Origin: Fusobacterium perfoetens ATCC 29250
GTDB taxonomy: Bacteria; Fusobacteriota; Fusobacteriia; Fusobacteriales; Fusobacteriaceae
Assembly (NCBI RefSeq): GCF_000622245.1
Contig: NZ_KK211416.1
Location: forward strand, 292,296 to 356,295
Length of the DNA: 64,000 bases
Direction of reading: 5' to 3'
The position numbers and the translations under genes are program-made. How positions within the stretch are numbered: position 1 is the first letter of the stretch; every line of letters begins with the position of its first letter. Positions 1 through 64,000 of the stretch are shown piece after piece. The notes below the pieces were generated by a model, which saw nothing but the letters and a program-made list of their open reading frames with translations, searched no databases and was not told the DNA's origin.

Positions 1-1029
1 AAAATTTTTTTGGCTGGAACAATAGCAATGGCTACAGTGTCATGTGGGGGAAATAAGCAAGAGACAAATTCCAATATTCTTCATGTTTATAGCTGGGCTG
101 AATATATTCCAACAGAAGTCTTTGATGGTTTTGAAAAAGAAACAGGAATTAAAGTAGTAGAGGATATTTATTCTACAAATGAAGAGATGTTTACAAAATT
201 AAAAGCAGGAGCAACAGGATATGACTTAGTTATGCCTTCACCTGATTATGTAGAAATTATGATAAAAGAGCAAATGTTAGATAAAATTGATAAATCAAAA
301 ATATCTACTTTTGAAAATATAGATAAAGAAATGTTAGAGAAATTGGCTGTCTTTGATGCAAATAATGATTATTCAATTCCTTATGCAGTAAGTTCAACTT
401 TAATAGCAGTAAATACTAAATATGTAAAAGATTATCCAAGAGATTACTCTATTTATGAGAGGGAAGATTTAAAAGGAAAAATGAGCCTTTTAGATGATAT
501 GAGAGAGGTTATGGGAGCAGCTTTAGGAATGTGTGGATATCCACAAGATGTAGCTGATGAAAAAGCTTTTAAAGAAGCAGAAACAAAAATAAATAAATGG
601 AAACAAAATATAGCAAAATTTGATTCTGAATCTTTTGGTAAGAATTTTGCTAGTGGAGATTTTTGGGTAGTGCAAGGTTATGGAGAAAATATTTATATGG
701 AACTTTCTGATGAGCAAAAGAAAACTACTGACTTTATAGTTCCTGAAAAAGGTGGAATTTTCTGTTTGGATTCTTTTGTAGTATTAAAAACTGCTCCTAA
801 TAAAGAAGCTGCTCATAAATTTATGGAATATATCCATAAGCCAGAAGTTTATGCAATGATTGCAGATTATTTAGTAGTTCCATCAATAAATGTCCCTGCT
901 AGAGAGCTTACAAAAGAAAAACCTTTATTCCAAATGGAAGATTTAAAAAATAGTCAATTATTAAGAGATACAACTGCTACTTTACCAATGCAAAATAGAT
1001 ATTGGGAAAAAATAAAAGGTGGTTTTTAA
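1..1029 (+). CDS. potD: Polyamine (spermidine/putrescine) ABC transporter substrate-binding lipoprotein, 5'-truncated
   Basis: Periplasmic polyamine-binding component of a PotABCD importer. The reading frame is already open at base 1, so the true start lies upstream; the visible part begins inside a signal peptide (IFLAGTIAMATVSC) whose VSC lipobox cysteine sits near base 43, so the product is probably lipid-anchored. The mature part opens with the PotD-like HVYSWAEYIP strand and ends with NRYWEKIKGGF, typical of PotD/PotF solute-binding proteins of about 340-360 residues. The potA, potB and potC genes would lie to the left, outside the window. The dnaN-like gene starts 21 bases downstream with no terminator between them, so they may share a transcript. 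Family assignment is firm; spermidine versus putrescine preference cannot be read. Confidence 0.9.
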   Translation, partial: KIFLAGTIAMATVSCGGNKQETNSNILHVYSWAEYIPTEVFDGFEKETGIKVVEDIYSTNEEMFTKLKAGATGYDLVMPSPDYVEIMIKEQMLDKIDKSKISTFENIDKEMLEKLAVFDANNDYSIPYAVSSTLIAVNTKYVKDYPRDYSIYEREDLKGKMSLLDDMREVMGAALGMCGYPQDVADEKAFKEAETKINKWKQNIAKFDSESFGKNFASGDFWVVQGYGENIYMELSDEQKKTTDFIVPEKGGIFCLDSFVVLKTAPNKEAAHKFMEYIHKPEVYAMIADYLVVPSINVPARELTKEKPLFQMEDLKNSQLLRDTTATLPMQNRYWEKIKGGF

Positions 1030-1050
1030 ATAAATATATAGGGTGATAGT

Positions 1051-2142
1051 ATGAAATTTAGAATTAATAGAGAAAAATTTATAAATATTTTATCTGATTT
1101 TTCTCTTATATTAAAAGAAAATCCAATAAAACCTATAATAGCTGGTTTAAAAATAGAAGCTACTAAAAATAATATAATTTTTACAGGAACTTCTCTTGAA
1201 TCTAACTTAATAAAAGTTGTAGAAGGAAAAATAGAAGAAGAGGGAATAGTAGTTGTAAAATCTCAACTTATTCTTGAATATATAAAGCTTTTAGATGAAG
1301 AAGAAATAGAAATTTATTTAAAAGATAATTCATTAATAGTTCATCAAGCAGAATTTATTATTTTAGATGACAGCATATATCCAATAATAGTAAAAGAAGA
1401 ATACAATCAAATTACTACTATAAATGCAAAATTATTCTGTGAAGCACTTGAAAAATGTAAATTTTGTGCTTATCAAACTAGTGATAATTTAGCATTAAAT
1501 TGTATAAAAGTTTTATTCAATAAAGAATCTATGGAATTTATAGCTAGTGATTCATATAGATTAACTTATTTTAAGACAAATAATAATTCTAATGAAGAAA
1601 AAGAATATTCAATTCCTCTTGATAGTATAAATTCTTTTACAAAAATTATAAAAGATGTAGATAAAGATATGATTATAGGATATAGTAGTAAGCACTTAGT
1701 TTTCATATGGGAAAATACTTATTATTCTACTAGAACAATAGATTTAGCTTTTCCTAATTTCCGTCAAATTTTAGACTTTAATTCTTTTGATAAGAATATG
1801 GAATTTAATACAGATGAGTTAAAAAGTTCTTTAAAAAAAGTTATAACTGTTGCTAAAACAAGTTACGAAGCAAAATATGGAGCTATATTTGATTTTAAGA
1901 ATAATCTTTTAACAATTCAATCACATTCAGGAAAAGGAAAGATTAGTCAAAAAGTTAATATGATAAAATCAGGAGAAAATTTTAAAGGGTCTTTAAATAC
2001 AAAATTTTTATTAGAGTTTTTAAGTAATATCTCAAAAAATACTATGGTAGAAGGTGTTAATGCTTCATCAATGTTTAGAATTACAGAATATGATAATCCT
2101 AATTATATTTATATTTTGATGCCATTAGCACTAAAAGGATAA
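1051..2142 (+). CDS. dnaN: DNA polymerase III beta subunit (sliding clamp)
   Basis: Ring-shaped clamp that tethers the replicative polymerase to DNA. The 363 residues match the family length and show the three-repeat clamp layout: N-terminal MKFRINREKFINIL, a middle domain with FIASDSYRLTYF, and the C-terminal tail YILMPLALKG, which corresponds to the conserved YLIMP(M/L)(R/A)L end. A GGTGATA Shine-Dalgarno lies just before the ATG. There is no dnaA, recF or gyrB beside it, so this is not a classical oriC neighbourhood; it sits behind potD instead. Whether it is the only clamp gene of the genome cannot be judged here. A hairpin terminator follows directly. Confidence 0.88.
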   Translation: MKFRINREKFINILSDFSLILKENPIKPIIAGLKIEATKNNIIFTGTSLESNLIKVVEGKIEEEGIVVVKSQLILEYIKLLDEEEIEIYLKDNSLIVHQAEFIILDDSIYPIIVKEEYNQITTINAKLFCEALEKCKFCAYQTSDNLALNCIKVLFNKESMEFIASDSYRLTYFKTNNNSNEEKEYSIPLDSINSFTKIIKDVDKDMIIGYSSKHLVFIWENTYYSTRTIDLAFPNFRQILDFNSFDKNMEFNTDELKSSLKKVITVAKTSYEAKYGAIFDFKNNLLTIQSHSGKGKISQKVNMIKSGENFKGSLNTKFLLEFLSNISKNTMVEGVNASSMFRITEYDNPNYIYILMPLALKG

Positions 2143-2154
2143 AAAAATAAAATT

Positions 2155-2181
2155 CTGGTAGCTTTTGCTACCAGTTTTTTT
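2155..2181 (+). terminator. Rho-independent terminator after dnaN
   Basis: Perfect 8-bp stem CTGGTAGC/GCTACCAG with a TTTT loop followed by seven T residues. It ends the potD-dnaN transcript. Confidence 0.9.
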
Positions 2182-2270
2182 ATAATTTTAGTAAAATTTC
2201 TAAAAATAAAATTGACTTAAATGAAAGTAGTGATATAATATTTTGTAAGCTAAATGGATAGGAGGAATTT

Positions 2271-2732
2271 ATGAGTTTAGAAAGTGTAAAAAAATATTTT
2301 TTAGATAATAATTTACCACTTATTGTAAGTGAAACAGATAAAGATACAGGAACTGTAAAAAATGCAGCAATAGCTTTTGGAATAGAAGAGGATGAAATTG
2401 CTAAAACAATGGGATTTTTATTAAAAAATGGAGAATGTATTTTAATTCTTATGAAAGGTACTGCTAGAGTTGATAATTCAAAATTTAAAGCTAAATTTAA
2501 AGAAAAAGCTGTTATGATACCTTTTGATAAAGTTGAAGAATTAACTGGGCATATGCCTGGAGGAGTTTGTCCTTTTGGTTTGAAAAAAGATTTAAGAATA
2601 TTTTTAGATGAAACTTTAAAAGAATTTAATGTAGTTTATCCAGCAGGTGGAACTCCTCATTCAGCAGTTAAAATAACTGTGGATATGCTAGCAGAAGTTA
2701 CAAAAGGTGAATGGGTTAATATAACAAAATAA
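2271..2732 (+). CDS. YbaK/EbsC family aminoacyl-tRNA deacylase
   Basis: Probable trans-editing enzyme that hydrolyses mischarged tRNA (YbaK acts on Cys-tRNA-Pro). The 153 residues are the normal family size. Diagnostic stretches are AKTMGF near residue 44, holding the lysine found in YbaK and INS editing domains, and the glycine-rich GHMPGGVCPFG at 93-103. The start is set by AGGAGG six bases upstream of the ATG. The SpoU methyltransferase begins 15 bases later, so the two are probably cotranscribed. The exact tRNA substrate (Cys-tRNA-Pro, Ala-tRNA-Pro or another) is not resolved by sequence alone. Confidence 0.85.
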   Translation: MSLESVKKYFLDNNLPLIVSETDKDTGTVKNAAIAFGIEEDEIAKTMGFLLKNGECILILMKGTARVDNSKFKAKFKEKAVMIPFDKVEELTGHMPGGVCPFGLKKDLRIFLDETLKEFNVVYPAGGTPHSAVKITVDMLAEVTKGEWVNITK

Positions 2733-2747
2733 AATTAAGGAGATTTT

Positions 2748-3506
2748 ATGTTACAAATATCAGGAAAAGACAATGTTCTTTTTAAAAAAGTAAAAAAATT
2801 AAAGCAAAAAAAATATCGTGAGATAGACCAAATGTTTTTAGCAGAAGGAGTAAAGTTTTTAGATTTTATAACTACTCCTAATTATATATTCATAGATGAA
2901 GACTTTGATTTATCTCTTATTGAAAATAAATTAGAAAAATTTCAATGTGAAAAATATATTCTCTCTTCTGGATTATTTTCTCAATTAAGTTCACAAGAAA
3001 ATTCTCAAGGAGTTATATTAGTATATTCATATGAAAAATATTCTTTAGATACTCTAGAAAATAATATAGTAGTCTTAGATAAAGTTAGTGACCCTGGAAA
3101 TCTTGGAACAATTATAAGAACAGTAGATGCTGCAGGATTTAAAGATATAATTCTTACTACAGGTAGTGTAGATTGTTACAATGAAAAAGTAATTAGAAGT
3201 ACAATGGGCTCTATCTTTAATGTAAGGCTTCATTATATGAATGAAGATGAAATGGTAATGTTTTTAAAAGATAAAGACTATAGATTAATCTCTACAGCTT
3301 TAGATAAAAATTCAATCCCATATACAGCAATGAAATTAAAAAAGAAAAATGCTATTATATTTGGAAATGAGGGAAATGGAATATCAAAAAGTATATTGGC
3401 TGTATCTGATGAAAAAATTATAATTCCTATTTATGGAACTGCTGAATCTCTAAATGTAGGGATAGCTTGTGGAGTAATTCTTTATAAAATGAGAGAGATA
3501 TTATAA
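2748..3506 (+). CDS. SpoU/TrmH family RNA 2'-O-methyltransferase
   Basis: Transfers methyl from S-adenosylmethionine to a ribose 2'-hydroxyl in rRNA or tRNA. An N-terminal substrate-binding segment (about 1-95) precedes a SPOUT knot domain with its three motifs: DPGNLGTIIRTVDAAG at 115-130, FGNEGNGIS at 205-213, and SLNVGIACGVILY at 234-246. Length (252) fits the RlmB/TsnR-like branch rather than the short TrmL. It follows the YbaK-type gene by 15 bases with an AAGGAGA ribosome site. Substrate is not predictable; 23S rRNA is the commonest for this architecture. Confidence 0.87.
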   Translation: MLQISGKDNVLFKKVKKLKQKKYREIDQMFLAEGVKFLDFITTPNYIFIDEDFDLSLIENKLEKFQCEKYILSSGLFSQLSSQENSQGVILVYSYEKYSLDTLENNIVVLDKVSDPGNLGTIIRTVDAAGFKDIILTTGSVDCYNEKVIRSTMGSIFNVRLHYMNEDEMVMFLKDKDYRLISTALDKNSIPYTAMKLKKKNAIIFGNEGNGISKSILAVSDEKIIIPIYGTAESLNVGIACGVILYKMREIL

Positions 3507-3510
3507 AATA

Positions 3511-3545
3511 AAAGCTGTTGTAGAATAAATACAACAGCTTTTTCT
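3511..3545. terminator. Bidirectional terminator between converging genes
   Basis: AAAGCTGTTGTA and TACAACAGCTTT form a 12-bp stem flanked by A-rich and T-rich tracts, so it can stop transcription from the methyltransferase (+) and from mscL (-). Confidence 0.88.
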
Positions 3546-3547
3546 TT

Positions 3548-3952
3548 TTAATTATGTTTTTCTTTTAATAAATCTCTAATCTCTGTTAAAAGAATCTCTT
3601 CATTTGTAGGTTTTGGTGCTGGTTTTTCATCTTCATGTTTCTTTATTAGTCTATTTACTAATTTAACCATAAAAAATATACTTATACCTATTATTAAGAA
3701 ATTTAAAATATTTTGTAAAAATTGACCATATTTTACAACAACAGGTTCTCCACCAGCTATACTAGATGGGATTAAAAATTGAAGAGAGGAAATATCTATT
3801 TTTCCAGTAAGAATTCCAATTATAGGCATTATAATATCATTTACCATACTATTTACAATTTTACTAAAAGCTCCCCCTATAATAACCCCAACTGCCATAT
3901 CTAAAACATTTCCACGAAGAGCAAACTTTTTAAATTCTTTAATGAAGTTCAT
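3548..3952 (-). CDS. mscL: Large-conductance mechanosensitive channel
   Basis: Inner-membrane emergency valve opened by membrane tension during hypo-osmotic shock. The 134 residues show the canonical order: amphipathic N-terminus (FIKEFKKFALRGNVLDMAVGVIIGGAF), first pore helix at about 17-45, a short periplasmic loop, second helix at about 75-105 (FLIIGISIFFMVKLVNRL), and a charged cytoplasmic C-terminal helix. The GNVLDMAVGVIIG signature is decisive. It lies 8 bases after the malic enzyme gene on the same strand with a GGTGATAG ribosome site, so it is probably the distal gene of that transcript. Confidence 0.96.
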   Translation of the reverse strand: MNFIKEFKKFALRGNVLDMAVGVIIGGAFSKIVNSMVNDIIMPIIGILTGKIDISSLQFLIPSSIAGGEPVVVKYGQFLQNILNFLIIGISIFFMVKLVNRLIKKHEDEKPAPKPTNEEILLTEIRDLLKEKHN

Positions 3953-3960
3953 ACTATCAC

Positions 3961-5124
3961 CTATTTAGTATTTAAAACAAAATCAGATACAGATTTAGCA
4001 ACTACTTTTACTACTCTTTCATCAAATACATCTGGAATAATATAATCTTCTCTTAATTCTTCATCTTTTATAACAGCAGCTATTCCTTTAGCAGCAGCTA
4101 TTTTCATTTCTTCTGTAATTTGACTAGCTCTTGAATCTAAAGCTCCTCTAAAAATTCCAGGGAAAGCTAAAATATTATTAATTTGATTTGGATAATCAGA
4201 ACGTCCAGTACCAATTATTCTAGCTCCACCAGCTTTAGCTTCTTCTGGTAATATTTCTGGCTCTGGATTAGCCATAGCAAATACAACAGAGTCTTTATTC
4301 ATTGTAGCCACCATTTCTTTTGTTAAAAGTTTAGGGGCAGATACTCCTATAAAAGCGTCAGCTCCAACAATGGCTTCTTTTAATCCACCTTTTATGTTAT
4401 TAGGATTTAAGAATTTCATTAAATCTTTTTTTAATGGATTATATGTTTCTATATCATCTCTATTTAAAACTCCATCAATATCTACAGCTACAATCTCTTT
4501 AGTTCCCATTTGATGTAAAAGTTTACATATTGAAGAACCAGCAGCTCCAGCTCCACTTACAACAATTTTTACATCTTCAAATTTTTTATTTAAAAATTTG
4601 AAAGCATTTATTAATCCAGCAGTAACAACAATAGCTGTTCCATGTTGGTCATCATGGAAGACAGGAATATTTAATTCCTCTTTTAATCTAGTTTCTATTT
4701 CTACACATCTAGGAGCAGAAATATCTTCTAAGTTAATTCCTCCTAAGCTTGGAGAAATTAATTTTATAGTTTTTATAATTTCTTCTGTATCTTTAGTGTC
4801 TAAACATATAGGAAAAGCATCTATTCCAGCAAATCTTTTAAATAAAAGACATTTTCCCTCCATAACAGGAAGTCCAGCTTCTGGTCCAATATCTCCTAAA
4901 CCTAAAACAGCTGTTCCATCTGTTATAACAGCTACTGTATTTCCTTTAGAAGTATATTTATAAACATTATCTTTATTTTCAGCTATTTTTCTACAAGGTT
5001 CAGCTACTCCTGGAGTATAAGCAAGTGATAAATCTTTTCTATCATTTACTTGTACTTTTGAAACCATTGCTACTTTCCCTTTATGTTCTTCATGTAATTT
5101 TAATGCTTCTTCATAGATATTCAT
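3961..5124 (-). CDS. Malic enzyme (malate dehydrogenase, oxaloacetate-decarboxylating)
   Basis: Converts malate to pyruvate and CO2 with NAD(P)+ reduction. The 387 residues are the short bacterial form without a phosphotransacetylase domain. Visible motifs are LAYTPGVAEPC (catalytic tyrosine), the malic-enzyme core GKCLLFKRFAGIDAFPI, metal-site HDDQHGTAIV, and the Rossmann GAGAAGSS. Cofactor preference is not certain. An AGGAGGAAAG site precedes the ATG. The M42 peptidase ends 16 bases upstream and mscL follows by 8 bases. Together with the class I fumarase at 8688 it gives a fumarate-malate-pyruvate route. Confidence 0.93.
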   Translation of the reverse strand: MNIYEEALKLHEEHKGKVAMVSKVQVNDRKDLSLAYTPGVAEPCRKIAENKDNVYKYTSKGNTVAVITDGTAVLGLGDIGPEAGLPVMEGKCLLFKRFAGIDAFPICLDTKDTEEIIKTIKLISPSLGGINLEDISAPRCVEIETRLKEELNIPVFHDDQHGTAIVVTAGLINAFKFLNKKFEDVKIVVSGAGAAGSSICKLLHQMGTKEIVAVDIDGVLNRDDIETYNPLKKDLMKFLNPNNIKGGLKEAIVGADAFIGVSAPKLLTKEMVATMNKDSVVFAMANPEPEILPEEAKAGGARIIGTGRSDYPNQINNILAFPGIFRGALDSRASQITEEMKIAAAKGIAAVIKDEELREDYIIPDVFDERVVKVVAKSVSDFVLNTK

Positions 5125-5139
5125 TACTTTCCTCCTAAG

Positions 5140-6201
5140 TTAAAAATTTTTAATAATATTTTCGTTTAATTCTTTTACTATTGCTTTAACTAATTTAACA
5201 GTTTCTTGATAATCATTTAATGATACAAAATTATGATGAGAATGAGCATATCTTACAGGAACACCTAAAACTATTGTTGGAATTCCTAAATTTTCTAAAT
5301 GAATTTTTCCAGCATTAGTTCCACCACTTTCTCTAACAGTTTCTTGATATTTTATACTGTATTTTTTAGCAATATCTTTTATAAATTTTACAAGTTTTGG
5401 ATTAGCTATCATTGTAGGGTCAATATGTCTTATTTGAACCCCTTTTCCTATTCCACCTTGACTTGTATATTTGTTTCTAAAAGTGTCATCAGCAGGAGGA
5501 CCTTCTAAAACTATAGCTACATTTGGCAAAGCTTTTTGAGAACTAACTATAGCTCCTCTTAATCCAACTTCTTCTTGTGATGAGATAACTCCTACAACAT
5601 CTACATCTAAATTTTCATTTTTTATATCTTTCATTACTTCTGTAATTATAGCACAACCTATTCTATCATCAAAAGCTTTTCCTAAGAATAATTTTGAAGT
5701 TTCATTGTATTCACAAATTACATTTGGAATAACAGGAGCACCTATTTCAATTTTATATATTTCTTTAACTTCTTCATATGAAAAAGCTCCAATATCTATA
5801 AACATATCTTTAAGCTCTGTTTTTCCATCATTTTTTAAAAAATGAGGTGGTACAGAAGAAATTATACCATTTATATATTTCCCATCAGAATTTTGTACTT
5901 TTACTTTATGAGCTTGTACTTGTTGAGAGCTCCATCCACCTATTGGAATAAACTTTAAAAGTCCATTTGCCTCTATTGATTGAACCATGAATCCAACTTC
6001 ATCTGAATGAGCTTCTAACATAATCACAGGTTTTTTTCTCTCTTCGGGAACAATATTATTTATATATAAATTATTCATAGAATCTTTTTCTATATTATAA
6101 TAATCTTTCATTTCATCTTTTATAATTTCTAGTACTTTATCTTCAAATCCAGATATTCCCTCAGTATCACTTAATTTTTTTATTAAATCTATACTATTCA
6201 C
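5140..6201 (-). CDS. M42 family metallo-aminopeptidase
   Basis: Cytosolic, cobalt- or zinc-dependent aminopeptidase of the glutamyl aminopeptidase/TET family, which trims peptides and suits an amino-acid fermenter. Metal and catalytic stretches are visible: LEAHSDEVGFM (His65, Asp67), AFDDRIGCAI, the SQEEVGLRGA glutamate pair, and the terminal HSHHNF histidine. The 353 residues are standard. The start codon is GTG at 6201, chosen because AAGGAG lies six bases upstream and no in-frame ATG precedes the conserved region. It is followed closely by the malic enzyme gene. Confidence 0.92.
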   Translation of the reverse strand: MNSIDLIKKLSDTEGISGFEDKVLEIIKDEMKDYYNIEKDSMNNLYINNIVPEERKKPVIMLEAHSDEVGFMVQSIEANGLLKFIPIGGWSSQQVQAHKVKVQNSDGKYINGIISSVPPHFLKNDGKTELKDMFIDIGAFSYEEVKEIYKIEIGAPVIPNVICEYNETSKLFLGKAFDDRIGCAIITEVMKDIKNENLDVDVVGVISSQEEVGLRGAIVSSQKALPNVAIVLEGPPADDTFRNKYTSQGGIGKGVQIRHIDPTMIANPKLVKFIKDIAKKYSIKYQETVRESGGTNAGKIHLENLGIPTIVLGVPVRYAHSHHNFVSLNDYQETVKLVKAIVKELNENIIKNF

Positions 6202-6230
6202 ATCTATCTCCTTTTTCTTATATTGATAAA

Positions 6231-6264
6231 AAAAGAAGAATCAGAAAAAATTGATTCTTCTTTT
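6231..6264 (-). terminator. Terminator after crr
   Basis: Thirteen-base inverted repeat AAAAGAAGAATCA/TGATTCTTCTTTT with an 8-base loop between crr and the M42 gene. Read on the minus strand it ends in a T run. Confidence 0.85.
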
Positions 6265-6282
6265 GAAAAGCTATTTGAAAAT

Positions 6283-6774
6283 TTATTTTAAAGTAACTCT
6301 CATTAATAAATCTCCAGGTTGTACATCTCCTTTTGCTACAACTTCAATAGACTCAACCATATCCATACTTGTAATTATAATAGGAGTTTTTACTGAAGGG
6401 GCATTAGCTTTTATAAAATCTAAATCGTATTCAACTAATTTAGTCCCTTTTTTATTTCCACCTAATTCTCCAACTCTTGTTAATCCTTTTTTATCTAATT
6501 TTACAGTATCTACTCCAAAGTGTACAATTAATTCTAATCCACTAGGAGTTTCAACACTGATAGCATGATTAGTTTCAAATATATCAACTTCTCCATCTGC
6601 AGGACAGTAAATAGCACCTGGTAATGGGTCAATAGCACATCCATCTCCTATCATTTTTTGAGAAAAAGCTTCATCTGGAACTTCTTCTAATGGAATAACT
6701 TTTCCTGCAAGTGGTGAATAAATTTCTACAATTTTAGTATTTTTTTTACCTTTTAAAAAATCAAAAAATCCCAT
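6283..6774 (-). CDS. crr: PTS glucose-type EIIA protein
   Basis: Soluble phosphocarrier that takes phosphate from HPr and passes it to EIIB domains of sugar permeases. The 163 residues match E. coli EIIA-Glc. Both active-site histidines are visible: His70 in ETNHAIS and the phosphorylated His85 in ELIVHFGVDTV. The protein is stand-alone, with no EIIB or EIIC in the window, so it probably serves several permeases. AAGGAGAATT lies before the ATG. It has its own terminator, so it is likely monocistronic. Confidence 0.93.
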   Translation of the reverse strand: MGFFDFLKGKKNTKIVEIYSPLAGKVIPLEEVPDEAFSQKMIGDGCAIDPLPGAIYCPADGEVDIFETNHAISVETPSGLELIVHFGVDTVKLDKKGLTRVGELGGNKKGTKLVEYDLDFIKANAPSVKTPIIITSMDMVESIEVVAKGDVQPGDLLMRVTLK

Positions 6775-6843
6775 TTTTAATTCTCCTTTATTTATTTTAT
6801 TGTTATATAATATTATTACATATTCTTAAAAATAATTCAATAG

Positions 6844-6990
6844 TTATCTACATCTTTTTATATATTCTCTATATTTTTGAAAATCTTCTTCTATTTGTTT
6901 AGGATATAAACTTTCTCTAAGAGCTTTTTCTTCTTCAAATTGTTTTATTATTTTTTTTACAATTTCTTTTTTTTTGTTAATTATCATCAT
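6844..6990 (-). CDS. Small hypothetical protein (48 aa)
   Basis: A short frame between crr and the CorC-like gene. It begins ATG ATG, has AAGGAGTG as a well-placed ribosome site, and stops at 6844. The predicted product is highly charged and helical (MMIINKKKEIVKKIIKQF, then EEEKALRESLYP and a KRCR end), with no signal peptide or membrane segment. It fills the middle of the otherwise gene-free 6775-7206 stretch. I recognise no family. The ribosome site and the non-random, lysine/glutamate-rich composition argue that it is real; conservation could not be checked. Confidence 0.55.
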   Translation of the reverse strand: MMIINKKKEIVKKIIKQFEEEKALRESLYPKQIEEDFQKYREYIKRCR

Positions 6991-7147
6991 AGTATACACA
7001 CTCCTTTTATGCTTGAGTAAATTATTATATGTGAATATAGATGATTAAAAAATATCATCTTAGTACTATTATACAATATAATTTTTAAAAATCAACTATT
7101 TTTATATTTTTTAATCCAAACATTTATTTTCTAAATGAATTGCTACT

Positions 7148-7175
7148 TGTTTTTAGTTAAGGAATATGATATTAT
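7148..7175 (+). promoter_or_regulatory. Possible promoter of the CorC-like gene
   Basis: TTGTTT, a 16-base spacer and TATTAT lie about 30 bases before the gene's AGGAGG site. AT-richness makes the match only suggestive. Confidence 0.4.
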
Positions 7176-7206
7176 ATCATCAAATAAATTTTTTAGGAGG
7201 TTTTAA

Positions 7207-8559
7207 ATGGAAGTTCCCACGTCAGGACAGATGATTTCAAATTTATTATTTTTAGTGTTTTTAACTTTGGTTAATGCTTTTTTTGCTTGTACCGAAATGG
7301 CTATGGTGTCTGTTAATAAAAACAAAATTAACATGATTGCTGAAAAAGGAGATAAAAGGGCTAAACTTATTCTAAAACTTTTAGAAGAGCCAACAAACTT
7401 TTTATCAACTATACAAGTAGCTATTACTTTATCAGGATTTTTTGCCAGTGCTTCAGCAGCTACTAATTTTTCATATATTGTAGCAAATTGGCTTATGTTA
7501 TTTAATATTCCTTACAGTAAAGAGATAGCTCTTATTCTTGTAACTATTATTTTATCCTTCTTTACTTTAGTTTTTGGAGAATTAGTTCCTAAAAGAGTAG
7601 CTCTACAAAAAGCAGAAACTATGAGTTTATTTGCAGTAAGAATTGTATATCTAATTTCAAAGATAGTTTTACCTTTTATAAAACTTTTATCTTTCTTTAC
7701 AAATTTTGTTTTAAAAGTATTAGGTATGAATTTAAAAAATATGGAAGAGAGAGTTTCAGAGGAGGAAATTAAATCTTTAATAGAAATTGGAGAAAAACAT
7801 GGTGTATTTAATGAAACAGAAAAAGAGATGATAACATCTGTATTGTCTTTTGATGATAAATGTGCTAGAGAAGTTATGACACCAAGAAAAAATGTATATT
7901 GTATAGATATTAACGAACCTTTAAGTGAATATATTGATGAATTATTAGAAACTCGTCATTCAAGAGTTCCAATATATGAAGAAGATAAAGATAATATAAT
8001 AGGTATTCTATATATAAAAGATTTTATAATAGAAGCTAGATTAAAAGGTTTTGAAAATGTAAATATTAGAGATATTATGCAAAAGCCATATTTTATTCTT
8101 GAAAATAAAAATATTGATGTTTTATTTAAGGAGTTTCAAGAGAAAAAAATATTTATAGCTTTACTTATAGATGAGTATGGTGGATTTTCTGGTATAGTAA
8201 CTATGGAAGATTTAATAGAAGAGATTATGGGTTCTATAGAAGAAGTACATGATGAAGCAGAACCTAAATTAGAAAAAATAGATGAAGATAATTATATAGT
8301 AGATGGTCTTTATTCTATGGATGACTTAAATTATGAGCTTGATTTAAAATTTGATAATGAAGAGTTTGATACTGTATCAGGTTTTGTTATAAATCTACTT
8401 GGAAAAATTCCAGAAGAAAATGAAAAACTATCAATAGATTATAAAAATATATCTTTTGAAATTTTAGGTGTAAAAGAAAAATGTATTGATAAAATAAAAA
8501 TTACTATTCATCATATAGAAAAAAATGAAGATGATGATATAGAAAAGGAAGATGAATAA
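7207..8559 (+). CDS. CorC/HlyC-type membrane protein (DUF21, CBS pair, CorC domain)
   Basis: Inner-membrane protein of the family called hemolysin C, TlyC or CorC, linked to divalent cation (Mg/Co) efflux. Domain order: DUF21 transmembrane region (about 8-200, with NAFFACTEMAMVSVNKNK and VFGELVPKRVALQ), tandem CBS domains (about 215-340, including REVMTPRKNV and DEYGGFSGIVTMEDLIEEIMG), and a C-terminal CorC/HlyC FAD-like domain with EFDTVSGFVINLLG, then an acidic tail EKNEDDDIEKEDE. Length 450 is normal. AGGAGG precedes the ATG. It is monocistronic, ending at a strong terminator. Older hemolysin annotation is probably misleading. Confidence 0.9.
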   Translation: MEVPTSGQMISNLLFLVFLTLVNAFFACTEMAMVSVNKNKINMIAEKGDKRAKLILKLLEEPTNFLSTIQVAITLSGFFASASAATNFSYIVANWLMLFNIPYSKEIALILVTIILSFFTLVFGELVPKRVALQKAETMSLFAVRIVYLISKIVLPFIKLLSFFTNFVLKVLGMNLKNMEERVSEEEIKSLIEIGEKHGVFNETEKEMITSVLSFDDKCAREVMTPRKNVYCIDINEPLSEYIDELLETRHSRVPIYEEDKDNIIGILYIKDFIIEARLKGFENVNIRDIMQKPYFILENKNIDVLFKEFQEKKIFIALLIDEYGGFSGIVTMEDLIEEIMGSIEEVHDEAEPKLEKIDEDNYIVDGLYSMDDLNYELDLKFDNEEFDTVSGFVINLLGKIPEENEKLSIDYKNISFEILGVKEKCIDKIKITIHHIEKNEDDDIEKEDE

Positions 8560-8573
8560 ATTATAATAACAAG

Positions 8574-8603
8574 AGATGTTACTATTAAGTAACATCTTTT
8601 TTA
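8574..8603 (+). terminator. Terminator after the CorC-like gene
   Basis: Perfect 10-bp stem AGATGTTACT/AGTAACATCT with a 4-base loop and a T run. Confidence 0.9.
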
Positions 8604-8687
8604 TTTAATTTTTATAAAAATTTCTATGACTTTTATTTTTTATATTTTTGTGTTAAAATAAAAAATATTAATTATGGAGGGTAGGCC

Positions 8688-9530
8688 ATGAGAGAAATAA
8701 ATTTGGAAGTGATTACAAAAGAAGTTGAAAGACTATGTATAGAAGCTAATTATTATATTGGAAAAGATGTATTAGAAAAATTAAAAAATGCTTATGAAAC
8801 AGAAGAATCAGAAGTAGCAAAAACTATCTTAGGACAAATTATTGAAAATGATAAAATTGCTTTTGAAGAAAATTTACCTATTTGTCAAGATACAGGACTT
8901 GCAGTAATTTTCTTAGAAATAGGAACTGAAGTAAAAATAAATGGGGATATATATGAAGCTATAAATGAGGGAGTGAGAAGAGGATATGAAAATGGATATC
9001 TTAGAAAATCAGCTGTAAGACATCCAATTGATAGAGTTAATACAAAAGATAATACTCCTGCTATAATTCATACAAAACTTATTCCAAATTCAGATAAAAT
9101 AAAAATAATTATGGCTCCAAAAGGTGGAGGTTCTGAAAATATGAGTACAGTTAAAATGATGAAACCTGCTGATGGAGAAGAGGGAATTAAAAAATTTGTA
9201 GTTGATTTTGTAAAAAATGCTGGAGGAAATCCTTGTCCACCTATAGTTATAGGAATTGGACTTGGAGGAACATTTGAAAAAGCTGCTTTACTTGCAAAAG
9301 AAGCTTTACTTAGAGATTTAGATGATGAAAGTTCTAATCCAATAGATGCAAAACTTGAAAAAGAGATTTTAGAACTTATAAATAAAACAGGAGTGGGAGC
9401 TATGGGAATTGGTGGAATAAATACAGCTCTTGCTGTAAAAGTTAATAGTTTTCCTTGTCACATTGCGTCTATGCCAGTAGCTATTAATATTAATTGTCAT
9501 GTAGCTAGACATAAATCTGTTATAATTTAG
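8688..9530 (+). CDS. Class I fumarate hydratase, alpha subunit
   Basis: Large subunit of the oxygen-sensitive 4Fe-4S fumarase that interconverts fumarate and malate (L(+)-tartrate dehydratase TtdA is the close relative). Typical features in 280 residues are LPICQDTGLAVIFLEIG (first cluster cysteine), AVRHPIDRVNTKDNTPA, APKGGGSENMS, and GNPCPPIVIGIGLGGTFEKAA. The beta-subunit gene follows by 11 bases. GGAGGG precedes the ATG. Fumarase is preferred over tartrate dehydratase because malic enzyme is nearby and no tartrate transporter is present, but sequence alone does not exclude the latter. Confidence 0.9.
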   Translation: MREINLEVITKEVERLCIEANYYIGKDVLEKLKNAYETEESEVAKTILGQIIENDKIAFEENLPICQDTGLAVIFLEIGTEVKINGDIYEAINEGVRRGYENGYLRKSAVRHPIDRVNTKDNTPAIIHTKLIPNSDKIKIIMAPKGGGSENMSTVKMMKPADGEEGIKKFVVDFVKNAGGNPCPPIVIGIGLGGTFEKAALLAKEALLRDLDDESSNPIDAKLEKEILELINKTGVGAMGIGGINTALAVKVNSFPCHIASMPVAININCHVARHKSVII

Positions 9531-9541
9531 GAGATGAAAAT

Positions 9542-10087
9542 ATGAAATTAACTGTACCTTTTAATGAAGATGATTTAAAAAAATTAAAAATAGGAGATAC
9601 TGTTTTTTTAACAGGAACTATATATACAGCAAGAGATGCTGCCCACAAAAGACTTGTCGAGCTTATAAAAAAAGGAGAAAAACTTCCTATTGAGTTAAAA
9701 AATCAAGCGATATTTTATGTAGGACCAACTCCACCAAAACCTGGACAAGTTATAGGAAGTGCTGGACCAACTACAAGTTATAGAATGGACCCATATGCTC
9801 CTCTTCTTATAGAAAATGGATTAAGAGGAATGATTGGAAAAGGTGGGCGTTCTTCTGAGGTAATCGATTCTATAAAAAAATATGGAGCTGTATATTTTGG
9901 AGCTATTGGAGGAGCTGGAGCTTTACTTTCTAAAGCTATAAAAAAAGCTGAACTTATAGCCTATGAAGATTTAGGTGCTGAAGCTATTAGAAAATTGGAA
10001 GTTGTAGATTTTCCAGTAGTAGTTATAAATGATGTTTATGGAAATGATTTATATAAAGAGGGACAAAGTAAATGGAATAGAGAATAA
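9542..10087 (+). CDS. Class I fumarate hydratase, beta subunit
   Basis: Small subunit of the two-subunit Fe-S fumarase/tartrate dehydratase. The 181 residues carry the family blocks GDTVFLTGTIYTARDAAHKRL, YVGPTPPKPGQVIGSAGPTTSYRMD, MIGKGGRS and GAVYFGAIGGAGAL. In larger single-chain fumarases this domain is fused C-terminal to the alpha part; here it is split, as in clostridia and archaea. It starts 11 bases after the alpha gene with GGAGATG, so translation is coupled. The transcript ends at a terminator whose stem contains the next gene's ribosome site. Confidence 0.9.
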   Translation: MKLTVPFNEDDLKKLKIGDTVFLTGTIYTARDAAHKRLVELIKKGEKLPIELKNQAIFYVGPTPPKPGQVIGSAGPTTSYRMDPYAPLLIENGLRGMIGKGGRSSEVIDSIKKYGAVYFGAIGGAGALLSKAIKKAELIAYEDLGAEAIRKLEVVDFPVVVINDVYGNDLYKEGQSKWNRE

Positions 10088-10123
10088 ATATTTTTCTCTA
10101 GACAGATAATTATTCCCATGATA

Positions 10124-10163
10124 AAATACTCTTTGATAATAAAAATTCAAGGAGTATTTTTTT
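10124..10163 (+). terminator. Terminator whose 3' arm contains the next gene's Shine-Dalgarno
   Basis: A 13-bp stem (10124-10136 with 10147-10159, one G-T pair) with a 10-base loop and seven T residues that run directly into the ATG at 10164. The 3' arm holds AAGGAG at 10149-10154, the only ribosome site for the methyltransferase gene. The structure therefore ends the fumarase transcript and can also mask translation of read-through mRNA. Confidence 0.8.
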
Positions 10164-11390
10164 ATGAAAATGTCAGACGAAAAAGTTCTTTCTCTTTTAA
10201 AAGAAGAGTTTGAAAATAAAAATATAGTGAGATGTATTTTTTCAAATATGAAGGGAGATTATGAATATAATAAAATCATAGTTAAACCTTTAGTTATAAA
10301 AAATAATTTTCTATATCAATTTGAACAATTTAAAAATAATAAAGCTTATCATGAAAATATAACTATTGAGGAAGCAAAGAAAAAATTACAAGAAATTGTA
10401 GATAATTTTTATCAGCATATGGTATTTACAAAAAATAGTGATATTCAAATTATCCGTGGGAAAAAAGATTTTAATGTAAAGAAAGTTACTAATGAAAAAG
10501 AGGTTTGTTCTTTATCTCACAATAAAACTAAAAAATATATATTAGAAGAGGGGACTAGAATACCTTTCTTAATTAAATTGGGAATTATGGGTGAAGATGG
10601 AAAAGTTTTTAAAAATTCTTATGATAAGTTTAGACAAATTAATAAATATTTGGAATTTATAGATGATACTATAAAAGAATTAAAAAGTAAAAAACTTATA
10701 GAAAATCATATTAAGGCTGTGGACTTTGGTTGTGGAAAATCTTATCTTACTTTTGCTCTACATCACTATTTAAAAAATATTCAAAATATGACTTTTGAAG
10801 TTATAGGACTTGATTTAAAAAAAGATGTTATAGAATATTGTAATAAAGTAGCAAAAGAATTAAATCTTGAAAATTTAGAATTTTTAACAGGAGATATAAA
10901 AGATTTTGATAAATTAAAAAATGTGGATATGATTTTTTCTCTTCATGCTTGTAATAATGCTACTGATTACTCTTTATTAAAAGGTTTGGAATTAAATGCG
11001 AAAGTTATTTTAGCTGTTCCATGTTGTCAACATGAATTTAATCAAAAAATGAGTTCTAACAAAAAAAGTGAATTTTATTCTAATTTTAATCCTATAGGAA
11101 AACATGGAATTCTTTTAGAGAAATTTGCTTCAATAGCAACTGATGCTTTTAGAGCTCAAGCTTTAGAACTTTGTGGGTATAAAACTCAAGTAATGGAATT
11201 TATAGATATGGAGCATACTCCTAAAAATATTCTTATAAGAGAAATTGTAGATAAAACTAATGAAAAAACTTTAGAAAAAAAATTAGTAGAATATGAAAAT
11301 TATAAAAACTTTTTAGGTATTGAACCACTATTAGATACCTTATTAAGACCTTATTTTAAAATTAAAGAGGTAAAAAATGAAAATAATTAA
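10164..11390 (+). CDS. Class I SAM-dependent methyltransferase (Methyltransf_32/METTL25-like)
   Basis: Probable RNA or protein methyltransferase of unknown substrate. The N-terminal 170 residues are of unknown fold. The Rossmann domain starts at about 185 with VDFGCGKSYLTFALHHYL (SAM site), then VIGLDLKK, LEFLTGDIKDF and the HACNNATD stretch. A PCCQHEFNQ motif near 290 is characteristic of this branch. It uses ATG at 10164; a second in-frame ATG two codons on is also possible. The stop overlaps the RNase M5-ArsC start by 14 bases, so the two are translationally coupled. That pairing hints at rRNA metabolism, but this is inference. Confidence 0.75.
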   Translation: MKMSDEKVLSLLKEEFENKNIVRCIFSNMKGDYEYNKIIVKPLVIKNNFLYQFEQFKNNKAYHENITIEEAKKKLQEIVDNFYQHMVFTKNSDIQIIRGKKDFNVKKVTNEKEVCSLSHNKTKKYILEEGTRIPFLIKLGIMGEDGKVFKNSYDKFRQINKYLEFIDDTIKELKSKKLIENHIKAVDFGCGKSYLTFALHHYLKNIQNMTFEVIGLDLKKDVIEYCNKVAKELNLENLEFLTGDIKDFDKLKNVDMIFSLHACNNATDYSLLKGLELNAKVILAVPCCQHEFNQKMSSNKKSEFYSNFNPIGKHGILLEKFASIATDAFRAQALELCGYKTQVMEFIDMEHTPKNILIREIVDKTNEKTLEKKLVEYENYKNFLGIEPLLDTLLRPYFKIKEVKNENN

Positions 11391-12315
11391 AGAGATTATT
11401 GTTGTAGAGGGAAGAGATGATATAACAGCTGTAAAAAGGGCTGTTAATGCTGAAGTTATAGCTGTTCATGGATTTTCAGTCAAAAAAAATCTTGAAAGAA
11501 TACAAAAGGCTTATGAAAATAGGGGAATTATAATATTAACCGACCCAGATTTTGCTGGATTACAAATTAGAAGAATTATAAAATCTCGTTTTCCTTTAGC
11601 AAAACAAGCTTATATAAATAGATGGGAAGGAAAAAAAGATGGAGATATTGGAGTAGAAAATGCTTCTCCTGAAGCTATTATAAGAGCTCTTGAAATGGCA
11701 AAATGTGAAACTGTTGAAGCTAGTAAAATTTTTACTGTTAATGACCTTATAGAAAATAATCTTACAGGACATAAAAATTCTAAATTTTATAGAGAGAAAC
11801 TTGGAGAAAAACTTGGTATAGGATATTCTAATGGAAAACAACTTTTATCAAAATTAAATAATTATGGAATTACTAGAGAAGAATTTGAAAATGCTGTAAA
11901 ATCTTTTAAAAAGAAAAAAGTCGCTTTTGTGTGTGTTCATAATTCATGTAGAAGTCAAATAGCTGAAGCCTTAGGAAAATTATATGGAAATGATGTTTTT
12001 GAAAGTTATAGTGCTGGGACTGAGATAAAAAATCAAATTAATCAAGATGCTGTAAAATATGTTAAAGAAATATATAATATACATATGGAAGAAGAGGGAC
12101 AAAAATCTAAACTTCTTTCTGATATTCCAAATGTAGATATAGTTATAACTATGGGTTGTAATGTAAATTGTCCTTATTTACCTTGTGAATATAGAGAGGA
12201 TTGGGGATTAGAAGACCCTAGTGGAAAATCTAAAGAGGAATTTTATAAGACAATAAAACTTATTGAAGAAAAAATACTTTCCCTTAAAGAGAGAATAGAA
12301 AAAAATCTTATATAA
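11377..12315 (+). CDS. Ribonuclease M5 (5S rRNA maturase) fused to an arsenate-reductase-like phosphatase
   Basis: Two domains in one uninterrupted 312-residue frame. Residues 1-175 are a full RNase M5 (RnmV): TOPRIM with EGRDD at 11-15 and TDPDFAG at 55-61, GVENASPEAI, then the DUF4093-like C-terminus KFYREKLGEKLGIGYSNGKQLL. Residues 178-305 are a low-molecular-weight phosphatase/ArsC fold: P-loop CVHNSCRS (Cys186 to Arg192), TMGCNVNCP (Cys261, Cys265) and the acid loop DWGLEDPSGK. There is no stop and no internal ATG at the KKKVAFV junction. The first part trims 5S rRNA; the second would reduce arsenate or act as a phosphatase. The fusion is unusual and its reality depends on the read being correct. 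Confidence 0.85.
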   Translation: MKIIKEIIVVEGRDDITAVKRAVNAEVIAVHGFSVKKNLERIQKAYENRGIIILTDPDFAGLQIRRIIKSRFPLAKQAYINRWEGKKDGDIGVENASPEAIIRALEMAKCETVEASKIFTVNDLIENNLTGHKNSKFYREKLGEKLGIGYSNGKQLLSKLNNYGITREEFENAVKSFKKKKVAFVCVHNSCRSQIAEALGKLYGNDVFESYSAGTEIKNQINQDAVKYVKEIYNIHMEEEGQKSKLLSDIPNVDIVITMGCNVNCPYLPCEYREDWGLEDPSGKSKEEFYKTIKLIEEKILSLKERIEKNLI

Positions 12316-12344
12316 AAAAGGCTGTTGCTATTACAGCCTTTTTT
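12314..12344. terminator. Bidirectional terminator between converging genes
   Basis: GGCTGT/ACAGCC stem with a 7-base loop, flanked by A6 and T6, between the RNase M5-ArsC gene (+) and the hexapeptide protein (-). Confidence 0.85.
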
Positions 12345-12364
12345 ATATAATTTATTTTTAATTT

Positions 12365-12889
12365 TTATTTAATTTCTTCTAAAGTTTCAAGAAATAAATT
12401 TTTTTTATCTTGATATGATTTGCAAGTTGCTATCATCATTTTTAGTTGTTCTTCTGATATTTTTCCAACTACTTTAGCAGGATTTCCTTTTATAAAACTT
12501 CCTTCTTCAATTTTTCCAATTTTTGAAGTTACTAAAGCTCTTGAAGATACAAAACAATTTTTTGGAATTTCTACATTATCTGTTATAATAGTTCCCATTC
12601 CAATTAAAGAATTATCTCCTATTTTTGCTCCATGTATTAAACAATTATGACCGATAGTTACATTTTTTCCAATAACTACATCAGCATTATGTTCTCCATG
12701 AACAGTAGTTCCTTCTTGTATATTACTTCCTTCCCCTATTTCTATATGTAAAATATCTCCTCTTAAAACTACTCCATACCAAATAGAAACATCATCTTGA
12801 ATATTTACATTCCCTATTATTCTAGCAGTATCAGCTATAAAAACTTTTTCTCCAATTTTAGGGATATTATTTCCTAATTTAAATAACAT
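12365..12889 (-). CDS. Gamma-carbonic-anhydrase-like hexapeptide-repeat protein (YrdA/PaaY type)
   Basis: Left-handed beta-helix trimer of the gamma-carbonic anhydrase superfamily. The 174 residues show repeated [LIV]-G-x4 hexads from about 15 to 135 (ARIIGNVNIQDDVSIWYGVVLRGD, VVIGKNVTIGHNCLIHG, ITDNVEIPKNCFV) and the histidines that bind metal in this family (HGEHN, GHNCLIHG). Many YrdA/PaaY proteins lack proven carbonic anhydrase activity, so the reaction is left open. It lies 12 bases after proC on the same strand and is probably cotranscribed. Confidence 0.88.
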   Translation of the reverse strand: MLFKLGNNIPKIGEKVFIADTARIIGNVNIQDDVSIWYGVVLRGDILHIEIGEGSNIQEGTTVHGEHNADVVIGKNVTIGHNCLIHGAKIGDNSLIGMGTIITDNVEIPKNCFVSSRALVTSKIGKIEEGSFIKGNPAKVVGKISEEQLKMMIATCKSYQDKKNLFLETLEEIK

Positions 12890-12901
12890 TATTCCTCCTC
12901 T

Positions 12902-13708
12902 TTATTTAGACATCTCTTTTGATTTTTTTTCACAAGCTTTCATTCCTTGAATAATAGCATTTCTAAATCCACATTCTTCTAGTTTTTCTACAGCTTCAAT
13001 AGTAGTTCCTTTTGGAGAACATACCATATCTTTTAATTCTCCAGGATGCATTCCAGTTTCTAAAACCATTTTTGCTGAACCTAATACAGCTTGAGCAGCA
13101 AATTTATAAGCCATTTTTCTTGGCATTCCACTAGAAACAGCAGCATCTCCCATAGCTTCTATCAGCATAAAAATATAAGCTGGAGAAGAACCACTTACAG
13201 CTATTACTCCATCTATTAATTTTTCACTTACAACTTCTGTTTTTCCAAAAGCATTAAGTAATAAAAGTGCTTCATCCAATTCCTCTTTTGTTATAAATTC
13301 ATTAGGCATAACAGCAGTCATACTTTCTTTTACAAGAGCTGGAGTATTTGGCATTATTCTTATAATTTTTACGTCTTTTCCAAATAATTCTCTTGATTTT
13401 TCTAATTTTACTCCTGCTGCAATAGTAATTATGATTACATCTTTTTTAATATAATCTTTTATTTCATTAATAACTTCTGGATACATATCAGGTTTTACTG
13501 CTAAAAATAATATATCTGATTCATTAGCTACAAGTAAATTTGAATTTGAAGTTTTTACTCCTAAATCATTATATAATTTTTTTAGTCTTTCATTTGATGG
13601 GTCTGAATAAATAATATTTTCTTTAGGTACAATATTAGAAGAGATTATTCCACCTCCAATAGCATATCCCATATTTCCACCACCAATAAATCCAATTATT
13701 TTTTCCAT
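12902..13708 (-). CDS. proC: Pyrroline-5-carboxylate reductase
   Basis: Last step of proline synthesis: reduces pyrroline-5-carboxylate with NAD(P)H. The start is the ATG at 13708 (MEKIIGFIGGGNMG) because AAGGAGGATTTC immediately precedes it; a longer frame reaching 13750 lacks a ribosome site. The resulting 268 residues match the family. The Rossmann GGGNMG, substrate stretch AVSGSSPAYIF and C-terminal GMHPGELKDMVCSPKGTTIEA signature are all present. proB and proA are 23 kb away at 36331-38388, so the pathway is complete but split. Confidence 0.95.
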   Translation of the reverse strand: MEKIIGFIGGGNMGYAIGGGIISSNIVPKENIIYSDPSNERLKKLYNDLGVKTSNSNLLVANESDILFLAVKPDMYPEVINEIKDYIKKDVIIITIAAGVKLEKSRELFGKDVKIIRIMPNTPALVKESMTAVMPNEFITKEELDEALLLLNAFGKTEVVSEKLIDGVIAVSGSSPAYIFMLIEAMGDAAVSSGMPRKMAYKFAAQAVLGSAKMVLETGMHPGELKDMVCSPKGTTIEAVEKLEECGFRNAIIQGMKACEKKSKEMSK

Positions 13709-13828
13709 GAAATCCTCCTTAAAATTAAATTTAATTTTAAAAATTAACAATAGTATTATACCATTTTTTATTTTTTTTAACTATAATAAAAAATAATATA
13801 TTATATAATTTTATCGGACTAAATAAAA

Positions 13829-13858
13829 TTAGACTTTTATTTTCTATTCTGATATAAT
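13829..13858 (+). promoter_or_regulatory. Possible promoter of the DJ-1 family gene
   Basis: TTAGAC, 18-base spacer, TATAAT, about 24 bases before the AGGAGG site. Confidence 0.5.
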
Positions 13859-13895
13859 TAAATTAGATTAAATTATTTACTTAGGAGGAATAATT

Positions 13896-14444
13896 ATGAA
13901 AAAAGTTTATGTCTTACTTGCTGATGGTTTTGAAGTTATAGAAGCTCTTGCCCCTGTAGATATTATGAGAAGGGCTGGAATAGAAGTTATTACTTTATCT
14001 CTTAATAACAATCTTGAAGTTATGTCTTCTCATAATATAAAAGTTATGGCTGATAAAATTTTTGATGGAGAGTTTAAAGATGGAGATGGGATATATTTCC
14101 CTGGTGGATATCCAGGATATGAAAATTTATTAAAATCTCAAAAAGCTATGGAACTTGGAAAATATTATTTGAAAAATAATAAATTAGTTGGTGCTATTTG
14201 TGGAGCTCCTTCTAGTCTTGCTAGAGCTGGAGTTATAGATGGAAAAAATATTACTTTACATTTTGGTTGTTATGATTTAGTTGGGAATAAATGTAATATT
14301 ATTGATAAACCAATTGTAGTAGATGGAAATCTTATTACAGGTAGTGGAGCTGGATATTCTGTTGATATGGGACTTGCTCTTGTAAACTATCTTGTTCCTG
14401 AAAAAGTTGCTGATGTTAAAAAAGCTCTTACTATAAAAGATTAA
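13896..14444 (+). CDS. DJ-1/PfpI/YajL family protein
   Basis: Small alpha/beta protein of the DJ-1 superfamily, proposed to act as a glyoxalase, deglycase or redox-stress chaperone. The 182 residues contain the nucleophile elbow AICGAPSS with Cys102, the partner glutamate in GFEVIEALAP near residue 14, and the C-terminal GSGAGYSVDMGLALV. It is closest in layout to YajL/ThiJ rather than the hexameric PfpI protease. It is a single gene with its own promoter-like sequence and a shared terminator. The biochemical activity of this subfamily is disputed, so no reaction is assigned. Confidence 0.88.
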   Translation: MKKVYVLLADGFEVIEALAPVDIMRRAGIEVITLSLNNNLEVMSSHNIKVMADKIFDGEFKDGDGIYFPGGYPGYENLLKSQKAMELGKYYLKNNKLVGAICGAPSSLARAGVIDGKNITLHFGCYDLVGNKCNIIDKPIVVDGNLITGSGAGYSVDMGLALVNYLVPEKVADVKKALTIKD

Positions 14445-14470
14445 TCTTATTAATTTCTTTATAAATAAAA

Positions 14471-14513
14471 AAAAGTCTGTAAAAATTATTAAAAATAATT
14501 CTACAGACTTTTT
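14471..14513. terminator. Bidirectional terminator
   Basis: AAAAGTCTGTA/TACAGACTTTT arms, extended inward by AATTATT/AATAATT, between the DJ-1 gene (+) and the ABC-F gene (-). Confidence 0.85.
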
Positions 14514-14556
14514 ATTTTTTATTAATATTTTTGTAGTTTATAAAATTTATATTTTT

Positions 14557-16107
14557 TTAAACTATTTTTGTTGTCCAATCTTCTACATTCCAAACTTCAG
14601 TGGCTATATCATTATAAAATTCTGGCTCATGGCTTACTAAAACTATTGTTCCCTTAAATTCTTGTAACGCTCTTTTTAATTCGTCTTTAGCTTCTACATC
14701 TAAGTGGTTAGTAGGTTCGTCAAGCACTAAGAAATTTATATTTTGTAACATTAATTTACATAAACGGACTTTTGCATTTTCTCCTCCAGACAAAACTTGT
14801 ACTTGGCTTGTAATATGGTCTCTTGTAAGTCCACATTTAGCAAGTGCAGCTCTTGCTTCTTGATTTGTCATACTAGGATATAAATTCCAAATATAATCTA
14901 ATGCTGTTATTCCAGAAATATTTTCTTCTTGTTGGAAATATCCAATTTCTAAAAATTGTCCATGCTCAACTTCTCCTGAAAATGGTTTTAATTTTCCAAG
15001 AATTGTTTTCAGCAATGTGGATTTTCCAAGCCCATTAACTCCCTTTATAGCTATCTTTTGATTTCTCTCTATAGTAAAATTAAGTGGTCTAGTCAAAGCT
15101 TCATTATATCCTATCACTAAATCTTTAACTGTTACAACTTCTCTACTTGGAGTACGAGCCTCTTTAAATTGGAAAGTTGGTTTTGGTTTTTCTCTAGCGA
15201 TTTCAATTATATCCATTCTATCTAATTTTCTTTGACGGTCTTTTGCAAGATTTGTAGTAGCTACACGCGCTTTATTTCTAGCAATAAAATCTTTTAAATG
15301 AGCAATTTCTTTTTGTTGCTTTTTATATGCTTGTTCAATTTGTCTTTTCTTTAACTCGTACATCTCTTTAAATTGATAATAATCTCCAGTGTAACGAGTA
15401 AGTTCAGCATTTTCTACATGATAAATAACATTTACTACTTCATTTAAGAAAGGTATATCATGAGAAACAAGGATAAAAGCATTTTCATAATTTTTTAAGA
15501 AATTTTTAAGCCACATAATATGATTTTCATCTAAAAAGTTTGTAGGCTCATCAAGTATAAGTATCATAGGATTTTCCAACAAAACTTTTGTTAATAAAAT
15601 TTTTGCTCTTTGTCCACCTGATAATTCTGTAACATCTCTATCAAGTCCTATATCCATAAGTCCAAGCCCTGCTGCATACTCTTCTATTTTAGAATCAAGA
15701 GAATAAAAATCTCCACTTTCTAATATACTTTGAATTTCTCCAACTTCTTCCATTAAAGAATCCATCTCTTCTGGAGAACAATCTCCCATTTTATCATATA
15801 GTGCCATCATCTCTTTTTCTAATTCAAACATATGGTCAAAAGCACTTCTCAATATATCTCTAATTGTTTTTCCTTTTTCTAAAGTACTATATTGGTCAAG
15901 ATACCCTGTTGTAATGTGGTTACACCAAGTAACTTTTCCTTCATCAGGAACAAGTTCTCCTGTTATAATATTTAAAAATGTTGTTTTTCCCTCTCCATTT
16001 GCTCCAACAAGTCCTACATGTTCTCCTTTTAAAAGTCTAAAAGAAGCATTTTCTAAAATAGTCCTCGCTCCATATCCATGACTAACATTTGTTACTTCTA
16101 ATATCAT
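14557..16107 (-). CDS. ABC-F family ATPase (YkpA/YbiT-like)
   Basis: Soluble twin-ATPase that acts on the ribosome as a translation factor or antibiotic-resistance protein; it has no membrane domain. Two nucleotide-binding halves are visible: GANGEGKTTFL / LSGGQRAKILL / ILILDEPTNFLD, a charged interdomain linker around 245-320 (KKRQIEQAYKKQQKEIAHL), then GVNGLGKSTLL / LSGGENAKVRL / FLVLDEPTNHLD. The start is the ATG at 16107 (MILEVTN) because GGAGG lies six bases before it; a TTG four codons upstream overlaps that site. The 516 residues lack the long C-terminal extension of Uup. It stands alone. Whether it is housekeeping or confers resistance cannot be told. Confidence 0.9.
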   Translation of the reverse strand: MILEVTNVSHGYGARTILENASFRLLKGEHVGLVGANGEGKTTFLNIITGELVPDEGKVTWCNHITTGYLDQYSTLEKGKTIRDILRSAFDHMFELEKEMMALYDKMGDCSPEEMDSLMEEVGEIQSILESGDFYSLDSKIEEYAAGLGLMDIGLDRDVTELSGGQRAKILLTKVLLENPMILILDEPTNFLDENHIMWLKNFLKNYENAFILVSHDIPFLNEVVNVIYHVENAELTRYTGDYYQFKEMYELKKRQIEQAYKKQQKEIAHLKDFIARNKARVATTNLAKDRQRKLDRMDIIEIAREKPKPTFQFKEARTPSREVVTVKDLVIGYNEALTRPLNFTIERNQKIAIKGVNGLGKSTLLKTILGKLKPFSGEVEHGQFLEIGYFQQEENISGITALDYIWNLYPSMTNQEARAALAKCGLTRDHITSQVQVLSGGENAKVRLCKLMLQNINFLVLDEPTNHLDVEAKDELKRALQEFKGTIVLVSHEPEFYNDIATEVWNVEDWTTKIV

Positions 16108-16236
16108 TATTTCCTCCAAAATTAAAAACTCTACAATTTATTATTTTATCATACTTTTTAGTTTTTTTCATTAATTATTTTTATTTTTATAAAAATATAG
16201 TATAATTATATTATCAATATACAAGGAGGACTTACT

Positions 16237-16791
16237 ATGATTTTTTTAGGTATTATTGTTTTACTAATTGTTATTATTGCTTTTATTCTAATTGGAATTT
16301 ATAACAAATTAGTAAAAGAGAAAAATTTTGTAGAAGAAGCTTTTTCTACAATAGATGCTTATTTGAAAAAAAGATATGACCTTATTCCTAATTTAGTAGC
16401 TACTGTAAAAGGATATAAGGATTATGAGGGAGAAACTTTAGAAAAAGTTATAGCTGCAAGAAATAAATATATGAGCTGTACAAATATGAATGACAAAATA
16501 GAAAATGAAAATATGATAGCTGGGACTTTAGGAAAATTATTCGCATTGCAAGAATCTTATCCTGATTTAAAAGCTAATACAAACTTTTTATCTCTTCAAG
16601 GAGAAATTACAAAAATTGAAGAGGACATTTTACAAGCTAGAAAATATTATAATGGCAGTGTAAGAAATTATAATACTTATTGTGAAACTTTTCCTAATCT
16701 TTTCATTGCTAATATGTTTGGATTTAAAAAATATCCATTCTTTAATATAGAAGAAAGCAAGGAGAAAGAAAATGTTAAAATTAGTTTCTAG
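16237..16791 (+). CDS. LemA family protein
   Basis: Membrane-anchored helical protein. One N-terminal transmembrane helix (residues 2-24) is followed by the LemA signature: LVKEKNFVEEAFSTIDAYLKKRYDLIPNLVATVKGY, then a four-helix region ending YNTYCETFPNLFIANMFGFKKYPFF. The 184 residues are typical. A TATAAT at 16201 and AAGGAGGA before the ATG mark the transcript start. Its 3' end overlaps the DUF2207 gene by 20 bases, a pairing common in bacteria, so both probably work together in the membrane. The molecular role of LemA is unknown. Confidence 0.92.
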   Translation: MIFLGIIVLLIVIIAFILIGIYNKLVKEKNFVEEAFSTIDAYLKKRYDLIPNLVATVKGYKDYEGETLEKVIAARNKYMSCTNMNDKIENENMIAGTLGKLFALQESYPDLKANTNFLSLQGEITKIEEDILQARKYYNGSVRNYNTYCETFPNLFIANMFGFKKYPFFNIEESKEKENVKISF

Positions 16792-18472
16792 TATATTTTT
16801 TATTTTATTTACAATATCCTTTGGTAGTAATAATTATGTTATAAATAATTATAAAGTCAATATAAATATAACTGAAAAAAATGTATATAAAATTGAAGAG
16901 GAAATACAAGCTAATTTTTTAAGACCTAGTAGAGGATTATATAGAATAATTCCTACTAAATACAACGGAAGGACTATTAAAGTTACAGACATAAAAGTTA
17001 ATGAGAAATCTCTTATAAGAGAAAGTGATGATACTACTTTCATTAGACTTGGTGACCCTAATAAATATATAACAGGTATAAAAGATTATAAAATTTATTT
17101 TAATCACAATCTTGGTTGGGATAAAACAAATGAATATGATGAAGTTTATTATAATCTAATTGGAAATGATTGGGATACAACTATAAAAAAAGTTGAATTT
17201 TCTGTAACATTACCAAAACCATTTGATATAAACAAAATTTCTTTTACTTCTGGGTCTAGAGGTAATACAACATCTAATGGAGTATATTGGCAAGTAAAAG
17301 GTAATACAATATATGGATATACAACTTCATCATTATCTCCTTATGATAGTCTTACATTGGCTATCCCTCTAGAAAATGGCTATTTTGATATTGGTAGTAG
17401 TAAAATATTTTACTATTTAAATAATATAATTTATTCTGTCGGAAAATTCCTTTTATTTGGAATTTATCCTATAATATTATTTATTGCTTTCTATATTTAT
17501 AAGAAAAATAAAAAAGAATTAAAAGTTATTGAAACAGTTGAATTTTATCCACCAGATAATCTTACTCCTACTGAAGTAGGTTATTATATAGATGGTTCAG
17601 TTGATGCAAAAGATTTGACTAGTATGATTTTCTATTGGGGTGATAAAGGTTATCTCTCAATAATCGAAAAGGAGACTGGTGGATTATTTAATAGAAAACA
17701 AATCTTTTTAGAAAAATTAAAAGATATAGAAACTGATAAAACTTTTGAAAGATATTTATTTGATAGTTTATTTGCCTTTGCAAATGGAAATATAGTAAAT
17801 ATTTCAGAGTTAAGAAATGAATTCTATATTTATATGGAAAAAACAAGTGATATTTTTCAAATAGATTTAATAAAAAATAAGAAAACACTATATTCTAAAG
17901 AAAATAAAACAAATACTAGAAAAATAACTTTTTTAATTCCTGTAACTATGCTTTCTACTTTTATTCTTATTAGTACTTTTAGTGATGGAAATTTTCCTAA
18001 TGTTATCTTATTCTTTATAGCTACTATTATAACTTGTGCATTACTTGAAAAACTTTCTAGAAAACTTAGAGTACGCTCAGAATATGGAAATAAAATTCTA
18101 GGTAGATGCCGTGGATTTAAGAAATTTTTAGAAGTTACTGAAAAAGATAAATTAGAAATGCTTTTAGAAGAAAATCCAAATTATTTTTATGATATTTTAC
18201 CTTATGCTATTGTATTGGGAGTAAGTGATATATGGGCTAATAAATTTAAAGATTTAGTTACTGCTCCTCCTACTTGGTATAATACAAATTCAACAAGTGA
18301 TGTATTTGTATTTTCTCATTTTATGGGAAGATTTAATAATTCTTTAAATTCATTAAATAATTCTATGCTTTCATCACCTAAATCTTCGACTAATTTTGGT
18401 GGTGGTCGTTCTTCTTCTAGTGGTGGTTCTTCTGGAGGAGGAGCAGGAGGTGGAGGTGGAGGAAGTTGGTAA
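16772..18472 (+). CDS. DUF2207 family membrane protein with glycine-rich C-terminus
   Basis: Predicted envelope protein of the YciQ/DUF2207 type. A signal peptide (residues 1-18, ending FTISFGS) precedes an extracytoplasmic beta-rich domain (about 20-205) with the family's LRPSRGLYRIIPTKYNG. A transmembrane helix at about 225-245, a cytoplasmic stretch, two further helices around 388-425 and a disordered GGGRSSSSGG-type Gly/Ser tail ending GGGGGGSW complete it. AAGGAGAAAG inside lemA gives the start and couples translation. This C-terminal Gly tail ending in W is a recurring feature of the family. Function unknown. Confidence 0.87.
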   Translation: MLKLVSSIFFILFTISFGSNNYVINNYKVNINITEKNVYKIEEEIQANFLRPSRGLYRIIPTKYNGRTIKVTDIKVNEKSLIRESDDTTFIRLGDPNKYITGIKDYKIYFNHNLGWDKTNEYDEVYYNLIGNDWDTTIKKVEFSVTLPKPFDINKISFTSGSRGNTTSNGVYWQVKGNTIYGYTTSSLSPYDSLTLAIPLENGYFDIGSSKIFYYLNNIIYSVGKFLLFGIYPIILFIAFYIYKKNKKELKVIETVEFYPPDNLTPTEVGYYIDGSVDAKDLTSMIFYWGDKGYLSIIEKETGGLFNRKQIFLEKLKDIETDKTFERYLFDSLFAFANGNIVNISELRNEFYIYMEKTSDIFQIDLIKNKKTLYSKENKTNTRKITFLIPVTMLSTFILISTFSDGNFPNVILFFIATIITCALLEKLSRKLRVRSEYGNKILGRCRGFKKFLEVTEKDKLEMLLEENPNYFYDILPYAIVLGVSDIWANKFKDLVTAPPTWYNTNSTSDVFVFSHFMGRFNNSLNSLNNSMLSSPKSSTNFGGGRSSSSGGSSGGGAGGGGGGSW

Positions 18473-18556
18473 AACTTATATGCCACACTTCTGACATAAT
18501 GTTTTAATATAATGAATTTGTTCATAAGACCTTTCCTTTTAAATATAAGAAATGGT

Positions 18557-18590
18557 AGAAACTGTGATATTAGCCGGTCACAGTTTCTTT
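18557..18590 (+). terminator. Terminator after lemA/DUF2207
   Basis: AAACTGTGA/TCACAGTTT stem with a 10-base loop, then a T-rich run. Confidence 0.85.
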
Positions 18591-18610
18591 TATTTTTTTG
18601 TAATATTATC

Positions 18611-18703
18611 TTTACTACTATAAAAAAAAGATATATAATATAATTCCTTGGCAGGGGAGTTTTATATAAAAAAGGTTCATTACAATGTAATGAACCTTTT
18701 TAT
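18611..18703 (+). ncRNA. Possible short RNA: promoter, G-rich segment, terminator hairpin
   Basis: TTTACT, an exact 17-base spacer and TATAAT (18634-18639) precede a roughly 57-base stretch that includes TTGGCAGGGGAGTT, strikingly G-rich for this genome. It ends in the hairpin at 18674-18696 with a T run. No reading frame fits. It runs toward the 3' end of the SpoIID-like gene. It may be a small RNA or simply a chance promoter in front of the shared terminator. Confidence 0.35.
18667..18703. terminator. Terminator abutting the SpoIID-like stop codon
   Basis: Ten-base stem GGTTCATTAC/GTAATGAACC with a 3-base loop, flanked by A7 and T-rich runs, so it works on both strands. The minus-strand gene stops two bases before it. 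Confidence 0.88.
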
Positions 18704-18704
18704 T

Positions 18705-20234
18705 TTACCATACTGTTACAGCTGAAGCCCCAAAGCCACAACTTGTAGAATAATATTTTGCATCTATTGGCTTACCTTTATATAACATAACTAATCCATA
18801 TGTTTTTTTAACTGCTTCTCTTGTTTCTGGATTTTCATGTGTATTATTATAAACTTGAGACATTGTATTATCTGTTACATGAAAACCTTGAGCTCTATAT
18901 CTACCTTTTAAATAGTCACTAAGGGCGTAAGTTCTAGCTGCCACAGCTTGAGCTTTTAGAGCTTCAATACCAAAACTTCTTGGCATTTCACTAGGTACAA
19001 CTTGTAATAAATAATCTTCTATAAAGACTTCATTAATAAGATTAAGTCTACCAGAAGCAGTTTGTGATAATTTTATTTCTAAAGTTCCTCTATATGTTGG
19101 ATTTTTATGGGCTCTTCTTATAGAAGTTATAGTAAATCTATTGTTAGAACTTCTAAGTTCTACTTTTTCTTTTGTTTCAGCTCTCTTTTTCCCATTTACA
19201 TAGACATACATTTTTGATGATTTAGGAACTATTTTTACTTCATCACCTTTTTTTAAAGTAATTCTCATCCAACTATTTACAAGGTCTGATTTAGCATCAG
19301 TTTTTATTGTAACCACTTCATGATTCAGACTAGACATATTACTTGTAGTAAGTCCTATTCTTATCTCTCTTCCAACTCCAGGTAAAGAATACATATTTTT
19401 TATTTCTATATCTTTATAATAAAAATTCAAAATTTCTTTAAAATTCTTTCCATAATTTTTACTTAAGTCGTAAGCTCCATATTGGCTCATACCAGAACCA
19501 TGTCCAAATCCTCCACCATAAACTACAAAATCTCCACCTTTTTTCTCTATAGCAAAAAATCCTGATGGTAATAGTGGTGGATTATATTTTGTCGAAGTAT
19601 ATTTTTTATCTCCACCTTTTGCAAGTTTTAGTTCTACTTTTTTTCCTACATTATACTTTGCTAAACCTAAAACTTTTCTTATTGTATATTCTCCTCTTAA
19701 AAGATACTCTCCATTACTTCCTTTTATTAAAAGATAAGTAATAACTCCTGATTTTCCTCTTTCTAAAACAATAATATCTTTTAATCTTCCTACTGGATTA
19801 GATTTTATAGGTTTTCTAACCCATCTATTTTTTTCTAAAGTAAATACAAATGATTTATTTATTGTAGGTAAAACTTTATTAATACTTTTTGCATAGTCAG
19901 AAGAATCAATTTCATAAGTCCATCTCCAATAACTTGAATTATCTCCATATCCTTGCATTTTAGAATTTCTAAAAAATATTATAAAATCTTTTTCTGACTT
20001 CCCAATAAATCTTCCATTTGTTAAATGGCTACTATCTCTTAAATATGGAAAATTATCTGTATAAGTAACATCTGGTGTTGGATATCCATACTTTGAAAAA
20101 TACGAAATTCTTCCATCTCTTCCAACATTTTGATTATAAGTTGGTCTGTAATAAGTAGATGATTTTTTATTTCCACACCCTACATAAAATATCATAATAA
20201 TTAAAGTAAAAAAGCTTAAAATATATTTTTTCAT
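18705..20234 (-). CDS. SpoIID/LytB domain lipoprotein, short C-terminus
   Basis: Predicted envelope protein related to SpoIID, a lytic transglycosylase of denuded peptidoglycan, and to the LytB amidase enhancer. A lipoprotein signal (LIIMIFYVGC, Cys20) is followed by a unique region, then the SpoIID core: FVVYGGGFGHGSGMSQYGA, GVGREIRIGL, a beta-rich segment, and the hallmark LLQVVPSEMPRSFGIEALKAQAVAARTYAL with catalytic-type Glu. The gene stops at ASAVTVW, a point where family members usually continue for some tens of residues, and the stop touches the terminator. It follows kdsB by 9 bases. The organism need not sporulate: homologues occur in non-sporeformers. Confidence 0.85.
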   Translation of the reverse strand: MKKYILSFFTLIIMIFYVGCGNKKSSTYYRPTYNQNVGRDGRISYFSKYGYPTPDVTYTDNFPYLRDSSHLTNGRFIGKSEKDFIIFFRNSKMQGYGDNSSYWRWTYEIDSSDYAKSINKVLPTINKSFVFTLEKNRWVRKPIKSNPVGRLKDIIVLERGKSGVITYLLIKGSNGEYLLRGEYTIRKVLGLAKYNVGKKVELKLAKGGDKKYTSTKYNPPLLPSGFFAIEKKGGDFVVYGGGFGHGSGMSQYGAYDLSKNYGKNFKEILNFYYKDIEIKNMYSLPGVGREIRIGLTTSNMSSLNHEVVTIKTDAKSDLVNSWMRITLKKGDEVKIVPKSSKMYVYVNGKKRAETKEKVELRSSNNRFTITSIRRAHKNPTYRGTLEIKLSQTASGRLNLINEVFIEDYLLQVVPSEMPRSFGIEALKAQAVAARTYALSDYLKGRYRAQGFHVTDNTMSQVYNNTHENPETREAVKKTYGLVMLYKGKPIDAKYYSTSCGFGASAVTVW

Positions 20235-20243
20235 TATTTCTCC

Positions 20244-20981
20244 TTATAAGGTAATATTATTTGCTTTAATATACTGTCTAACTCTCTCTAATTCTTCCAC
20301 AGTGTCAACACCTATAATTTTATATTGAGTTTCTAAAACTTTTATTTTGTGACCATTTTCTAAAACTCTTAATTGTTCTAATGATTCAGAAATTTCAAGT
20401 GATGTTTGCTCCCATTGAGAATATTCCATTACAAACTCTCTTTTATATCCATAAATTCCTACATGTTTATAATAAATATCTTTATTTTTATTTCTTGGAT
20501 ATGGAATTACTGACCTTGAAAAATATATAGCATAATCATTTTTATCTGTAATAACTTTTACACTATTAGGATTTTCTATATCTTCTTGATTATCAAGTTT
20601 AAATTTTAAAGTTCCCATTTCTAATTGAGGTTCTTTTTTGAAAGCATCTATTAAAGAATTAATCATATCTTTTTCAATTAGTGGTTCATCCCCTTGAATA
20701 TTTATAATTACATCAGCATCTGTTATTTTTTCACAAACTTCTGCTATTCTACTTGTTCCATTAGGATGGTCTTCTCTTGTCATAACAGCCTTTCCACCAA
20801 ATTTAACTACTTCATCATATATTCTTTTATCATCAGTAGCTACTACCACATCATCTAAATCAGAATTTTTTACTCTTTTATAAACCCATTCTATCATTGT
20901 ATGACCACATATATCTTTTAAAGGTTTTCCTTCTAGTCTACTTGAACCATAACGAGCTGGTATTACTCCTAAAAATTTCAC
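20244..20981 (-). CDS. kdsB: 3-deoxy-manno-octulosonate cytidylyltransferase
   Basis: Activates Kdo to CMP-Kdo for lipid A-core assembly, a marker of an LPS-bearing Gram-negative cell. The 245 residues carry IPARYGSSRLEGKPL at the N-terminus, VVATDDKRI, INIQGDEPLI (metal and sugar site), and HVGIYGYKREFV. The start is ATG with AGGAGG just upstream. It is the first gene of a two-gene unit with the SpoIID-like lipoprotein. No other Kdo or lipid A genes are in the window. Confidence 0.95.
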   Translation of the reverse strand: MKFLGVIPARYGSSRLEGKPLKDICGHTMIEWVYKRVKNSDLDDVVVATDDKRIYDEVVKFGGKAVMTREDHPNGTSRIAEVCEKITDADVIINIQGDEPLIEKDMINSLIDAFKKEPQLEMGTLKFKLDNQEDIENPNSVKVITDKNDYAIYFSRSVIPYPRNKNKDIYYKHVGIYGYKREFVMEYSQWEQTSLEISESLEQLRVLENGHKIKVLETQYKIIGVDTVEELERVRQYIKANNITL

Positions 20982-21123
20982 TTTTAATCCTCCTATAACA
21001 TTAAAATGATTTTATACATTATTAAAATTGTATCATATTTCTATATTATTGTAAAAAATAAATTTAGAAAATTTATTTTTTTATAGTATAATTATTATAT
21101 AGAATGCTCAGAGGAGGACTTTT

Positions 21124-21834
21124 ATGGAAAATATAAAAAAATTTGCTGATATTATAAAAAATAGTAATTATATTGTTGCTTTTACAGGGGCTGGAGCCTC
21201 TACAGATTCTGGACTTGCTGATTTCAGAGGAAAAAATGGGCTTTATAATGACAGAAATTTTATGGGATATGAGCCTGAGGAAATTCTTAGCCATGATTTC
21301 TTTTTTGCTCACAGAGATATTTTTAATAGATACCTAAAGGAAAAACTTTCTATAGATGGAATAAAACCAAATTTTGGCCATAAAGCATTAGCTGAACTTG
21401 AAAAATTAGGAAAATTAAAAACTGTTATTACTCAAAATATTGATAATTTACACCAAGAAGCAGGAAGTAAAAATGTTTTAGAACTTCATGGAACTTTAAA
21501 AAAATGGTATTGTCTAAACTGTGGTAAAAAATCTAATGAGGATTTTAAATGTTCTTGTGGTGGCACTGTGAGACCTCAAGTAACTCTTTATGGTGAAATG
21601 CTTGATGAGGTTGTAACTGAAAATGCTATAAAAGAAATAAAAAAAGCTGATACTTTAATAATAATTGGAACAAGTTTAACTGTTTATCCAGCAGCATATT
21701 ATATAAATTATTTTAAAGGAAACAATCTTATAATAATCAATGAAACTCCTACTTCACAAGATGGAATGGCAAATGTAGTTATAAGAGAAAAATTTGCAGC
21801 AATTATGGAAAAAGTTATGAAAATTTTAAAATAA
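21124..21834 (+). CDS. Sirtuin, NAD-dependent protein deacylase
   Basis: Removes acyl groups from lysines using NAD+. The 236 residues show all sirtuin blocks: FTGAGASTDSGLADFRG (NAD site), TQNIDNLHQEAG, catalytic histidine in LELHGTLKKWYC, a zinc finger CLNCGKK...CSCGG, GEML, IIGTSLTVYPAA, and IINETPT. GAGGAGGAC precedes the ATG. It is a single gene; a promoter for the next transcript starts just after its stop. CobB-like deacetylase versus desuccinylase preference cannot be fixed. Confidence 0.93.
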   Translation: MENIKKFADIIKNSNYIVAFTGAGASTDSGLADFRGKNGLYNDRNFMGYEPEEILSHDFFFAHRDIFNRYLKEKLSIDGIKPNFGHKALAELEKLGKLKTVITQNIDNLHQEAGSKNVLELHGTLKKWYCLNCGKKSNEDFKCSCGGTVRPQVTLYGEMLDEVVTENAIKEIKKADTLIIIGTSLTVYPAAYYINYFKGNNLIIINETPTSQDGMANVVIREKFAAIMEKVMKILK

Positions 21835-21848
21835 TTCTAAAATTTTTA

Positions 21849-21877
21849 TTGACAATTTTAAAAAAATTTTATAAAAT
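21849..21877 (+). promoter_or_regulatory. Promoter of the structured leader and deaminase
   Basis: Consensus TTGACA at 21849-21854, a 17-base spacer, then TAAAAT. It places the RNA start near 21884, just before the structured leader. Confidence 0.7.
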
Positions 21878-21892
21878 ACTTTCATAAAATTT

Positions 21893-21975
21893 AATAAGCA
21901 ACAATGGCGCCCACAAGAGACTCATTAGGTAGATTTAATTGCTACTCATCTTGCTTGGGTGGAGTGTATAGTGAA
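21893..21975 (+). ncRNA. Structured 5' leader of unassigned class (riboswitch-like)
   Basis: Relatively GC-rich stretch between a consensus promoter and a strong terminator. A long hairpin is visible: CGCCCA with TGGGTG (one G-T pair), CAAGA with TCTTG offset by a two-base bulge, and an inner GTAG/CTAC. The order promoter, folded domain, terminator, AGGAGG and ATG is that of a transcription-attenuating leader. It does not match the purine, preQ1, ZTP, TPP, FMN, SAM, glycine or fluoride consensus sequences I know, nor the SRP RNA apical loop. It could instead be a free-standing small RNA. Confidence 0.6.
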
Positions 21976-21980
21976 TTATA

Positions 21981-22006
21981 AGGTAACCCAAGGGTTACCT
22001 TTTTTA
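21981..22006 (+). terminator. Terminator or attenuator before the deaminase gene
   Basis: Near-perfect stem AGGTAACCC/GGGTTACCT followed by a T6 run, 26 bases before the deaminase ATG and after the structured leader. Confidence 0.88.
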
Positions 22007-22032
22007 TTTATTTTATTTTTTAGGAGGACTTT

Positions 22033-22524
22033 ATGAAAACTTTAAATCATGTTAAATACATCAAAAGATGTATTGAAATAGCCAACGAATCTATGGCTAG
22101 CGGAAACCATCCTTTTGGAGCTTTAATTGTTGATAAGGAGGGAAATATAATAGTAGAATCTGGAAATATTGAAGTTACTGAAAAAGAAGCTACAGGACAT
22201 GCTGAAACTACTGCTGTTAGAAAAGCTGTAAAATTATATTCTAGAGAATTTTTATGGGATTGTACTTTATATTCTACTGCTGAACCTTGTTGTATGTGTA
22301 CTGGAGCAATTTATTGGGGAAATATTGGAAGAATAGTTTATGGAATAAGTGAAAAAAAATTATTAGAATTAACAGGTAGTGATGAAGATAATCCTACTTT
22401 TGATATGCCTTGTAGAGAAATTTTAGCAAAAGGACAAAAAAATATTGAAGTTATAGGACCAATAGCTGATGATGAATTAGCAAAAGAAATAGCAAAAGCT
22501 CACATTGGATATTGGAATAAATAA
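22033..22524 (+). CDS. Cytidine-deaminase-fold enzyme, probable guanine deaminase
   Basis: Zinc-dependent deaminase of the GuaD/TadA branch. The 163 residues show GNHPFGALIVD, the zinc/catalytic GHAETTAVR (His56, Glu58) and the PCCMC pair (Cys86, Cys89) followed by TGAIYWGNIGRIVYG. The length and the C-terminal extension ending HIGYWNK resemble B. subtilis-type guanine deaminase more than tRNA-adenosine deaminase TadA. Context supports purine use: a guanine riboswitch and a purine permease follow immediately. AGGAGGAC precedes the ATG. If correct it converts guanine to xanthine, which Xpt (40383) can salvage. Confidence 0.8.
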   Translation: MKTLNHVKYIKRCIEIANESMASGNHPFGALIVDKEGNIIVESGNIEVTEKEATGHAETTAVRKAVKLYSREFLWDCTLYSTAEPCCMCTGAIYWGNIGRIVYGISEKKLLELTGSDEDNPTFDMPCREILAKGQKNIEVIGPIADDELAKEIAKAHIGYWNK

Positions 22525-22534
22525 TTTTAAATTT

Positions 22535-22600
22535 CTCGTATAATTTTGATAATTCGGTTCAAAAGTTTCTACAGTTCTACCTAAATAGAACTACTACGAG
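22535..22600 (+). promoter_or_regulatory. Purine riboswitch aptamer, guanine class
   Basis: Classic three-helix aptamer. P1 is CTCGTA/TACGAG (22535-22540, 22595-22600). J1/2 is TATAAT-like, loop 2 has the ATNNGG pattern (AATTCGG), J2/3 is GTTTCTAC, and P3 is AGTTCT/AGAACT closing loop ACCTAAAT. The specificity base equivalent to position 74 is C (22594), which in this family means guanine/hypoxanthine rather than adenine. It begins 11 bases after the deaminase stop and controls the permease. No intrinsic terminator follows, so control may be translational. Confidence 0.92.
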
Positions 22601-22657
22601 TTGACTCAAAAAGTCCAATTCGAATTTAATAAAAAACATTAAAGGAGAAAAATTTTT

Positions 22658-23965
22658 ATGAATAATAAACTTATACAATTTTTAGATAAAAAATTTTTTA
22701 TTTCAGAAAGAGGAGGAAGTTTTAAAGGAGAATTTTTAGGAGGTTTAACTACTTTTCTAACAATATCATATATTATCTTCGTAAATCCTGCTGTCCTTTC
22801 TCTTACTGGTATGGATAAAGCTGCTTTAGTAACTGTTACATGTGTAGCTAGTGCTATTGGCTCTTTTCTTGGTGGAATCTTAGGAAATGTTCCTATTTCT
22901 CTTGCACCAGGTGTTGGACTTAATGCTTTTTTTACTTTCACTCTCGTAATGGGAAATGGTATTCCTTGGCAAGATGCTTTAGGAGTAGTATTTTTTTCTG
23001 GAGTTTTCTATTTAATTCTTGCCTTTGGTAGTATTAGAGAAAAGATTATAAATTCTATTCCTCAATCTTTAGCTACTGCTTCTACTGTTGGAATTGGTCT
23101 ATTTTTATCTTTGATTGGACTTAAAAGTATGGGAATAATTGTAGCTGACCCAACAACTCTTGTAAAAATAGCTCCTATCACTTTACCTGTTGGTCTTTCT
23201 TTAGGATGTTTATTTCTAATGTATATTTTAGATATGAAAAATATAAAAGGTGGCGTTTTATTAAGTATTATTATTACATCTATTGTTGGAATGTTTCTAG
23301 GAGAAGTTCCTATTCCTGAAAAATTGTTATCTTCTCCTCCAAGTATGAAACCTTTATTTTTTAAATTAAATATATTAGGTGTTCTAAAATTAAGTCTTTT
23401 AGGCTCTATTTTTTCTTTTATGTTTATAGATCTTTTTGATTCTTTAAGTGTTTTAATGTTTTCATATAAGGAAGTTCCCTTTAGAAATGAAGAAGAAAGA
23501 AAAAAAGGATTAGGAAGAATGCTTTATGCAGATTGTTCTTCTACAATAATTGGTGCTCTTTTAGGAACTAGTACTGTTACAACTTATGGAGAATCTATTG
23601 CAGGTATTAAAATGGGAGCAAAAACAGGTCTTGCTTCTATCTTTACAGGCCTTCTATTCTTATTAGCTCTATTTATCGCTCCAATTGTAGAAGCTATTCC
23701 TGTATTTGCTGTAGCTCCAGCTCTTGTTATTGTAGGAATATTTATGTTTAGAAATGTTTCACAATTAGATTTAAGCAATATGAAAGAAGCTATTCCTTCT
23801 TTTATGACTATAATATTTATGCCAATGACTCATAGTATTGCTATTGGACTTAGTATAGGATTTATTTCTTACATTATTATAAATGTAGCAGCTAGAGATT
23901 ATAAAAAAATCTCAATTACATTATGGTTAATTGGCATTTTATCTGTCATAAATTTACTAATATAA
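22658..23965 (+). CDS. NCS2-type hypoxanthine/guanine permease (COG2252, PbuG/AzgA-like)
   Basis: Proton-coupled purine-base importer. The 435 residues form a mostly hydrophobic protein with the AzgA/PbuG-type segments GGLTTFLTISYIIFVNPAVLS, ISLAPGVGLNAFFTFTLV and GTSTVTTYGESIAGI. The guanine riboswitch 58 bases upstream fixes the likely substrate as guanine/hypoxanthine. AAAGGAG precedes the ATG. It is the second gene of the deaminase-permease unit, which would import guanine and convert it to xanthine. Confidence 0.92.
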   Translation: MNNKLIQFLDKKFFISERGGSFKGEFLGGLTTFLTISYIIFVNPAVLSLTGMDKAALVTVTCVASAIGSFLGGILGNVPISLAPGVGLNAFFTFTLVMGNGIPWQDALGVVFFSGVFYLILAFGSIREKIINSIPQSLATASTVGIGLFLSLIGLKSMGIIVADPTTLVKIAPITLPVGLSLGCLFLMYILDMKNIKGGVLLSIIITSIVGMFLGEVPIPEKLLSSPPSMKPLFFKLNILGVLKLSLLGSIFSFMFIDLFDSLSVLMFSYKEVPFRNEEERKKGLGRMLYADCSSTIIGALLGTSTVTTYGESIAGIKMGAKTGLASIFTGLLFLLALFIAPIVEAIPVFAVAPALVIVGIFMFRNVSQLDLSNMKEAIPSFMTIIFMPMTHSIAIGLSIGFISYIIINVAARDYKKISITLWLIGILSVINLLI

Positions 23966-24013
23966 TAAATCATAATATTTATTATAAATTTAATTTTCTT
24001 TATAGTTATAATA

Positions 24014-24050
24014 AAAAAACTACACTTAACAAAGTTAAATGTAGTTTTTT
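24014..24050. terminator. Bidirectional terminator
   Basis: AAAAAACTACA/TGTAGTTTTTT arms around an inner TAAC/GTTA between the purine permease (+) and PBP1A (-). Confidence 0.88.
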
Positions 24051-24052
24051 TA

Positions 24053-26089
24053 TTAATTATATAAAATTTCTGCTATATTTTTTCTATATTTATTTGATTG
24101 TTCTATTTCTATTGTATGATTTTCCATTAAGAATTTTCTTGCATTCCATTTAGTTGATAAAAGTCCGTTATCTGGGTCTAAGTTCTGATAATATAAATCA
24201 CCACTTGCTACTAAACTATCAATAAATTCAAACTTACTAGGAGAATAATATCCAGCATTTATTATTTCTTCATAATATCTTTTCCAAATAGGAGCAGCTA
24301 ATCCTCCACCTGTTCCTCTAGGAATTTCTTTATTATCATCATATCCTAAATAAACTGTTGTTACATATTCTGGAGTTATTCCTGCATACCAAACACTTAA
24401 TGAATCGTTAGTTGTTCCAGTTTTTCCTCCCTGTTCTATATTTTTTCCTTTTTTAGTAACTACAGTAGCAGGTTTACTTGTTCCATATTTTACAGAACTT
24501 ACTAATAAATTAGTTGTAAGAGCAATATCTTTAGTATCAAAAACTTTTTTCACGCTTGGAGTATTTTTAATTAAAGTATTTCCATCTTTATCTCTTACTT
24601 CTAAAACATACATTGGTTCTACAATGTAACCTCCATTAGAAAAAATAGCAAATGCTTTTGATAAATTTAGCGGTGTAGCTGTTAAAGCTCCTAAAGCAGC
24701 ACTTAAATTTGTAGTTGGTTCCATTCCAATATCTAATTTCTTAACATTTTCATTTAAAAATTTTGGTGTAATATCTTCTAATAATTTTATAGCAACACTA
24801 TTAGCTGACCTATTAAATGCTTCAAGTAAAGTTTGATTATTTTTATATGTGGTTGTAACATTTTTAGGTGCCCAACCATTATCATAAAGAGCTCTAGAAT
24901 CTTCTATTATGGTATTTTCTTTATAACCTTTCATTATTGCAGAAAGATATACAAAAGGTTTAAAAGATGAACCAATTTGCCTACGAGAAGATATAGCTCT
25001 ATTAAAGTTTCCAGGAATAAAGTTTCTTCCACCAATTATACTTGTTACATAACCATTTGAACTATTAATAGTTACCATAGCTCCCTCTAACTCTGGATTA
25101 TCAACTATTGGTTGATATTCATTAAATACTTGTTGAGCTACTTTTTGCATATTGTAATTAAGAGTTGTAAAAACTTGTAAACCACCATTATAAATAAGTT
25201 CTTCATCAAAATTTTCTTGTAAATAATCTAAAACTAAATCTGTGAAACTTGGAGCTAAAGATTTATTTACTTTTTCTCTTTCGTAAACAATAGTAGTTGT
25301 TACTGGGTCTATTTTTCCCTCTACATCTTCTTCTAATATAAATTTATGATTTATAGCTTTTTGATATTCAGATTCACTAATAAATCCATAACGCTTCATT
25401 TGTGAAAGGACTAATCTCATTCTCTCTAATGAAGCATCTAAATTTTTTCTAGGATTATAATATCCAGGTCTATTAGGAATTCCAGCAAGCATTGCAGCCT
25501 CTGAAACATTTATATATCTAATATCCTTTTTAAATAGAGATTTTGCAGCACTTTTTACTCCATAATCTCCTTCACCAAAATAAATTTCATTTAAATATTT
25601 TACGAAAATTTCATTTTTAGTGTATCTTTTTTCTATCTCAATTGTTAAAATTGCTTCTTTTATTTTTCTTGATAATTTTTTTTCATGATTTAAAAAAGCA
25701 TTTCTTGCTAATTGTTGAGTAAAAGTACTAGCTCCTTGACTTTTACTTCTTGATTTTATATTTACAACAATGGCTCTCATTAATCCAATAGGGTCAATTC
25801 CATAATGATTATAAAATCTTCTATCTTCAATAGCTACAAAAGCATCTTTTAAATTTTCTGGTATTTCATCAAATTTTGCTGGTATTCTTGATTCTCTGTA
25901 TAATTCATCTATAACTACTCCATTTATATCATAAACTTTTGTAGGTATTGATGGTGTATAAGATTCTATCAAGTTTTCTATATCTGGCATTTGTTTTTTA
26001 TAATGATTTATAACTAAAGTCACACTTAAAATTCCAGTAAAAAATAATGCTACACATGTTATTAAAGTTATTTTAAAAGCTTTTTTCAT
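24053..26089 (-). CDS. Class A penicillin-binding protein (PBP1A family)
   Basis: Bifunctional glycosyltransferase/transpeptidase building peptidoglycan at the inner membrane. One N-terminal membrane helix (about 5-27), a GT51 domain with AFVAIEDRRFYNHYGIDPIG and GASTFTQQLARNAFL, then a transpeptidase with SSFK (in RQIGSSFKP), SAN (NRSANSVAI) and KTG (GGKTGTTND). The 678 residues match PBP1A forms lacking the OB-fold insert of E. coli. It follows rlmN by 14 bases and ends directly at the terminator. Confidence 0.93.
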   Translation of the reverse strand: MKKAFKITLITCVALFFTGILSVTLVINHYKKQMPDIENLIESYTPSIPTKVYDINGVVIDELYRESRIPAKFDEIPENLKDAFVAIEDRRFYNHYGIDPIGLMRAIVVNIKSRSKSQGASTFTQQLARNAFLNHEKKLSRKIKEAILTIEIEKRYTKNEIFVKYLNEIYFGEGDYGVKSAAKSLFKKDIRYINVSEAAMLAGIPNRPGYYNPRKNLDASLERMRLVLSQMKRYGFISESEYQKAINHKFILEEDVEGKIDPVTTTIVYEREKVNKSLAPSFTDLVLDYLQENFDEELIYNGGLQVFTTLNYNMQKVAQQVFNEYQPIVDNPELEGAMVTINSSNGYVTSIIGGRNFIPGNFNRAISSRRQIGSSFKPFVYLSAIMKGYKENTIIEDSRALYDNGWAPKNVTTTYKNNQTLLEAFNRSANSVAIKLLEDITPKFLNENVKKLDIGMEPTTNLSAALGALTATPLNLSKAFAIFSNGGYIVEPMYVLEVRDKDGNTLIKNTPSVKKVFDTKDIALTTNLLVSSVKYGTSKPATVVTKKGKNIEQGGKTGTTNDSLSVWYAGITPEYVTTVYLGYDDNKEIPRGTGGGLAAPIWKRYYEEIINAGYYSPSKFEFIDSLVASGDLYYQNLDPDNGLLSTKWNARKFLMENHTIEIEQSNKYRKNIAEILYN

Positions 26090-26103
26090 TGAATTATCTC
26101 CAT

Positions 26104-27153
26104 TTATTTAGTTGTTCTTTGTCTTAATTGTCCACAAGCTCCGTCTATATCTGTACCTTTTTCTCCTCTTATTATAACATTTACTTTTCTATCATTTTTT
26201 AAATAATTATAAAATTTCTCAATTTTTTTCTCACTAGGTCTTTCAAAATCATTTTCTACCACAGGGTTATATGGTATTAAATTTAATGCATGGTCAAATT
26301 CGTGTACAAAGTCTGCCAACATTTCAGCATCTCCTTGTGATACATTGAAGTCTTTTATTAAAATATATTCAAAAGTAATTCTTCTATTTGTTCTTTTTTG
26401 ATATTCTTGTAATACTGTAAATAAATCTTCTAATGGATATTTTTTATTAATTGGCATTAGTTCATCTCTTTTTTCATTAAATACAGCATGAAGAGAGATT
26501 GCTAATTCAACTTGTAACTTTTCTTCCATTAATCTTTCTATTCCTGTGATAATTCCAGATGTTGAAACTGTTATTTTCCTTCTTGAAATGTTAAGTCCTT
26601 TCTCATCAGAAATTATTTTAATAACTTTTATTAAATTATCAATATTTAAAAATGGTTCTCCCATTCCCATAAAAACTATATTATTTACATTTTGTTCTCT
26701 ATTTCTAAGTCTTCTTTCTATTGTATAAATTTGATTTAGAATTTCATGAACTGTAAGATTTCTCTCATATCCTGAAGCTCCTGTTGCACAAAATTTACAT
26801 TTTATAGGACATCCAACTTGTGTAGATACACAAACTGTATTTCTATCTTTATGTTTTAATAATACTGTTTCTATTGTATTCCCATCTTCTAATTTAAATA
26901 AAAATTTCTCTGTTCCATCTATTTTTGAAATTTGATGTTTTATTATATTTAATAATGGTATATATGAATTATTGTCTAGAGCTTCTCTATCTTTTAAAGA
27001 AATATTTGTCATATCATGAATATTTCTAACTAACTTTGAATGCAACCAATTATATATTTGTTTACCATAAAACTTTTTCATTCCAAGTGATAAAATATAA
27101 TCTGTTAATTCAGCCTCATTAAGATTTAATAATGCTATTTTTGAATTTTCCAT
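26104..27153 (-). CDS. rlmN: 23S rRNA (adenine2503-C2)/tRNA methyltransferase RlmN
   Basis: Radical SAM enzyme that methylates A2503 of 23S rRNA and A37 of some tRNAs. The cluster motif [11 protein letters not shown] (CX3CX2C) is clear, with upstream QVG, the [11 protein letters not shown] block, a resolving cysteine in CGQLR near the C-terminus (the methyl-carrying and proton-shuttle cysteines of the family), and the N-terminal [12 protein letters not shown] helical domain. The 349 residues are standard. GGAGGAAG precedes the ATG. A TTGTTA-17-TAAAAT promoter lies just upstream on the same strand. Confidence 0.95.
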
Positions 27154-27192
27154 TCTTCCTCCATCTTTATAAAAAATTGTATTTGACTATAT

Positions 27193-27221
27193 ATTTTATC
27201 AGTTTTTTAAAAAAATAACAA
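27193..27221 (-). promoter_or_regulatory. Possible promoter of rlmN-PBP1A
   Basis: Minus-strand TTGTTA (27221-27216), 17-base spacer, TAAAAT (27198-27193), about 40 bases before the rlmN start. Confidence 0.5.
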
Positions 27222-27228
27222 GTCTTTA

Positions 27229-28353
27229 TTATAATATGTTATTTAATAACTCCATTATTTCCTCTTTTGTAGCAGTTCCTTTTATATTTCCCTGATTTTG
27301 ACTTCCACCACCTTTTAAGGTATTTTTCTTTTCAACAATTTTTTTAATAATTTCATTACAATTTAAAGTATTACTACTTAACATAATTGCACTATCTGAA
27401 ATTCCTATAAATGTTTCATCTCTATCAGAAAAATATTTTCTAACTTCATTAATAACATCTTTTTCATCTTCATAAATCACAAATTTTTTATTTTTTATAA
27501 CTGTTGAAGTTTTTATTAAAGTTTCAAATATATTTTTTGAATATTTTTGATTTAAAAATCCATAAGCTCTTTTTAAATTTTCATGCTCTATCATATATTT
27601 TTCTAACATTTCAATAATTTCATTGTCTCTGCAACTAAATTTATGATTTAATTCTTTTATAACTTCTGATTTTTTATTATAATCTCCAATGGCTCTGTCC
27701 CCAGCTAATAAATAAAATCTTGTATATTTTCCTTTTATTCTTTCATGAGAAAGAATTTTTAAAACTCTCGCTTCTTGAATATTTTTTAGATGAAATCCTG
27801 CACAAGCACAAAAATCATAATTTTCTATTTCTACAATTCTTACAAGACCTTCTTTAATTTTCTCACTAAGTGGTTTTCTAAGGGGTAATTCTTTTGCCTC
27901 TGAAATAGTTACATTTTTTTCTATTACTTTAGCACCATTTTTTATTACTTCATTTACTTTTTTCTCTAACTTTTTTACAATTTCTTCTGAAATATTGTCA
28001 CTATCTAAATCAACAGTAGTAACTTCCTCAGCCATTCTAAACCCTACATTATGTAATCCAAAATATTTCGTAGCAATTCCTGAGAATAAATGTTCTGCTG
28101 TATGTTGAACAGCTATATCCTCTCTTCTTTTCATATCTATAGAATATGAGTATTTTCCAATTTCTAATTCTCTATCTATTATAATTTTATCAGGTAGAAC
28201 TTCTAAAACTTTAGCTTCACCTATATGACCTCTATCACCTAATTGTCCACCCTTTCCATCTATATAAAATTTTAAAGAATTTTCTTCTAAATAATTTACA
28301 GTTATTTCATAATTTTTTTTATTTTTTATACATTTTATTATCTCTAGTTCCAA
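27229..28353 (-). CDS. Alanyl-tRNA editing protein, AlaX-L type with DHHA1 domain
   Basis: Free-standing relative of the AlaRS editing domain that deacylates Ser- or Gly-tRNA-Ala. Zinc-site motifs are QHTAEHLFS (HX3H near 82-88) and CACAGFH (CX3H near 182). The C-terminal third is a DHHA1 domain ending in GGGSQNQGNIKG. The 374 residues match the long AlaX-L form. The start is TTG at 28353, supported by AGAGGTGA eight bases upstream and by the absence of an in-frame ATG nearby. It is followed at 75 bases by rlmN with its own promoter. Confidence 0.88.
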   Translation of the reverse strand: MELEIIKCIKNKKNYEITVNYLEENSLKFYIDGKGGQLGDRGHIGEAKVLEVLPDKIIIDRELEIGKYSYSIDMKRREDIAVQHTAEHLFSGIATKYFGLHNVGFRMAEEVTTVDLDSDNISEEIVKKLEKKVNEVIKNGAKVIEKNVTISEAKELPLRKPLSEKIKEGLVRIVEIENYDFCACAGFHLKNIQEARVLKILSHERIKGKYTRFYLLAGDRAIGDYNKKSEVIKELNHKFSCRDNEIIEMLEKYMIEHENLKRAYGFLNQKYSKNIFETLIKTSTVIKNKKFVIYEDEKDVINEVRKYFSDRDETFIGISDSAIMLSSNTLNCNEIIKKIVEKKNTLKGGGSQNQGNIKGTATKEEIMELLNNIL

Positions 28354-28453
28354 TTAAGTCACCTCTTTAAAATATAAATTTATAAAATAATTATACTATA
28401 ATTTTTTTTATTTTCAAAGTTAAAAAATAAAATGTCTTTTTCTTAAAAAAATA

Positions 28454-28482
28454 TTGACATTCTAACTAAAATAATGTATTAT
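28454..28482 (+). promoter_or_regulatory. Promoter of tRNA-Leu
   Basis: TTGACA, an exact 17-base spacer and TATTAT, 19 bases before the tRNA. Confidence 0.8.
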
Positions 28483-28500
28483 ATTTCGTAGCAAGTAATT

Positions 28501-28587
28501 GCCCAGATGGTGAAATTGGTAAACACAACAGACTCAAAATCTGTCGGTAGCAATACCTTGCGGGTTCGAGTCCCGCTCTGGGCACCA
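28501..28587 (+). tRNA. tRNA-Leu(CAA)
   Basis: Full cloverleaf: acceptor GCCCAGA/TCTGGGC, D-arm with GGTGAAATTGGTAAAC, anticodon loop CTCAAAA giving CAA (reads UUG), a long class II variable arm (TCGGTAGCAATACCTTGCG), and the T-arm GGTTCGAGTCC. The discriminator is A and the CCA is encoded. It is a single gene with its own promoter and terminator. Confidence 0.97.
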
Positions 28588-28610
28588 TTTAATAAATAAT
28601 TTTTTATATA

Positions 28611-28635
28611 AAAAACAGCCCAAAAGGCTGTTTTT
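28611..28635. terminator. Bidirectional terminator after tRNA-Leu and the YwqK-like operon
   Basis: AAAAACAGCC/GGCTGTTTTT with a 5-base loop; serves the tRNA (+) and the four-gene operon (-). Confidence 0.88.
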
Positions 28636-28642
28636 CTTTCTA

Positions 28643-29359
28643 TTATTTCTCTTCCTCTTTTATTACCACATTATTTTTATTAAATTCTCTTAATTTTCCT
28701 TTCTTGTTACCATTTACTACTAAATAATCTTTTTTTACTCCACCGTTTTTATATCTCTCTAAAATATATCTTTCTTCTTTAATTTCTCTTTTTTCATTAT
28801 ATTTTCTTACTGCTATAATATCTCCATTTTCATAGTAAACTTCTTCTAATAAGTTTCCATTCATATCAAAACTATTATTTTGAATTAAGTCTTTTATCTC
28901 TCCATTCTCAAATTTAATTACTTTTTGAATTTCTCCATTCCAATTTCTAAGAGTTCCAAGTCCTGTATATAATTTATCAGTAATATAATCATAATATTTT
29001 CCAGAATCATGATATAGACGGAATTGAGTATTTATAATTTCTCCATCTTTACCCATAACTTCTTTTGTAGAAGGATATTTTATTCCATCTAAAAATATTC
29101 CATACATTATTATTTGTCCTTTAAAGAAATTTACAATCTTGTTATACTCCTCTTTCTCTTTTATAGCATCCTCATCTTTTTTCTCTATATATTTATTAAT
29201 TTTTTCATATATTTCTTTTACTTCTTTTCTTGCTTCTTTTTTATGTAAAACTTCTGCTTCATAAAGTAATTTAAATTTTTCTTCCTTATTTAATTCTTTA
29301 TACCTTCCACAAGAACATAATAATAATCCTATAAATAAAATAGTTAATATTTTTTTCAT
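28643..29359 (-). CDS. Lipoprotein with YwqK/MORN-like C-terminal repeats
   Basis: Unknown function. A lipoprotein signal (ILFIGLLLCSCG, Cys near 17) is followed by a lysine/glutamate-rich helical region (25-75) and a C-terminal beta-repeat half in which short blocks ending in a glycine turn recur (RNWNGEIQKVIKFENGEIKD, NGNLLEEVYYENGDII, KNGGVKKDYLVVNGNKKG). Such repeats resemble YwqK-type antitoxin-like and MORN proteins. It is the last gene of a tight four-gene operon, starting 2 bases after the HicB-like gene's stop. The operon's first gene also carries such repeats, suggesting a paired surface role (inference). Confidence 0.65.
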   Translation of the reverse strand: MKKILTILFIGLLLCSCGRYKELNKEEKFKLLYEAEVLHKKEARKEVKEIYEKINKYIEKKDEDAIKEKEEYNKIVNFFKGQIIMYGIFLDGIKYPSTKEVMGKDGEIINTQFRLYHDSGKYYDYITDKLYTGLGTLRNWNGEIQKVIKFENGEIKDLIQNNSFDMNGNLLEEVYYENGDIIAVRKYNEKREIKEERYILERYKNGGVKKDYLVVNGNKKGKLREFNKNNVVIKEEEK

Positions 29360-29361
29360 AA

Positions 29362-30255
29362 TTATTCCTCCTGAGAAATTTCTTCTGATTCATCTGGATT
29401 CTTATTTTGTAAAATAAAAGATACTCCCATTGAGATTAATCCTAAAAATAATACAATCCAAGCAAAAGAAAATCCAATATAAGGTCTTGCTTCTTTATCG
29501 ATACTCATAATTTGAATAAATAAATATAAAAATGACATTATATATAAAACAGCAGAAATTAATATTCCTGATTTAAAATAAAATTTATGTTTTTTATAAG
29601 CTGAATAAGCTGTAAAAGCTCCACTCATTATAAATAATATAACTATAAATCTAATAGTAAATGTTTGTTGAGATATATCTACAAATCCTTGGAAATCTTT
29701 TAATCTTCCTAAAGTTGTCACTCCAAATCTTATTTTTCCAAAGAAAGGTATATTAGCCCCAACAAAAGGCATAAACGCTCCTAATATATATAAAATTCCA
29801 CCTACTACACCTATAAAATGATAGTTTTCACTTTTTACATTAGTTCCTATTTTATTTTTTACAAACTCTTCAGATTTATTATAAATTTTTTCTACATTTT
29901 CTTTAAAATCACCTTTCAACATTTCTTCAGATTTATTACGAAAATTGTCAAAAGTTTCTTTTACATTTTCTTTATTAATATTAAATTTTATTAAGTTATT
30001 AATAGTTATATAAGTTGTAAATTCCCCCTCTTGTAAAGTTTTTTGTATTTCCATTATTTCTTTTGCTGTTGGTATTTCTAGATTTTCATCTTTTAATTCT
30101 TGTAACTTTGCTTTTAATATTCCAGTAGCTATCTTTTCTATCCCTTCCTCTTTTTCAGCTAATCCTGTTATTCCTTCAAAATCTGGAAATTTTATTAAAA
30201 ATTTTCCATTTTCTAATTGTTTTATTACAGCTATATATTTATATGATTTTTCCAT
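29362..30255 (-). CDS. HicB-like domain fused to a four-helix membrane domain
   Basis: Unknown function. Residues 1-65 read like a HicB antitoxin domain: YIAVIKQLENGKFLIKFPDFEGITG, then an amphipathic helix and the closing LEIPTAKEI. A helical linker (about 95-145, with repeated NKSEE/RNKSEE segments) leads to four predicted membrane helices at about 148-168, 198-220, 228-250 and 260-282, and an acidic tail. No HicA toxin gene is adjacent, so this is not a conventional toxin-antitoxin pair. It is spaced 10 bases from the upstream and 2 bases from the downstream operon gene. Confidence 0.7.
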   Translation of the reverse strand: MEKSYKYIAVIKQLENGKFLIKFPDFEGITGLAEKEEGIEKIATGILKAKLQELKDENLEIPTAKEIMEIQKTLQEGEFTTYITINNLIKFNINKENVKETFDNFRNKSEEMLKGDFKENVEKIYNKSEEFVKNKIGTNVKSENYHFIGVVGGILYILGAFMPFVGANIPFFGKIRFGVTTLGRLKDFQGFVDISQQTFTIRFIVILFIMSGAFTAYSAYKKHKFYFKSGILISAVLYIMSFLYLFIQIMSIDKEARPYIGFSFAWIVLFLGLISMGVSFILQNKNPDESEEISQEE

Positions 30256-30265
30256 AATATCCTCC

Positions 30266-30880
30266 TTATCTTATACTTTGTCTAGTTTGTCTTTGTTGAA
30301 TTTGGGAATTATTATTTTCTACTTTCTCTTGGTTTACTTGATTTACTCTATTTTGTTTTACAGTTTTTGGGTTTTGAATTTTATGAGTTGTTGCTATAAG
30401 TTTATCATTAGAATATACACGAGTCATTACTTTTTCAGGAATTATTCTTAAATCTTTTTTTAGACTATATTGTGAATAATTTCCATGAAGTTGCTTTATA
30501 GTATTTCCATTTACATCATTTCTAAAATATCCATAACTAACAATTTTTCCATTTAAGTCATAAATAGGAAATGTTGTTACAACTACTAAAGATGAATTTG
30601 TTTTATTTTGAACTTTTCCAACTAATGAAGTTTCCAAACCTGTTTTTTCTACATATTTTATTTCTAATTTATATCCTTCAAAAGCAAAGTTTTTACCAGA
30701 AGGAACAGGTAATTTTATACTAGCAGGAGTATCTCCTTTTAATTTTTCAACCATTCCCACCACATTATCTATTCCAGCTTCTACTCCACTTGAAATCTTA
30801 TTCATCACTGTATCTACATTTGTACATCCTACAAAAAATAATCCTACAATCAAATTAGCTATTAATAATATTTTTTTCAT
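30266..30880 (-). CDS. Hypothetical lipoprotein
   Basis: Unrecognised family. A lipoprotein signal (IVGLFFVGC, Cys19) is followed by a helical segment (22-50), then a beta-rich domain of roughly 100 residues (FEGYKLEIKYVEKTG, SLVGKVQNKTNSSLVVVTTFPIYDLNGKIV, RIIPEKVMTRVYS). This looks like an immunoglobulin-like fold of the YcfL/FxLYD kind that decorates envelope lipoproteins. The tail (165-204) is Gln/Asn-rich and disordered. It is the second gene of the four-gene operon, 15 bases after the MORN protein. No specific role can be assigned. Confidence 0.6.
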   Translation of the reverse strand: MKKILLIANLIVGLFFVGCTNVDTVMNKISSGVEAGIDNVVGMVEKLKGDTPASIKLPVPSGKNFAFEGYKLEIKYVEKTGLETSLVGKVQNKTNSSLVVVTTFPIYDLNGKIVSYGYFRNDVNGNTIKQLHGNYSQYSLKKDLRIIPEKVMTRVYSNDKLIATTHKIQNPKTVKQNRVNQVNQEKVENNNSQIQQRQTRQSIR

Positions 30881-30895
30881 AACTCCCCCTAAAAA

Positions 30896-31579
30896 TTATT
30901 GTCTTTGACCATTTACATATTTATATATTTCTTCTTTTCCATTTTTAAATATATATTTTGCATCTCCATCAACTACACCATTTTTATAGTTATAAATCTC
31001 TTTATCTCCATTTGAAAAATAATATACAGCTTCTCCATTTTGTAGATTATTTACATATTTATATACTTCTTTATCCCCGTTTAAAAATTTTATCTCTGCT
31101 TCTCCATTTTTTATTCCATTTTGATAATTATATGTTTCTACTACTCCATCAGAATAAGTAAGAGTTGCTTTTCCTTCAGGTTTACCATTTTTTTCTTTAT
31201 AAACTTCTGTTGAAACTATACTTTTTCCATTAAAATTAGTTTTTATAACATCATTTTTAGTTTTATATTCTTTTTTTCCTATAACTTCCCCTTTATCATT
31301 TTTTATTTCTTCTACCTTATTAAAACTGCCTTGATTTTCTTTATTATTCATTCCAACTTTTTTCTTAATAGCTTCAAAATCTAGAGGCACATAATCTTTT
31401 GCCACCTGATTTTCTTTTAAATCAACTTGATATTCTTGATTTACAAAAGTAGTTCCAAATATCTTTTCTATATTTTTCTTACTATTCCTTTTATCAAGAT
31501 ATGTCATTGTTCCTGAAATACTTGCTGCTATAATTATTGAAATTCCAATTCCTAAAAATAATTTCTTTTTTTCATCCAT
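30896..31579 (-). CDS. Membrane-anchored MORN-repeat protein
   Basis: First gene of the unknown operon. The start is the ATG at 31579 (MDEKKKLF) because AAGGAG lies just before it; an upstream in-frame ATG overlaps that site. One N-terminal membrane helix (about 5-25, LFLGIGISIIIAASISGTM), a polar linker, then at least four tandem units of about 23 residues with the pattern NGEAxxxFxNGDKExYxYxNG in the last 95 residues. MORN repeats bind lipids or act as scaffolds in other systems; here the repeats would face outside the cytoplasm. A TTGACT-17-TATTAT promoter lies upstream. Confidence 0.7.
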   Translation of the reverse strand: MDEKKKLFLGIGISIIIAASISGTMTYLDKRNSKKNIEKIFGTTFVNQEYQVDLKENQVAKDYVPLDFEAIKKKVGMNNKENQGSFNKVEEIKNDKGEVIGKKEYKTKNDVIKTNFNGKSIVSTEVYKEKNGKPEGKATLTYSDGVVETYNYQNGIKNGEAEIKFLNGDKEVYKYVNNLQNGEAVYYFSNGDKEIYNYKNGVVDGDAKYIFKNGKEEIYKYVNGQRQ

Positions 31580-31668
31580 AATTAACTCCTTAATCATAAG
31601 ACATTCGTTTTTTTATTTTTTCTAATCTTTTTTTTTAAAGATAATTAAATAAAAATACTTATAATTTT

Positions 31669-31697
31669 ATAATATATAAATAAGATAAAAAAGTCAA
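31669..31697 (-). promoter_or_regulatory. Promoter of the MORN/HicB-like operon
   Basis: Minus-strand TTGACT (31697-31692), 17-base spacer, TATTAT (31674-31669), about 90 bases before the first gene. Confidence 0.65.
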
Positions 31698-31753
31698 TAT
31701 TTTAGAAAATTTTTTTATTTTATGCTATAATAAGTTTATTTTTAATACATATT

Positions 31754-34570
31754 TTATAATATGAAATATTCAAATAAATCTTTTTGAATTTCATTTTTTA
31801 ATTTTAAAGTATATTTTATATAACTTTCTTCTTTTTCATTAAAACATTGTTGAAATTCCATAACTCTCTCTACTTCTCCTAGATAATAAAAATTTTCTCC
31901 CTCTTTTTTCTTCATAAAAACTTCAATACTATAATAATTATCTGCTATCTTTCCTTCAATAGTTTTTACTCCCTTTTTCTCTAAATAACGATTATTTTTT
32001 GAAAACCATGTAAAAATACCAGAATTTACAAATTGATTATCAAATAAATTATTGTTGTCTAAAGTTATAAAAATTATAACCTTTTTTTCTTCTTCAAATG
32101 TTGTATATCCACTAACTTGATACCCATTATTAAAATCTAAATTAAGATTCCAAAATCCTTGTTGTTTTGTGTACTCTTTATATTTTAATATAGATTTTTC
32201 TCCTGTTTGTTTATAATTTTTTTCTACATAAGCTAAGTTATAATTTATTAAATCATCTATCAATTTTTTAAAATAATTATTTTTATCATACGACTTTTTA
32301 AAGTCATCTTCTATAATAAATATATTATTATCTCTTTTAATTATAGGCTCATAAGTTTTTGCTGTAGAAAGACTTGTAAATATCTCTTTTGTAAAATGTT
32401 TTAAAGCATTCTCTATACTTTCTTTTTGATTATTTAAAAAATATCTTTCTTTTATAGTTTTTTCTATCTCCTCAATAGTTATTTTTCCTTTTTCCAAAAT
32501 TAGTTTTAAAATATTCATCTCATGTAGTCTTTTACTTGGAGTAAAAAATGATGATAAATATTCTAAATAATTTTTTTCTAATTTTGTTAAATTTTCTACA
32601 AATTTTGGTCTTAAAACTTTTAAAACTTCATCATAATCTTTTTTATACTTCAAAATTATATTTGGTTCTATCATATTTCTATTAAAGAAATCAAATAAAA
32701 AAGGAATTCTTCCAAGTTGTTTTTCTAATAAATTAAAATCATGTTCAATATTTTTTTTAGTAGAAAAATTTGTAGAATTTATATTTTCAAATATTCTTTC
32801 TTTCACTATCTCTTCAAAAATTATACTACTTTCCCCTGGAATCATATTTGTCCCATTAATTAAAAATCTTTTCATATAATCTTTATCAAAACTATTATTT
32901 TGAGATATAGCAGTAGGAATTAAAAAGTTATTTTTATAATTTCCTATAAAATCAAGAATAACTACATAATCTTTGTCATTATATTTTCTAAGCCCACGAC
33001 CTAATTGTTGAATATAAATTATAGAAGATTCTGTTGGTCTTAAAAATATAACTTGATTTACACAAGGAATATCTATCCCCTCATTAAATATATCTACAGA
33101 TATAATATATGAAATCTCTCCTTTTTCCAATTTTGAGATTGCATTCTCTCTCTCTTCATTTGTATTTTTTCCTGTTAGTCCAATGGATAATATTTCTCTC
33201 TCAAGAAATTTTCTTTCTAATTCATAAACTTCCTCTACTCTTGATACAAATATAAGTCCATGTAACTTTTCTCCAGAATATCCATAATATTTACTTTTTT
33301 CAAGTATATGGTCAACTCTTTTATCTATAACTAAATCTTTTATAGTAGTATCTTCAGATATCTCTTTTCCATCAATTAAAATATCAGAAATACCAAAATA
33401 ATGGAAAGGGCAAAGTAAATTTTCTTTTAAAGCATCATGTAATCTGATTTCATAAACTATATTGTGGTCAAACATCTTATAAATATCAAAATTATCACTT
33501 CTTTCTGGAGTAGCCGTCATCCCTAAAATAAATTTAGGTTTAAAATAATTAATTATTTTCTGATAAGTTTTAGCTCCTCCATGATGAACCTCATCTACTA
33601 TTATGTAATCAAAATATTCTGGAGAAAAATTGCTAAGGTGTTCATCTCTATTTAAAGTTTGTACCATAGCAAATAAATAGTCTGTATCAATAGGACATTC
33701 CCCATATATCCCCATTTTTTTATCATCAATTATACTTTTAAATGTAAGAAGTGACTTATCCAAAATATTTTTTCTATGGGCTAAAAATAAAAATTTTTTA
33801 GGTTTAACTTTTTTTACATCAAAAGCTCCAAGATAAGTTTTGCCTGTACCTGTAGCACTTATTAAAAGTCCTTTTTTTTCATTTTTTCTTAAAACCTCTA
33901 AATTTTCTAAAGCTTCTTTTTGCATTAAATTTGGTTTTACATCTTTTAATAATATTTTCTCATTTTCATAATTTATTTTTTTATAAAATTCTCTACTAGA
34001 TAGATACAAATTTTCATATTTTTCTATATCTTCCATAGTAAGAATTGGTAAATCCAAAAAAATATTATTAAATTTTTCTAAAGAATCTTGTATTAATTTT
34101 CCATTTTCTAAAGAAGTTACTTTTAAATTCCATTCAAAATTAGTAGTTAAAGCTGTTTGAGTAAGATTACTACTTCCTATTATCATTGTCCAAATATTAC
34201 TTTTTCTAAAAAAATATCCTTTAGCATGGAATTTTTCTTTAGATAATAATTTTATCTCTATATTTTTGTATGAAAGTAATTTCTTTAATGCTTTAGGTTG
34301 AGTAAAATTAAGATAATCTCCTGTAAGAATTTTTCCCTGTATATTTTTTTCCTCTAAAATTCTAAGTTGTTCTAATAATAAAGTTATTCCACTCTCTGTT
34401 ATAAATGCTACAGAAATTATAAATTCATCACAATTTTCTAATTGACTTCTGATAGTAGTTATTATCTTTTCTTCATTATTAGAAAGTAATTTATGTTGAT
34501 ATTCTTCAAAAGAATTAAATTCACTATTAATTAAACTAGTTTTATAACTATCCATTAAAGATAATTCCAT
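31754..34570 (-). CDS. PLD-nuclease-like / DEAD-DEAH helicase protein with DUF3427-like C-terminus
   Basis: Large DNA-acting protein (938 residues), probably in defence or repair. A phospholipase-D-like nuclease domain (about 1-190) carries HAKGYFF and GSSNLT, the HxK...N half-site of PLD nucleases. A superfamily 2 helicase follows with SATGTGKT (Walker A), DEVHHGGA, MTATPER, and motif VI QLGRGLRK. The C-terminal third, starting at DFIGNYKNNF, resembles DUF3427. The start is the second ATG (34570), because the first overlaps GGAGG. It sits alone, beside the unknown operon. Similar proteins occur in defence islands, but no partner gene is visible here. Confidence 0.82.
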   Translation of the reverse strand: MELSLMDSYKTSLINSEFNSFEEYQHKLLSNNEEKIITTIRSQLENCDEFIISVAFITESGITLLLEQLRILEEKNIQGKILTGDYLNFTQPKALKKLLSYKNIEIKLLSKEKFHAKGYFFRKSNIWTMIIGSSNLTQTALTTNFEWNLKVTSLENGKLIQDSLEKFNNIFLDLPILTMEDIEKYENLYLSSREFYKKINYENEKILLKDVKPNLMQKEALENLEVLRKNEKKGLLISATGTGKTYLGAFDVKKVKPKKFLFLAHRKNILDKSLLTFKSIIDDKKMGIYGECPIDTDYLFAMVQTLNRDEHLSNFSPEYFDYIIVDEVHHGGAKTYQKIINYFKPKFILGMTATPERSDNFDIYKMFDHNIVYEIRLHDALKENLLCPFHYFGISDILIDGKEISEDTTIKDLVIDKRVDHILEKSKYYGYSGEKLHGLIFVSRVEEVYELERKFLEREILSIGLTGKNTNEERENAISKLEKGEISYIISVDIFNEGIDIPCVNQVIFLRPTESSIIYIQQLGRGLRKYNDKDYVVILDFIGNYKNNFLIPTAISQNNSFDKDYMKRFLINGTNMIPGESSIIFEEIVKERIFENINSTNFSTKKNIEHDFNLLEKQLGRIPFLFDFFNRNMIEPNIILKYKKDYDEVLKVLRPKFVENLTKLEKNYLEYLSSFFTPSKRLHEMNILKLILEKGKITIEEIEKTIKERYFLNNQKESIENALKHFTKEIFTSLSTAKTYEPIIKRDNNIFIIEDDFKKSYDKNNYFKKLIDDLINYNLAYVEKNYKQTGEKSILKYKEYTKQQGFWNLNLDFNNGYQVSGYTTFEEEKKVIIFITLDNNNLFDNQFVNSGIFTWFSKNNRYLEKKGVKTIEGKIADNYYSIEVFMKKKEGENFYYLGEVERVMEFQQCFNEKEESYIKYTLKLKNEIQKDLFEYFIL

Positions 34571-34800
34571 ATTATCCTCCATTTTTTTATAATTATTATA
34601 TCATATCTTTATTTAGGATAAAAAATCTTTATTTATATTTATTATAAGTCCATCTCTATACTATTTCATTTATTTTTAACAATAAATTTTCTTATGTTTC
34701 AATAGTATCTTTGAACCATAAAATTTATTCTTACAAATTTATGAAATCTAAATTTTTTATTAATTATATCTTTTGTTATTTTAAATTATTTTTATAAAAA

Positions 34801-34827
34801 AATACACCTAAAAATTTTAGGTGTATT
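34801..34827 (-). terminator. Terminator after the NADH oxidase gene
   Basis: Near-perfect inverted repeat AATACACCTAAAA/TTTTAGGTGTATT; on the minus strand it leads into a T run. The rest of the 34571-34838 gap shows only AT-rich sequence. Confidence 0.85.
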
Positions 34828-34838
34828 AAAAATTTTAA

Positions 34839-36173
34839 TTATTTTGCACTTAAAGCAGCCATAGTTATATAGTTATATGGTTGATTGAAATGAGGTAAGA
34901 AGAAAATATCTAATAATTTTAATTTATCAATAGTTACTTTTTCTTGAATAGCTAATGAAAACATATGAATTCCCATAGATATATCTTGTTTTGAAGCCAT
35001 TTGAGCTCCTAAAACTCTTCTTGTTTCTTTATCATAAACTATACGAATTTTTACTTTATTATTATTATGCTCTATGAAAGCTGGTTTTTGTAAATCTTCA
35101 TAGTCAGTAGCAATAGCATTATATCCTAATCTAGTAGCTTTTTCTAAAGTTAATCCTGTTGAAACCATATTTAATCCAAATATAGAAATTCCATTAGAAC
35201 CTTGTACTCCTATACTTTCTAATTTTGTTCCACATACATTATGAGCTGCTACTACTCCAGAACGAACAGCGTTAGTAGCTAAAGCTATATAATTTGTATT
35301 TTCAATAGAGTTATCAAATACAGTAGCACAATCTCCAATAGCATAAACATCATCTAAACTTGTTTTTTGAGTTAAATCTACTTTATAAGCTCCATTTTTA
35401 AATAATTCAAGAGTTCCTTTTCCTAAAATATTATTTGGAACAAAACCAACAGCTAAAATTACCATATCAGCTTTATAAGTTTTCTTATCAGTTACAACTT
35501 CTTCTACTTTATCAGTTCCTTTTATTTCTAAAACTTTTTCTCCATAATTTACTTTAATTCCATTATCAGATAAATTTTTACTCATCATATTTCTGAATTC
35601 AGTATCATAATATCCTGATAAGCAACTATCACTTAAATCAACAAGATTTACATTTTTTCCACATCTTTGGAACGCTTCAACTAACTCTACTCCAATATAT
35701 CCAGCTCCAACTACAACGATATCTTTTAAATCTTGACTTTTTAATTTTTCTATAACATCTGCTGCATGTTGATATAATTTAACAAATTGAACATTTTTTA
35801 AATCTTTTCCTGGAATATTTAAGTCAATTGGTAATGAACCTGTTGAAAGTATTAATTTGTCATATGATTCCTCATATTTTTCTCCATTTTTTCCAGTTGC
35901 AAAAACAACTTTCTTTTCAAAATCTATATTATTAACTTCAGTTTCCATATGAATTTTTGCTCCTTTAGATTCTAAAGTTTCTTTAGAAGAATAAAATAAT
36001 CCCTCTGGTCCAGAAATTTGTTTCCCTATCCATAAAGCCATTCCACAACCTAAAAAGCTAATGTTTGAATTTCTATCGAAAACTACTACTTCGTTATTAG
36101 GATAATTATTTAATATTGTATTTATTGTAGCTGTTCCAGCATGATTTGCTCCCACTACTACTATTTTACTCAT
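34839..36173 (-). CDS. NADH oxidase / CoA-disulfide reductase family flavoprotein
   Basis: Cytosolic FAD enzyme that removes oxygen as water using NADH, or reduces CoA disulfide. The start is [13 protein letters not shown] at 36173, preceded by GGAGGTAA; an upstream frame to 36227 lacks a ribosome site. The 444 residues include the FAD Rossmann [10 protein letters not shown] (His11), the redox cysteine in [10 protein letters not shown] (Cys43), an NAD site [13 protein letters not shown], and DVYAIGDCA. The single Cys43 fits water-forming NOX. In an anaerobe it would serve oxygen tolerance. It is a single gene. Confidence 0.9.
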
Positions 36174-36330
36174 TGTATTACCTCCAAAAATGTTATTATT
36201 ATAGTTTGATATAAAACTATTATACATTAATAAAATAAAAAAGGCAAGGAATTTTCACGAAAAAACTCTTTAAAAAAAATTTTTTTTTTAATATAATATA
36301 AGTATCAATAATTATGAGGTGAATATATTA

Positions 36331-37131
36331 ATGGAAAATACAAGAGAAAAAATAAAATCCTCTAAAAGAATAGTTATAAAAGTTGGAACTTCAACATTAA
36401 CATATTCAAATGGAAATTTGAATTTTCATCTTATGAATAGACTTGCTTGGGTTTTAGCTGATCTAAAAAATCAAGAAAAAGATGTAATTTTGGTTACTTC
36501 TGGAGCTATTGGAGTAGGTTCTAAAAAATTAAATTTTAAAACTAGACCTACAGAAATTAGAGAAAAACAAGCTGCAGCAGCTGTTGGACAAGCTGAACTT
36601 ATGCATATTTATCAAAATTTTTTAGGTGAATATAATCAAGGAGTTGCACAAGTCCTTTTAACTAAAGATGATTTTAAAGAGGGAGAAAGAAAAACAAATA
36701 CAACAAATACTTTAGAAACTCTTTTATCTTTTGGAGTAATTCCAATAGTAAATGCTAATGATACAATCTCTACTTTTGAAATAGAATTTAGTGATAATGA
36801 TAGACTATCAGCTAGTGTTGCTTCATTATTAAAATCAGACCTTTTAATAATTTTAACAGATATAGATGCACTTTATGATTCAAATCCTAAAACTCATCCT
36901 GAAGCTAAAAGAATATCTTATGTAGAAAAAGTTACTGATGATATTTTAAAAATGGGTGGAGAAAAAGGGAGTGAATTTAGTGTAGGTGGAATGGAAACTA
37001 AACTTCTAGCAGCTAGAGAGTGTTATGATGGTGGAGTTATGATGGCTATAATAGATGGTTCAAATCCTTTATATATTGAAGATTTAATTCAAGGAAAAGA
37101 TATAGGAACAATTTTTGGTTGTTCTAAATAA
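36331..37131 (+). CDS. proB: Glutamate 5-kinase
   Basis: First step of proline synthesis: ATP-dependent phosphorylation of glutamate. The start is taken as ATG at 36331, ten bases after GAGGTG; an in-frame GTG at 36319 is part of that site. The 266 residues contain only the amino-acid-kinase domain (VIKVGTSTLTY, VTSGAIGVG, NANDTIST, FSDNDRLSA, GTIFG) and lack the C-terminal PUA domain of E. coli ProB, a known shorter form. proA follows by 12 bases. Confidence 0.94.
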   Translation: MENTREKIKSSKRIVIKVGTSTLTYSNGNLNFHLMNRLAWVLADLKNQEKDVILVTSGAIGVGSKKLNFKTRPTEIREKQAAAAVGQAELMHIYQNFLGEYNQGVAQVLLTKDDFKEGERKTNTTNTLETLLSFGVIPIVNANDTISTFEIEFSDNDRLSASVASLLKSDLLIILTDIDALYDSNPKTHPEAKRISYVEKVTDDILKMGGEKGSEFSVGGMETKLLAARECYDGGVMMAIIDGSNPLYIEDLIQGKDIGTIFGCSK

Positions 37132-37143
37132 TTAGGAGGATAT

Positions 37144-38388
37144 ATGTATATTGAAAATTTAGGATTATTAGCAAGAGAAGCTGAAATACAGATTGCTCAA
37201 CTTTCAACTGAAATTAAAAATGAAGTTTTACTAAAATCTGCTGAAGCTCTTTTAAAAAATTCTACTAAAATTATAGAAATCAATAAAAAAGATGTAGAAA
37301 AAGCTAAAGAATCTGGAGTAAAAGATGCTTTTATAGATAGACTTACTCTAACAGAAAAAAGAATTAAAGATATGGCTGATGGCCTAAAACAAATTGTTTC
37401 TTTAAATGACCCTGTAGGAGAATTTATATATGGAAAAACTTTACCTAATGGACTTATTATTCAACAAAAAAGAGTTCCTTTAGGAGTAGTAGCTATAATT
37501 TTTGAATCTCGTCCAAATGTTACAGCTGATGCTTTTGGATTATGTCTAAAAAGTGGGAATGCTGTTATTTTAAGAGGTGGAAAAGAAGCTATAAATACTA
37601 ATATTGCCATTGTAAAAGTTTTTAAAGAAGTTTTAAAAGAATGTAATTTGAATGAAAATGCAATTCAAATCGTTGAGAATACAAGTCATGAAATTGCAAA
37701 TGAACTTATGAAAGCTCATGAATATATTGATGTCTTAATCCCTAGAGGAAGTTCAAGACTTATAAATACAGTTATTAATAATAGTACAATTCCTTGTATC
37801 CAAACAGGAGTTGGAAATTGCCACATTTTCGTTGATGAAAGTGGAAAATTAGATGATGCTATAAATATAATTATAAATGCAAAAACTCAAAGACCTGGTG
37901 TTTGCAATGCTGTTGAAACTCTTTTAATTCATAAAAACATCGCTAAAGATTTACTTCCTAATTTAGGAAGAGAATTAATTTCTAGAAATGTAGAAATTAG
38001 AGGAGATGAAACAGTAAGAAAATATATAGAAAATTCTGTTGAGGCTACTAAAGAAGATTGGGCAACAGAGTATGAAGATTATATTGTAGCAATAAAAATT
38101 GTAGAGGGATTAGATGAAGCTATAAAACATATAGCAAAATATGGAACTAAACATTCAGAATGTATAGTTACAGAAAATTATTCTAATGCTCAAAGATTTT
38201 TAAATGAAATTGATGCTGCTGCTGTATATATTAATGCTTCCACAAGATTTACAGATGGTGGTCAATTTGGTTTTGGAGCTGAAATAGGAATTAGTACTCA
38301 AAAACTTCATGCTAGAGGTCCTATGGGATTAAAAGAACTTACTACAACTAAATATGTAATAATGGGAAATGGGCAAGTAAGAAAATAA
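37144..38388 (+). CDS. proA: Gamma-glutamyl phosphate reductase
   Basis: Second step of proline synthesis: NADPH reduction of glutamyl phosphate to the semialdehyde. The 414 residues carry PLGVVAIIFESRPNVTADA, the glycine-rich LRGGKEA, IPRGSSRLI, the catalytic cysteine in QRPGVCNAVETLL, and the C-terminal DGGQFGFGAEIGISTQKLHARGPMGL. AGGAGG precedes the ATG. It is coupled to proB, and rfbB follows after 56 bases without a visible terminator, so envelope sugar genes may share this transcript. Confidence 0.96.
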   Translation: MYIENLGLLAREAEIQIAQLSTEIKNEVLLKSAEALLKNSTKIIEINKKDVEKAKESGVKDAFIDRLTLTEKRIKDMADGLKQIVSLNDPVGEFIYGKTLPNGLIIQQKRVPLGVVAIIFESRPNVTADAFGLCLKSGNAVILRGGKEAINTNIAIVKVFKEVLKECNLNENAIQIVENTSHEIANELMKAHEYIDVLIPRGSSRLINTVINNSTIPCIQTGVGNCHIFVDESGKLDDAINIIINAKTQRPGVCNAVETLLIHKNIAKDLLPNLGRELISRNVEIRGDETVRKYIENSVEATKEDWATEYEDYIVAIKIVEGLDEAIKHIAKYGTKHSECIVTENYSNAQRFLNEIDAAAVYINASTRFTDGGQFGFGAEIGISTQKLHARGPMGLKELTTTKYVIMGNGQVRK

Positions 38389-38395
38389 TTTAAAA

Positions 38396-38447
38396 GGAGG
38401 AATTGTATAATAAATATTTTTATTTATCATACAAAATATAATTTATG
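38396..38447 (+). promoter_or_regulatory. Hairpin-bridged ribosome binding site of rfbB
   Basis: The only good Shine-Dalgarno, GGAGG at 38396-38400, is 44 bases from the rfbB ATG (38445). An in-frame TAA six bases before that ATG rules out an upstream start. Between them lies a hairpin at 38403-38434: TTGTAT/ATACAA and ATAAATA/TATTTAT with one A-C mismatch and a TTTT loop. Folding it away brings GGAGG to about 12 bases from the ATG. Confidence 0.65.
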
Positions 38448-39464
38448 AAAATAATAGTAACAGGTGGAGCTGGATTTATTGGTGGAAATTTTGTCCACTA
38501 TATGTTAAAAAAATATAATGACTATAAAATTATCTGTCTTGATAAATTAACTTATGCTGGAAATCTTGAAACTTTAGCTCCTGTAATGGAAAATAAAAAC
38601 TTTAAATTTGTAAAAGGAGATATTGCTGATAGAGAATTTGTATATAATCTTTTTGAAGAAGAAAAACCAGATATAATAGTTAATTTTGCTGCAGAAAGTC
38701 ATGTGGATAGGTCAATAGAAGACCCTGGAATATTTTTACAAACAAATGTGATAGGAACAGGTGTTTTATTAGATGCTTGTAAAAAATATGGAATAAAAAG
38801 ATATCATCAAGTTTCAACTGATGAAGTTTATGGAGATTTACCTTTAGATAGACCAGATTTATTTTTCACAGAAAGTACTCCATTACACACATCAAGTCCA
38901 TATTCTGCTTCAAAAGCTTCTGCTGATTTATTAGTACAAGCTTATCATAGAACATTTAAACTACCTATTACAATATCAAGATGTTCTAACAATTATGGAC
39001 CATACCATTTTCCAGAAAAATTAATTCCTTTAATGATAGCTAATGCACTAAATGATAAGCAACTACCTGTTTATGGAAAAGGTGAAAATGTAAGAGATTG
39101 GTTATATGTAGAAGACCATTGTAGAGCAATAGATATGATAATTCATAATGGAAGAGTTGGAGAAGTCTATAATATTGGTGGACATAATGAAAGGACTAAT
39201 TTAGAAGTAGTAAAAACTATAATAAAAGAGCTTGGAAAGTCAGAAGATTTAATAAAATATGTAACAGATAGACCAGGACATGATATGCGTTACGCAATAG
39301 ACCCAACAAAAATAAAAGAAGAATTAGGTTGGGAACCAGAAACTTTATTTGATGAAGGAATAAAGAAAACAATAAAATGGTATTTAGATAATAAAGAATG
39401 GTGGACAAATATAATAAACGGAGAATACCAAAATTATTATAAAAAAATGTATGAAAATAAATAG
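38445..39464 (+). CDS. rfbB: dTDP-glucose 4,6-dehydratase
   Basis: Makes dTDP-4-keto-6-deoxyglucose for rhamnose and other envelope sugars. The 339 residues show the extended SDR features GGAGFIGGNF (NAD site), DKLTYAGNLETL, AAESHVDRS, STDEVYGDL, catalytic YSASKAS, and NNYGPYHFPEKLIP. rfbD follows by 8 bases. rfbA and rfbC are absent from the window, so the pathway is incomplete here. Its ribosome site is separated from the start by a hairpin. Confidence 0.95.
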   Translation: MKIIVTGGAGFIGGNFVHYMLKKYNDYKIICLDKLTYAGNLETLAPVMENKNFKFVKGDIADREFVYNLFEEEKPDIIVNFAAESHVDRSIEDPGIFLQTNVIGTGVLLDACKKYGIKRYHQVSTDEVYGDLPLDRPDLFFTESTPLHTSSPYSASKASADLLVQAYHRTFKLPITISRCSNNYGPYHFPEKLIPLMIANALNDKQLPVYGKGENVRDWLYVEDHCRAIDMIIHNGRVGEVYNIGGHNERTNLEVVKTIIKELGKSEDLIKYVTDRPGHDMRYAIDPTKIKEELGWEPETLFDEGIKKTIKWYLDNKEWWTNIINGEYQNYYKKMYENK

Positions 39465-39472
39465 GTGATATT

Positions 39473-40312
39473 ATGATATTAATTACAGGAGCTAATGGAC
39501 AACTTGGTTTTGATTTTCAAAGATTATTTAAAGAAAAAAATATAGAATATATAGCTACTGATGTAAATGAATTAGATATAACAGATATAGAAAAAGTAAG
39601 AGCTTTTGTAAAAGATAAAAATATATCTTTAATTATAAATTGTGCTGCCTATAATAATGTTGATAAAGCAGAAGATGAAATAGAACTTTGCACAAAGTTA
39701 AATACCTATGCCCCTAGAGATTTAGCAATAGTTTCTAAAGAAATAGGTGCTGAATATATAACATACTCTACTGACTTTGTATTTGATGGTAAAAAAAATT
39801 CCCCATATACAGAAAATGACACTCCTAATCCTTTATCTACTTATGGAAAAACAAAATATTTAGGGGAACAAGAAGTTTTAAAAAATTATGAGAAATCTTT
39901 TGTAGTAAGGAGTTCTTGGGTTTTTGGTATTGCTAACAATAATTTTAACAAACAAGTTATTAACTGGAGTAATGAAAAAACACAACTATCTTTAGTAGAT
40001 GACCAAGTGTCAAGTCCTACATATTCTAGAGATTTAGCTTATTTCACTTGGAAACTTATTCAAACAAAAAAATATGGACTTTATCATTTCTCAAATGATG
40101 GAGAAGCTTCAAAATATGACCAAGGAAAATATCTATTAAATAAAATTGGTTGGAATGGGGAATTAAAAAAAGCTAAAACTAGTGATTTTAATTTAAAGGC
40201 TCAAAGAGCACCTTATACAAAGTTAAGTAGTGAAAAAATTGAAAAACTTTTAAATGAAAAAATTCCAACTTGGCAAAATGGAATTGATAGATTTTTAAAA
40301 GAAAATAAATAA
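39473..40312 (+). CDS. rfbD: dTDP-4-dehydrorhamnose reductase
   Basis: Final step of dTDP-L-rhamnose synthesis (NAD(P)H reduction). The 279 residues include ITGANGQLGFDFQ (cofactor site), DVNELDITD, INCAAYNNVDKAEDE, STDFVFDGKKNSPYTE, catalytic YGKTKYLGE, and RSSWVFG. It is the last gene of the proBA-rfbBD cluster, with a GGTGATA ribosome site, and is followed by a long terminator hairpin. The epimerase RfbC needed between RfbB and RfbD must be encoded elsewhere. Confidence 0.93.
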   Translation: MILITGANGQLGFDFQRLFKEKNIEYIATDVNELDITDIEKVRAFVKDKNISLIINCAAYNNVDKAEDEIELCTKLNTYAPRDLAIVSKEIGAEYITYSTDFVFDGKKNSPYTENDTPNPLSTYGKTKYLGEQEVLKNYEKSFVVRSSWVFGIANNNFNKQVINWSNEKTQLSLVDDQVSSPTYSRDLAYFTWKLIQTKKYGLYHFSNDGEASKYDQGKYLLNKIGWNGELKKAKTSDFNLKAQRAPYTKLSSEKIEKLLNEKIPTWQNGIDRFLKENK

Positions 40313-40316
40313 AAAT

Positions 40317-40358
40317 AAAAGGATTATTCTTAGTTAATAAACTAAGAATAATCCTTTA
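40317..40358. terminator. Strong bidirectional terminator
   Basis: Fifteen-base perfect stem GGATTATTCTTAGTT (40321-40335) and its complement (40340-40354) with a 4-base loop, flanked by A- and T-rich runs; separates rfbD (+) and xpt (-). Confidence 0.92.
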
Positions 40359-40382
40359 TTTTATATTTTAAATTTATCTCTA

Positions 40383-40949
40383 TTATCTAAGAGTAATTTT
40401 ATCATTTTCTAAACTATCAATAATTGCTAGAGAATGTAAGTTTATTCCTGCTCCTTTTAAAATTTTTGCTCCATCTTGAAATCCTTTTTCTACAGCAATT
40501 CCAACTCCTACTACCTCTGCTCCAGCTTCTTCAACTATTGTTTTTAAACCTAAAATTGCATTTCCCATAGCAAGAAAATCATCAACTATAAGTATTTTAT
40601 CCCCTTTGTTTAAAAATTCTTTAGAAACTGTAATATTATATTCTTTTCCTTTTGTAAATGAACGAACAACAGTATTATAACTATCTCCCATTGTAGATGG
40701 CTTATTTTTTTTAGCAAAAACTAAAGGTACTTGAAAGGCATGTGCTGTTGTAACTCCTATAGCTATTCCAGAAGCCTCAATTGTCAATATTTTATTTACA
40801 CCTAAATCACCAAATATTCTTTTAAATTCTTCTCCCATAGCATACATTAAATTGGGATCAATTTGATGATTTAAAAAGCTGTCTACTTTTAATAAAGCCG
40901 AATTTGAAACATGACCTTTTTCAATTATCATTTTTTTTAGCATTTCCAT
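40383..40949 (-). CDS. xpt: Xanthine phosphoribosyltransferase
   Basis: Converts xanthine and PRPP to XMP in purine salvage. The 188 residues match bacterial Xpt: SFLNHQIDP near the N-terminus, the EASGIAIGVTTA substrate segment, FAKKNKP, and the PRPP loop ILIVDDFLAMGNAI, followed by GIAVEKGFQDG. The ATG is 13 bases after AAGGAG. It lies 21 bases downstream of pncB, so two phosphoribosyltransferases share a transcript. No purine riboswitch is seen in front of this unit, unlike xpt in Bacillus. It would use xanthine formed by the deaminase at 22033. Confidence 0.93.
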   Translation of the reverse strand: MEMLKKMIIEKGHVSNSALLKVDSFLNHQIDPNLMYAMGEEFKRIFGDLGVNKILTIEASGIAIGVTTAHAFQVPLVFAKKNKPSTMGDSYNTVVRSFTKGKEYNITVSKEFLNKGDKILIVDDFLAMGNAILGLKTIVEEAGAEVVGVGIAVEKGFQDGAKILKGAGINLHSLAIIDSLENDKITLR

Positions 40950-40970
40950 AAACTTGTATCTTCTCCTTAT

Positions 40971-42485
40971 CTATTCATTAATTTCTTTTGATATACTTTC
41001 TATTAATTTAACTTTTAATTCTCTTAAATCTTTTGATAAATTTACTTTATATTTATGAGGAAACTCTAATCTTTTTCTCTCCTCAGATACTTTTTCAAGA
41101 CTTTCTAAATAATAATTTCTAGAGCCAACTACATCTTCTAAAATTTCATGTTCATCTGTTATAATTCCATTTTTTACATAAACTCTTGTAAGTTTTTTAT
41201 AAGTATATTCCCCTTTTATTAATGTACTATTTTTTAATGGGTCTTGTTCATCTCTAGTATTAAAAGTTTCTCCATTAATTATATTTTCTCTATCCTCATC
41301 TTTTTCTCTAGCTAAAGTAATTACATCAACATATGCAAATCCATTTTTATCATATATTCTATATACTTCTTTAAAACCAGGATTCGAAACTTTTATTAAA
41401 TCTTCAGATAATTTTATAACAGGTTGATTATCAATTTCTACAATTTTATATACTCCACCAAAACAAGGATTTGATTTACTAACCGCTATTGAATCTCCAA
41501 CACCAAAAATATCAACTGAAGCTTTTTGCTCTTTTAAAGACTTTATTAAATCTTCATTTAATCCATTAGTTAAAAATATTTTTGCCTTTTTTAAACCTGC
41601 TTCATCTAAAGCTTTTCTACATTTTTTAGATAAATAAGCTAAATCTCCAGAATCTATTCTCACTCCATAAATTCCATCATAAGAATCATCAATTCCATTT
41701 TCTTTAAAAGCTTCTATAGCATTTTTTATTCCCATTTTTAAAGTGTTGTAAGTATCAATAAGTAAGATTAAAGCATTTGATTTTCTATTTTTTCTATATT
41801 TTATAAAAGTTGAAAAAGCTTCTTTTTCTGCCTTACTTCCTACTCCAAAAGTTTGAATATATGAATGAGCCATTGTTCCAACACTAGGTACTCCATATCT
41901 ATATTCTGTTACAAGATTAGAATGAGACATACATCCTCCAACTATTGAAGCTTTTGTTCCTGATACAGCACTATCAAATCCATGAGCACGTCTACTTCCA
42001 AAAGAAGATACAGCTATTGGATGAGCTGCTCTTGTAACTCTAGAAGCTTTTGTAGCAATAGCCATTTGCATATTCATAATATTTAATATAGGAGTTTCTA
42101 GAATTTTAGCCTGAATAAGAGGAGCTTTTACTGTAATTACAGGTTCATTTCCATAAGCTATTTCTCCTTCTCTCATAGCAAAAATATCTCCTGTAAATTT
42201 TAATTTTGATAAATAATCCACTAGATGTTGCTCTTGAATTATTTCTGAAAAATATTTTCTTTTTTCTTTTTCAGAAGTTTCATTTAAAATTTTTATAAGT
42301 TCCACTACCTCATATATTCCAGACACTACAGCAAGACCATTATCCTCTGTTTTTCTGAAATACATATCAAAAATAGCTTCTCTTTCATGAGTATTTTCCA
42401 TTACAAAGATATCACTTTCTGTATATTGATACCTATCTGAGTTTATAACTCTTGCAAAATCTGTTAATGCTTTTACTCTCTCCAT
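40971..42485 (-). CDS. pncB: Nicotinate phosphoribosyltransferase
   Basis: Salvages nicotinic acid to nicotinate mononucleotide for NAD. The 504 residues show the family's AHPIAVSSFGSRRAHGFDSAVSGTKAS region, VPSVGTMAHSYIQTFG with the catalytic-type histidine, LLIDTYNT, GVRIDSGDLAYLSK, and FGVGDSIAVSK. GAGGTAG precedes the ATG. It is the first gene of the pncB-xpt unit. Confidence 0.94.
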   Translation of the reverse strand: MERVKALTDFARVINSDRYQYTESDIFVMENTHEREAIFDMYFRKTEDNGLAVVSGIYEVVELIKILNETSEKEKRKYFSEIIQEQHLVDYLSKLKFTGDIFAMREGEIAYGNEPVITVKAPLIQAKILETPILNIMNMQMAIATKASRVTRAAHPIAVSSFGSRRAHGFDSAVSGTKASIVGGCMSHSNLVTEYRYGVPSVGTMAHSYIQTFGVGSKAEKEAFSTFIKYRKNRKSNALILLIDTYNTLKMGIKNAIEAFKENGIDDSYDGIYGVRIDSGDLAYLSKKCRKALDEAGLKKAKIFLTNGLNEDLIKSLKEQKASVDIFGVGDSIAVSKSNPCFGGVYKIVEIDNQPVIKLSEDLIKVSNPGFKEVYRIYDKNGFAYVDVITLAREKDEDRENIINGETFNTRDEQDPLKNSTLIKGEYTYKKLTRVYVKNGIITDEHEILEDVVGSRNYYLESLEKVSEERKRLEFPHKYKVNLSKDLRELKVKLIESISKEINE

Positions 42486-42615
42486 TTTCTACCTCATTAC
42501 TTTTATTTATATGTACTTTTTATTTTTTATATGATATTAGAGATATTATAGCACTAAATCAAAAAAAAATGAACTTAATTTTAATTTTTTAAAGATAATA
42601 TTTATATTTATTTAA

Positions 42616-42644
42616 TTGAATAAATTTTTTTTGTATAGTATAAT
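42616..42644 (+). promoter_or_regulatory. Promoter of dtd
   Basis: TTGAAT, an exact 17-base spacer and TATAAT, with the ribosome site AAGGAG about 30 bases on. Confidence 0.75.
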
Positions 42645-42687
42645 ATTTATAATTAAAATAAAAATTATTATATTTAAGGAGAAAATT

Positions 42688-43155
42688 ATGAGAGCATTGA
42701 TACAAAGAGTTCTTGAGTCTGAAGTTAAAATAAATGATAAATCTATAGGAAAAATAGGAAAAGGATTTTTAGTTCTTTTAGGAATAACTCACACAGATAC
42801 CAAAAAAGAAGTTGAATGGTTAGCTAATAAAATAAAAGGCCTTAGGGTTTTTGAAGATGAAAACGGAAAAATGAATTTAGGACTTGATGAAATCTCTGGA
42901 GATATTCTTATAGTTTCTCAATTTACTCTTTATGGAAACTGTATTAAAGGAAAAAGACCTGGTTTTACTGAAGCTGCTAGACCTGATATTGCTATTCCTC
43001 TTTATGAAAATTTTATAGAAAAATTTAAAGAATTTAATGTTGGTAAAGTTGAAACTGGTAAATTTGGTGCTGATATGAAAGTTTCTCTTATAAATGATGG
43101 TCCTGTAACGTTGATTATTGATACAAAGGATATAAAAAACATAAATGGAATATAA
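42688..43155 (+). CDS. dtd: D-aminoacyl-tRNA deacylase
   Basis: Cleaves D-amino acids and achiral glycine off mischarged tRNA. The start is ATG at 42688 (MRALIQRVLESEV), preceded by AAGGAGA; a longer frame from 42616 overlaps the promoter and is not translated. The 155 residues carry the catalytic SQFTLYG and the C-terminal NDGPVTL(I) element in place of the classical GPVT motif. It is a single gene with its own promoter and terminator. Confidence 0.94.
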   Translation: MRALIQRVLESEVKINDKSIGKIGKGFLVLLGITHTDTKKEVEWLANKIKGLRVFEDENGKMNLGLDEISGDILIVSQFTLYGNCIKGKRPGFTEAARPDIAIPLYENFIEKFKEFNVGKVETGKFGADMKVSLINDGPVTLIIDTKDIKNINGI

Positions 43156-43186
43156 AAAAATTAGGAGATTTTTCTCCCAATTTTTT
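43155..43186. terminator. Bidirectional terminator after dtd
   Basis: AATT-GGAGA/TCTCC-AATT stem with one mismatch, a TTTT loop and flanking A7/T6 runs, between dtd (+) and the chromate transporter pair (-). Confidence 0.85.
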
Positions 43187-43748
43187 ATATTATTCCACTA
43201 TAAATAATAACTCCTACTATACCTGAAACAAAAATTATTGTCACAGGGCTTAATTTAAACTTTCTTAAAATTCCAACTCCTAATAAAAATAAAACTACTG
43301 CTATCTTATTAATATTTTCTAAACTTCCTATAACTTTTTCTCCCCAAAATGCAGATACTATAATAGAAAGTCCAGCTGATCCTATCAATGCAACCACAAC
43401 AGGTCTTAATACATCTAAAACTTTTTTTACAACAGCTAAATTATTATATTTATAATAAAAATATGCTAAAGTCATAACTATTATACATGATGGAGTAACA
43501 CAACCTACAGTAGCTATTATTGCTCCTAAAAGTCCTCCTACTTTTGTTCCTACAAAAGTTGAAGCATTTAAAGCTATAGGTCCTGGAGTCATTTGAGAAA
43601 TAGTTAAAAGATCAGTAAATTCACTCATTGTAAGCCATTGATGAATTTCTATAACTTGATGTTCTATAAGAGGAAGTGCAGCATATCCACCACCTATACT
43701 AAAAAGTCCAATTTGTACAAAACTCCAATATAAAGTTAAATATATCAT
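43185..43748 (-). CDS. Chromate transporter family protein, second half
   Basis: One of two short CHR-domain membrane proteins. The 187 residues carry the CHR signature: FVQIGLFSIGGGYAALPLIEHQV, LLTISQMTPGPIALNASTFVG and about six hydrophobic helices. In long ChrA proteins two such domains are fused; here they are separate genes that overlap by 4 bases and probably make a heterodimer of opposite topology. Members export chromate in some bacteria, but many short pairs have no proven substrate, so chromate is a family label. Confidence 0.88.
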   Translation of the reverse strand: MIYLTLYWSFVQIGLFSIGGGYAALPLIEHQVIEIHQWLTMSEFTDLLTISQMTPGPIALNASTFVGTKVGGLLGAIIATVGCVTPSCIIVMTLAYFYYKYNNLAVVKKVLDVLRPVVVALIGSAGLSIIVSAFWGEKVIGSLENINKIAVVLFLLGVGILRKFKLSPVTIIFVSGIVGVIIYSGII

Positions 43749-44284
43749 TTTTTTACCACCCCAATTAAAGCAGCAATAATTATTATTAATGCTACATTTA
43801 CATTAAATATGTAAGCTACTATAAAAGCGATTATCATTATTATAACTTGACTTAATCTTTTTTGTTTAACTATATCCAAAATCATTTTATATACAGCATC
43901 AAAAATAACAGCAGCAACTCCAGCCTGCATTCCTTTTAAAGCTGCATTTATTATTAGATTAGTTTTAAATGTTTCATAAAAAAAAGAAATTATAGTTATA
44001 ATTATAAGTGGTGGTAAAACAGTTCCTGTTATTGAACAAAAAGCTCCTGGAATTCCAGCACTTTGATATCCTACAAGGATAGATGTATTAACAGCTATAG
44101 GTCCCGGTGAAGATTGTCCAATAGCGACTAAATCTAACATTTCCTTTTCTTCTATCCACTTTAAGTCTTCAACAAATTTTTTTTTCATAAGAGGAACTAT
44201 AACATATCCTCCTCCAAAAGTAAAAGCACTTAAATAAAATGTTGAAAGAAATAGTTTCCAATATGATCTTTTTTCTTTTTCCAT
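43745..44284 (-). CDS. Chromate transporter family protein, first half
   Basis: Partner of the next gene. The start is ATG at 44284 (MEKEKRSYWKLF) with GAGGGGA upstream; a TTG five codons earlier overlaps that site. The 179 residues contain LSAFTFGGGYVIVPLMKKKFVED, LVAIGQSSPGPIAVNTSILVGYQSAG and about six membrane helices ending near the C-terminus. The stop overlaps the second-half gene's start by 4 bases, giving coupled translation and a fixed ratio of the two halves. Confidence 0.88.
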   Translation of the reverse strand: MEKEKRSYWKLFLSTFYLSAFTFGGGYVIVPLMKKKFVEDLKWIEEKEMLDLVAIGQSSPGPIAVNTSILVGYQSAGIPGAFCSITGTVLPPLIIITIISFFYETFKTNLIINAALKGMQAGVAAVIFDAVYKMILDIVKQKRLSQVIIMIIAFIVAYIFNVNVALIIIIAALIGVVKK

Positions 44285-44366
44285 AATTAATCCCCTCAAA
44301 CTTAAAAAATTCTATATAATAAATATTATATACTCTTTTTCTTTTTAGGTAAATAATTTTTTATAT

Positions 44367-45998
44367 TTACCAAGCTGCTACCACTCCATCTGTTCTTGGT
44401 TCTGTAGCTCCAACTAATACTCCCTGTTCATTTCTCCAAATTATTTGTCCTCTTCCCATTGCAATAGAATCAGGAACAACTTTTATTTCATGTCCCATTC
44501 TAATTAATTCCTCAGTTATAGCATAAGGAAAATTTCTTTCTACTTCTATTTTTTTTCCTCCTACCCATTGCCAACGAGGAGCATCCAAAGCTTCTTGAGG
44601 ATTCATTCCAAAGTCAATAGTATTTGTTAAAACTTGTAAATGACCTTGTGGTTGCATAAATCCTCCCATTACTCCAAATGGTCCTATAGGTTTTCCATCT
44701 TTAGATAAGAATCCTGGAATTATTGTATGATATGGTTTTTTACCTGGAATAGCACAATTTTCACTTTCAACATCTAAATTAAAATTATTTCCTCTATTAT
44801 GAAGAGCAATTCCTGTCTCAGGTATAACTATTCCTGAACCAAATCCCATATAATTACTTTGAATATATGAAACCATATTTCCATCTTTATCAGCTGTACA
44901 AAGATATACAGTTCCACCACAAGATGGGTCTCCATATTTAGGGTCAATAGCTTTTTCTCCAATTAATTTTCTTCTTTTTTCTGCATATTCTTTGGAAAGT
45001 AGTTGTTCTGGTGTAACTTTCATATATCTACTATCTGTTACATAATGTTGCCCATCTACAAAAGCTAACTTCATAGCTTCAATTTGTCTATGAATAGTTT
45101 TTGCTGATTCTCTAACAGATTCAAATTTAAATCCCTCTAAAATATTTAAAGCCATAAGAGCAACTATTCCATGGCCATTAGGTGGAATTTCTGAAATAGT
45201 ATATCCTCTATAATTAGTACTTATAGGTTCTACAAACTGAGCTTTAAAATTCATTAAATCTTCTTTTCTTAAAAATCCTCCTGTTTTTTTAGAGAATTCA
45301 TCTATTTTTTCAGCAATTTTTCCTCTATAAAAAGATTCACAATTAGTTTCAGCCAATTCTCTTAAAGTTTTTCCATGATTTGGAAGTTTTATAAATTCAC
45401 CTGGTTGAGGAGCTTTCCCTCCAAAAGTAAAAGTTTCAAACCAAGGTTTAAATTCCTCTTTTATTTTATTATTTTCATTAAAAGAATTCTTATAATTCTC
45501 AAAAGCCATATTCCATAATTTAGAAATTATAGGAGAAACAGGAAATCCTTCCTCAGCATATTCTATAGCTGGCTTTAAGATTTCTTTTAAGGATAATTTT
45601 CCAAATTTTTTAGATAATTCAGCCCAAGCTGATGGAATTCCTGGAACAGTTACAGGAATCCAACCATATTTAGGCATAGTATTTCCATACTTTTCTATAA
45701 CTTTTTTTGTATTAAATCTCATAGGAGCTGGTCCTGAAGAATTCATTCCATATAATTTATCTTTTATCCAAACAAGAGCAAAAGCATCTCCACCTATTCC
45801 ATTACTTGTAGGTTCTAAAACAGTTAAAGCAGCAGCCACTCCTATAGCTGCATCAACAGCATTTCCGCCTTTTTTTAAAATATCTAATCCTACTTGAGCA
45901 GCAAGAGGTTGAGAGGTGCAAACCATTCCTTTCTTTCCATAAACTACTCTTCTGGTTGAAGAATAACTATATTTTAGAGCATCAAAATCAAAATCCAT
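44367..45998 (-). CDS. Gamma-glutamyltransferase family (Ntn-hydrolase) enzyme
   Basis: Self-cleaving Ntn hydrolase of the GGT family. The 543 residues begin without a signal peptide, so it is cytosolic, unlike periplasmic E. coli Ggt. Family features are GMVCTSQPLAAQVGLDILKKGGNAVDAA, NGIGGDAFALVW, the processing and nucleophile region CGGTVYLCTADKDGNMVSYIQS (Thr in GGT), and MGGFMQPQGHLQV near the C-terminus. The layout is nearer to YwrD-type proteins than to classical Ggt, so glutathione breakdown is plausible but unproven. Confidence 0.85.
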   Translation of the reverse strand: MDFDFDALKYSYSSTRRVVYGKKGMVCTSQPLAAQVGLDILKKGGNAVDAAIGVAAALTVLEPTSNGIGGDAFALVWIKDKLYGMNSSGPAPMRFNTKKVIEKYGNTMPKYGWIPVTVPGIPSAWAELSKKFGKLSLKEILKPAIEYAEEGFPVSPIISKLWNMAFENYKNSFNENNKIKEEFKPWFETFTFGGKAPQPGEFIKLPNHGKTLRELAETNCESFYRGKIAEKIDEFSKKTGGFLRKEDLMNFKAQFVEPISTNYRGYTISEIPPNGHGIVALMALNILEGFKFESVRESAKTIHRQIEAMKLAFVDGQHYVTDSRYMKVTPEQLLSKEYAEKRRKLIGEKAIDPKYGDPSCGGTVYLCTADKDGNMVSYIQSNYMGFGSGIVIPETGIALHNRGNNFNLDVESENCAIPGKKPYHTIIPGFLSKDGKPIGPFGVMGGFMQPQGHLQVLTNTIDFGMNPQEALDAPRWQWVGGKKIEVERNFPYAITEELIRMGHEIKVVPDSIAMGRGQIIWRNEQGVLVGATEPRTDGVVAAW

Positions 45999-46110
45999 AA
46001 CCCCTCCTAAATTAATATTTTTACTTTATATTTTTATTATTAGTTTTATTCATTTTTCCTTTATTTTAATATTTTTTATTTTTAAATTTCTTAATATTAT
46101 AAATAAAATT

Positions 46111-46146
46111 ATAGTCAATATATTTCTAATAGTCAATATATTTCTA
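46111..46146 (+). repeat. Two exact tandem 18-bp copies
   Basis: ATAGTCAATATATTTCTA occurs twice head-to-tail, followed by a degenerate third start (AATAATCAATAAA). It lies 54 bases before a promoter and may bind a regulator or be a simple duplication. Confidence 0.8.
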
Positions 46147-46199
46147 AATAATCAATAAAAGTTATTTATTAAATAATTTTTATAATATTAAAAAAATTA

Positions 46200-46228
46200 T
46201 TGACTTTTAAAAAAAATTATATTATAAT
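46200..46228 (+). promoter_or_regulatory. Promoter of the amino-acid operon leader
   Basis: TTGACT, an exact 17-base spacer and TATAAT, giving an RNA start near 46235 and a leader of about 220 bases. Confidence 0.75.
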
Positions 46229-46266
46229 TCTAAAAAAATTCATATTTGAAAAATTTGGAGGAGAGT

Positions 46267-46350
46267 ATGTTAAGACATTTAAGGAGGAGCAATTTACAAT
46301 TAAATAATTATTTTTGTTCCAAGAAAAGTGTCTTTTTGAAATCTTTTTAA
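46267..46350 (+). CDS. Possible 27-residue leader peptide
   Basis: ATG preceded by GGAGGAG. The product is MLRHLRRSNLQLNNYFC, then SKKSVFLKSF and TAA. Three arginine codons (AGA, AGG, AGG) and one histidine codon lie in the first seven residues, and the AGG pair forms an internal Shine-Dalgarno-like AAGGAGGAG. It sits between the promoter and a terminator, the place for an attenuation peptide. It overlaps the folded region, so it could equally be incidental. Confidence 0.4.
   Translation: MLRHLRRSNLQLNNYFCSKKSVFLKSF
46271..46335 (+). ncRNA. Folded leader RNA of the substrate-binding protein operon
   Basis: Nested inverted repeats: AAGACA (46272-46277) with TGTCTT, GGAGCAA with TTGTTCC (one G-T pair), and AATTA/TAATT at the tip. 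The purine-rich internal loop is TTTAAGGA opposite AAGAAAAG. It lies upstream of a terminator and the gene for an amino-acid-binding lipoprotein, as a riboswitch or attenuator would. I cannot match it to a known class. Confidence 0.45.
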
Positions 46351-46393
46351 TATATTTTTATGTCCTTTAATAAGGTTATATAATATTGTTTTC

Positions 46394-46426
46394 AAAATAC
46401 CAGTTTTTTGGCTGGTATTTTTTATT
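46394..46426 (+). terminator. Attenuator/terminator before the substrate-binding protein gene
   Basis: AAAATACCAG/CTGGTATTTT stem with an 8-base T-rich loop and a T run, 29 bases before the ATG. Confidence 0.88.
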
Positions 46427-46454
46427 TTAATCATTAAAAATTTAGGAGGGATTT

Positions 46455-47183
46455 ATGAAAAAATTATTATTTATGTTATCTTTAGCATTTATATTTGTTG
46501 CTTGTGGAGGTTCTTCTGAAAAAAAACAAGAAGAAAAAGTTTATATTATAGGAACTAATGCTGAATATCCACCATTTGAATACATAGAAAATGGAAAAGT
46601 TTGTGGTTTAGATGCTGACATAATTGAAGAAGCAACTAAAAGAATGGAAATAAAATATCAATGGTCTAATATAAATTTTGATGGTTTAATTCCAGCTCTT
46701 CAAACAAAAAAATTAGATATAGTTATTGCTGGTATGAGTATTACTCCTGAAAGAGCCAAATCTGTTAATTTTTCTATGCCTTATTTAGTTTCTAAAGTAG
46801 CTTTTTTAGGAAATAAATCTAATCCAATAAGTGGAGTTGAAAATTTAGTTGGAAAAACTTTTGGAGCTGAGTTAGGGACAACAAAAGAAGCTTCAGCTAG
46901 AAAAATAAAAGATTCAAAAGTAGTTCCTTTTGCTGGAAATACAGCTGCTCTTATAGCTTTAAAATCACAAAAAGTTGATGCTATTGTTGTTGATGAAAGT
47001 GTTGCTAATAGTTATCTTAATGGAAATCCTGAATTAATGTTAATAGGCTTCCAAGAAGGAGAACCTAAAGCTGTTGCATTTAATAAAGAAGATGCTGAAC
47101 TTTTAGAAAAATTTAATAAAGTATTAAAAGAGATGTTAGAAGATGGAACTATAGATAATTTAAGAAAGAAATATGGTGTTTAA
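46455..47183 (+). CDS. Amino-acid ABC transporter substrate-binding lipoprotein
   Basis: Captures a polar or basic amino acid in the periplasm. A lipoprotein signal (LSLAFIFVACG, Cys17) is followed by the class II/family 3 solute-binding pattern: IIGTNAEYPPFEYIENGKVCGLDADI, FDGLIPALQTKKLDIVIAGMSITPERAKSVNFSMPY, and GTTKEASA. The 242 residues are typical. The permease and ATPase are absent; the next genes encode metabolic enzymes instead. An attenuator-like leader precedes it. Arginine, lysine, histidine or glutamine are all possible ligands. Confidence 0.9.
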   Translation: MKKLLFMLSLAFIFVACGGSSEKKQEEKVYIIGTNAEYPPFEYIENGKVCGLDADIIEEATKRMEIKYQWSNINFDGLIPALQTKKLDIVIAGMSITPERAKSVNFSMPYLVSKVAFLGNKSNPISGVENLVGKTFGAELGTTKEASARKIKDSKVVPFAGNTAALIALKSQKVDAIVVDESVANSYLNGNPELMLIGFQEGEPKAVAFNKEDAELLEKFNKVLKEMLEDGTIDNLRKKYGV

Positions 47184-47184
47184 T

Positions 47185-48249
47185 ATGTTTGAAAATTTCT
47201 CGTTTACAAGTTATTATGTGGATAAAGTTATATGGAAAACTTTAAAAGTTGAGTTAAAAAATTATAATAATATTTTAATAATTACAGGAAATAAATCTTT
47301 TGAAGCTGTAAAAGAAAATATTTTACCTATATTAGAGAATAAAAATATTATAATAGAAAATTATTTAGGAGAGTGCTGTTATGAGCATTCTTCTACTATA
47401 ATTAAAAATATAATTGGAAAACAAGTAGATTTAATTTTAGGAATTGGTGGAGGAAAAGCAATAGATACAGCTAAGTTAGTTGCCAATCAAATAAATAAAA
47501 CTATTTTTATAATCCCAACCATTGCTTCTACATGTGCTGGAACATCAGCTTTATCTGTTGTTTACAATCAAGATAAAACCTTTAAAGAGATAGCTTTCTT
47601 TAAAGCTCCACCTGAAAAAATATTTATAGATTTAGAAACTATAAAAAATTCTCCCTCTAGATACACATGGGCTGGAATAGGAGATACTTTAGCAAAATAT
47701 TATGAAGTTAAAATAAAACATGAATATTGTCTAGCTAATAACAAAAAAATAAATTTTCCAACACAAATGGCAATAGAGTTATCACATAATTGCAAAAATA
47801 TTATAATAAAAAATAGTGAAGAAGGATACTATTCTCATGAAATCAATGAAGCATTTAAAAATGTAGTCCTAACTATAATTGTAACAACTGGAATGGTATC
47901 TAATTTTATAGATGATTTTTTAAATGGAGCTATTGCACATTCTGTATTTTACGGATTAACTATCCTACCTAGAATCGAAAAAGAACATCTACATGGAGAA
48001 GTTGTTGCATATGGAATTTTAGTTCAACTTTTATTAGAAAATAATCTAGAAGAATATAAAAGATTAACAGAATTTTATAAAAAATTAAAATTTCCAATAA
48101 ATTTAACTGATGTTGTTATATTAGAAGAATTTTTAGAAAAGGAAAATGATATATTAGAAGAAATTTTAAGAGGGCCAGATCTTATAGATTTTAATTTTAA
48201 TATTAATAAAAATAATTTAAAAGAAGCATTATTTTATAAAAATAATTAG
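47185..48249 (+). CDS. Iron-containing alcohol dehydrogenase family, HcxA/YbdH-like
   Basis: Metal- and NAD(P)H-dependent dehydrogenase related to glycerol dehydrogenase. GIGGGKAIDTAKLVA binds the cofactor; IPTIASTCAGTSALSVVY follows. Metal ligands are probably Asp in WAGIGDTLAKYYE and the histidines in GAIAHSVFYGL and HLHGEVVAYG. I take ATG at 47185 (MFENFSF); an ATG at 47173 overlaps the upstream stop and is equally possible, since no strong ribosome site is seen. E. coli pairs ybdH (hcxA, a 2-oxo acid reductase) with the aminotransferase ybdL; the same pairing here suggests reduction of 2-oxo acids. Confidence 0.72.
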   Translation: MFENFSFTSYYVDKVIWKTLKVELKNYNNILIITGNKSFEAVKENILPILENKNIIIENYLGECCYEHSSTIIKNIIGKQVDLILGIGGGKAIDTAKLVANQINKTIFIIPTIASTCAGTSALSVVYNQDKTFKEIAFFKAPPEKIFIDLETIKNSPSRYTWAGIGDTLAKYYEVKIKHEYCLANNKKINFPTQMAIELSHNCKNIIIKNSEEGYYSHEINEAFKNVVLTIIVTTGMVSNFIDDFLNGAIAHSVFYGLTILPRIEKEHLHGEVVAYGILVQLLLENNLEEYKRLTEFYKKLKFPINLTDVVILEEFLEKENDILEEILRGPDLIDFNFNINKNNLKEALFYKNN

Positions 48250-48266
48250 TTAGAGGAGAAATCAAA

Positions 48267-49415
48267 ATGAAAAATTTTATTGCGACTAAATATCAAAATA
48301 TGTCTTCTCCTATGGGAGAAAGTAAAGTAATTAATAAAAGTTCTTTTCCTACAATTAATTTAGGAATAGGTGATTTAGATATTACAACAGATAAAATTAT
48401 TATAGAAAAAGCCTATAAAGATGCTTTAAATGGTCATACTCACTATACTAACCCTGCTGGTTACTTAGAACTTAGAAAAGAAATTTGTAAATATCATAAA
48501 GAAAATTTTAAAAATTATAATTTTTCAACTGATGAAGTTTTAGTTACATCAGGAGCATGTCATGGGCTTTATCTTCTTTTTAAAACAATATTAAATCCAA
48601 ATGATGAAATTATATTACTTTCACCTTTTTTTGCTGTTTATAGCGATGCAATAAAACTTTCTGATGGAATTCCAGTCATAGTTGAAACTAAATTTGAAAA
48701 TAAGTTTCAATTAATAAAAGAGGATATCGAAAAGAAAATTACTAATAAAACAAAAGCAATTATATTAAATTCTCCTTGTAATCCAACAGGAGTTTGTTAT
48801 AATTTAGAAAGTCTAAATATTATTAAAGAACTTGCTATAAAATATGATTTATTAGTTATAGCTGATGATGTATATGATTTCTATTCTTTTGAAAAAAATT
48901 TTACTCCTATTTATACTTTACCAGATATGAAAGAAAGAACTATTAGTGTTTGTAGTTTTTCTAAAGATTTTGCTATGACTGGTTGGAGAATAGGATACAT
49001 TATAGGACAAAAAGATATTCTTGAATGTATGAATCTTATAAATCAATCAATTGTTTATAGTCCTGTAGCAATTTCCCAAAGAGCTGCTTTATATGCTCTT
49101 AAAGAGTTTAAAAGAATTAAGGAAACTCAAGTTCCTTTTTTTAGAGAAAGAGTTATGTATGCCTATAAAAGAATCAAACAGATTTCTTTTTTAGATTGTG
49201 TTAAGCCACAAGGAGGAATTTATCTTTTTATAAATATAGAAAAAACTAAAATGACTTCTATTGAATTTACAAATTTTTTGATTGAAAATTATGGAATTGT
49301 AACTATTCCTGGTGATGGATTTGGAACTCCTGGCTTTATAAGAATTGCATGTACAGTTAATATCGAAACATTAAAAGAAGCTTTTGATAGAATAGAAAAA
49401 TTAATTTTTGAATAA
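48267..49415 (+). CDS. Class I/II PLP-dependent aminotransferase
   Basis: Transfers amino groups between amino and 2-oxo acids. The 382 residues show LGIGDLDITTDK, GHTHYTNPAGYLELRKEI, SGACHGLYLLFK, NSPCNPTGV, ADDVYDFYSF, and the PLP lysine in CSFSKDFAMTGWRIGY. The fold-type I layout is of the aspartate/methionine (YbdL/KAT-like) group. It starts 17 bases after the dehydrogenase gene with AGAGGAG, so the two enzymes likely act in sequence: transamination of an imported amino acid, then reduction of the keto acid. The amino acid is unknown. Confidence 0.87.
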   Translation: MKNFIATKYQNMSSPMGESKVINKSSFPTINLGIGDLDITTDKIIIEKAYKDALNGHTHYTNPAGYLELRKEICKYHKENFKNYNFSTDEVLVTSGACHGLYLLFKTILNPNDEIILLSPFFAVYSDAIKLSDGIPVIVETKFENKFQLIKEDIEKKITNKTKAIILNSPCNPTGVCYNLESLNIIKELAIKYDLLVIADDVYDFYSFEKNFTPIYTLPDMKERTISVCSFSKDFAMTGWRIGYIIGQKDILECMNLINQSIVYSPVAISQRAALYALKEFKRIKETQVPFFRERVMYAYKRIKQISFLDCVKPQGGIYLFINIEKTKMTSIEFTNFLIENYGIVTIPGDGFGTPGFIRIACTVNIETLKEAFDRIEKLIFE

Positions 49416-49451
49416 TTTTTAACTTTTTTTTGATTAATTTTAATATTTTTC

Positions 49452-49480
49452 TTGCATTTTTTTATAAAATAGTGTATGAT
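49452..49480 (+). promoter_or_regulatory. Promoter of a candidate small RNA
   Basis: TTGCAT, an exact 17-base spacer and TATGAT, 37 bases after the aminotransferase stop with no gene behind it on this strand. Confidence 0.6.
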
Positions 49481-49485
49481 AATTC

Positions 49486-49606
49486 TATGAGAAATCTCAA
49501 AGATTTTTCTAGAAATAATTGATTAAAATCAATTTTTCGTTATACTCATCCTATTTATTTTGTGTTATATAGAAAAGAGCACCTTTTCCCAGGGGTGCTC
49601 TTTTCT
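49486..49606 (+). ncRNA. Candidate structured small RNA (about 120 nt)
   Basis: Starts at a consensus-like promoter and ends at a strong terminator, with no downstream gene on the plus strand. The body folds as a three-way junction: ATGAG/CTCAT closes it, AAATCT/AGATTT forms arm 2 with a 3-base loop, and AATTGATT/AATCAATT forms arm 3. No open frame of note. The family is unknown; it may be an sRNA or an orphan aptamer. Confidence 0.5.
49571..49606. terminator. Bidirectional terminator
   Basis: AGAAAAGAGCACC/GGTGCTCTTTTCT stem with a 10-base loop; ends the candidate RNA (+) and the minus-strand operon. Confidence 0.88.
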
Positions 49607-49615
49607 CATTCTATT

Positions 49616-50098
49616 TTATTTAATAATAAATCTTGCTTTTAATCTACTTGCTACTAAGCTCACAAATCTAACCTGTTTTGTCATCATCAATGGTATAATA
49701 ATTTTTCTTCTGTCAAAAGTAATAATATCTAAAACAGGTTGAACTTTACCTCTTTTTCCTACTACTTCTTCTCTTAATTCACAACTCTCTATATTTTCAA
49801 ATTTTAATTCTACATCTTTACTTTTTAACATATCTCTATCAAAATCAAGTACAATTCCATAACTTAAAAATAGTTTTATATGTTTAAAAGAAAGAAAAAG
49901 AAAAATAAATCCTACTACAATATCTTTTATATCTTTACTAGATAAATATATATATATTTGTAAAAGCCCAGCAATTAGAAATGGAATTCCTGTTCCTAAC
50001 CACATTACTGTCCTTTTTAATTCAAGAGAAAATTTTTCTTTTCCAGAAACTTCTAAATCTTTTCTTATTTTTTTTATAAATTCTTCATAAAATAACAT
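49616..50098 (-). CDS. Hypothetical membrane protein with a PH-like C-terminal half
   Basis: Unrecognised 160-residue protein. The N-terminal 35 residues are charged, then two adjacent membrane helices (about 32-50 and 57-77) form a hairpin, followed by a beta-rich cytoplasmic domain (GIVLDFDRDMLKSKDVELKFENIESCELREE, DIITFDRRKIIIPL). This is the layout of small bacterial PH (YdbT-like) proteins. It lies 10 bases after glpX and is the last gene of the ftsI-priA-def-ftsB-glpX run. Function unknown. Confidence 0.6.
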   Translation of the reverse strand: MLFYEEFIKKIRKDLEVSGKEKFSLELKRTVMWLGTGIPFLIAGLLQIYIYLSSKDIKDIVVGFIFLFLSFKHIKLFLSYGIVLDFDRDMLKSKDVELKFENIESCELREEVVGKRGKVQPVLDIITFDRRKIIIPLMMTKQVRFVSLVASRLKARFIIK

Positions 50099-50108
50099 AT
50101 TTAAACAC

Positions 50109-51155
50109 CTATATTACTAAATCATTAAGATGAGAATCTTTAAAATCTAAATTATGTATAGAATTTATATATCTTATTGTCTTACTCATTCCTCTAACTA
50201 AAAGAGTTTGAGTTTTAGCAATATTCCCTTTTCTTTTTACTCCCTCTAGTAAATCTCCTGTAGTTATTCCTGTAGCTGAAAAAATAATTTCATCTGATTT
50301 TGCCATATCTTCAAGAAGTAATTTTTTTCCAACTTCTACACCTGCTTCTTTACATCTTCTCTCTTCATCAAGAGATATTTTATCATTTTTATCATCAGAA
50401 CCTTTTACATCACTTCTTAAAACAAGTCTTCCTTGCATATCTCCACCTAAAACTCTAATAACAGCAGCTGATACTACTCCTTCTGGAGCTCCACCTATTC
50501 CATACATCATATCAACTTCAGAATCTACTAAACAAGTTAAAATAGAAGTTGCTACATCACCATCAGAAAAAACATACATTTTTACTCCTAAATCTCTCAT
50601 TCTTTGAATAACTTTTTTATGTCTAGGTTTATCTAAAATAGCCACCATAACATCTTTCACTTCTTTATTTAATGCCTTTGCTACAGCCCTTATATTATCT
50701 TCTAAAGACTTATCTAAATCAATGACACCTTTAGCTTCTGGTCCAACTACCATTTTTTCCATATACATATCAGGAGCTTTTAAAAAAGAACCTTTTTCTG
50801 CTGCTGCTAATACAGCAATAGCATTAGGTTGTCCTTGAGCTGTCATTCTTGTACCTTCAATTGGGTCTACTGCTATATCTACAAGAGATAATTCATCTTC
50901 TGTATAAGGCTCAATCTCTTTAGGATTATATTTAAGTCCCAACTTTTCTCCTATATATAACATAGGAGCTTCATCAATCTCTCCTTCTCCAATAACAATT
51001 TCACCATCAATTTTCATTCTATTTAAAACATTTCTCATAGCTTCAACTGCTGCATTATCAGCTAAATTTTTATCTCCTCTTCCTACCCATTTTTGAGCAG
51101 CAAGTGCTGCAGCTTCTGTAACTCTAGCAAAATCTAAAGCTATTTCTTTTTTCAT
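50109..51155 (-). CDS. glpX: Fructose-1,6-bisphosphatase class II
   Basis: Gluconeogenic Li-sensitive phosphatase. The 348 residues carry GLPX-type blocks: LDFARVTEAAALAAQKWVGRGDKNLADNAAVEAMR, EIVIGEGEIDEAPMLYIGE, the metal-site DIAVDPIEGT, DGDVATSILTCL, GIGGAPEGVVSAA, and FSATGITTGDLLEGV. The fit is close throughout. It follows ftsB by 24 bases with AGGAGGAAA before the ATG, a place not functionally related to division. It would allow sugar synthesis from amino acids and pyruvate. Confidence 0.95.
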   Translation of the reverse strand: MKKEIALDFARVTEAAALAAQKWVGRGDKNLADNAAVEAMRNVLNRMKIDGEIVIGEGEIDEAPMLYIGEKLGLKYNPKEIEPYTEDELSLVDIAVDPIEGTRMTAQGQPNAIAVLAAAEKGSFLKAPDMYMEKMVVGPEAKGVIDLDKSLEDNIRAVAKALNKEVKDVMVAILDKPRHKKVIQRMRDLGVKMYVFSDGDVATSILTCLVDSEVDMMYGIGGAPEGVVSAAVIRVLGGDMQGRLVLRSDVKGSDDKNDKISLDEERRCKEAGVEVGKKLLLEDMAKSDEIIFSATGITTGDLLEGVKRKGNIAKTQTLLVRGMSKTIRYINSIHNLDFKDSHLNDLVI

Positions 51156-51179
51156 TTTTCCTCCTTAAGAATTATAAAT

Positions 51180-51452
51180 TTATTTAATCAAAACTTTATA
51201 TATTTTTTCTCCTGGTTTAACCATTTTTAATTTTTCTCTTACAAGTTTTTCTCTATAAAATTCACTATCTAAGTTTTTTATATCCCTTTCATATTCTCTA
51301 ATATTTTCATTTAAAGTATCTTTTTTCTCTTTTAAAGATATTAATTCTATATTCAATTTTGTTATTTTTTCATAACTTCTATAAATTCTTGGAATAAATG
51401 CAAATACTACTATACTACTAAAAAAAATTACAATAAATCTCTTGTATTTCAA
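51180..51452 (-). CDS. FtsB/DivIC family septum protein
   Basis: Small bitopic division protein that joins the FtsQLB-type complex. One N-terminal membrane helix (about 5-22), then a coiled coil (YEKITKLNIELISLKEKKDTLNENIREYERDIKNLDSEF) and the family's short end YREKLVREKLKMVKPGEKIYKV. I choose TTG at 51452 because AGGTGA precedes it properly, giving 90 residues; a GTG at 51461 (93 residues) touches the def stop but lacks a ribosome site. It sits in a cell-wall/translation operon below the ftsI-like gene. Confidence 0.85.
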   Translation of the reverse strand: MKYKRFIVIFFSSIVVFAFIPRIYRSYEKITKLNIELISLKEKKDTLNENIREYERDIKNLDSEFYREKLVREKLKMVKPGEKIYKVLIK

Positions 51453-51461
51453 AATTGTCAC

Positions 51462-51974
51462 CTATTTTTTTAATTTTTTTTCAGTTTCTTTTTTTATAAG
51501 ATGTAATTTTTTAGAAATAATTTTTCTTGAAACAGGAGATATTCTTTCTATAAATAACTTCCCTTCTAAATGGTCATACTCATGTTGAAAAGCTTTAGCT
51601 AAAAATCCTGTCATTTCCTCTTCAACTTCTTCTCCATCTTTATTTTGATATTTTACTTTTATTCTAGCAGCTCTTTTAACTTTTTTATATATTCCAGGAA
51701 CACTTAAACATCCTTCATCACTTTCAGTATATTCTTCAGACATTTCTAAAATTTCTGGGTTTATAATTTTTCTAATAACTTTATCTCCTACATCTAATAC
51801 AAAAAATCTTTTATTTATTCCTACTTGAGGTGCTGCAAGCCCTACTCCAGTAGCTTCATGCATAGTTTCTACCATATCTTCTAATATGTTTTTTATTTCT
51901 TCTGTTATTTCTTCAACTTTTTCACATTTTACATTTAAACAATTATCACCATAAGTTCTTATTTCGTATAACAT
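51462..51974 (-). CDS. def: Peptide deformylase
   Basis: Removes formyl from nascent protein N-termini. All three family motifs are present in 170 residues: GVGLAAPQVG, DEGCLSVPG (metal cysteine) and QHEYDHLEG (HEXXH). The basic C-terminal tail (KKLHLIKKETEKKLKK) is typical of AT-rich genomes. It lies 18 bases after priA, as in many bacteria where priA, def and fmt cluster; fmt is not next here. Confidence 0.96.
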   Translation of the reverse strand: MLYEIRTYGDNCLNVKCEKVEEITEEIKNILEDMVETMHEATGVGLAAPQVGINKRFFVLDVGDKVIRKIINPEILEMSEEYTESDEGCLSVPGIYKKVKRAARIKVKYQNKDGEEVEEEMTGFLAKAFQHEYDHLEGKLFIERISPVSRKIISKKLHLIKKETEKKLKK

Positions 51975-51992
51975 TTCTACCTTCTTTCATAA

Positions 51993-54314
51993 TTATATTA
52001 AATTTATTGGGTCAACATCAATTACAATTCTACAATTTTTTTTATCAAAATTTTCTAAAATTCTTGATATTTCCTTTTTAAAATAATTTATTTTTTCTTT
52101 TTTCCCTTTAATAAAAATATTTTTTCTATATCTATCTTTAACTTTATAAACTAAACTTTTATTTGGAGGAAAAATTTCCACATAATCTCTTTTTATAAGT
52201 TTATAAAAAGAATTAATCACCTCTTCAAGAATTTTCTCATCTGTAGATGAGAAACCTATATTAATAGTTTTAGAAAATGGTGGATATTCTAAAAGTTCCC
52301 TCATCTCTATTTCTTTTTTATAAAAAGAATCATAATCACTATTTTTTATATTTTCCATAATATAGTTTTCAGGCTGATAAGTTTGAATTATAACCTTACC
52401 TTTTTTATTCTCTCTTCCTGCTCTTCCAGCAACCTGTGTTATAAGTTGAAAAGTTTTTTCTGAAGCTCTAAAGTCTGGAAAATTTAATATTAAATCAGCA
52501 TTTATAACTCCTACTAAGGTTACATCTGGAAAATGTAACCCTTTTGCTATCATCTGTGTCCCTATCATTATATCATATTTTTTATTTAAAAAATCAAAAT
52601 ATGCTTTTTCATAAAAATTTTTTTCTTTTGTTGTTTCAGAATCAACTCTTATTATAGGAACATCAAAATATTCCTTTAATTTTTCTTCTATCTGTTCAGT
52701 TCCTTTTCCACCATAATATAGATTATGGCTTCCACACTTACTACATTTTCCAGTAAATCTAATTTCTTTTCCACAATAATTACATTTTAATTTTTGATTA
52801 CTTTCATAGTAACTTAATTTTATTGAACAGTGGTCACATTCTTCTATATGACCACAATCTTTACATTGAATCATTGTAGAATATCCTTTTCTATTCAAGA
52901 GAATAATAACTTGTTCTTTTCTTAATAAAGTTTCCCTTATATTTTGTAAAAGTTTTTTACTAAAAAAATTATTTTCTTCTGCTTTCATATCCACTATTTC
53001 TACTTCTGGAAGATTAGAATCATTAAATCTCTTATTCAAAATTTCTAATTGAAATTTTTTATTTTTTCCTAAAAAGTAGCTCTCTATATCAGGAGTTGCA
53101 GAACCAAATACAACTTTTGAATTTTCTAACATGGCTTTTTTTATTGCCACATATTTTGCATTATATCTAGGATTAGTATCTTGTTTGTAGGTATTTTCAT
53201 GTTCCTCATCTACAATTATATATTCTAGGTTCTTAACAGGAGCAAATATAGCAGACCTTGCTCCTAAAACTATTTTTTTATATCCTTTTTCTATATATAT
53301 CCATTCTTTTTTCTTTTCGGAATCAGATATATTACTGTGTAAAACTGCTACCTCATCTCCAAATTCTTTTCTAAATCTATTTTTCATTTGAGGAGTAAGA
53401 GAAATTTCTGGAACTAAAAATATACTTCCTTTGTTTTTAATTAAAGCATTTTTTATAAGCCTTATATAAATTTCAGTTTTTCCACTTCCTGTAACCCCTT
53501 TTATTAAAAAGTATTTATTAAAAGATATTTCAATATTTTTTACAATTTTTTCTTGTTCTTTATTAAGCACAATATCAGTTGAAATTTTTTTGTTTAAATC
53601 TTCAGTTATTTTATAATTATCCTTTTCATAAATATTTTTTTCTAAAAATAATATTTTTTTATTTATAAGTTTATTTATAGTTTTTTTTTCAAACTTTTCT
53701 TCTAAAGTTTTCTTAGGAATTTTTTTCTTACTCAAAAAATATTTATAAATATTTTCTAAAACTTTTTTTTTCTCCATAGAAAAATATTTTTCAAAATTAA
53801 AAGATACTTTCTTATTTTTATCTATTATTAAAAGTTCTTCTTTTATATATTTCTTTAAAGTCTCTAAATCTATTTTTTTTCTCAAAGTTTCTTTATTAAC
53901 AGATTCTTTTGAATAAAAATAATCTAATATCTCTTTCTCTTCATTTGATAAATCTAAATTTTTATAACTACTTACTAAAAGACTATAAGTTTCATTATAA
54001 TGAATTTTTAACTCTTTAGGAATAGCTGTAGAAATAACTTGTGAAAAATTACACATATAATAATTTGAAATCCATATTAAAAGTTCTATATAGTTTTCAG
54101 AAAAAGATAACTCATTTTCTAATTTTCTTTTAATTTCAAGAACTTTAAAATCAAATTTCTGTTCTTGCTCTTTCTGAATAACAAATGCTCCTTTTTCTTG
54201 ATTTCTAAAATTAACTACTACTCTATCACCTATATTAAATTTATCATCTTTATCAAGGTAAGTGAAAAAAGAGTTTGTTCCATCAACAAACAATTTATAA
54301 TATCTCATTTTCAC
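51993..54314 (-). CDS. priA: Primosomal protein N' (replication restart helicase PriA)
   Basis: 3'-5' helicase that reloads the replisome at stalled forks. The N-terminal DNA-binding region is present (YKLFVDGTNSFFTYLDKDDKFNIGDRVVVNF). The helicase core has GVTGSGKTEIY, DEEHENTYKQ, FGSATPDIES and GTQMIAKGLHFPDVTLV. An eight-cysteine zinc region (CKDCGHIEECDHC, CNYCG, CSKCGS) lies between. The 773 residues are full length. It starts 6 bases after the ftsI-like gene's end. Confidence 0.95.
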   Translation of the reverse strand: MKMRYYKLFVDGTNSFFTYLDKDDKFNIGDRVVVNFRNQEKGAFVIQKEQEQKFDFKVLEIKRKLENELSFSENYIELLIWISNYYMCNFSQVISTAIPKELKIHYNETYSLLVSSYKNLDLSNEEKEILDYFYSKESVNKETLRKKIDLETLKKYIKEELLIIDKNKKVSFNFEKYFSMEKKKVLENIYKYFLSKKKIPKKTLEEKFEKKTINKLINKKILFLEKNIYEKDNYKITEDLNKKISTDIVLNKEQEKIVKNIEISFNKYFLIKGVTGSGKTEIYIRLIKNALIKNKGSIFLVPEISLTPQMKNRFRKEFGDEVAVLHSNISDSEKKKEWIYIEKGYKKIVLGARSAIFAPVKNLEYIIVDEEHENTYKQDTNPRYNAKYVAIKKAMLENSKVVFGSATPDIESYFLGKNKKFQLEILNKRFNDSNLPEVEIVDMKAEENNFFSKKLLQNIRETLLRKEQVIILLNRKGYSTMIQCKDCGHIEECDHCSIKLSYYESNQKLKCNYCGKEIRFTGKCSKCGSHNLYYGGKGTEQIEEKLKEYFDVPIIRVDSETTKEKNFYEKAYFDFLNKKYDIMIGTQMIAKGLHFPDVTLVGVINADLILNFPDFRASEKTFQLITQVAGRAGRENKKGKVIIQTYQPENYIMENIKNSDYDSFYKKEIEMRELLEYPPFSKTINIGFSSTDEKILEEVINSFYKLIKRDYVEIFPPNKSLVYKVKDRYRKNIFIKGKKEKINYFKKEISRILENFDKKNCRIVIDVDPINLI

Positions 54315-54320
54315 TACCTC

Positions 54321-56435
54321 CTACTTTAATATTACTTTTATCTCTGCATTTTCTGATAATTCTGTATCTATTGGTGGATAAAATTCTTTAACTATTCCTG
54401 TCCCTTCAATTTTTAAATTAACTTTATTTCCACTAAAAATATCTACTACTTCTCTTAAAGTTTTTCCTTTTAAATCTGGCATTCTGTAAATTTCATTATT
54501 TTTTGCCTCTGTTCTTATATCTTGTATTTCATTTTGAGTAATTGTTATTTTAGAAATATTATTAGAAACTATTTCTCTTGTCATAGTTAATCTTTTTATA
54601 ACATTTCCAAAAACTGGAGCTGCAACTAATCCTCCAAATTTTTTATCTACATTAGGCTTATAAAACATTATTAATCCTACATATTTAGGTTTATTTACTG
54701 GAAAAAATCCTATAAATGAAGTCAAATAATCTTCTTTTAAATATCCTACTCTTCCAGCACTTATTTGTGCTGTTCCTGTTTTCCCACCTATTGTATAACC
54801 TTCTACTTTTGCTTTTTCTCCTCCTCCACTTTCAACAACATCTTCTAACATTTTCTTCATTTTTTCAGAAGTTTCTTTTGAAATTGGAGTCTTTATAACT
54901 TCTGGAATATTTCTTCTAATAACAGTTGAATCACTACTATCAATTATTTTTTCTATTAAATATGGTTTATAAAGTTTTCCTCCATTTACTAAGGATGAAA
55001 AAGCCATTATCATTTGAATAGGAGTAACAACTATTCCCTGTCCAAAAGATATTGTACTTTTTTTAAGTTTATCCCATTTTTTACTAGGAATATTATATGG
55101 TTTTCTTTCATATGGAAAATCTATATTTGTTTTATTATAAAATCCAAAATCATCTAAATATTCTTCTATTTTTGAATCTTCTATATTATCAGTTAACATT
55201 ACCATCCCAACATTACTTGATTTTTCAAGAATTTGTTTTACTGTTAATTCACCTTTTAAAGACCTTGTAGCTTCCTTTATAGTATGGCCATATTTTTTTA
55301 TTCTTCCATCTCCTATGTCAAAAATAGAGTCTTCTGTTATATATCCATCATTTAATGCTCCAGCAACTATAATAGGTTTAAATATAGAACCTGGTTCAAC
55401 TTGATTTTGAAATAAAGGATTTCTTACGATATGAGGATTTTTATGAAAACTTGATAGAGCTAAAATGGCTCCTGTATTCGGGTCTACAATTATTCCATAA
55501 GCTTCTTCTGAATCTGTTTCTTCAAATTGTTTCTTTATTTCATCATTTAGTATATATTGTAAATCATCTTCAATGGTTAAATATAAATCTTTTCCATCAG
55601 ATGAAATATCTAATATTTTTTTAGCAGTTGGAATAGTAAATTTTCTATTTTTTATAAAACTTCTTTTTATTTTCATATTTTTAGGTTTTAGGTATGACTC
55701 ATACTCTTTTTCTATTCCACTAATTCCTACCAAATTTTCTCCATTAGAATCAAGTCCTAAAACTCCTACTATATTTTCATAAATTTCTTTTCTATAATAT
55801 GTTCTTTCATTTTCTTCTTTTAAAATAATTTCATTATTTCTTAAACCATATTTTTTCATTATTTCTTCTATTTTTTTCTTTTCTTCTAGATTAAGATTTA
55901 CATCTAAAAGATTATATCTTTTTTTCCTTTGACTTTCTTTTAATAAATGGTCTATAAATTCTTTTTTGTTTCTATTTAATGAAAGTGTATCAACAATTTC
56001 TGTAGTAATTTCAGGTAATTTATTTGTTAAAGATAACATATATGGGTCAATTATAATATCATACACACTAATATCATAAACTATTTCTCTTCCATTTTTA
56101 TTATAAATAGTTCCCCTTTTACCTTTAAGAAGTGAAAAACCTTCAACTTGTTTTCTTATTAAACCTTGATATTTTCCATTATCAATAATTTGGACTTTAT
56201 AAATTCTTAGAAAAAAAATCATAATAAAGAAAAATATAATATCACAACTTGCTAAAGCTCTAGCTGTAAATCTTTTTTTCTTTCCTAATTTTTTCCATTT
56301 TCTAAATATCCATAAAATATATATCAGAAAAAATATTGAAGCTACAATGTAAAGATGATTTTTTAAAATGATAGAACCAATTAAAAATAATATATTTAAT
56401 ATGATAAGTAAAATTTTTAATAATTTAGTATTCAT
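54321..56435 (-). CDS. Division-type class B penicillin-binding protein with PASTA domain (FtsI/PBP2-like)
   Basis: Monofunctional transpeptidase for septal peptidoglycan. Three or so hydrophobic segments occupy the first 75 residues, unusual for a bitopic FtsI. A dimerisation domain follows (KGKRGTIYNKNGREIVYDISVYDI), then transpeptidase motifs SIFK (EPGSIFKPIIVAGAL), SSN (EKSSNVGM) and KTG (GGKTGTAQ). The last 60 residues form one PASTA domain (RMPDLKGKTLREVVDIFSGNKVNLKIEG). PASTA on this enzyme recalls SpoVD and Gram-positive PBP2x. It heads the operon. Confidence 0.88.
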   Translation of the reverse strand: MNTKLLKILLIILNILFLIGSIILKNHLYIVASIFFLIYILWIFRKWKKLGKKKRFTARALASCDIIFFFIMIFFLRIYKVQIIDNGKYQGLIRKQVEGFSLLKGKRGTIYNKNGREIVYDISVYDIIIDPYMLSLTNKLPEITTEIVDTLSLNRNKKEFIDHLLKESQRKKRYNLLDVNLNLEEKKKIEEIMKKYGLRNNEIILKEENERTYYRKEIYENIVGVLGLDSNGENLVGISGIEKEYESYLKPKNMKIKRSFIKNRKFTIPTAKKILDISSDGKDLYLTIEDDLQYILNDEIKKQFEETDSEEAYGIIVDPNTGAILALSSFHKNPHIVRNPLFQNQVEPGSIFKPIIVAGALNDGYITEDSIFDIGDGRIKKYGHTIKEATRSLKGELTVKQILEKSSNVGMVMLTDNIEDSKIEEYLDDFGFYNKTNIDFPYERKPYNIPSKKWDKLKKSTISFGQGIVVTPIQMIMAFSSLVNGGKLYKPYLIEKIIDSSDSTVIRRNIPEVIKTPISKETSEKMKKMLEDVVESGGGEKAKVEGYTIGGKTGTAQISAGRVGYLKEDYLTSFIGFFPVNKPKYVGLIMFYKPNVDKKFGGLVAAPVFGNVIKRLTMTREIVSNNISKITITQNEIQDIRTEAKNNEIYRMPDLKGKTLREVVDIFSGNKVNLKIEGTGIVKEFYPPIDTELSENAEIKVILK

Positions 56436-56583
56436 TAATCTATATCCTTTTATACTTATTTAATTTTTCAATATATATTATAACAAAAGATATTACTAAT
56501 GTAAAAAATTTTTTTAACTTGAAGAAAAAAATTTTTTTTGTTAAAATACTTCTGTAATACTATATATTTTAGGAGGACTATTT

Positions 56584-56823
56584 ATGGCTAAGACACTTTC
56601 TTTCGAAAAGATAGTTGAAAATATAGATGAAATTATAGAAAAATTAGAAACAGGAGATTTATCTCTTGAGGATTCCATAAAAGAATATGAAAAAGCAATG
56701 AAATATATCAATAATGCAAAAAAAATATTAAATTCTGCTGAAGGAAAATTATTAAAAGTTATTGATAAAGATGGAGAAATAGAGATAGAAAATTTTAATA
56801 AGGAGAATGAGGAAAATGCTTAA
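56584..56823 (+). CDS. xseB: Exodeoxyribonuclease VII small subunit
   Basis: Small helical partner of XseA in single-strand DNA exonuclease VII. The 79 residues match the family: LSFEKIVENIDEIIEKLETGDLSLEDSIKEYEKAMKYINNAKKILNSAEGK. AGGAGG precedes the ATG. The C-terminal tail is acidic. It overlaps ispA by eight bases, the common xseB-ispA arrangement; xseA is not in the window. Confidence 0.94.
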   Translation: MAKTLSFEKIVENIDEIIEKLETGDLSLEDSIKEYEKAMKYINNAKKILNSAEGKLLKVIDKDGEIEIENFNKENEENA

Positions 56824-57703
56824 AGATTATTTGAATCAAAAAAAAGAAATATTAGAAAATAAAGTAAATGAATATTTAAGTGATTTAGAATATCCTTGGC
56901 AAATTGCTGATGGAATGAAATATGCCATATTAAATGGTGGAAAAAGAATAAGACCTATTCTTCTTTTTATGATTCTAGACTTATTTAATAAAGATGAAAA
57001 ATTTGCTTATCCTACAGCAGTAGGTTTAGAAATGATTCACTCTTATTCATTAGTTCATGATGATTTACCAGCTCTAGATAATGATGATTATAGAAGAGGA
57101 AAACTTACTACTCATAAAAAATTTGGTGAAGCAGAGGGAATATTAATAGGAGATGCTTTATTAACTCATGCTTTTAATATTTTTACTGAAAAAAATATTG
57201 GTTTACTTTCTTCTGAAAAAATAGTTGAAATAGTTAGACTTACTTCTAGCTATGCTGGTATTAATGGAATGATTGGTGGACAAATGATAGATATCGAAAG
57301 TGAAGGAAAAAAAATAGATATGAAAACTTTAAAATATATCCATAAAAATAAAACAGGAAAACTTTTAAGACTTCCTATTGAATTTGGCTGCATTATAGCT
57401 GATGTTCCTTTAGAAATCAGAAAAAAATTAGAAGAGTTCGCTGATTTAATAGGCTTAGCTTTTCAAATAAAAGATGATATTTTAGATATAGAAGGGGATT
57501 TTGATACTTTAGGAAAACCTATTGGAAGTGATGTAGAACTTGAAAAATCTACTTATCCTTCTTTAATTGGATTAGTTGAAAGCAAAAAACTTTTAATTGA
57601 AATAACTGAAAATGCAAAAAATATTATAAAAAATAATTTTTCTGAAGAAAAAGGAAAATTATTAATTGAACTTGCTGATTATATAGCTTTTAGAAAAAAA
57701 TAA
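56816..57703 (+). CDS. ispA: Polyprenyl (farnesyl/geranylgeranyl) diphosphate synthase
   Basis: Chain elongation of isoprenoids for undecaprenyl and quinone precursors. The 295 residues include GGKRIRPILLF, first aspartate motif HDDLPALDNDD, GKLTTHKKFGEAEGILIGDALL, GGQMIDIES, KTGKLLR and second aspartate motif KDDILDIEGD. I start at ATG 56816, ten bases after AAGGAG; the ATG at 56807 sits too close to that site. It is translationally coupled to xseB. Confidence 0.93.
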   Translation: MLKDYLNQKKEILENKVNEYLSDLEYPWQIADGMKYAILNGGKRIRPILLFMILDLFNKDEKFAYPTAVGLEMIHSYSLVHDDLPALDNDDYRRGKLTTHKKFGEAEGILIGDALLTHAFNIFTEKNIGLLSSEKIVEIVRLTSSYAGINGMIGGQMIDIESEGKKIDMKTLKYIHKNKTGKLLRLPIEFGCIIADVPLEIRKKLEEFADLIGLAFQIKDDILDIEGDFDTLGKPIGSDVELEKSTYPSLIGLVESKKLLIEITENAKNIIKNNFSEEKGKLLIELADYIAFRKK

Positions 57704-57788
57704 TTTTTTTAATAAATATATTTAATATTAAAAGAAAATATGATATCATAATAAATGATACATATTTTGTGATTATTAGGAGGAGAGA

Positions 57789-58493
57789 ATGAAAGTTAAA
57801 AGTATACTAGTTGCACATAGAGCACAAATTAATCCACAATTAGGAGCTGTTGATGCTTTAGGAATTTTTGATAACATGATTCAACCTATGTTTCCTATTC
57901 CTATGCAACACATGTCAATAGTTATAACAATAGAGGAGATTTTAAAACCAACTTTATTTGAAGTTAGATTAAATGGTCCTGAAGGAGATTTAATTACAAA
58001 AGGAGAGTTTCAACCAATGGTAGACCCATTTGGAGTAGGTAAAAAAATATTAGACCTTGAAAAATTCTTAATTCCTACAAGAGGAAGATATACAATAGAA
58101 ATATTTGAGAAAACTCCAGATAATAAATATAAATTTATTGCTGAAAATACTTTATTTATTGCTGACTATCCACCTCAAAGACCTTTTACTCAAGAGGAAA
58201 TTAACCATATTTTAGCAGATGATACTGTTATTAAAGTAATAAGAACAGAATTCCAACCTGTAGGATATGATAAAAAAATAAAAATTCAACATAGTCTTGA
58301 TAAAAATGTTCCTGTACAAGAAGGATATATAACAATTCCTGAAGATAATAAATTAGTTTTAGATGGAAAAGAATTTGATTTATTAGGACTAAGAAGACAT
58401 TTAGAATGGATGTTTGGAAGACCTCTTCCAAAACCAGAAGAAATGAAACAACCTGAAGAAACAAAAGAACCTGAAGAAAATAAAATTAACTAA
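57789..58493 (+). CDS. DUF6941-like protein of unknown function
   Basis: The first 130 residues form a compact beta-rich domain (ILVAHRAQINPQLGAVDALGIFDNM, MSIVITIEEILKPTLFEVRLNGPEGD, GRYTIEIF) that resembles the DUF6941 family, a group of small proteins with no assigned function. The second half (residues 140-210) is a less conserved extension, and the tail consists of three near-copies of a KxPEE unit, so it is probably disordered. There is no signal peptide or membrane segment. AGGAGGAGAG precedes the ATG. It stands alone between ispA and a terminator. Confidence 0.6.
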   Translation: MKVKSILVAHRAQINPQLGAVDALGIFDNMIQPMFPIPMQHMSIVITIEEILKPTLFEVRLNGPEGDLITKGEFQPMVDPFGVGKKILDLEKFLIPTRGRYTIEIFEKTPDNKYKFIAENTLFIADYPPQRPFTQEEINHILADDTVIKVIRTEFQPVGYDKKIKIQHSLDKNVPVQEGYITIPEDNKLVLDGKEFDLLGLRRHLEWMFGRPLPKPEEMKQPEETKEPEENKIN

Positions 58494-58498
58494 ATAAA

Positions 58499-58531
58499 AA
58501 TAGGCAGTAGAAATTTCTACTGCCTATTTAT
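58499..58531. terminator. Bidirectional terminator
   Basis: TAGGCAGTAGAAA/TTTCTACTGCCTA perfect 13-bp inverted repeat with no spacer beyond the loop bases, overlapping the stop region of the minus-strand TPR gene. Confidence 0.9.
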
Positions 58532-59600
58532 TTTTCATAACTTCATCCAATATTTCTAAAGCTTTTTTAGTATTCTCATTTGGATACTTTTTATTTGCAG
58601 TTTCATAAAAAATTTTAGATTTTTTAAAATTTCCTATTTTAGCAAAATTCCAACCTATTTCTTCATAAACCCAATTTTCATTACCACAATTTTTTGAAAG
58701 AGAATTTTCTAAAAACTTAATGGCTTCTTTATGTTTTCCAATTCTACCTAAATTCCATCCTATTTCTCCCTCTAACCAACCATCTGTATTATCTATACAA
58801 TAAGCTCTTTCCAGAAAAAAAAGTGCTTTATCATATTTTTGAATTTTTCCATAATTCCAGCCAAGTTCACAATTTAACCAAAAATCATTTCTTCCTAATT
58901 CTTTAGCTTTTATTAAATATGCTATAGCTTCTCTATACTTTTCTCTTTTTCCTAAGCACCAACTAATTTGAGAATATAACCAAGTATCTTTTCTTCCTAA
59001 TTTTTCAGCTTCTTTAAATTTTTCTATAGCCTTATCAATTTTATCTAATTTTTCATAACAAAAACCTAAATGAGATGTAAGCCACATATCTTCTTTTTTT
59101 AGAGAAAGAGCTACTTTATAATATCCTAAAGCTTCTTCATAATTGTCTAATTTTTCATAAACATACCCTATCTCTGAATTTAACCAATAGTCACATCTTC
59201 CCATCTCCTCAGATTTTTTTAAATAATAGAGAGCTTCTTGGACTTTCTCCATTCTTGATAAATTCCAACCAAGTTCTGAATTTAACCAAGAATCATCTCT
59301 TCCATATTCTCTAGCTTTTTTTAAATAATATTCAGCTAATTTATATTTTCCTAATCCTCCATAATTCCAACCAAGTTCACAACATAACCACCCATTTTCA
59401 TCATATTCCTCAAAACTTTCTGCTTTTTTTAAATATGTGATAGCCTTTTCTCTTTCATTAGTTCTCCCTAATAACCAACCTATATTACAATAAAGCCAAT
59501 AACTATTTTCTCCTTTCTCTTCATACTCTAATAGGACTTTTAAAGCTGCTTTATATTCTTTTATTTTTATTAATTCTTCTATCATCTTTTTATTATCCAT
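58524..59600 (-). CDS. Tetratricopeptide-repeat protein with nine WL-x3-(E/H)-(L/I)-GW units
   Basis: Helical repeat scaffold, function unknown. After a short N-terminus, nine tandem units with a 34-residue period run to the end: each has a tryptophan motif (for example DSWLNSELGWN, DFWLNCELGWN, DGWLEGEIGWN), then an LxxYxEAIxYLxKAxELGR helix pair. The Trp-rich consensus is stricter than in ordinary TPRs. No signal peptide or membrane helix, so it is cytosolic. The gene is single, with the preQ1 riboswitch promoter divergently placed behind it. Confidence 0.85.
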   Translation of the reverse strand: MDNKKMIEELIKIKEYKAALKVLLEYEEKGENSYWLYCNIGWLLGRTNEREKAITYLKKAESFEEYDENGWLCCELGWNYGGLGKYKLAEYYLKKAREYGRDDSWLNSELGWNLSRMEKVQEALYYLKKSEEMGRCDYWLNSEIGYVYEKLDNYEEALGYYKVALSLKKEDMWLTSHLGFCYEKLDKIDKAIEKFKEAEKLGRKDTWLYSQISWCLGKREKYREAIAYLIKAKELGRNDFWLNCELGWNYGKIQKYDKALFFLERAYCIDNTDGWLEGEIGWNLGRIGKHKEAIKFLENSLSKNCGNENWVYEEIGWNFAKIGNFKKSKIFYETANKKYPNENTKKALEILDEVMKNK

Positions 59601-59669
59601 AAATTATAGCCTCTTTTATAAAAATTTTAATTTCATTATATCATTTTTTAATTTATCTTCAAAATTTTA

Positions 59670-59698
59670 TTGACAATTTTTTAAAAAAAAGTTATACT
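59670..59698 (+). promoter_or_regulatory. Promoter of the preQ1 riboswitch operon
   Basis: TTGACA, an exact 17-base spacer and TATACT, giving an RNA start about 35 bases before the aptamer. Confidence 0.8.
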
Positions 59699-59737
59699 AT
59701 TTTTTGTCAAAATTATAAAATTCCTACTTTGTTAGGG

Positions 59738-59776
59738 AGATGTTCTGCACAGATAAACCATCTATAAAAAACTAGG
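59738..59776 (+). promoter_or_regulatory. PreQ1 riboswitch, class I
   Basis: P1 is AGATG (59738-59742) with CATCT (59759-59763); the loop opens with the conserved TTC and the 3' tail is ATAAAAAACTAG, the class I pseudoknot tail. The minimal size and tail are diagnostic. A terminator lies between it and the radical SAM gene, so it likely switches transcription. It governs a queuosine-precursor transporter, in agreement with the ligand. Confidence 0.88.
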
Positions 59777-59819
59777 TCTTTTTTTATTACTTAAAAATAA
59801 AAATGATTTTATAGTGGTT

Positions 59820-59848
59820 AGAGTAGAACTATTCTACTCTTTTTATTT
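59820..59848 (+). terminator. Riboswitch-associated terminator
   Basis: AGAGTAGAA/TTCTACTCT, 3-base loop and a T-rich run, between the preQ1 aptamer and the start codon. Confidence 0.85.
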
Positions 59849-59870
59849 TATAAAATTTTAGGAGGTTATT

Positions 59871-60575
59871 TTGGGTATTAGATACAACAAAATCAATGAC
59901 AAACATCAAAGAGAAATAGTACTCTTAAAAAGTTTTCCATGTAAATATGGAAAATGTAGTTTCTGTAATTATATTGAAGATAATTCTACAGATGAAAATT
60001 TAATTAATAAAACTAATAAAAAAGTTTTAGAAAATATTACAGGTGAATATGGAGTTTTGGAAGTTATAAACTCTGGCTCTGTATTTGAATTACCTGATGA
60101 CACTTTGAAAGAAATAAAAAGAGTTGTAAAAGAAAAAAATATTCATACTCTCTATTTTGAAATTTATTATGGTTATATAAATTTACTTTCTAAAATAAGA
60201 GAATATTTTTCTGGAATAGAAATAAGATTTAGAATGGGATTAGAAACTTTTGATGATAATTTTAGAAAAAATATTTATAATAAAAATTTTTCTTTAAATG
60301 AAGAAATTTTAAAAAAATTAAGTACTGAACTTTATTCTGTCTGCCTTTTAGTTTGTACTAAAGGACAAACTAAAGAGATGATTGATAATGATATTGAATT
60401 AGGTTTAAAATATTTTAAAAATATAACCATAAATATATTTATTGATAATGGAACTGTAGTAAAAAGAGATGATGAACTTGTTAAATGGTTTGTCAAAAAA
60501 TATTCTTATTTAACTGATGATGATAGAGTAGAACTTTTAATCGATAACAAAGATTTAGGTGTTTTTGAACAATAA
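59871..60575 (+). CDS. Small radical SAM protein in a preQ1-controlled operon (possible queuine lyase)
   Basis: 234-residue radical SAM enzyme. The cluster cysteines are Cys24, Cys29 and Cys32 (FPCKYGKCSFCNY), spaced CX4CX2C rather than the usual CX3CX2C. A partial barrel follows, with INSGSVFELPD, IHTLYFEIYYG, IRFRMGLETFDDNFRK, and VCLLVCTKGQ. The start is TTG with AGGAGG upstream. Because a preQ1 riboswitch precedes it and a queuosine-precursor transporter follows by 18 bases, a role in queuine or preQ1 salvage is likely. QueL of Clostridioides difficile is a radical SAM lyase that releases preQ1 from queuine; this could be its equivalent, but homology was not tested. Confidence 0.7.
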   Translation: MGIRYNKINDKHQREIVLLKSFPCKYGKCSFCNYIEDNSTDENLINKTNKKVLENITGEYGVLEVINSGSVFELPDDTLKEIKRVVKEKNIHTLYFEIYYGYINLLSKIREYFSGIEIRFRMGLETFDDNFRKNIYNKNFSLNEEILKKLSTELYSVCLLVCTKGQTKEMIDNDIELGLKYFKNITINIFIDNGTVVKRDDELVKWFVKKYSYLTDDDRVELLIDNKDLGVFEQ

Positions 60576-60593
60576 AAATTACTAGGAGGATAT

Positions 60594-61292
60594 ATGAGAA
60601 ACGAACTACTTTGGGCATTGATGTTAATTGTAAATTTTTTAAGTATAATATTTATTTATAAAAAATTTGGAAAAATTGGACTTTATTCTTGGATTCCAGT
60701 TTCTACAATTTTAGCTAATATTCAAGTTGTTTTATTAGTTAGATTATTTGGTTTTAGTACTACTTTAGGAAATATTTTATATGCAGGAGGTTTTTTAGTT
60801 ACAGATATATTAGCTGAAAATTATGGAAAAAAATCTGCTCAAAAAGCTGTTCAAATTGGATTTTTTTCTTTAATAGTTACTAGTATAATAATGAAAATAG
60901 CTGTTTTATTTGTTCCTCTTGAGGAGGGAATTGTTATGTTTGAAAGTGTAAAACAAATATTTGATTTTATGCCAAGACTTATGATTGCTTCCCTTCTTGC
61001 TTATTTTATTTCTCAAAGTCATGATATTTGGGCTTATGAATTTTGGAAGAAAAAATATTCTTCTACAAAACATATTTGGATAAGAAATAATGCAAGCACT
61101 TTAGTTAGCCAATTTATTGATAATCTAGTTTTTACTATAGTTGCTTTTTATGGAGTTTATCCTTTTGAAGTATTAAAAGAAATATTTATAGCCACATATG
61201 TTATTAAATTTATTGTTGCTATATCTGACACTCCTTTTGTTTACATAGCTCATTATTTAAAAAGAAACAATTTAGTAGAGGAAGAAATTTAA
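60594..61292 (+). CDS. Queuosine precursor transporter (YhhQ/VUT family)
   Basis: Membrane importer for 7-deazaguanine bases such as preQ1 or queuine. The 232 residues contain about six helices and the family's signatures FLVTDILAENYGKKSAQKAVQIGF and IRNNASTLVSQFIDNLVFTIVAFYG, followed by the SDTPFVYIAHYL end. AGGAGG precedes the ATG. Its placement behind a preQ1 riboswitch and a radical SAM gene fixes the likely substrate class. E. coli YhhQ (QueV/QPTR) carries preQ0 and preQ1; which base is used here is unknown. Confidence 0.9.
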   Translation: MRNELLWALMLIVNFLSIIFIYKKFGKIGLYSWIPVSTILANIQVVLLVRLFGFSTTLGNILYAGGFLVTDILAENYGKKSAQKAVQIGFFSLIVTSIIMKIAVLFVPLEEGIVMFESVKQIFDFMPRLMIASLLAYFISQSHDIWAYEFWKKKYSSTKHIWIRNNASTLVSQFIDNLVFTIVAFYGVYPFEVLKEIFIATYVIKFIVAISDTPFVYIAHYLKRNNLVEEEI

Positions 61293-61323
61293 AAAATAAA
61301 ATTTTATTTTTCAAACAGAATAT

Positions 61324-61367
61324 AAAAAATGAGGTCATTATAGAGTTTTATAATAACCTCATTTTTT
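61324..61367. terminator. Bidirectional terminator
   Basis: AATGAGGT/ACCTCATT and inner ATTATA/TATAAT arms with a mismatch and a 6-base loop, between the transporter (+) and the DUF2023 gene (-). Confidence 0.88.
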
Positions 61368-61368
61368 A

Positions 61369-61710
61369 TTATGCAATTTTTCTATTTAAATATCGTTGAC
61401 ATTGTTTTTCTGTATTATATCCTAATAAAACTCCAAGTATAAAATCTTCTTCAGGAGATAAATGAGATAAAGAAGATTTATTAAAACTTTTTACTACTTT
61501 TATTGAGTCTCTATTTCCAAAATATACATTAATCATTTTTTCATTTAAGTATTCTATCATATAGTCATAACCACACTCTTCTAACTTTTCTCTAATAACT
61601 TCTTCGTTATCATAAGAAGTGGTAAGAAGAGATAATATTCTAACACCTTTATCTAGTTCATAAATCATGTGTATAAAAACATCTAATTCTCTTCTTTTTT
61701 CTATACTCAT
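61369..61710 (-). CDS. DUF2023 family protein
   Basis: 113-residue conserved protein of unknown function. It matches what I recall of the DUF2023 family: FIHMIYELDKGVRILSLLT at the start, INVYFGNRDSIKVVKSF in the middle, and the diagnostic EEDFILGVLLGYNTEKQCQRYLNR end. It lies 2 bases after the flavodoxin stop. DUF2023 genes are commonly seen beside flavodoxin genes, so a role in maturing or regulating that flavodoxin is likely, but none is established. Confidence 0.85.
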   Translation of the reverse strand: MSIEKRRELDVFIHMIYELDKGVRILSLLTTSYDNEEVIREKLEECGYDYMIEYLNEKMINVYFGNRDSIKVVKSFNKSSLSHLSPEEDFILGVLLGYNTEKQCQRYLNRKIA

Positions 61711-61712
61711 AA

Positions 61713-62189
61713 TTATTTCACACTCTCAACCCATTTATTAATTCTTTCTTCTGTTAAATCACTTTGATTATTTTCATCTATTACAAGGCCAACAAATTCA
61801 TCATCTACTACTGCTCTTGAGTTAGAAAACTCATACCCATTTATAGAAGTTTTTCCTACAACATTTCCACCTATTTCATTTACAACATTATATATTTCTC
61901 CTATTCCATCTACAAATGTATCCCCAAATCCAAATTGGTCACCAACACCTATTAATCCTACTTTTTTTCCTGAAAGATTTTTAGTTTTTAAAGTTTCAAT
62001 AGCATCCATCCAACTATCTTGTAAATCCCCCATTCCCCAAGTAGAAGTAGCAAATATTACAAATTCATATTCATCAACTTTATTTATTTCAGAAGCTTCA
62101 TATACATCAGCTCCTAATAAATCTCCAACTCTTTTTGCTATGTCCTCTGTAACTCCTGTAGTACTTCCATAAAAAATTCCTGTCTTCAT
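61713..62189 (-). CDS. fldA: Flavodoxin, long-chain type
   Basis: Small FMN electron carrier that can replace ferredoxin. The 158 residues show the FMN phosphate loop IFYGSTTGVTEDIA, the isoalloxazine-contact STWGMGDLQDSW, and GDQFGFGDTFVDGIGEIY with the long-chain insertion loop. AGGAGGC precedes the ATG. It forms a two-gene unit with DUF2023. In a fusobacterium it may serve radical SAM enzymes and pyruvate metabolism when iron is scarce; that link is inference. Confidence 0.93.
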   Translation of the reverse strand: MKTGIFYGSTTGVTEDIAKRVGDLLGADVYEASEINKVDEYEFVIFATSTWGMGDLQDSWMDAIETLKTKNLSGKKVGLIGVGDQFGFGDTFVDGIGEIYNVVNEIGGNVVGKTSINGYEFSNSRAVVDDEFVGLVIDENNQSDLTEERINKWVESVK

Positions 62190-62366
62190 TAATAAGCCTC
62201 CTTTGAAAAATAATTTTAAATATTTTTTAGATAAAAAAATCTTATCACAAAATATTTAGCATGTCAAATATTTTTTTGATTTAATTAGAAAAATTCCATA
62301 TTTTTTCTAAAATTATAAATAATTACTATGCTTCTTATAAAAAATTATTTTTTAAATAATAAAAAA

Positions 62367-62389
62367 AACTGAAGAAAAATTTCTTCAGT
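62367..62389 (-). terminator. Terminator after the ZIP transporter gene
   Basis: ACTGAAGAAA/TTTCTTCAGT with a 2-3 base loop; on the minus strand it is followed by an eight-T run. The rest of the 62190-62424 gap is AT-rich without features I can support. Confidence 0.85.
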
Positions 62390-62424
62390 ACTATTTGAAT
62401 TAAGATAAAATTTTATTTATTGTA

Positions 62425-63219
62425 CTATCCTAAAGCAACATCTAATATCATCATTAAAGCAAAACCTATCATTACACTTAATGTTCCAGTATCAGAATGT
62501 TCTCCTAAATTAGCCTCTGGTATAAGTTCTTCTACAACAACATACATCATTGCTCCAGCTGAAAAAGATAATAACCATGGCATAACATTTTCTAATGATG
62601 CTGAAATAAATACAGTCATTATTCCAAATATAGGTTCTACTATTCCAGATAAACTTCCTAACACAAAAGCTTTTGTAGTGCTAAACCCCTCTCTTCTTAG
62701 TGGGAGTGATACTGCTGCCCCTTCAGGAAAATTTTGAATTCCAATTCCTAAAGCCAATCCCATAGCTGAAGCTAAATAACTAGGTTCATAAGAATTTTGA
62801 CTAGCAAGTGCAAAAGAAAGTCCTATAGCTATTCCTTCAGGAATATTGTGAAGAGTAACTGCAGTCATTAAAAGTGAAGTTCTCTTAAGATTTGTACTAA
62901 CCCCTTCAACTTTATTTTCTCCACTATGTAAATGTGGAATTAATTTATCTAAAAATAAAATAAAAAAAACTCCTCCTAAAAATCCTGTAACAGCTGGCAC
63001 CCATCCTATCATTCCAAGTGCTTCAGCTTGTTCTATAGCTGGAGTAAGTAAGCCAAACATTGATGCAGAAATCATTATTCCAGCAGCAAATCCTAAAAAT
63101 ATTCTTTGAACATTCTCTTTTATTTCTTTCTTAAAGAAAAAAACCATAGAAGAACCTAGTGTTGTCATTAAAAATATAAATGTGGTTCCTAAAAATGTCC
63201 AATAAATTCCTTTAAACAT
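62425..63219 (-). CDS. ZIP family metal transporter (GufA-like)
   Basis: Inner-membrane importer of zinc or other divalent metals. The start is ATG at 63219 (MFKGIYWTF), preceded by AGGAGGGG; a frame from 63255 lacks a ribosome site. The 264 residues form about eight helices, with the metal-site helices HNIPEGIAIGLSFAL and NFPEGAAVSLPLR and a short histidine-bearing loop (IPHLHSGE). The NFPEG of helix V fits the GufA branch. It is a single gene; metal preference is unknown. Confidence 0.9.
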   Translation of the reverse strand: MFKGIYWTFLGTTFIFLMTTLGSSMVFFFKKEIKENVQRIFLGFAAGIMISASMFGLLTPAIEQAEALGMIGWVPAVTGFLGGVFFILFLDKLIPHLHSGENKVEGVSTNLKRTSLLMTAVTLHNIPEGIAIGLSFALASQNSYEPSYLASAMGLALGIGIQNFPEGAAVSLPLRREGFSTTKAFVLGSLSGIVEPIFGIMTVFISASLENVMPWLLSFSAGAMMYVVVEELIPEANLGEHSDTGTLSVMIGFALMMILDVALG

Positions 63220-63335
63220 AAAGCCCCTCCTAAAGTAAAATTTATTAACAAACAATTATATATTAAAACTTAATAAAATTCAAGAAAAAAATTTTAATTT
63301 AATATTATTATTTTTTTATTATATTTTTCTTTCGT

Positions 63336-63355
63336 AAATACAAAATATTGTATTT
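63336..63355. promoter_or_regulatory. Perfect palindrome between the ZIP and pflB genes
   Basis: AAATACAA-AATA-TTGTATTT, 8-bp arms, 117 bases before the ZIP start and about 90 bases before the pflB promoter. No T run follows, so it is more likely an operator than a terminator. Confidence 0.5.
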
Positions 63356-63433
63356 TTTTCTTGAAAAAACACAACATATATGATATTATTAATTATGTCA
63401 AATTTTATTGAACTTTAATATTCTTAAAGTTTG

Positions 63434-63504
63434 CAAATAAAATATTTGACAACTTCAAAACAATATGATATAAAATATACATAAACATTGTTAATGTACA
63501 TTAA
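63434..63504 (+). promoter_or_regulatory. pflB promoter with flanking palindromes
   Basis: TTGACA (63446-63451), 17-base spacer, TATAAA (63469-63474). CAAATA-AAA-TATTTG (63434-63448) overlaps the -35, and a perfect 14-bp palindrome TTAATGTACATTAA (63491-63504) lies just past the expected start. Both are placed where a repressor would act. Confidence 0.6.
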
Positions 63505-63527
63505 ATTTTTTAAGGAGGAATTAATTA

Positions 63528-64000
63528 ATGAAAGCATGGAATGGTTTTAAAGGAGAGCTTTGGAAAAGAGAAATTAATGTAAGAAACTTTATCCAAAATA
63601 ACTATACCCCTTATGAAGGAGACGATACTTTCTTAAAAGGTAGCTCTGAAAAAACTAAAAAAGTTTGGGACAAATTAACAGAACTTCTTGCTGAAGAAAG
63701 AAAAAGAGGAGTTTATGATGCTGAAACTAAAAAGCCTCAAGCTATAGATGCTTATGGACCAGGATATATAGATAAGGAATCTGAAGTAATTGTTGGAGTA
63801 CAAACAGATGTTCCTTTAAAAAGAGGAATTTATCCAAAAGGTGGGTTAAGAGTAGTTGAAAAAGCTCTTAAAGCTTATGGATTTGAAATAGACCCAATGA
63901 CAGAAGAAATTTTTACAAGATATAGAAAATGTCATAATGAAGGAGTTTTCCAAGTATATACTGATGAAATGAAAGCTTGTAGAAGTGCTGGAATAATTAC
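63528..64000 (+). CDS. pflB: Formate C-acetyltransferase (pyruvate formate-lyase), 3'-truncated by window end
   Basis: Glycyl-radical enzyme that splits pyruvate to acetyl-CoA and formate in anaerobic metabolism. Only the first 157 residues are in the window, open to the last base. They match PflB: MKAWNGFKGELWKREINVRNFIQ, NYTPYEGDDTFL, AYGPGYIDKESEVIVGVQTDVPLKRGI, and FTRYRKCHNEGVFQVYTDEMKACRSAGIIT. AAGGAGGAA precedes the ATG at 63528. A consensus promoter with two palindromes lies upstream, pointing to regulated expression. The active-site cysteines and the glycyl-radical site would lie beyond the window. Confidence 0.94.
   Translation, partial: MKAWNGFKGELWKREINVRNFIQNNYTPYEGDDTFLKGSSEKTKKVWDKLTELLAEERKRGVYDAETKKPQAIDAYGPGYIDKESEVIVGVQTDVPLKRGIYPKGGLRVVEKALKAYGFEIDPMTEEIFTRYRKCHNEGVFQVYTDEMKACRSAGII

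Follow-up and report, generated by a model that had tools for sequence, protein, structure and literature searches.

A conserved leader RNA, and candidate riboswitch, ahead of a guanine-deaminase-like gene in Fusobacterium perfoetens

A 64,000-nucleotide stretch of the Fusobacterium perfoetens ATCC 29250 genome (contig NZ_KK211416.1, positions 292,296 to 356,295), henceforth referred to as the window, contains a short operon that follows a Sir2-type deacylase gene. Its elements lie in the order promoter, leader, terminator, deaminase gene, purine riboswitch and permease gene, as detailed in Table 1. The near-consensus promoter was ranked first in the region by consensus scan, and transcription is expected to start near position 21884. 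The hairpin at 21980-22001 was the sole terminator-like site found in the region. The initial annotation had proposed this promoter and terminator together with a guanine-deaminase-like gene and a purine permease; the two signals were recovered by the scans and the two genes by Pfam and structural relatives, and all details of that annotation that could be checked proved correct. A further hairpin with an A-run and a T-run (ACTACACTTAAC...GTTAAATGTAGT) was observed at 24013-24051, between the permease gene and a convergent penicillin-binding protein gene, and looks like a shared bidirectional terminator.

Table 1 Features of the deaminase-permease locus, in positions of the window.
Feature	Position	Strand	Details
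Sir2-type deacylase gene (end)	21124-21834		precedes promoter
Sigma-70-type promoter	21849-21877	+	TTGACA-17-TAAAAT; consensus scan, 11/12 matches
Candidate aptamer core	21906-21961	+	GG, P1, P2, P3 and internal loop
P1	21908-21912/21957-21961, plus 21913-21956 in the window genome		CGCCC(A)/(T)GGGTG
P2	21914-21918/21949-21953		CAAGA/TCTTG
Internal loop between P2 and P3	21919-21927/21947-21948		GACTCATTA/CA
P3	21928-21932/21942-21946		GGTAG/CTACT; absent from the initial annotation
5' strand of predicted antiterminator	21954-21960	+	CTTGGGT; P1 3' strand and preceding linker
Intrinsic terminator	21980-22007	+	9-pair hairpin 21980-21988/21993-22001, U-rich tail
3' strand of predicted antiterminator	21986-21992	+	ACCCAAG; top of terminator 5' arm and loop
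Guanine-deaminase-like enzyme, cytidine-deaminase fold	22033-22524	+	163 aa; PF00383; 1wkq/1tiy
Guanine-class purine riboswitch	22516-22616	+	RF00167, 71 bits (cut-off 37)
Hairpin absorbing 3' strand of purine-riboswitch P1	22597-22622	+	RNAfold
AzgA-type purine permease (NCS2 superfamily)	22658-23965	+	435 aa; PF00860

The closest solved relatives of the deaminase are the guanine deaminases 1wkq/1tiy (E = 1.8e-22). Its zinc motif, H56-A-E58 with P85-C86-x-M-C89, has the HAE and PCxxC form of GuaD-type enzymes and is invariant across 25 homologues. The match to 1wkq/1tiy stops at residue 112 and profile scores for chains named CMP or dCMP deaminase are nearly equal to those for guanine deaminases, so that guanine is assigned as substrate mainly from context. 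The permease matched the plant adenine/guanine permeases AZG1 and AZG2 at 2.9e-58 and 4e-44, respectively.

The purine aptamer before the permease gene, which the initial annotation had placed in the guanine class from a C at 22594, was identified as such by a match spanning the full RF00167 model (1-102). The nucleotides that specify the guanine class are kept, with C 22594 in ACTAC as the equivalent of C74, together with U51, GTTTCTAC, and by this textbook signature the element would respond to guanine. No terminator was seen downstream of the aptamer in a scan of this region of the window. The predicted hairpin that absorbs the 3' strand of its P1 is probably part of an expression platform acting on translation. 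In the homologous element of genome G035, the P1 3' strand, read by eye, could either close P1 or bind a GCCC that otherwise masks the GGGGG ribosome-binding site, an arrangement that looks like a translational OFF switch. Purine riboswitches were also observed a few kb before xanthine dehydrogenase-type genes (L181 4808-4907, L182 2502-2599; G035:C20, G005:C2, G010:C1, G012:C27), and those of L181 and L182 precede a permease and three dehydrogenase subunits. None was found at the window genome's own xanthine dehydrogenase-type operon (L180). Some genera of the family have 10-15 copies per genome, whereas other genera have only 2-3, as compared for G005, G010, G012 and G057 versus G000, G035 and G030.

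The leader is predicted to fold into a rod of three helices, P1, P2 and P3. The pairings CGCCCA/TGGGTG and CAAGA/TCTTG proposed in the initial annotation correspond to P1 with its additional window pair (21908-21913/21956-21961) and to P2. Homologous leaders were found in seven genomes, representing six distinct sequences of which five are clearly different. P1 varies between CGCCC/GGGTG in the window and CGATT/AGTCG in G057, P2 between CAAGA/TCTTG and TAGAA/TTCTA, and P3 among GGTAG/CTACT, GGCAG/CTGCT, GGTTG/CAGCT and GGTGA/TCACT. In a hand alignment of the six sequences, all 15 pairs of the three helices are canonical throughout (all 90 cells) and 8 of the 15 show compensatory changes on both sides, a covariation that is contributed in large part by one divergent sequence, that of G057. 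P1 was counted on the hand alignment because MAFFT was unable to place the G057 insertion. For P2 and P3, machine alignment gave 100% paired cells with 6 doubly changed pairs, and neither any of 500 shuffles nor any slid register equalled this covariation score. Covarying stems, whose absence from homologues the initial annotation had named as grounds for rejection, are therefore present. Nearly invariant positions comprise the foot GGCG, the loop strand RACTCNNTA with the CA opposite it, the GG opening P3 and the returning CTCAT, while P1 and P2 are spaced by one base on one side and three variable bases on the other. Against shuffled sequences, single-sequence folding energy gave z = -0.44 for the aptamer part and z = -2.2 with the terminator. 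Since the aptamer part folds no better than its shuffles, the case for the leader rests on comparison, which supports a conserved, covarying RNA structure with a terminator. A candidate pseudoknot, ACTC/GAGT, was dropped because it is not conserved.

No Rfam 15 family matched the leader in the window at the gathering score, in agreement with the initial annotation, which had assigned it to no known riboswitch class and had set a match to a known non-riboswitch RNA as a refutation. At a relaxed threshold (E up to 10) only inconsistent, chance-level matches were obtained, several on the wrong strand. Among the homologous leaders, none came near a cut-off at five loci and none was matched in nine larger loci. 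In exactly 7 genomes among 98 from Fusobacteriota, a covariance model placed a single copy of the leader directly before the orthologous deaminase gene. This association is partly by construction, since these leaders themselves were used to build the model; only the lack of matches elsewhere counts as independent. The seven true leaders scored 70-94 bits and nothing else in the 98 genomes exceeded 21 bits. The carriers are the window genome, one congener, a single representative of each of two other genera of the family and three members of a Cetobacterium-like genus; L021, titled Cetobacterium, has this leader as well. Elsewhere in 61 genomes of the family, the pattern ACTCNNTAGG..CTCAT always lacked the flanking stems in the loci examined.

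Beyond Fusobacteriota, no credible match was obtained from 35 deaminase-encoding genomes, 398 genomes of the Clostridium phylum, 296 from the phylum to which a Spirochaetales locus belongs and 225 of the Clostridium order, a partial sample searched with strict filters in which two genome samples largely overlap. The hits there scored only 22-32 bits, and those that were read lay inside coding regions (tgt, peptide synthetase, repeat protein) or lacked the core; noise thus extends to about 32 bits, and true members begin at 70. Viral contigs and plasmids gave no real match. Three genomes with a close deaminase have no leader. Two of these have the deaminase gene inside an operon that also encodes a Bmp-type lipoprotein, components of an ABC transporter and xanthine dehydrogenase; the third has a palindrome upstream of the gene and a xanthine permease downstream. 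A palindrome, GTAATACGTATTACC or GGTAATACCTATTACC, was also observed between promoter and deaminase start codon at leaderless Clostridium-type loci (L010, L023, L024, L025, L027, L039), and a GntR/UTRA regulator gene lies nearby in L154, the same locus as L010. This palindrome is likely a protein operator that replaces the RNA.

Both RNA elements predicted by the initial annotation for one operon, the leader and the guanine riboswitch, occur together in 5 of the 7 leader-bearing genomes (the window genome, G035, G005, G010 and G012), with RF00167 between the deaminase and permease genes. In G030, the gap between the two genes is 18 bases and holds no purine riboswitch; G057 has no permease at the locus.

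The 3' strand of P1 is complementary to the arm and loop of the terminator, and P1 and the predicted antiterminator would therefore compete for one strand. Among species, the linker that precedes this strand reads CTT, CAA, CAT or CTA, or is an extended A+T stretch, and the terminator loop changes in step with it. When duplex energies were calculated for each P1 3' strand against all terminators, its own terminator was the best partner in every row (-11.7, -8.6, -11.5, -9.5 and -9.3 kcal/mol), and when the five different sequences were permuted, the true matching ranked first among all 120 arrangements. The antiterminator thus covaries. The leader displays the general anatomy of a riboswitch, in which a conserved aptamer structure overlaps the expression platform. 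Sequence comparison thus shows three things: the helices, the competing antiterminator pairing and the association with the deaminase gene.

Folding before the 3' arm of the terminator is made placed the two states of the window leader within 0.5 kcal/mol of each other and favoured the antiterminator in G057, with P1 favoured by about 2-7 kcal/mol in other species. Once the terminator is complete, the terminated state is favoured in every case. Since P1 and the terminator are favoured at equilibrium in nearly all species, an antiterminated state must be kinetic or otherwise stabilised. P2, P3 and the internal loop are intact in both states, and the loop need not gate P1.

Taken together, the leader fairly probably acts as the sensor in a previously undescribed class of transcription-attenuating riboswitch, presumably binding a small molecule. 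The stacked helices P1-P2-P3 would form the aptamer, and the likely binding site is the P2/P3 internal loop, RACTCNNTA opposite CA, with the invariant foot GGCG. Bound ligand would keep P1 closed, so that the P1 3' strand could not reach the terminator, the terminator would form and the operon would be off. Without ligand, this strand would pair with the terminator 5' arm and loop, and deaminase and permease would be transcribed; the downstream guanine riboswitch would set permease output separately. An OFF switch is the simplest reading of the direction because P1 is conserved.

Control by a regulatory protein that binds the leader and chooses between antiterminator and terminator appears unlikely. 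PyrR and BglG-type proteins decide between these structures at leaders, and the anatomy of such a leader would be the same; the terminated default at equilibrium would also be in keeping with antiterminator stabilisation by a protein. The loci read contain no regulator gene beside the leader, although one elsewhere would be compatible with this explanation. Against it, the most conserved nucleotides lie in an asymmetric internal loop of a closed rod, as is typical of small-molecule aptamers, and the leader is present in a single copy per genome whereas protein-bound leaders often occur at several operons.

An ON switch, or a guanine sensor, in which guanine or another substrate-side purine would favour readthrough and induce the deaminase, is less probable again. 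For a catabolic enzyme, induction by its substrate is the simplest logic, and the P2/P3 core is also compatible with the antiterminated state, but a conserved, covarying P1 foot that excludes the antiterminator is the usual OFF layout, and the operon already contains a guanine sensor (RF00167). Attenuation by a translated leader peptide, with ribosome position on a frame from ATG 21904-21906 (MAPTRDSLG...) setting the terminator, is very unlikely on the sequences: ATGGCGCCCACAAGAGACTCATTAGG keeps the frame MAPTRDSLG open in 6 of 7 genomes and the frame runs into the deaminase in Cetobacterium-like genomes, but G057 has ACG and no start codon, the G030 frame ends after 10 codons, no Shine-Dalgarno sequence lies ahead of the ATG, the helix pairs covary, and the loop length varies by 1-2 bases, which puts the equally conserved 3' half in different frames. 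In the Cetobacterium-like loci L149 (7894-8505), L150 and L151, the reading frame opened by the leader ATG continues into the deaminase with no stop between, and gene callers may consequently annotate a 203-aa deaminase starting inside the RNA in these genomes.

For the OFF switch favoured here, xanthine, the product of the deaminase, is the first guess for the ligand, by analogy. A predicted antiterminator that implies an OFF switch would point to a product or pool signal such as xanthine rather than to the substrate guanine, and a purine context is suggested by the adjoining AzgA permease and by the two leaderless genomes with the deaminase beside xanthine dehydrogenase. Xanthine-I riboswitches are OFF switches guarding genes that produce oxidised purines, guanine-deaminase-like genes included (PMC7373994), and may serve as a precedent in logic, not in homology. 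The idea that leader carriers lack xanthine dehydrogenase, with xanthine piling up, proved wrong, as a PF02738 gene was present in 10 of 10 genomes tested. A xanthine-dehydrogenase-type gene is present in all seven leader-bearing genomes, so that xanthine is an intermediate and not clearly a dead end; the xanthine guess is weakened by this but not removed. In our judgement, the prospect that the ligand is xanthine or another downstream purine falls a little short of even. Something else, or a protein, in place of a purine ligand is rather doubtful; guanine is improbable, as is, to the same degree, another purine or a phosphoribosyl signal. The fuller proposal, a Fusobacteriota riboswitch class that senses xanthine or another oxidised purine, is unrelated to xanthine-I and xanthine-II and stands in series with a guanine riboswitch, is put forward tentatively.

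Xanthine-I (the NMT1 motif) resembles the leader in being a small, rod-shaped aptamer with conserved internal-loop nucleotides, and is an OFF switch, as proposed here for the leader, that is sometimes found before guanine deaminase-like genes (PMC7373994, PMC8266621). Its core is a J1 between P1 and P2a, G7-A-A-G-C-G12 opposite A39-U40, with the bulge C33-C34-G35 (PMC8266621). The leader differs in carrying its conserved loop between P2 and P3 and not at a large J1 between P1 and P2a; neither GAAGCG/AU at that position nor the CCG bulge was found in it. Reported occurrences of NMT1 are limited to Proteobacteria, and the motif controls translation, with almost no terminators. The purine riboswitch RF00167 and its variants (guanine-I, guanine-II, xanthine-II and 2'-dG) likewise regulate purine genes; this class, however, is built on a three-way junction, which the leader, a single P1-P2-P3 rod with no RF00167 match, does not contain. 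Tandem PRPP-guanine riboswitch pairs reportedly place two RNA sensors on one purine operon, with the aptamers adjoining before one gene. The present operon also carries two RNA sensors, but here the leader precedes the deaminase and the guanine riboswitch precedes the permease, about 550 bases apart.

Searches of the open-access literature on riboswitches of guanine deaminase genes and on orphan RNAs of Fusobacteria yielded no description of the leader, which within that scope is no proof of absence. The main text of two large comparative surveys of bacterial genomes, Fusobacteria included, describes no deaminase-associated motif. The leader is a credible and rare riboswitch candidate, probably undescribed, with a hypothetical ligand and direction.

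If this is true, the leader would represent a riboswitch class that is rare, found in just a handful of genomes, and built on a compact aptamer of <60 bases, and the locus would be a natural two-sensor operon in which purine breakdown and uptake read different signals. Should xanthine be sensed, a single operon would monitor the substrate of its enzyme as well as the product. A confirmed leader would be an alternative answer to a regulatory task for which Proteobacteria use xanthine-I and clostridial relatives of the operon may use a protein operator.

What the first reader, a model, noticed from the sequence alone, without database searches (positions are those of the whole stretch)
59670..61292. 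PreQ1-controlled queuosine salvage operon: small radical SAM protein plus YhhQ-type transporter
A class I preQ1 aptamer and a terminator precede a 234-residue radical SAM protein with CX4CX2C spacing and a queuosine-precursor transporter. Queuine lyase (QueL) of Clostridioides difficile is a radical SAM enzyme that makes preQ1 from queuine. This operon may be a fusobacterial version that imports queuine and regenerates preQ1. The atypical cysteine spacing and small size make its chemistry interesting.
Basis: partly seen in the sequence, partly recalled or inferred. Interest (0 to 1): 0.72.

Follow-up and report, generated by a model that had tools for sequence, protein, structure and literature searches.

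The report
Queuine salvage operon in a fusobacterium
Two neighbouring bacterial genes, switched by a small RNA sensor, very probably import the micronutrient queuine and cut it back to a tRNA-modification precursor with an already known enzyme (queuine lyase), in a species that cannot make the precursor itself; a good example of a known pathway, not a new one.

Summary
Window 59670-61292 holds a promoter, a class-I preQ1 riboswitch with a terminator, a 234-residue radical SAM protein and a YhhQ/QPTR transporter. The radical SAM protein is a queuine lyase (QueL). Its only PDB sequence match is 6P78, [quoted passage not shown] (E 1.7e-61), and its AlphaFold2 model superposes on that entry with TM 0.92. 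The CX4CX2C motif is not atypical: 6P78 has the same spacing. The host genome lacks QueC, QueF, QueK-family hydrolases and QueT. It has QueA, QueH and a TGT with the residues of preQ1-type enzymes, so QueL is its only known-family source of internally made preQ1. In 61 Fusobacteriales genomes QueL occurs in 45, always with YhhQ in the genome, and mostly where QueC is missing. Not shown: catalysis, and whether this YhhQ carries queuine, preQ1 or both. Verdict: new member of a known kind, low to moderate interest. A side observation outside the window is more novel: Fusobacteriota with QueC but no QueF carry, in the que operon, a double-cubane/HgdB-like reductase with its ATPase, a candidate alternative preQ0 reductase.

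The parts
59670..59698 (+). sigma-70-type promoter TTGACA-N17-TATACT
   Evidence: 11 of 12 consensus matches, best in the region; a consensus match only
59733..59781 (+). class-I preQ1 riboswitch aptamer (P1 59738-59742 / 59759-59763, then the tail AUAAAAAACUAGG)
   Evidence: RF00522 22.7 bits, below the gathering score; orthologous leaders with covarying P1, some over the gathering score
59742..59748 (+). aptamer loop strand GUUCUGC, proposed antiterminator strand, complementary to 59823-59829 GUAGAAC
   Evidence: 7 pairs (one G-U); over 16 leaders own duplex energy -8.2 against -6.8 +/- 0.49 kcal/mol for swapped partners, 0.4% of swaps as good; for this leader alone p = 0.07
59820..59840 (+). 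intrinsic terminator hairpin AGAGTAGAA-CTA-TTCTACTCT followed by TTTTTATTTT
59860..59865 (+). Shine-Dalgarno AGGAGG of queL
   Evidence: sequence
59871..60575 (+). queL: radical SAM queuine lyase, 234 aa, TTG start, CX4CX2C at residues 24/29/32
   Evidence: PF04055 over cut-off; 6P78 queuine lyase E 1.7e-61; AF2 model TM 0.92 to 6P78
60584..60589 (+). Shine-Dalgarno AGGAGG of the transporter gene; 18-base intergenic gap after the queL stop codon
   Evidence: sequence
60594..61292 (+). YhhQ/QPTR queuosine-precursor transporter, 232 aa
   Evidence: TIGR00697 212.8 bits and PF02592 163.7 bits, both over cut-off; only copy in the genome
61322..61369 (.). terminator hairpin between the operon and the convergent gene 61369-61710 (-); T-rich on both sides
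   Evidence: called on the - strand; the + strand reads into TTTTTTATTAT

Best explanation
A preQ1-regulated queuine salvage operon. YhhQ brings queuine (and perhaps also preQ1) into the cell. QueL, a radical SAM enzyme with a [4Fe-4S] cluster on Cys24/29/32, uses SAM to break the bond between the cyclopentenediol side chain and the aminomethyl nitrogen of queuine and releases preQ1. The cell's ordinary bacterial TGT inserts preQ1 into tRNA, and QueA and QueH rebuild queuosine. When preQ1 is plentiful it binds the leader aptamer; this holds the loop strand GUUCUGC in the pseudoknot, so it cannot pair with the 5' arm of the terminator, and transcription of queL-yhhQ stops. Shown by sequence: the parts, QueL homology and predicted fold, presence and absence of pathway genes, conservation of the leader. 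Inferred: the reaction (from 6P78), the cargo of YhhQ, the direction of the switch.
For: QueL identity: only PDB sequence match is 6P78, E 1.7e-61, same CX4CX2C; AF2 model pLDDT 89.5, TM 0.92/0.94, rmsd 1.7 A, 48% identity to 6P78 'bound to SAM and queuine', next hit E 1.8e-4. Host genome (completeness 99.97%): no true QueC, no QueF, no QueK-family hydrolase PF01156, no QueT; one TGT, QueA 453 bits, QueH 229 bits, one YhhQ, the window's. TGT keeps FDEC and GGLAVGE, i.e. Cys158 and Val233, the residues linked to preQ1 rather than queuine use (PMC3660597), so queuine must first be turned into preQ1. Distribution: QueL in 45 of 61 genomes; all 45 have YhhQ, and none of the 6 genomes without YhhQ has QueL (Fisher p 1.4e-4); QueL anti-correlates with QueC (8 of 18 against 37 of 43, p 0.003) (genomes are related, so p values are only a guide). 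queL and yhhQ are close neighbours in 25 of 30 loci. Leader: covarying P1 and a terminator in orthologous positions, aptamer loop co-varies with the terminator arm.
Against: No enzyme assay. QueL also occurs in 8 genomes with a true QueC, 4 of which have QueF too, so it is not only a substitute for synthesis. Six genomes have YhhQ, TGT with Val233, QueA and QueH but neither QueL nor QueC, so fusobacterial YhhQ can apparently supply preQ1 directly. The window's own aptamer is under Rfam's threshold. In static folding of the full leader the terminator forms in both states, so the switch must be kinetic if the model holds. For the window's leader alone the antiterminator is not better than chance at 5% (p 0.07).
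Confidence: 0.9

Rival explanations
1. The transporter is a preQ1 (or preQ0) importer as in E. coli, and QueL serves recycling: it cleaves queuine released inside the cell from turned-over tRNA rather than imported queuine.
For: Six relatives keep YhhQ, a TGT with Val233, QueA and QueH without QueL or QueC, which fits preQ1 import by YhhQ. In G022, G026 and G032 a PF01156 hydrolase (QueK-like) gene lies about 250 bases before a second-type YhhQ.
Against: The host genome has no PF01156 hydrolase to free queuine from queuosine and no other known-family importer such as QueT. QueL never occurs without YhhQ in 61 genomes and is mostly next to it.
Confidence: 0.2
2. The radical SAM protein acts on another 7-deazaguanine compound, for example it is a bacterial relative of archaeosine enzyme RaSEA or makes a different cut.
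For: TIGR01210 (RaSEA) is the best named family by HMM, 41.5 bits, E 9.3e-11.
Against: The RaSEA score is far below the cut-off of 212 bits. Similarity to 6P78 is far stronger (210.9 bits over residues 4-231) and the whole fold matches.
Confidence: 0.04
3. The leader is not a working preQ1 riboswitch but a decayed one, and the operon is constitutive.
For: 22.7 bits against the gathering score of 39; shuffle p 0.07 for the antiterminator in this leader.
Against: P1, the AUAAAAAACUAGG tail and the terminator are kept across genera; the longer loop is shared by most leaders of the same genus (L002, L004, L006, L007, L009).
Confidence: 0.06

Closest known systems
QueL, queuine lyase (PDB 6P78, Clostridium spiroforme; function in Clostridioides difficile, Yuan et al. 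2019, read here only through PMC7694415 and PMC11130926)
   Same: whole fold (TM 0.92), CX4CX2C spacing, length, about 50% identity, conserved residues along the chain
   Different: fusobacterial sequence; encoded next to a YhhQ transporter; host has no PF01156 (QueK-like) nucleosidase and no QueT
YhhQ / QPTR / COG1738 queuosine-precursor transporters
   Same: TIGR00697 and PF02592 over cut-off
   Different: cargo unknown; poor match to the model of the preQ0/preQ1-type YhhQ (PRK11212, 53.8 bits, cut-off 252)
Class-I preQ1 riboswitch RF00522, including the Fusobacterium nucleatum (Fnu) aptamer used in NMR studies (PMC3905878)
   Same: P1, AUAAAAAACUA tail, downstream terminator
   Different: longer loop (UUCUGCACAGAUAAAC), score below Rfam's threshold

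Membership tests
QueL (queuine lyase) | sequence homology to the characterised enzyme over the full length | tested here: met
   6P78 E 1.7e-61, residues 4-231
QueL (queuine lyase) | radical SAM fold with CX4CX2C cluster motif as in 6P78 | tested here: met
QueL (queuine lyase) | genome context of q salvage: no QueC/QueF, bacterial TGT, QueA and QueG or QueH present | tested here: met
   TGT specificity residues
QueL (queuine lyase) | SAM-dependent release of preQ1 from queuine | not testable with these tools
   needs an anaerobic assay
YhhQ/QPTR transporter | TIGR00697 / PF02592 membership | tested here: met
YhhQ/QPTR transporter | transport of queuine | not testable with these tools
   by elimination only
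class-I preQ1 riboswitch RF00522 | score at or above the Rfam gathering score | tested here: not met
   22.7 of 39 bits
class-I preQ1 riboswitch RF00522 | P1 pairing kept by compensatory change in orthologous leaders; A-rich tail ending in CUA | tested here: met
class-I preQ1 riboswitch RF00522 | ligand-dependent termination | not testable with these tools
   complementarity of aptamer loop and terminator arm only
RaSEA (archaeosine radical SAM enzyme) | score over the TIGR01210 cut-off | tested here: not met
   41.5 of 212 bits

The most novel reading that the evidence does not exclude
In Fusobacteriota the supply of preQ1 is a swappable module. The queL-yhhQ operon of the window is one known form and queF a second. 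A third, undescribed form (outside this window) would be an ATP-driven iron-sulfur reductase of the double-cubane/2-hydroxyacyl-CoA dehydratase family with its activase, encoded in one operon with queD, queE, folE and queC, that reduces the nitrile of preQ0 to preQ1 in place of QueF.
Probability: 0.5. Interest if true: 0.7.

Novelty: new member of a known kind. Interest (0 to 1): 0.27.

Why it matters
Queuine is a micronutrient that animals need and gut bacteria compete for. A tight queL-yhhQ unit under a preQ1 riboswitch, in most Fusobacteriales that cannot make preQ1, says that these bacteria, some of them gut and oral residents, probably take finished queuine from their surroundings. It also points to a concrete test of which YhhQ proteins carry queuine. 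The pathway itself has been known since 2019, so the window adds a clear case and distribution data, not a new mechanism.

Tried and rejected
Direct queuine insertion by TGT (Chlamydia type): rejected for the host, because TGT keeps Cys158 and Val233 equivalents and QueA and QueH are present. The same idea for the six genomes without QueL or QueC: they also keep QueA, QueH and Val233, so rejected; the Cys158 motif was not found there by my pattern and was not followed up. RaSEA membership: rejected on score. A conserved hairpin just before P1, seen in some leaders: present in only part of them, left open. Static folding of the leader to show the switch: terminator forms in both states, inconclusive. 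MAFFT misaligned the short aptamers, so covariation was read by eye rather than counted. Yuan et al. 2019 is not in the paper library. Search of phage records with the operon: nothing. A Clostridia-wide search for the alternative reductase could not be centred outside the host's relatives; in plasmids it is found only in Ilyobacter. QueD and QueE were not searched for in the host genome; absence of QueC and QueF was taken as enough.

Full report
OBSERVATION. The stretch 59670-61292 reads, on the + strand, as a promoter (TTGACA-N17-TATACT, 59670-59698), a leader, a 234-codon gene with TTG start (59871-60575) and, 18 bases after its stop codon, a 232-codon gene (60594-61292), each behind AGGAGG. 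Rfam finds a class-I preQ1 aptamer at 59733-59781, at 22.7 bits, below the gathering score of 39. A terminator hairpin with a T tract lies at 59820-59840. The window comes from a Fusobacterium-like genome of 2.1 Mb, 99.97% complete (its nearest named relatives are Fusobacterium and Cetobacterium).

THE LEADER IS A REAL RIBOSWITCH BY COMPARISON. Upstream of queL (or of a solitary yhhQ) in other Fusobacteriaceae the same element recurs: P1, a loop beginning mostly GUUC or GUGC, the other side of P1, an A-rich tail ending in ACUAG, then a terminator. P1 is AGATG/CATCT in most, ACAGG/CCTGT in L021 and GACAG/CTGTC in L052 and L062: changes that keep pairing. In G007, G009 and G010 the aptamer just before queL reaches Rfam's own threshold. 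The aptamer loop strand can pair with the 5' arm of the terminator (window: GUUCUGC 59742-59748 with GUAGAAC 59823-59829). Over 16 leaders the own pairing is stronger than pairings with other leaders' terminators (-8.2 against -6.8 +/- 0.49 kcal/mol, 0.4% of 500 swaps as good; related sequences are not independent). This is the anatomy of a transcription OFF switch: ligand holds the loop strand, the terminator forms. It remains inference. In static folds of the full leader the terminator wins with or without the aptamer, and for this leader alone the pairing is not significant (p 0.07).

THE ENZYME IS QUEUINE LYASE. Pfam gives only Radical_SAM over cut-off (31.3 bits). NCBIfam's nearest is RaSEA, far below cut-off. 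Against all PDB sequences there is one match: 6P78, queuine lyase, E 1.7e-61, covering residues 4-231. An AlphaFold2 model from 12 homologues (pLDDT 89.5) matches 6P78, 'queuine lyase from Clostridium spiroforme bound to SAM and queuine', at TM 0.92/0.94, 1.7 A, 48% identity; the next structure has E 1.8e-4. The CX4CX2C motif is the same in 6P78 and in clostridial relatives.

THE GENOME FITS SALVAGE. In the host genome there is no QueF match, and the only QueC matches (at most 35.6 bits) are of the kind most genomes show for related ATPases, against 195-289 bits for true QueC. TGT (one copy), QueA and QueH are present. TGT keeps Cys158 and Val233 equivalents, the residues tied to preQ1 use and against queuine use (PMC3660597). 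So queuine cannot simply be inserted; it has to be cut to preQ1 first, which is what QueL does. No PF01156 nucleoside hydrolase (that QueK belongs to this family is from my own knowledge) and no QueT were found, so YhhQ is the only known-family route for queuine into the cell.

DISTRIBUTION. Of 61 genomes, 45 have QueL, 55 YhhQ, 18 a true QueC. Every QueL genome has YhhQ; QueL is rarer where QueC is present (8 of 18 against 37 of 43). In 25 of 30 loci queL and yhhQ are close neighbours, with queL first in most Fusobacteriaceae and yhhQ first in genus g12 and in the second large family f4. Six genomes have YhhQ, TGT, QueA and QueH but neither QueL nor QueC; their TGT also has Val233, so their YhhQ presumably brings in preQ1. 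This leaves the cargo of the window's YhhQ open between queuine and both.

COMPARISON WITH WHAT IS KNOWN. QueL and the queuine-to-preQ1 route are described (Yuan et al. 2019, not held here; summarised in PMC7694415 and PMC11130926). PMC11130926 already lists Fusobacterium and Leptotrichia as Q-precursor consumers and maps QueK/QueL in gut species. Class-I preQ1 riboswitches of Fusobacterium nucleatum have been studied (PMC3905878). The window adds a well-conserved operon of known parts. It is a new member of a known kind.

SIDE OBSERVATION, OUTSIDE THE WINDOW. Eighteen of the 61 genomes have a true QueC. Eight have QueF; nine others have instead a protein of about 330 residues of the HGD-D/double-cubane family (PF06050 127.7 bits, over cut-off; NF040772 double_cubane 53.5 bits, below its cut-off of 350), and one (G012) has neither; none has both (Fisher p 4e-4, relatedness not corrected). 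It is followed by an acyl-CoA dehydratase activase (TIGR00241 over cut-off) and, in eight of the nine, by queD, queE, usually folE, and queC (Ilyobacter polytropus pILYOP01 and others); in the fragmented genome G037 the pair and the queC start lie on one short contig. In two QueF genomes looked at, the order is queD-queE-folE-queC-queF. In G014, G019 and G030 there is no QueF, QueL or YhhQ, yet TGT, QueA and QueH are present, so something must make preQ1. An ATP-driven Fe-S reductase acting on the nitrile of preQ0 is the simplest guess. No paper in the library joins the two subjects. This was not tested further.

Noticed in passing
L094:4052-8207, L095, L096, L097, L098, L101, L105 (Ilyobacter polytropus pILYOP01), L108, L109: Fusobacteriota with QueC but no QueF carry in the que operon an HGD-D/double-cubane-type protein plus acyl-CoA dehydratase activase; QueF and this pair never co-occur (8 against 9 of 18 QueC genomes). 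Candidate non-orthologous, ATP-dependent preQ0 reductase.
   Followed up: partly
G024 (L106:462-2203) and G019 (L111:5924-7072): A reductase-activase pair stands without que genes beside it next to groES/groEL-like genes in the 70% complete genome G024; G019 has a second, 95% identical reductase with only a fragment of the activase matched.
   Followed up: no
G022:C3, G026:C14 (L044), G032:C50, G031:C56 (L073): A second type of YhhQ gene lies about 250 bases after a PF01156 nucleoside hydrolase (QueK-like), in G031 behind its own preQ1 aptamer; probable queuosine nucleoside salvage unit separate from queL.
   Followed up: partly
G025:C1:165212-165921 (L050): queL is split into two separate pieces, so it is frameshifted, interrupted or mis-sequenced in that genome.
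   Followed up: no
upstream of P1 in L001, L005, L007, L014, L020, L035: A short hairpin of differing sequence sits immediately before the aptamer in about half of the leaders; possible extra stacking helix.
   Followed up: partly
window 22516-22616 (+): Purine riboswitch, 71 bits (RF00167).
   Followed up: no
window 58524-59600 (-): 358-residue protein made of repeated motifs (ELGWNYG...) that look like TPR-type repeats, divergently oriented to the queL operon.
   Followed up: no
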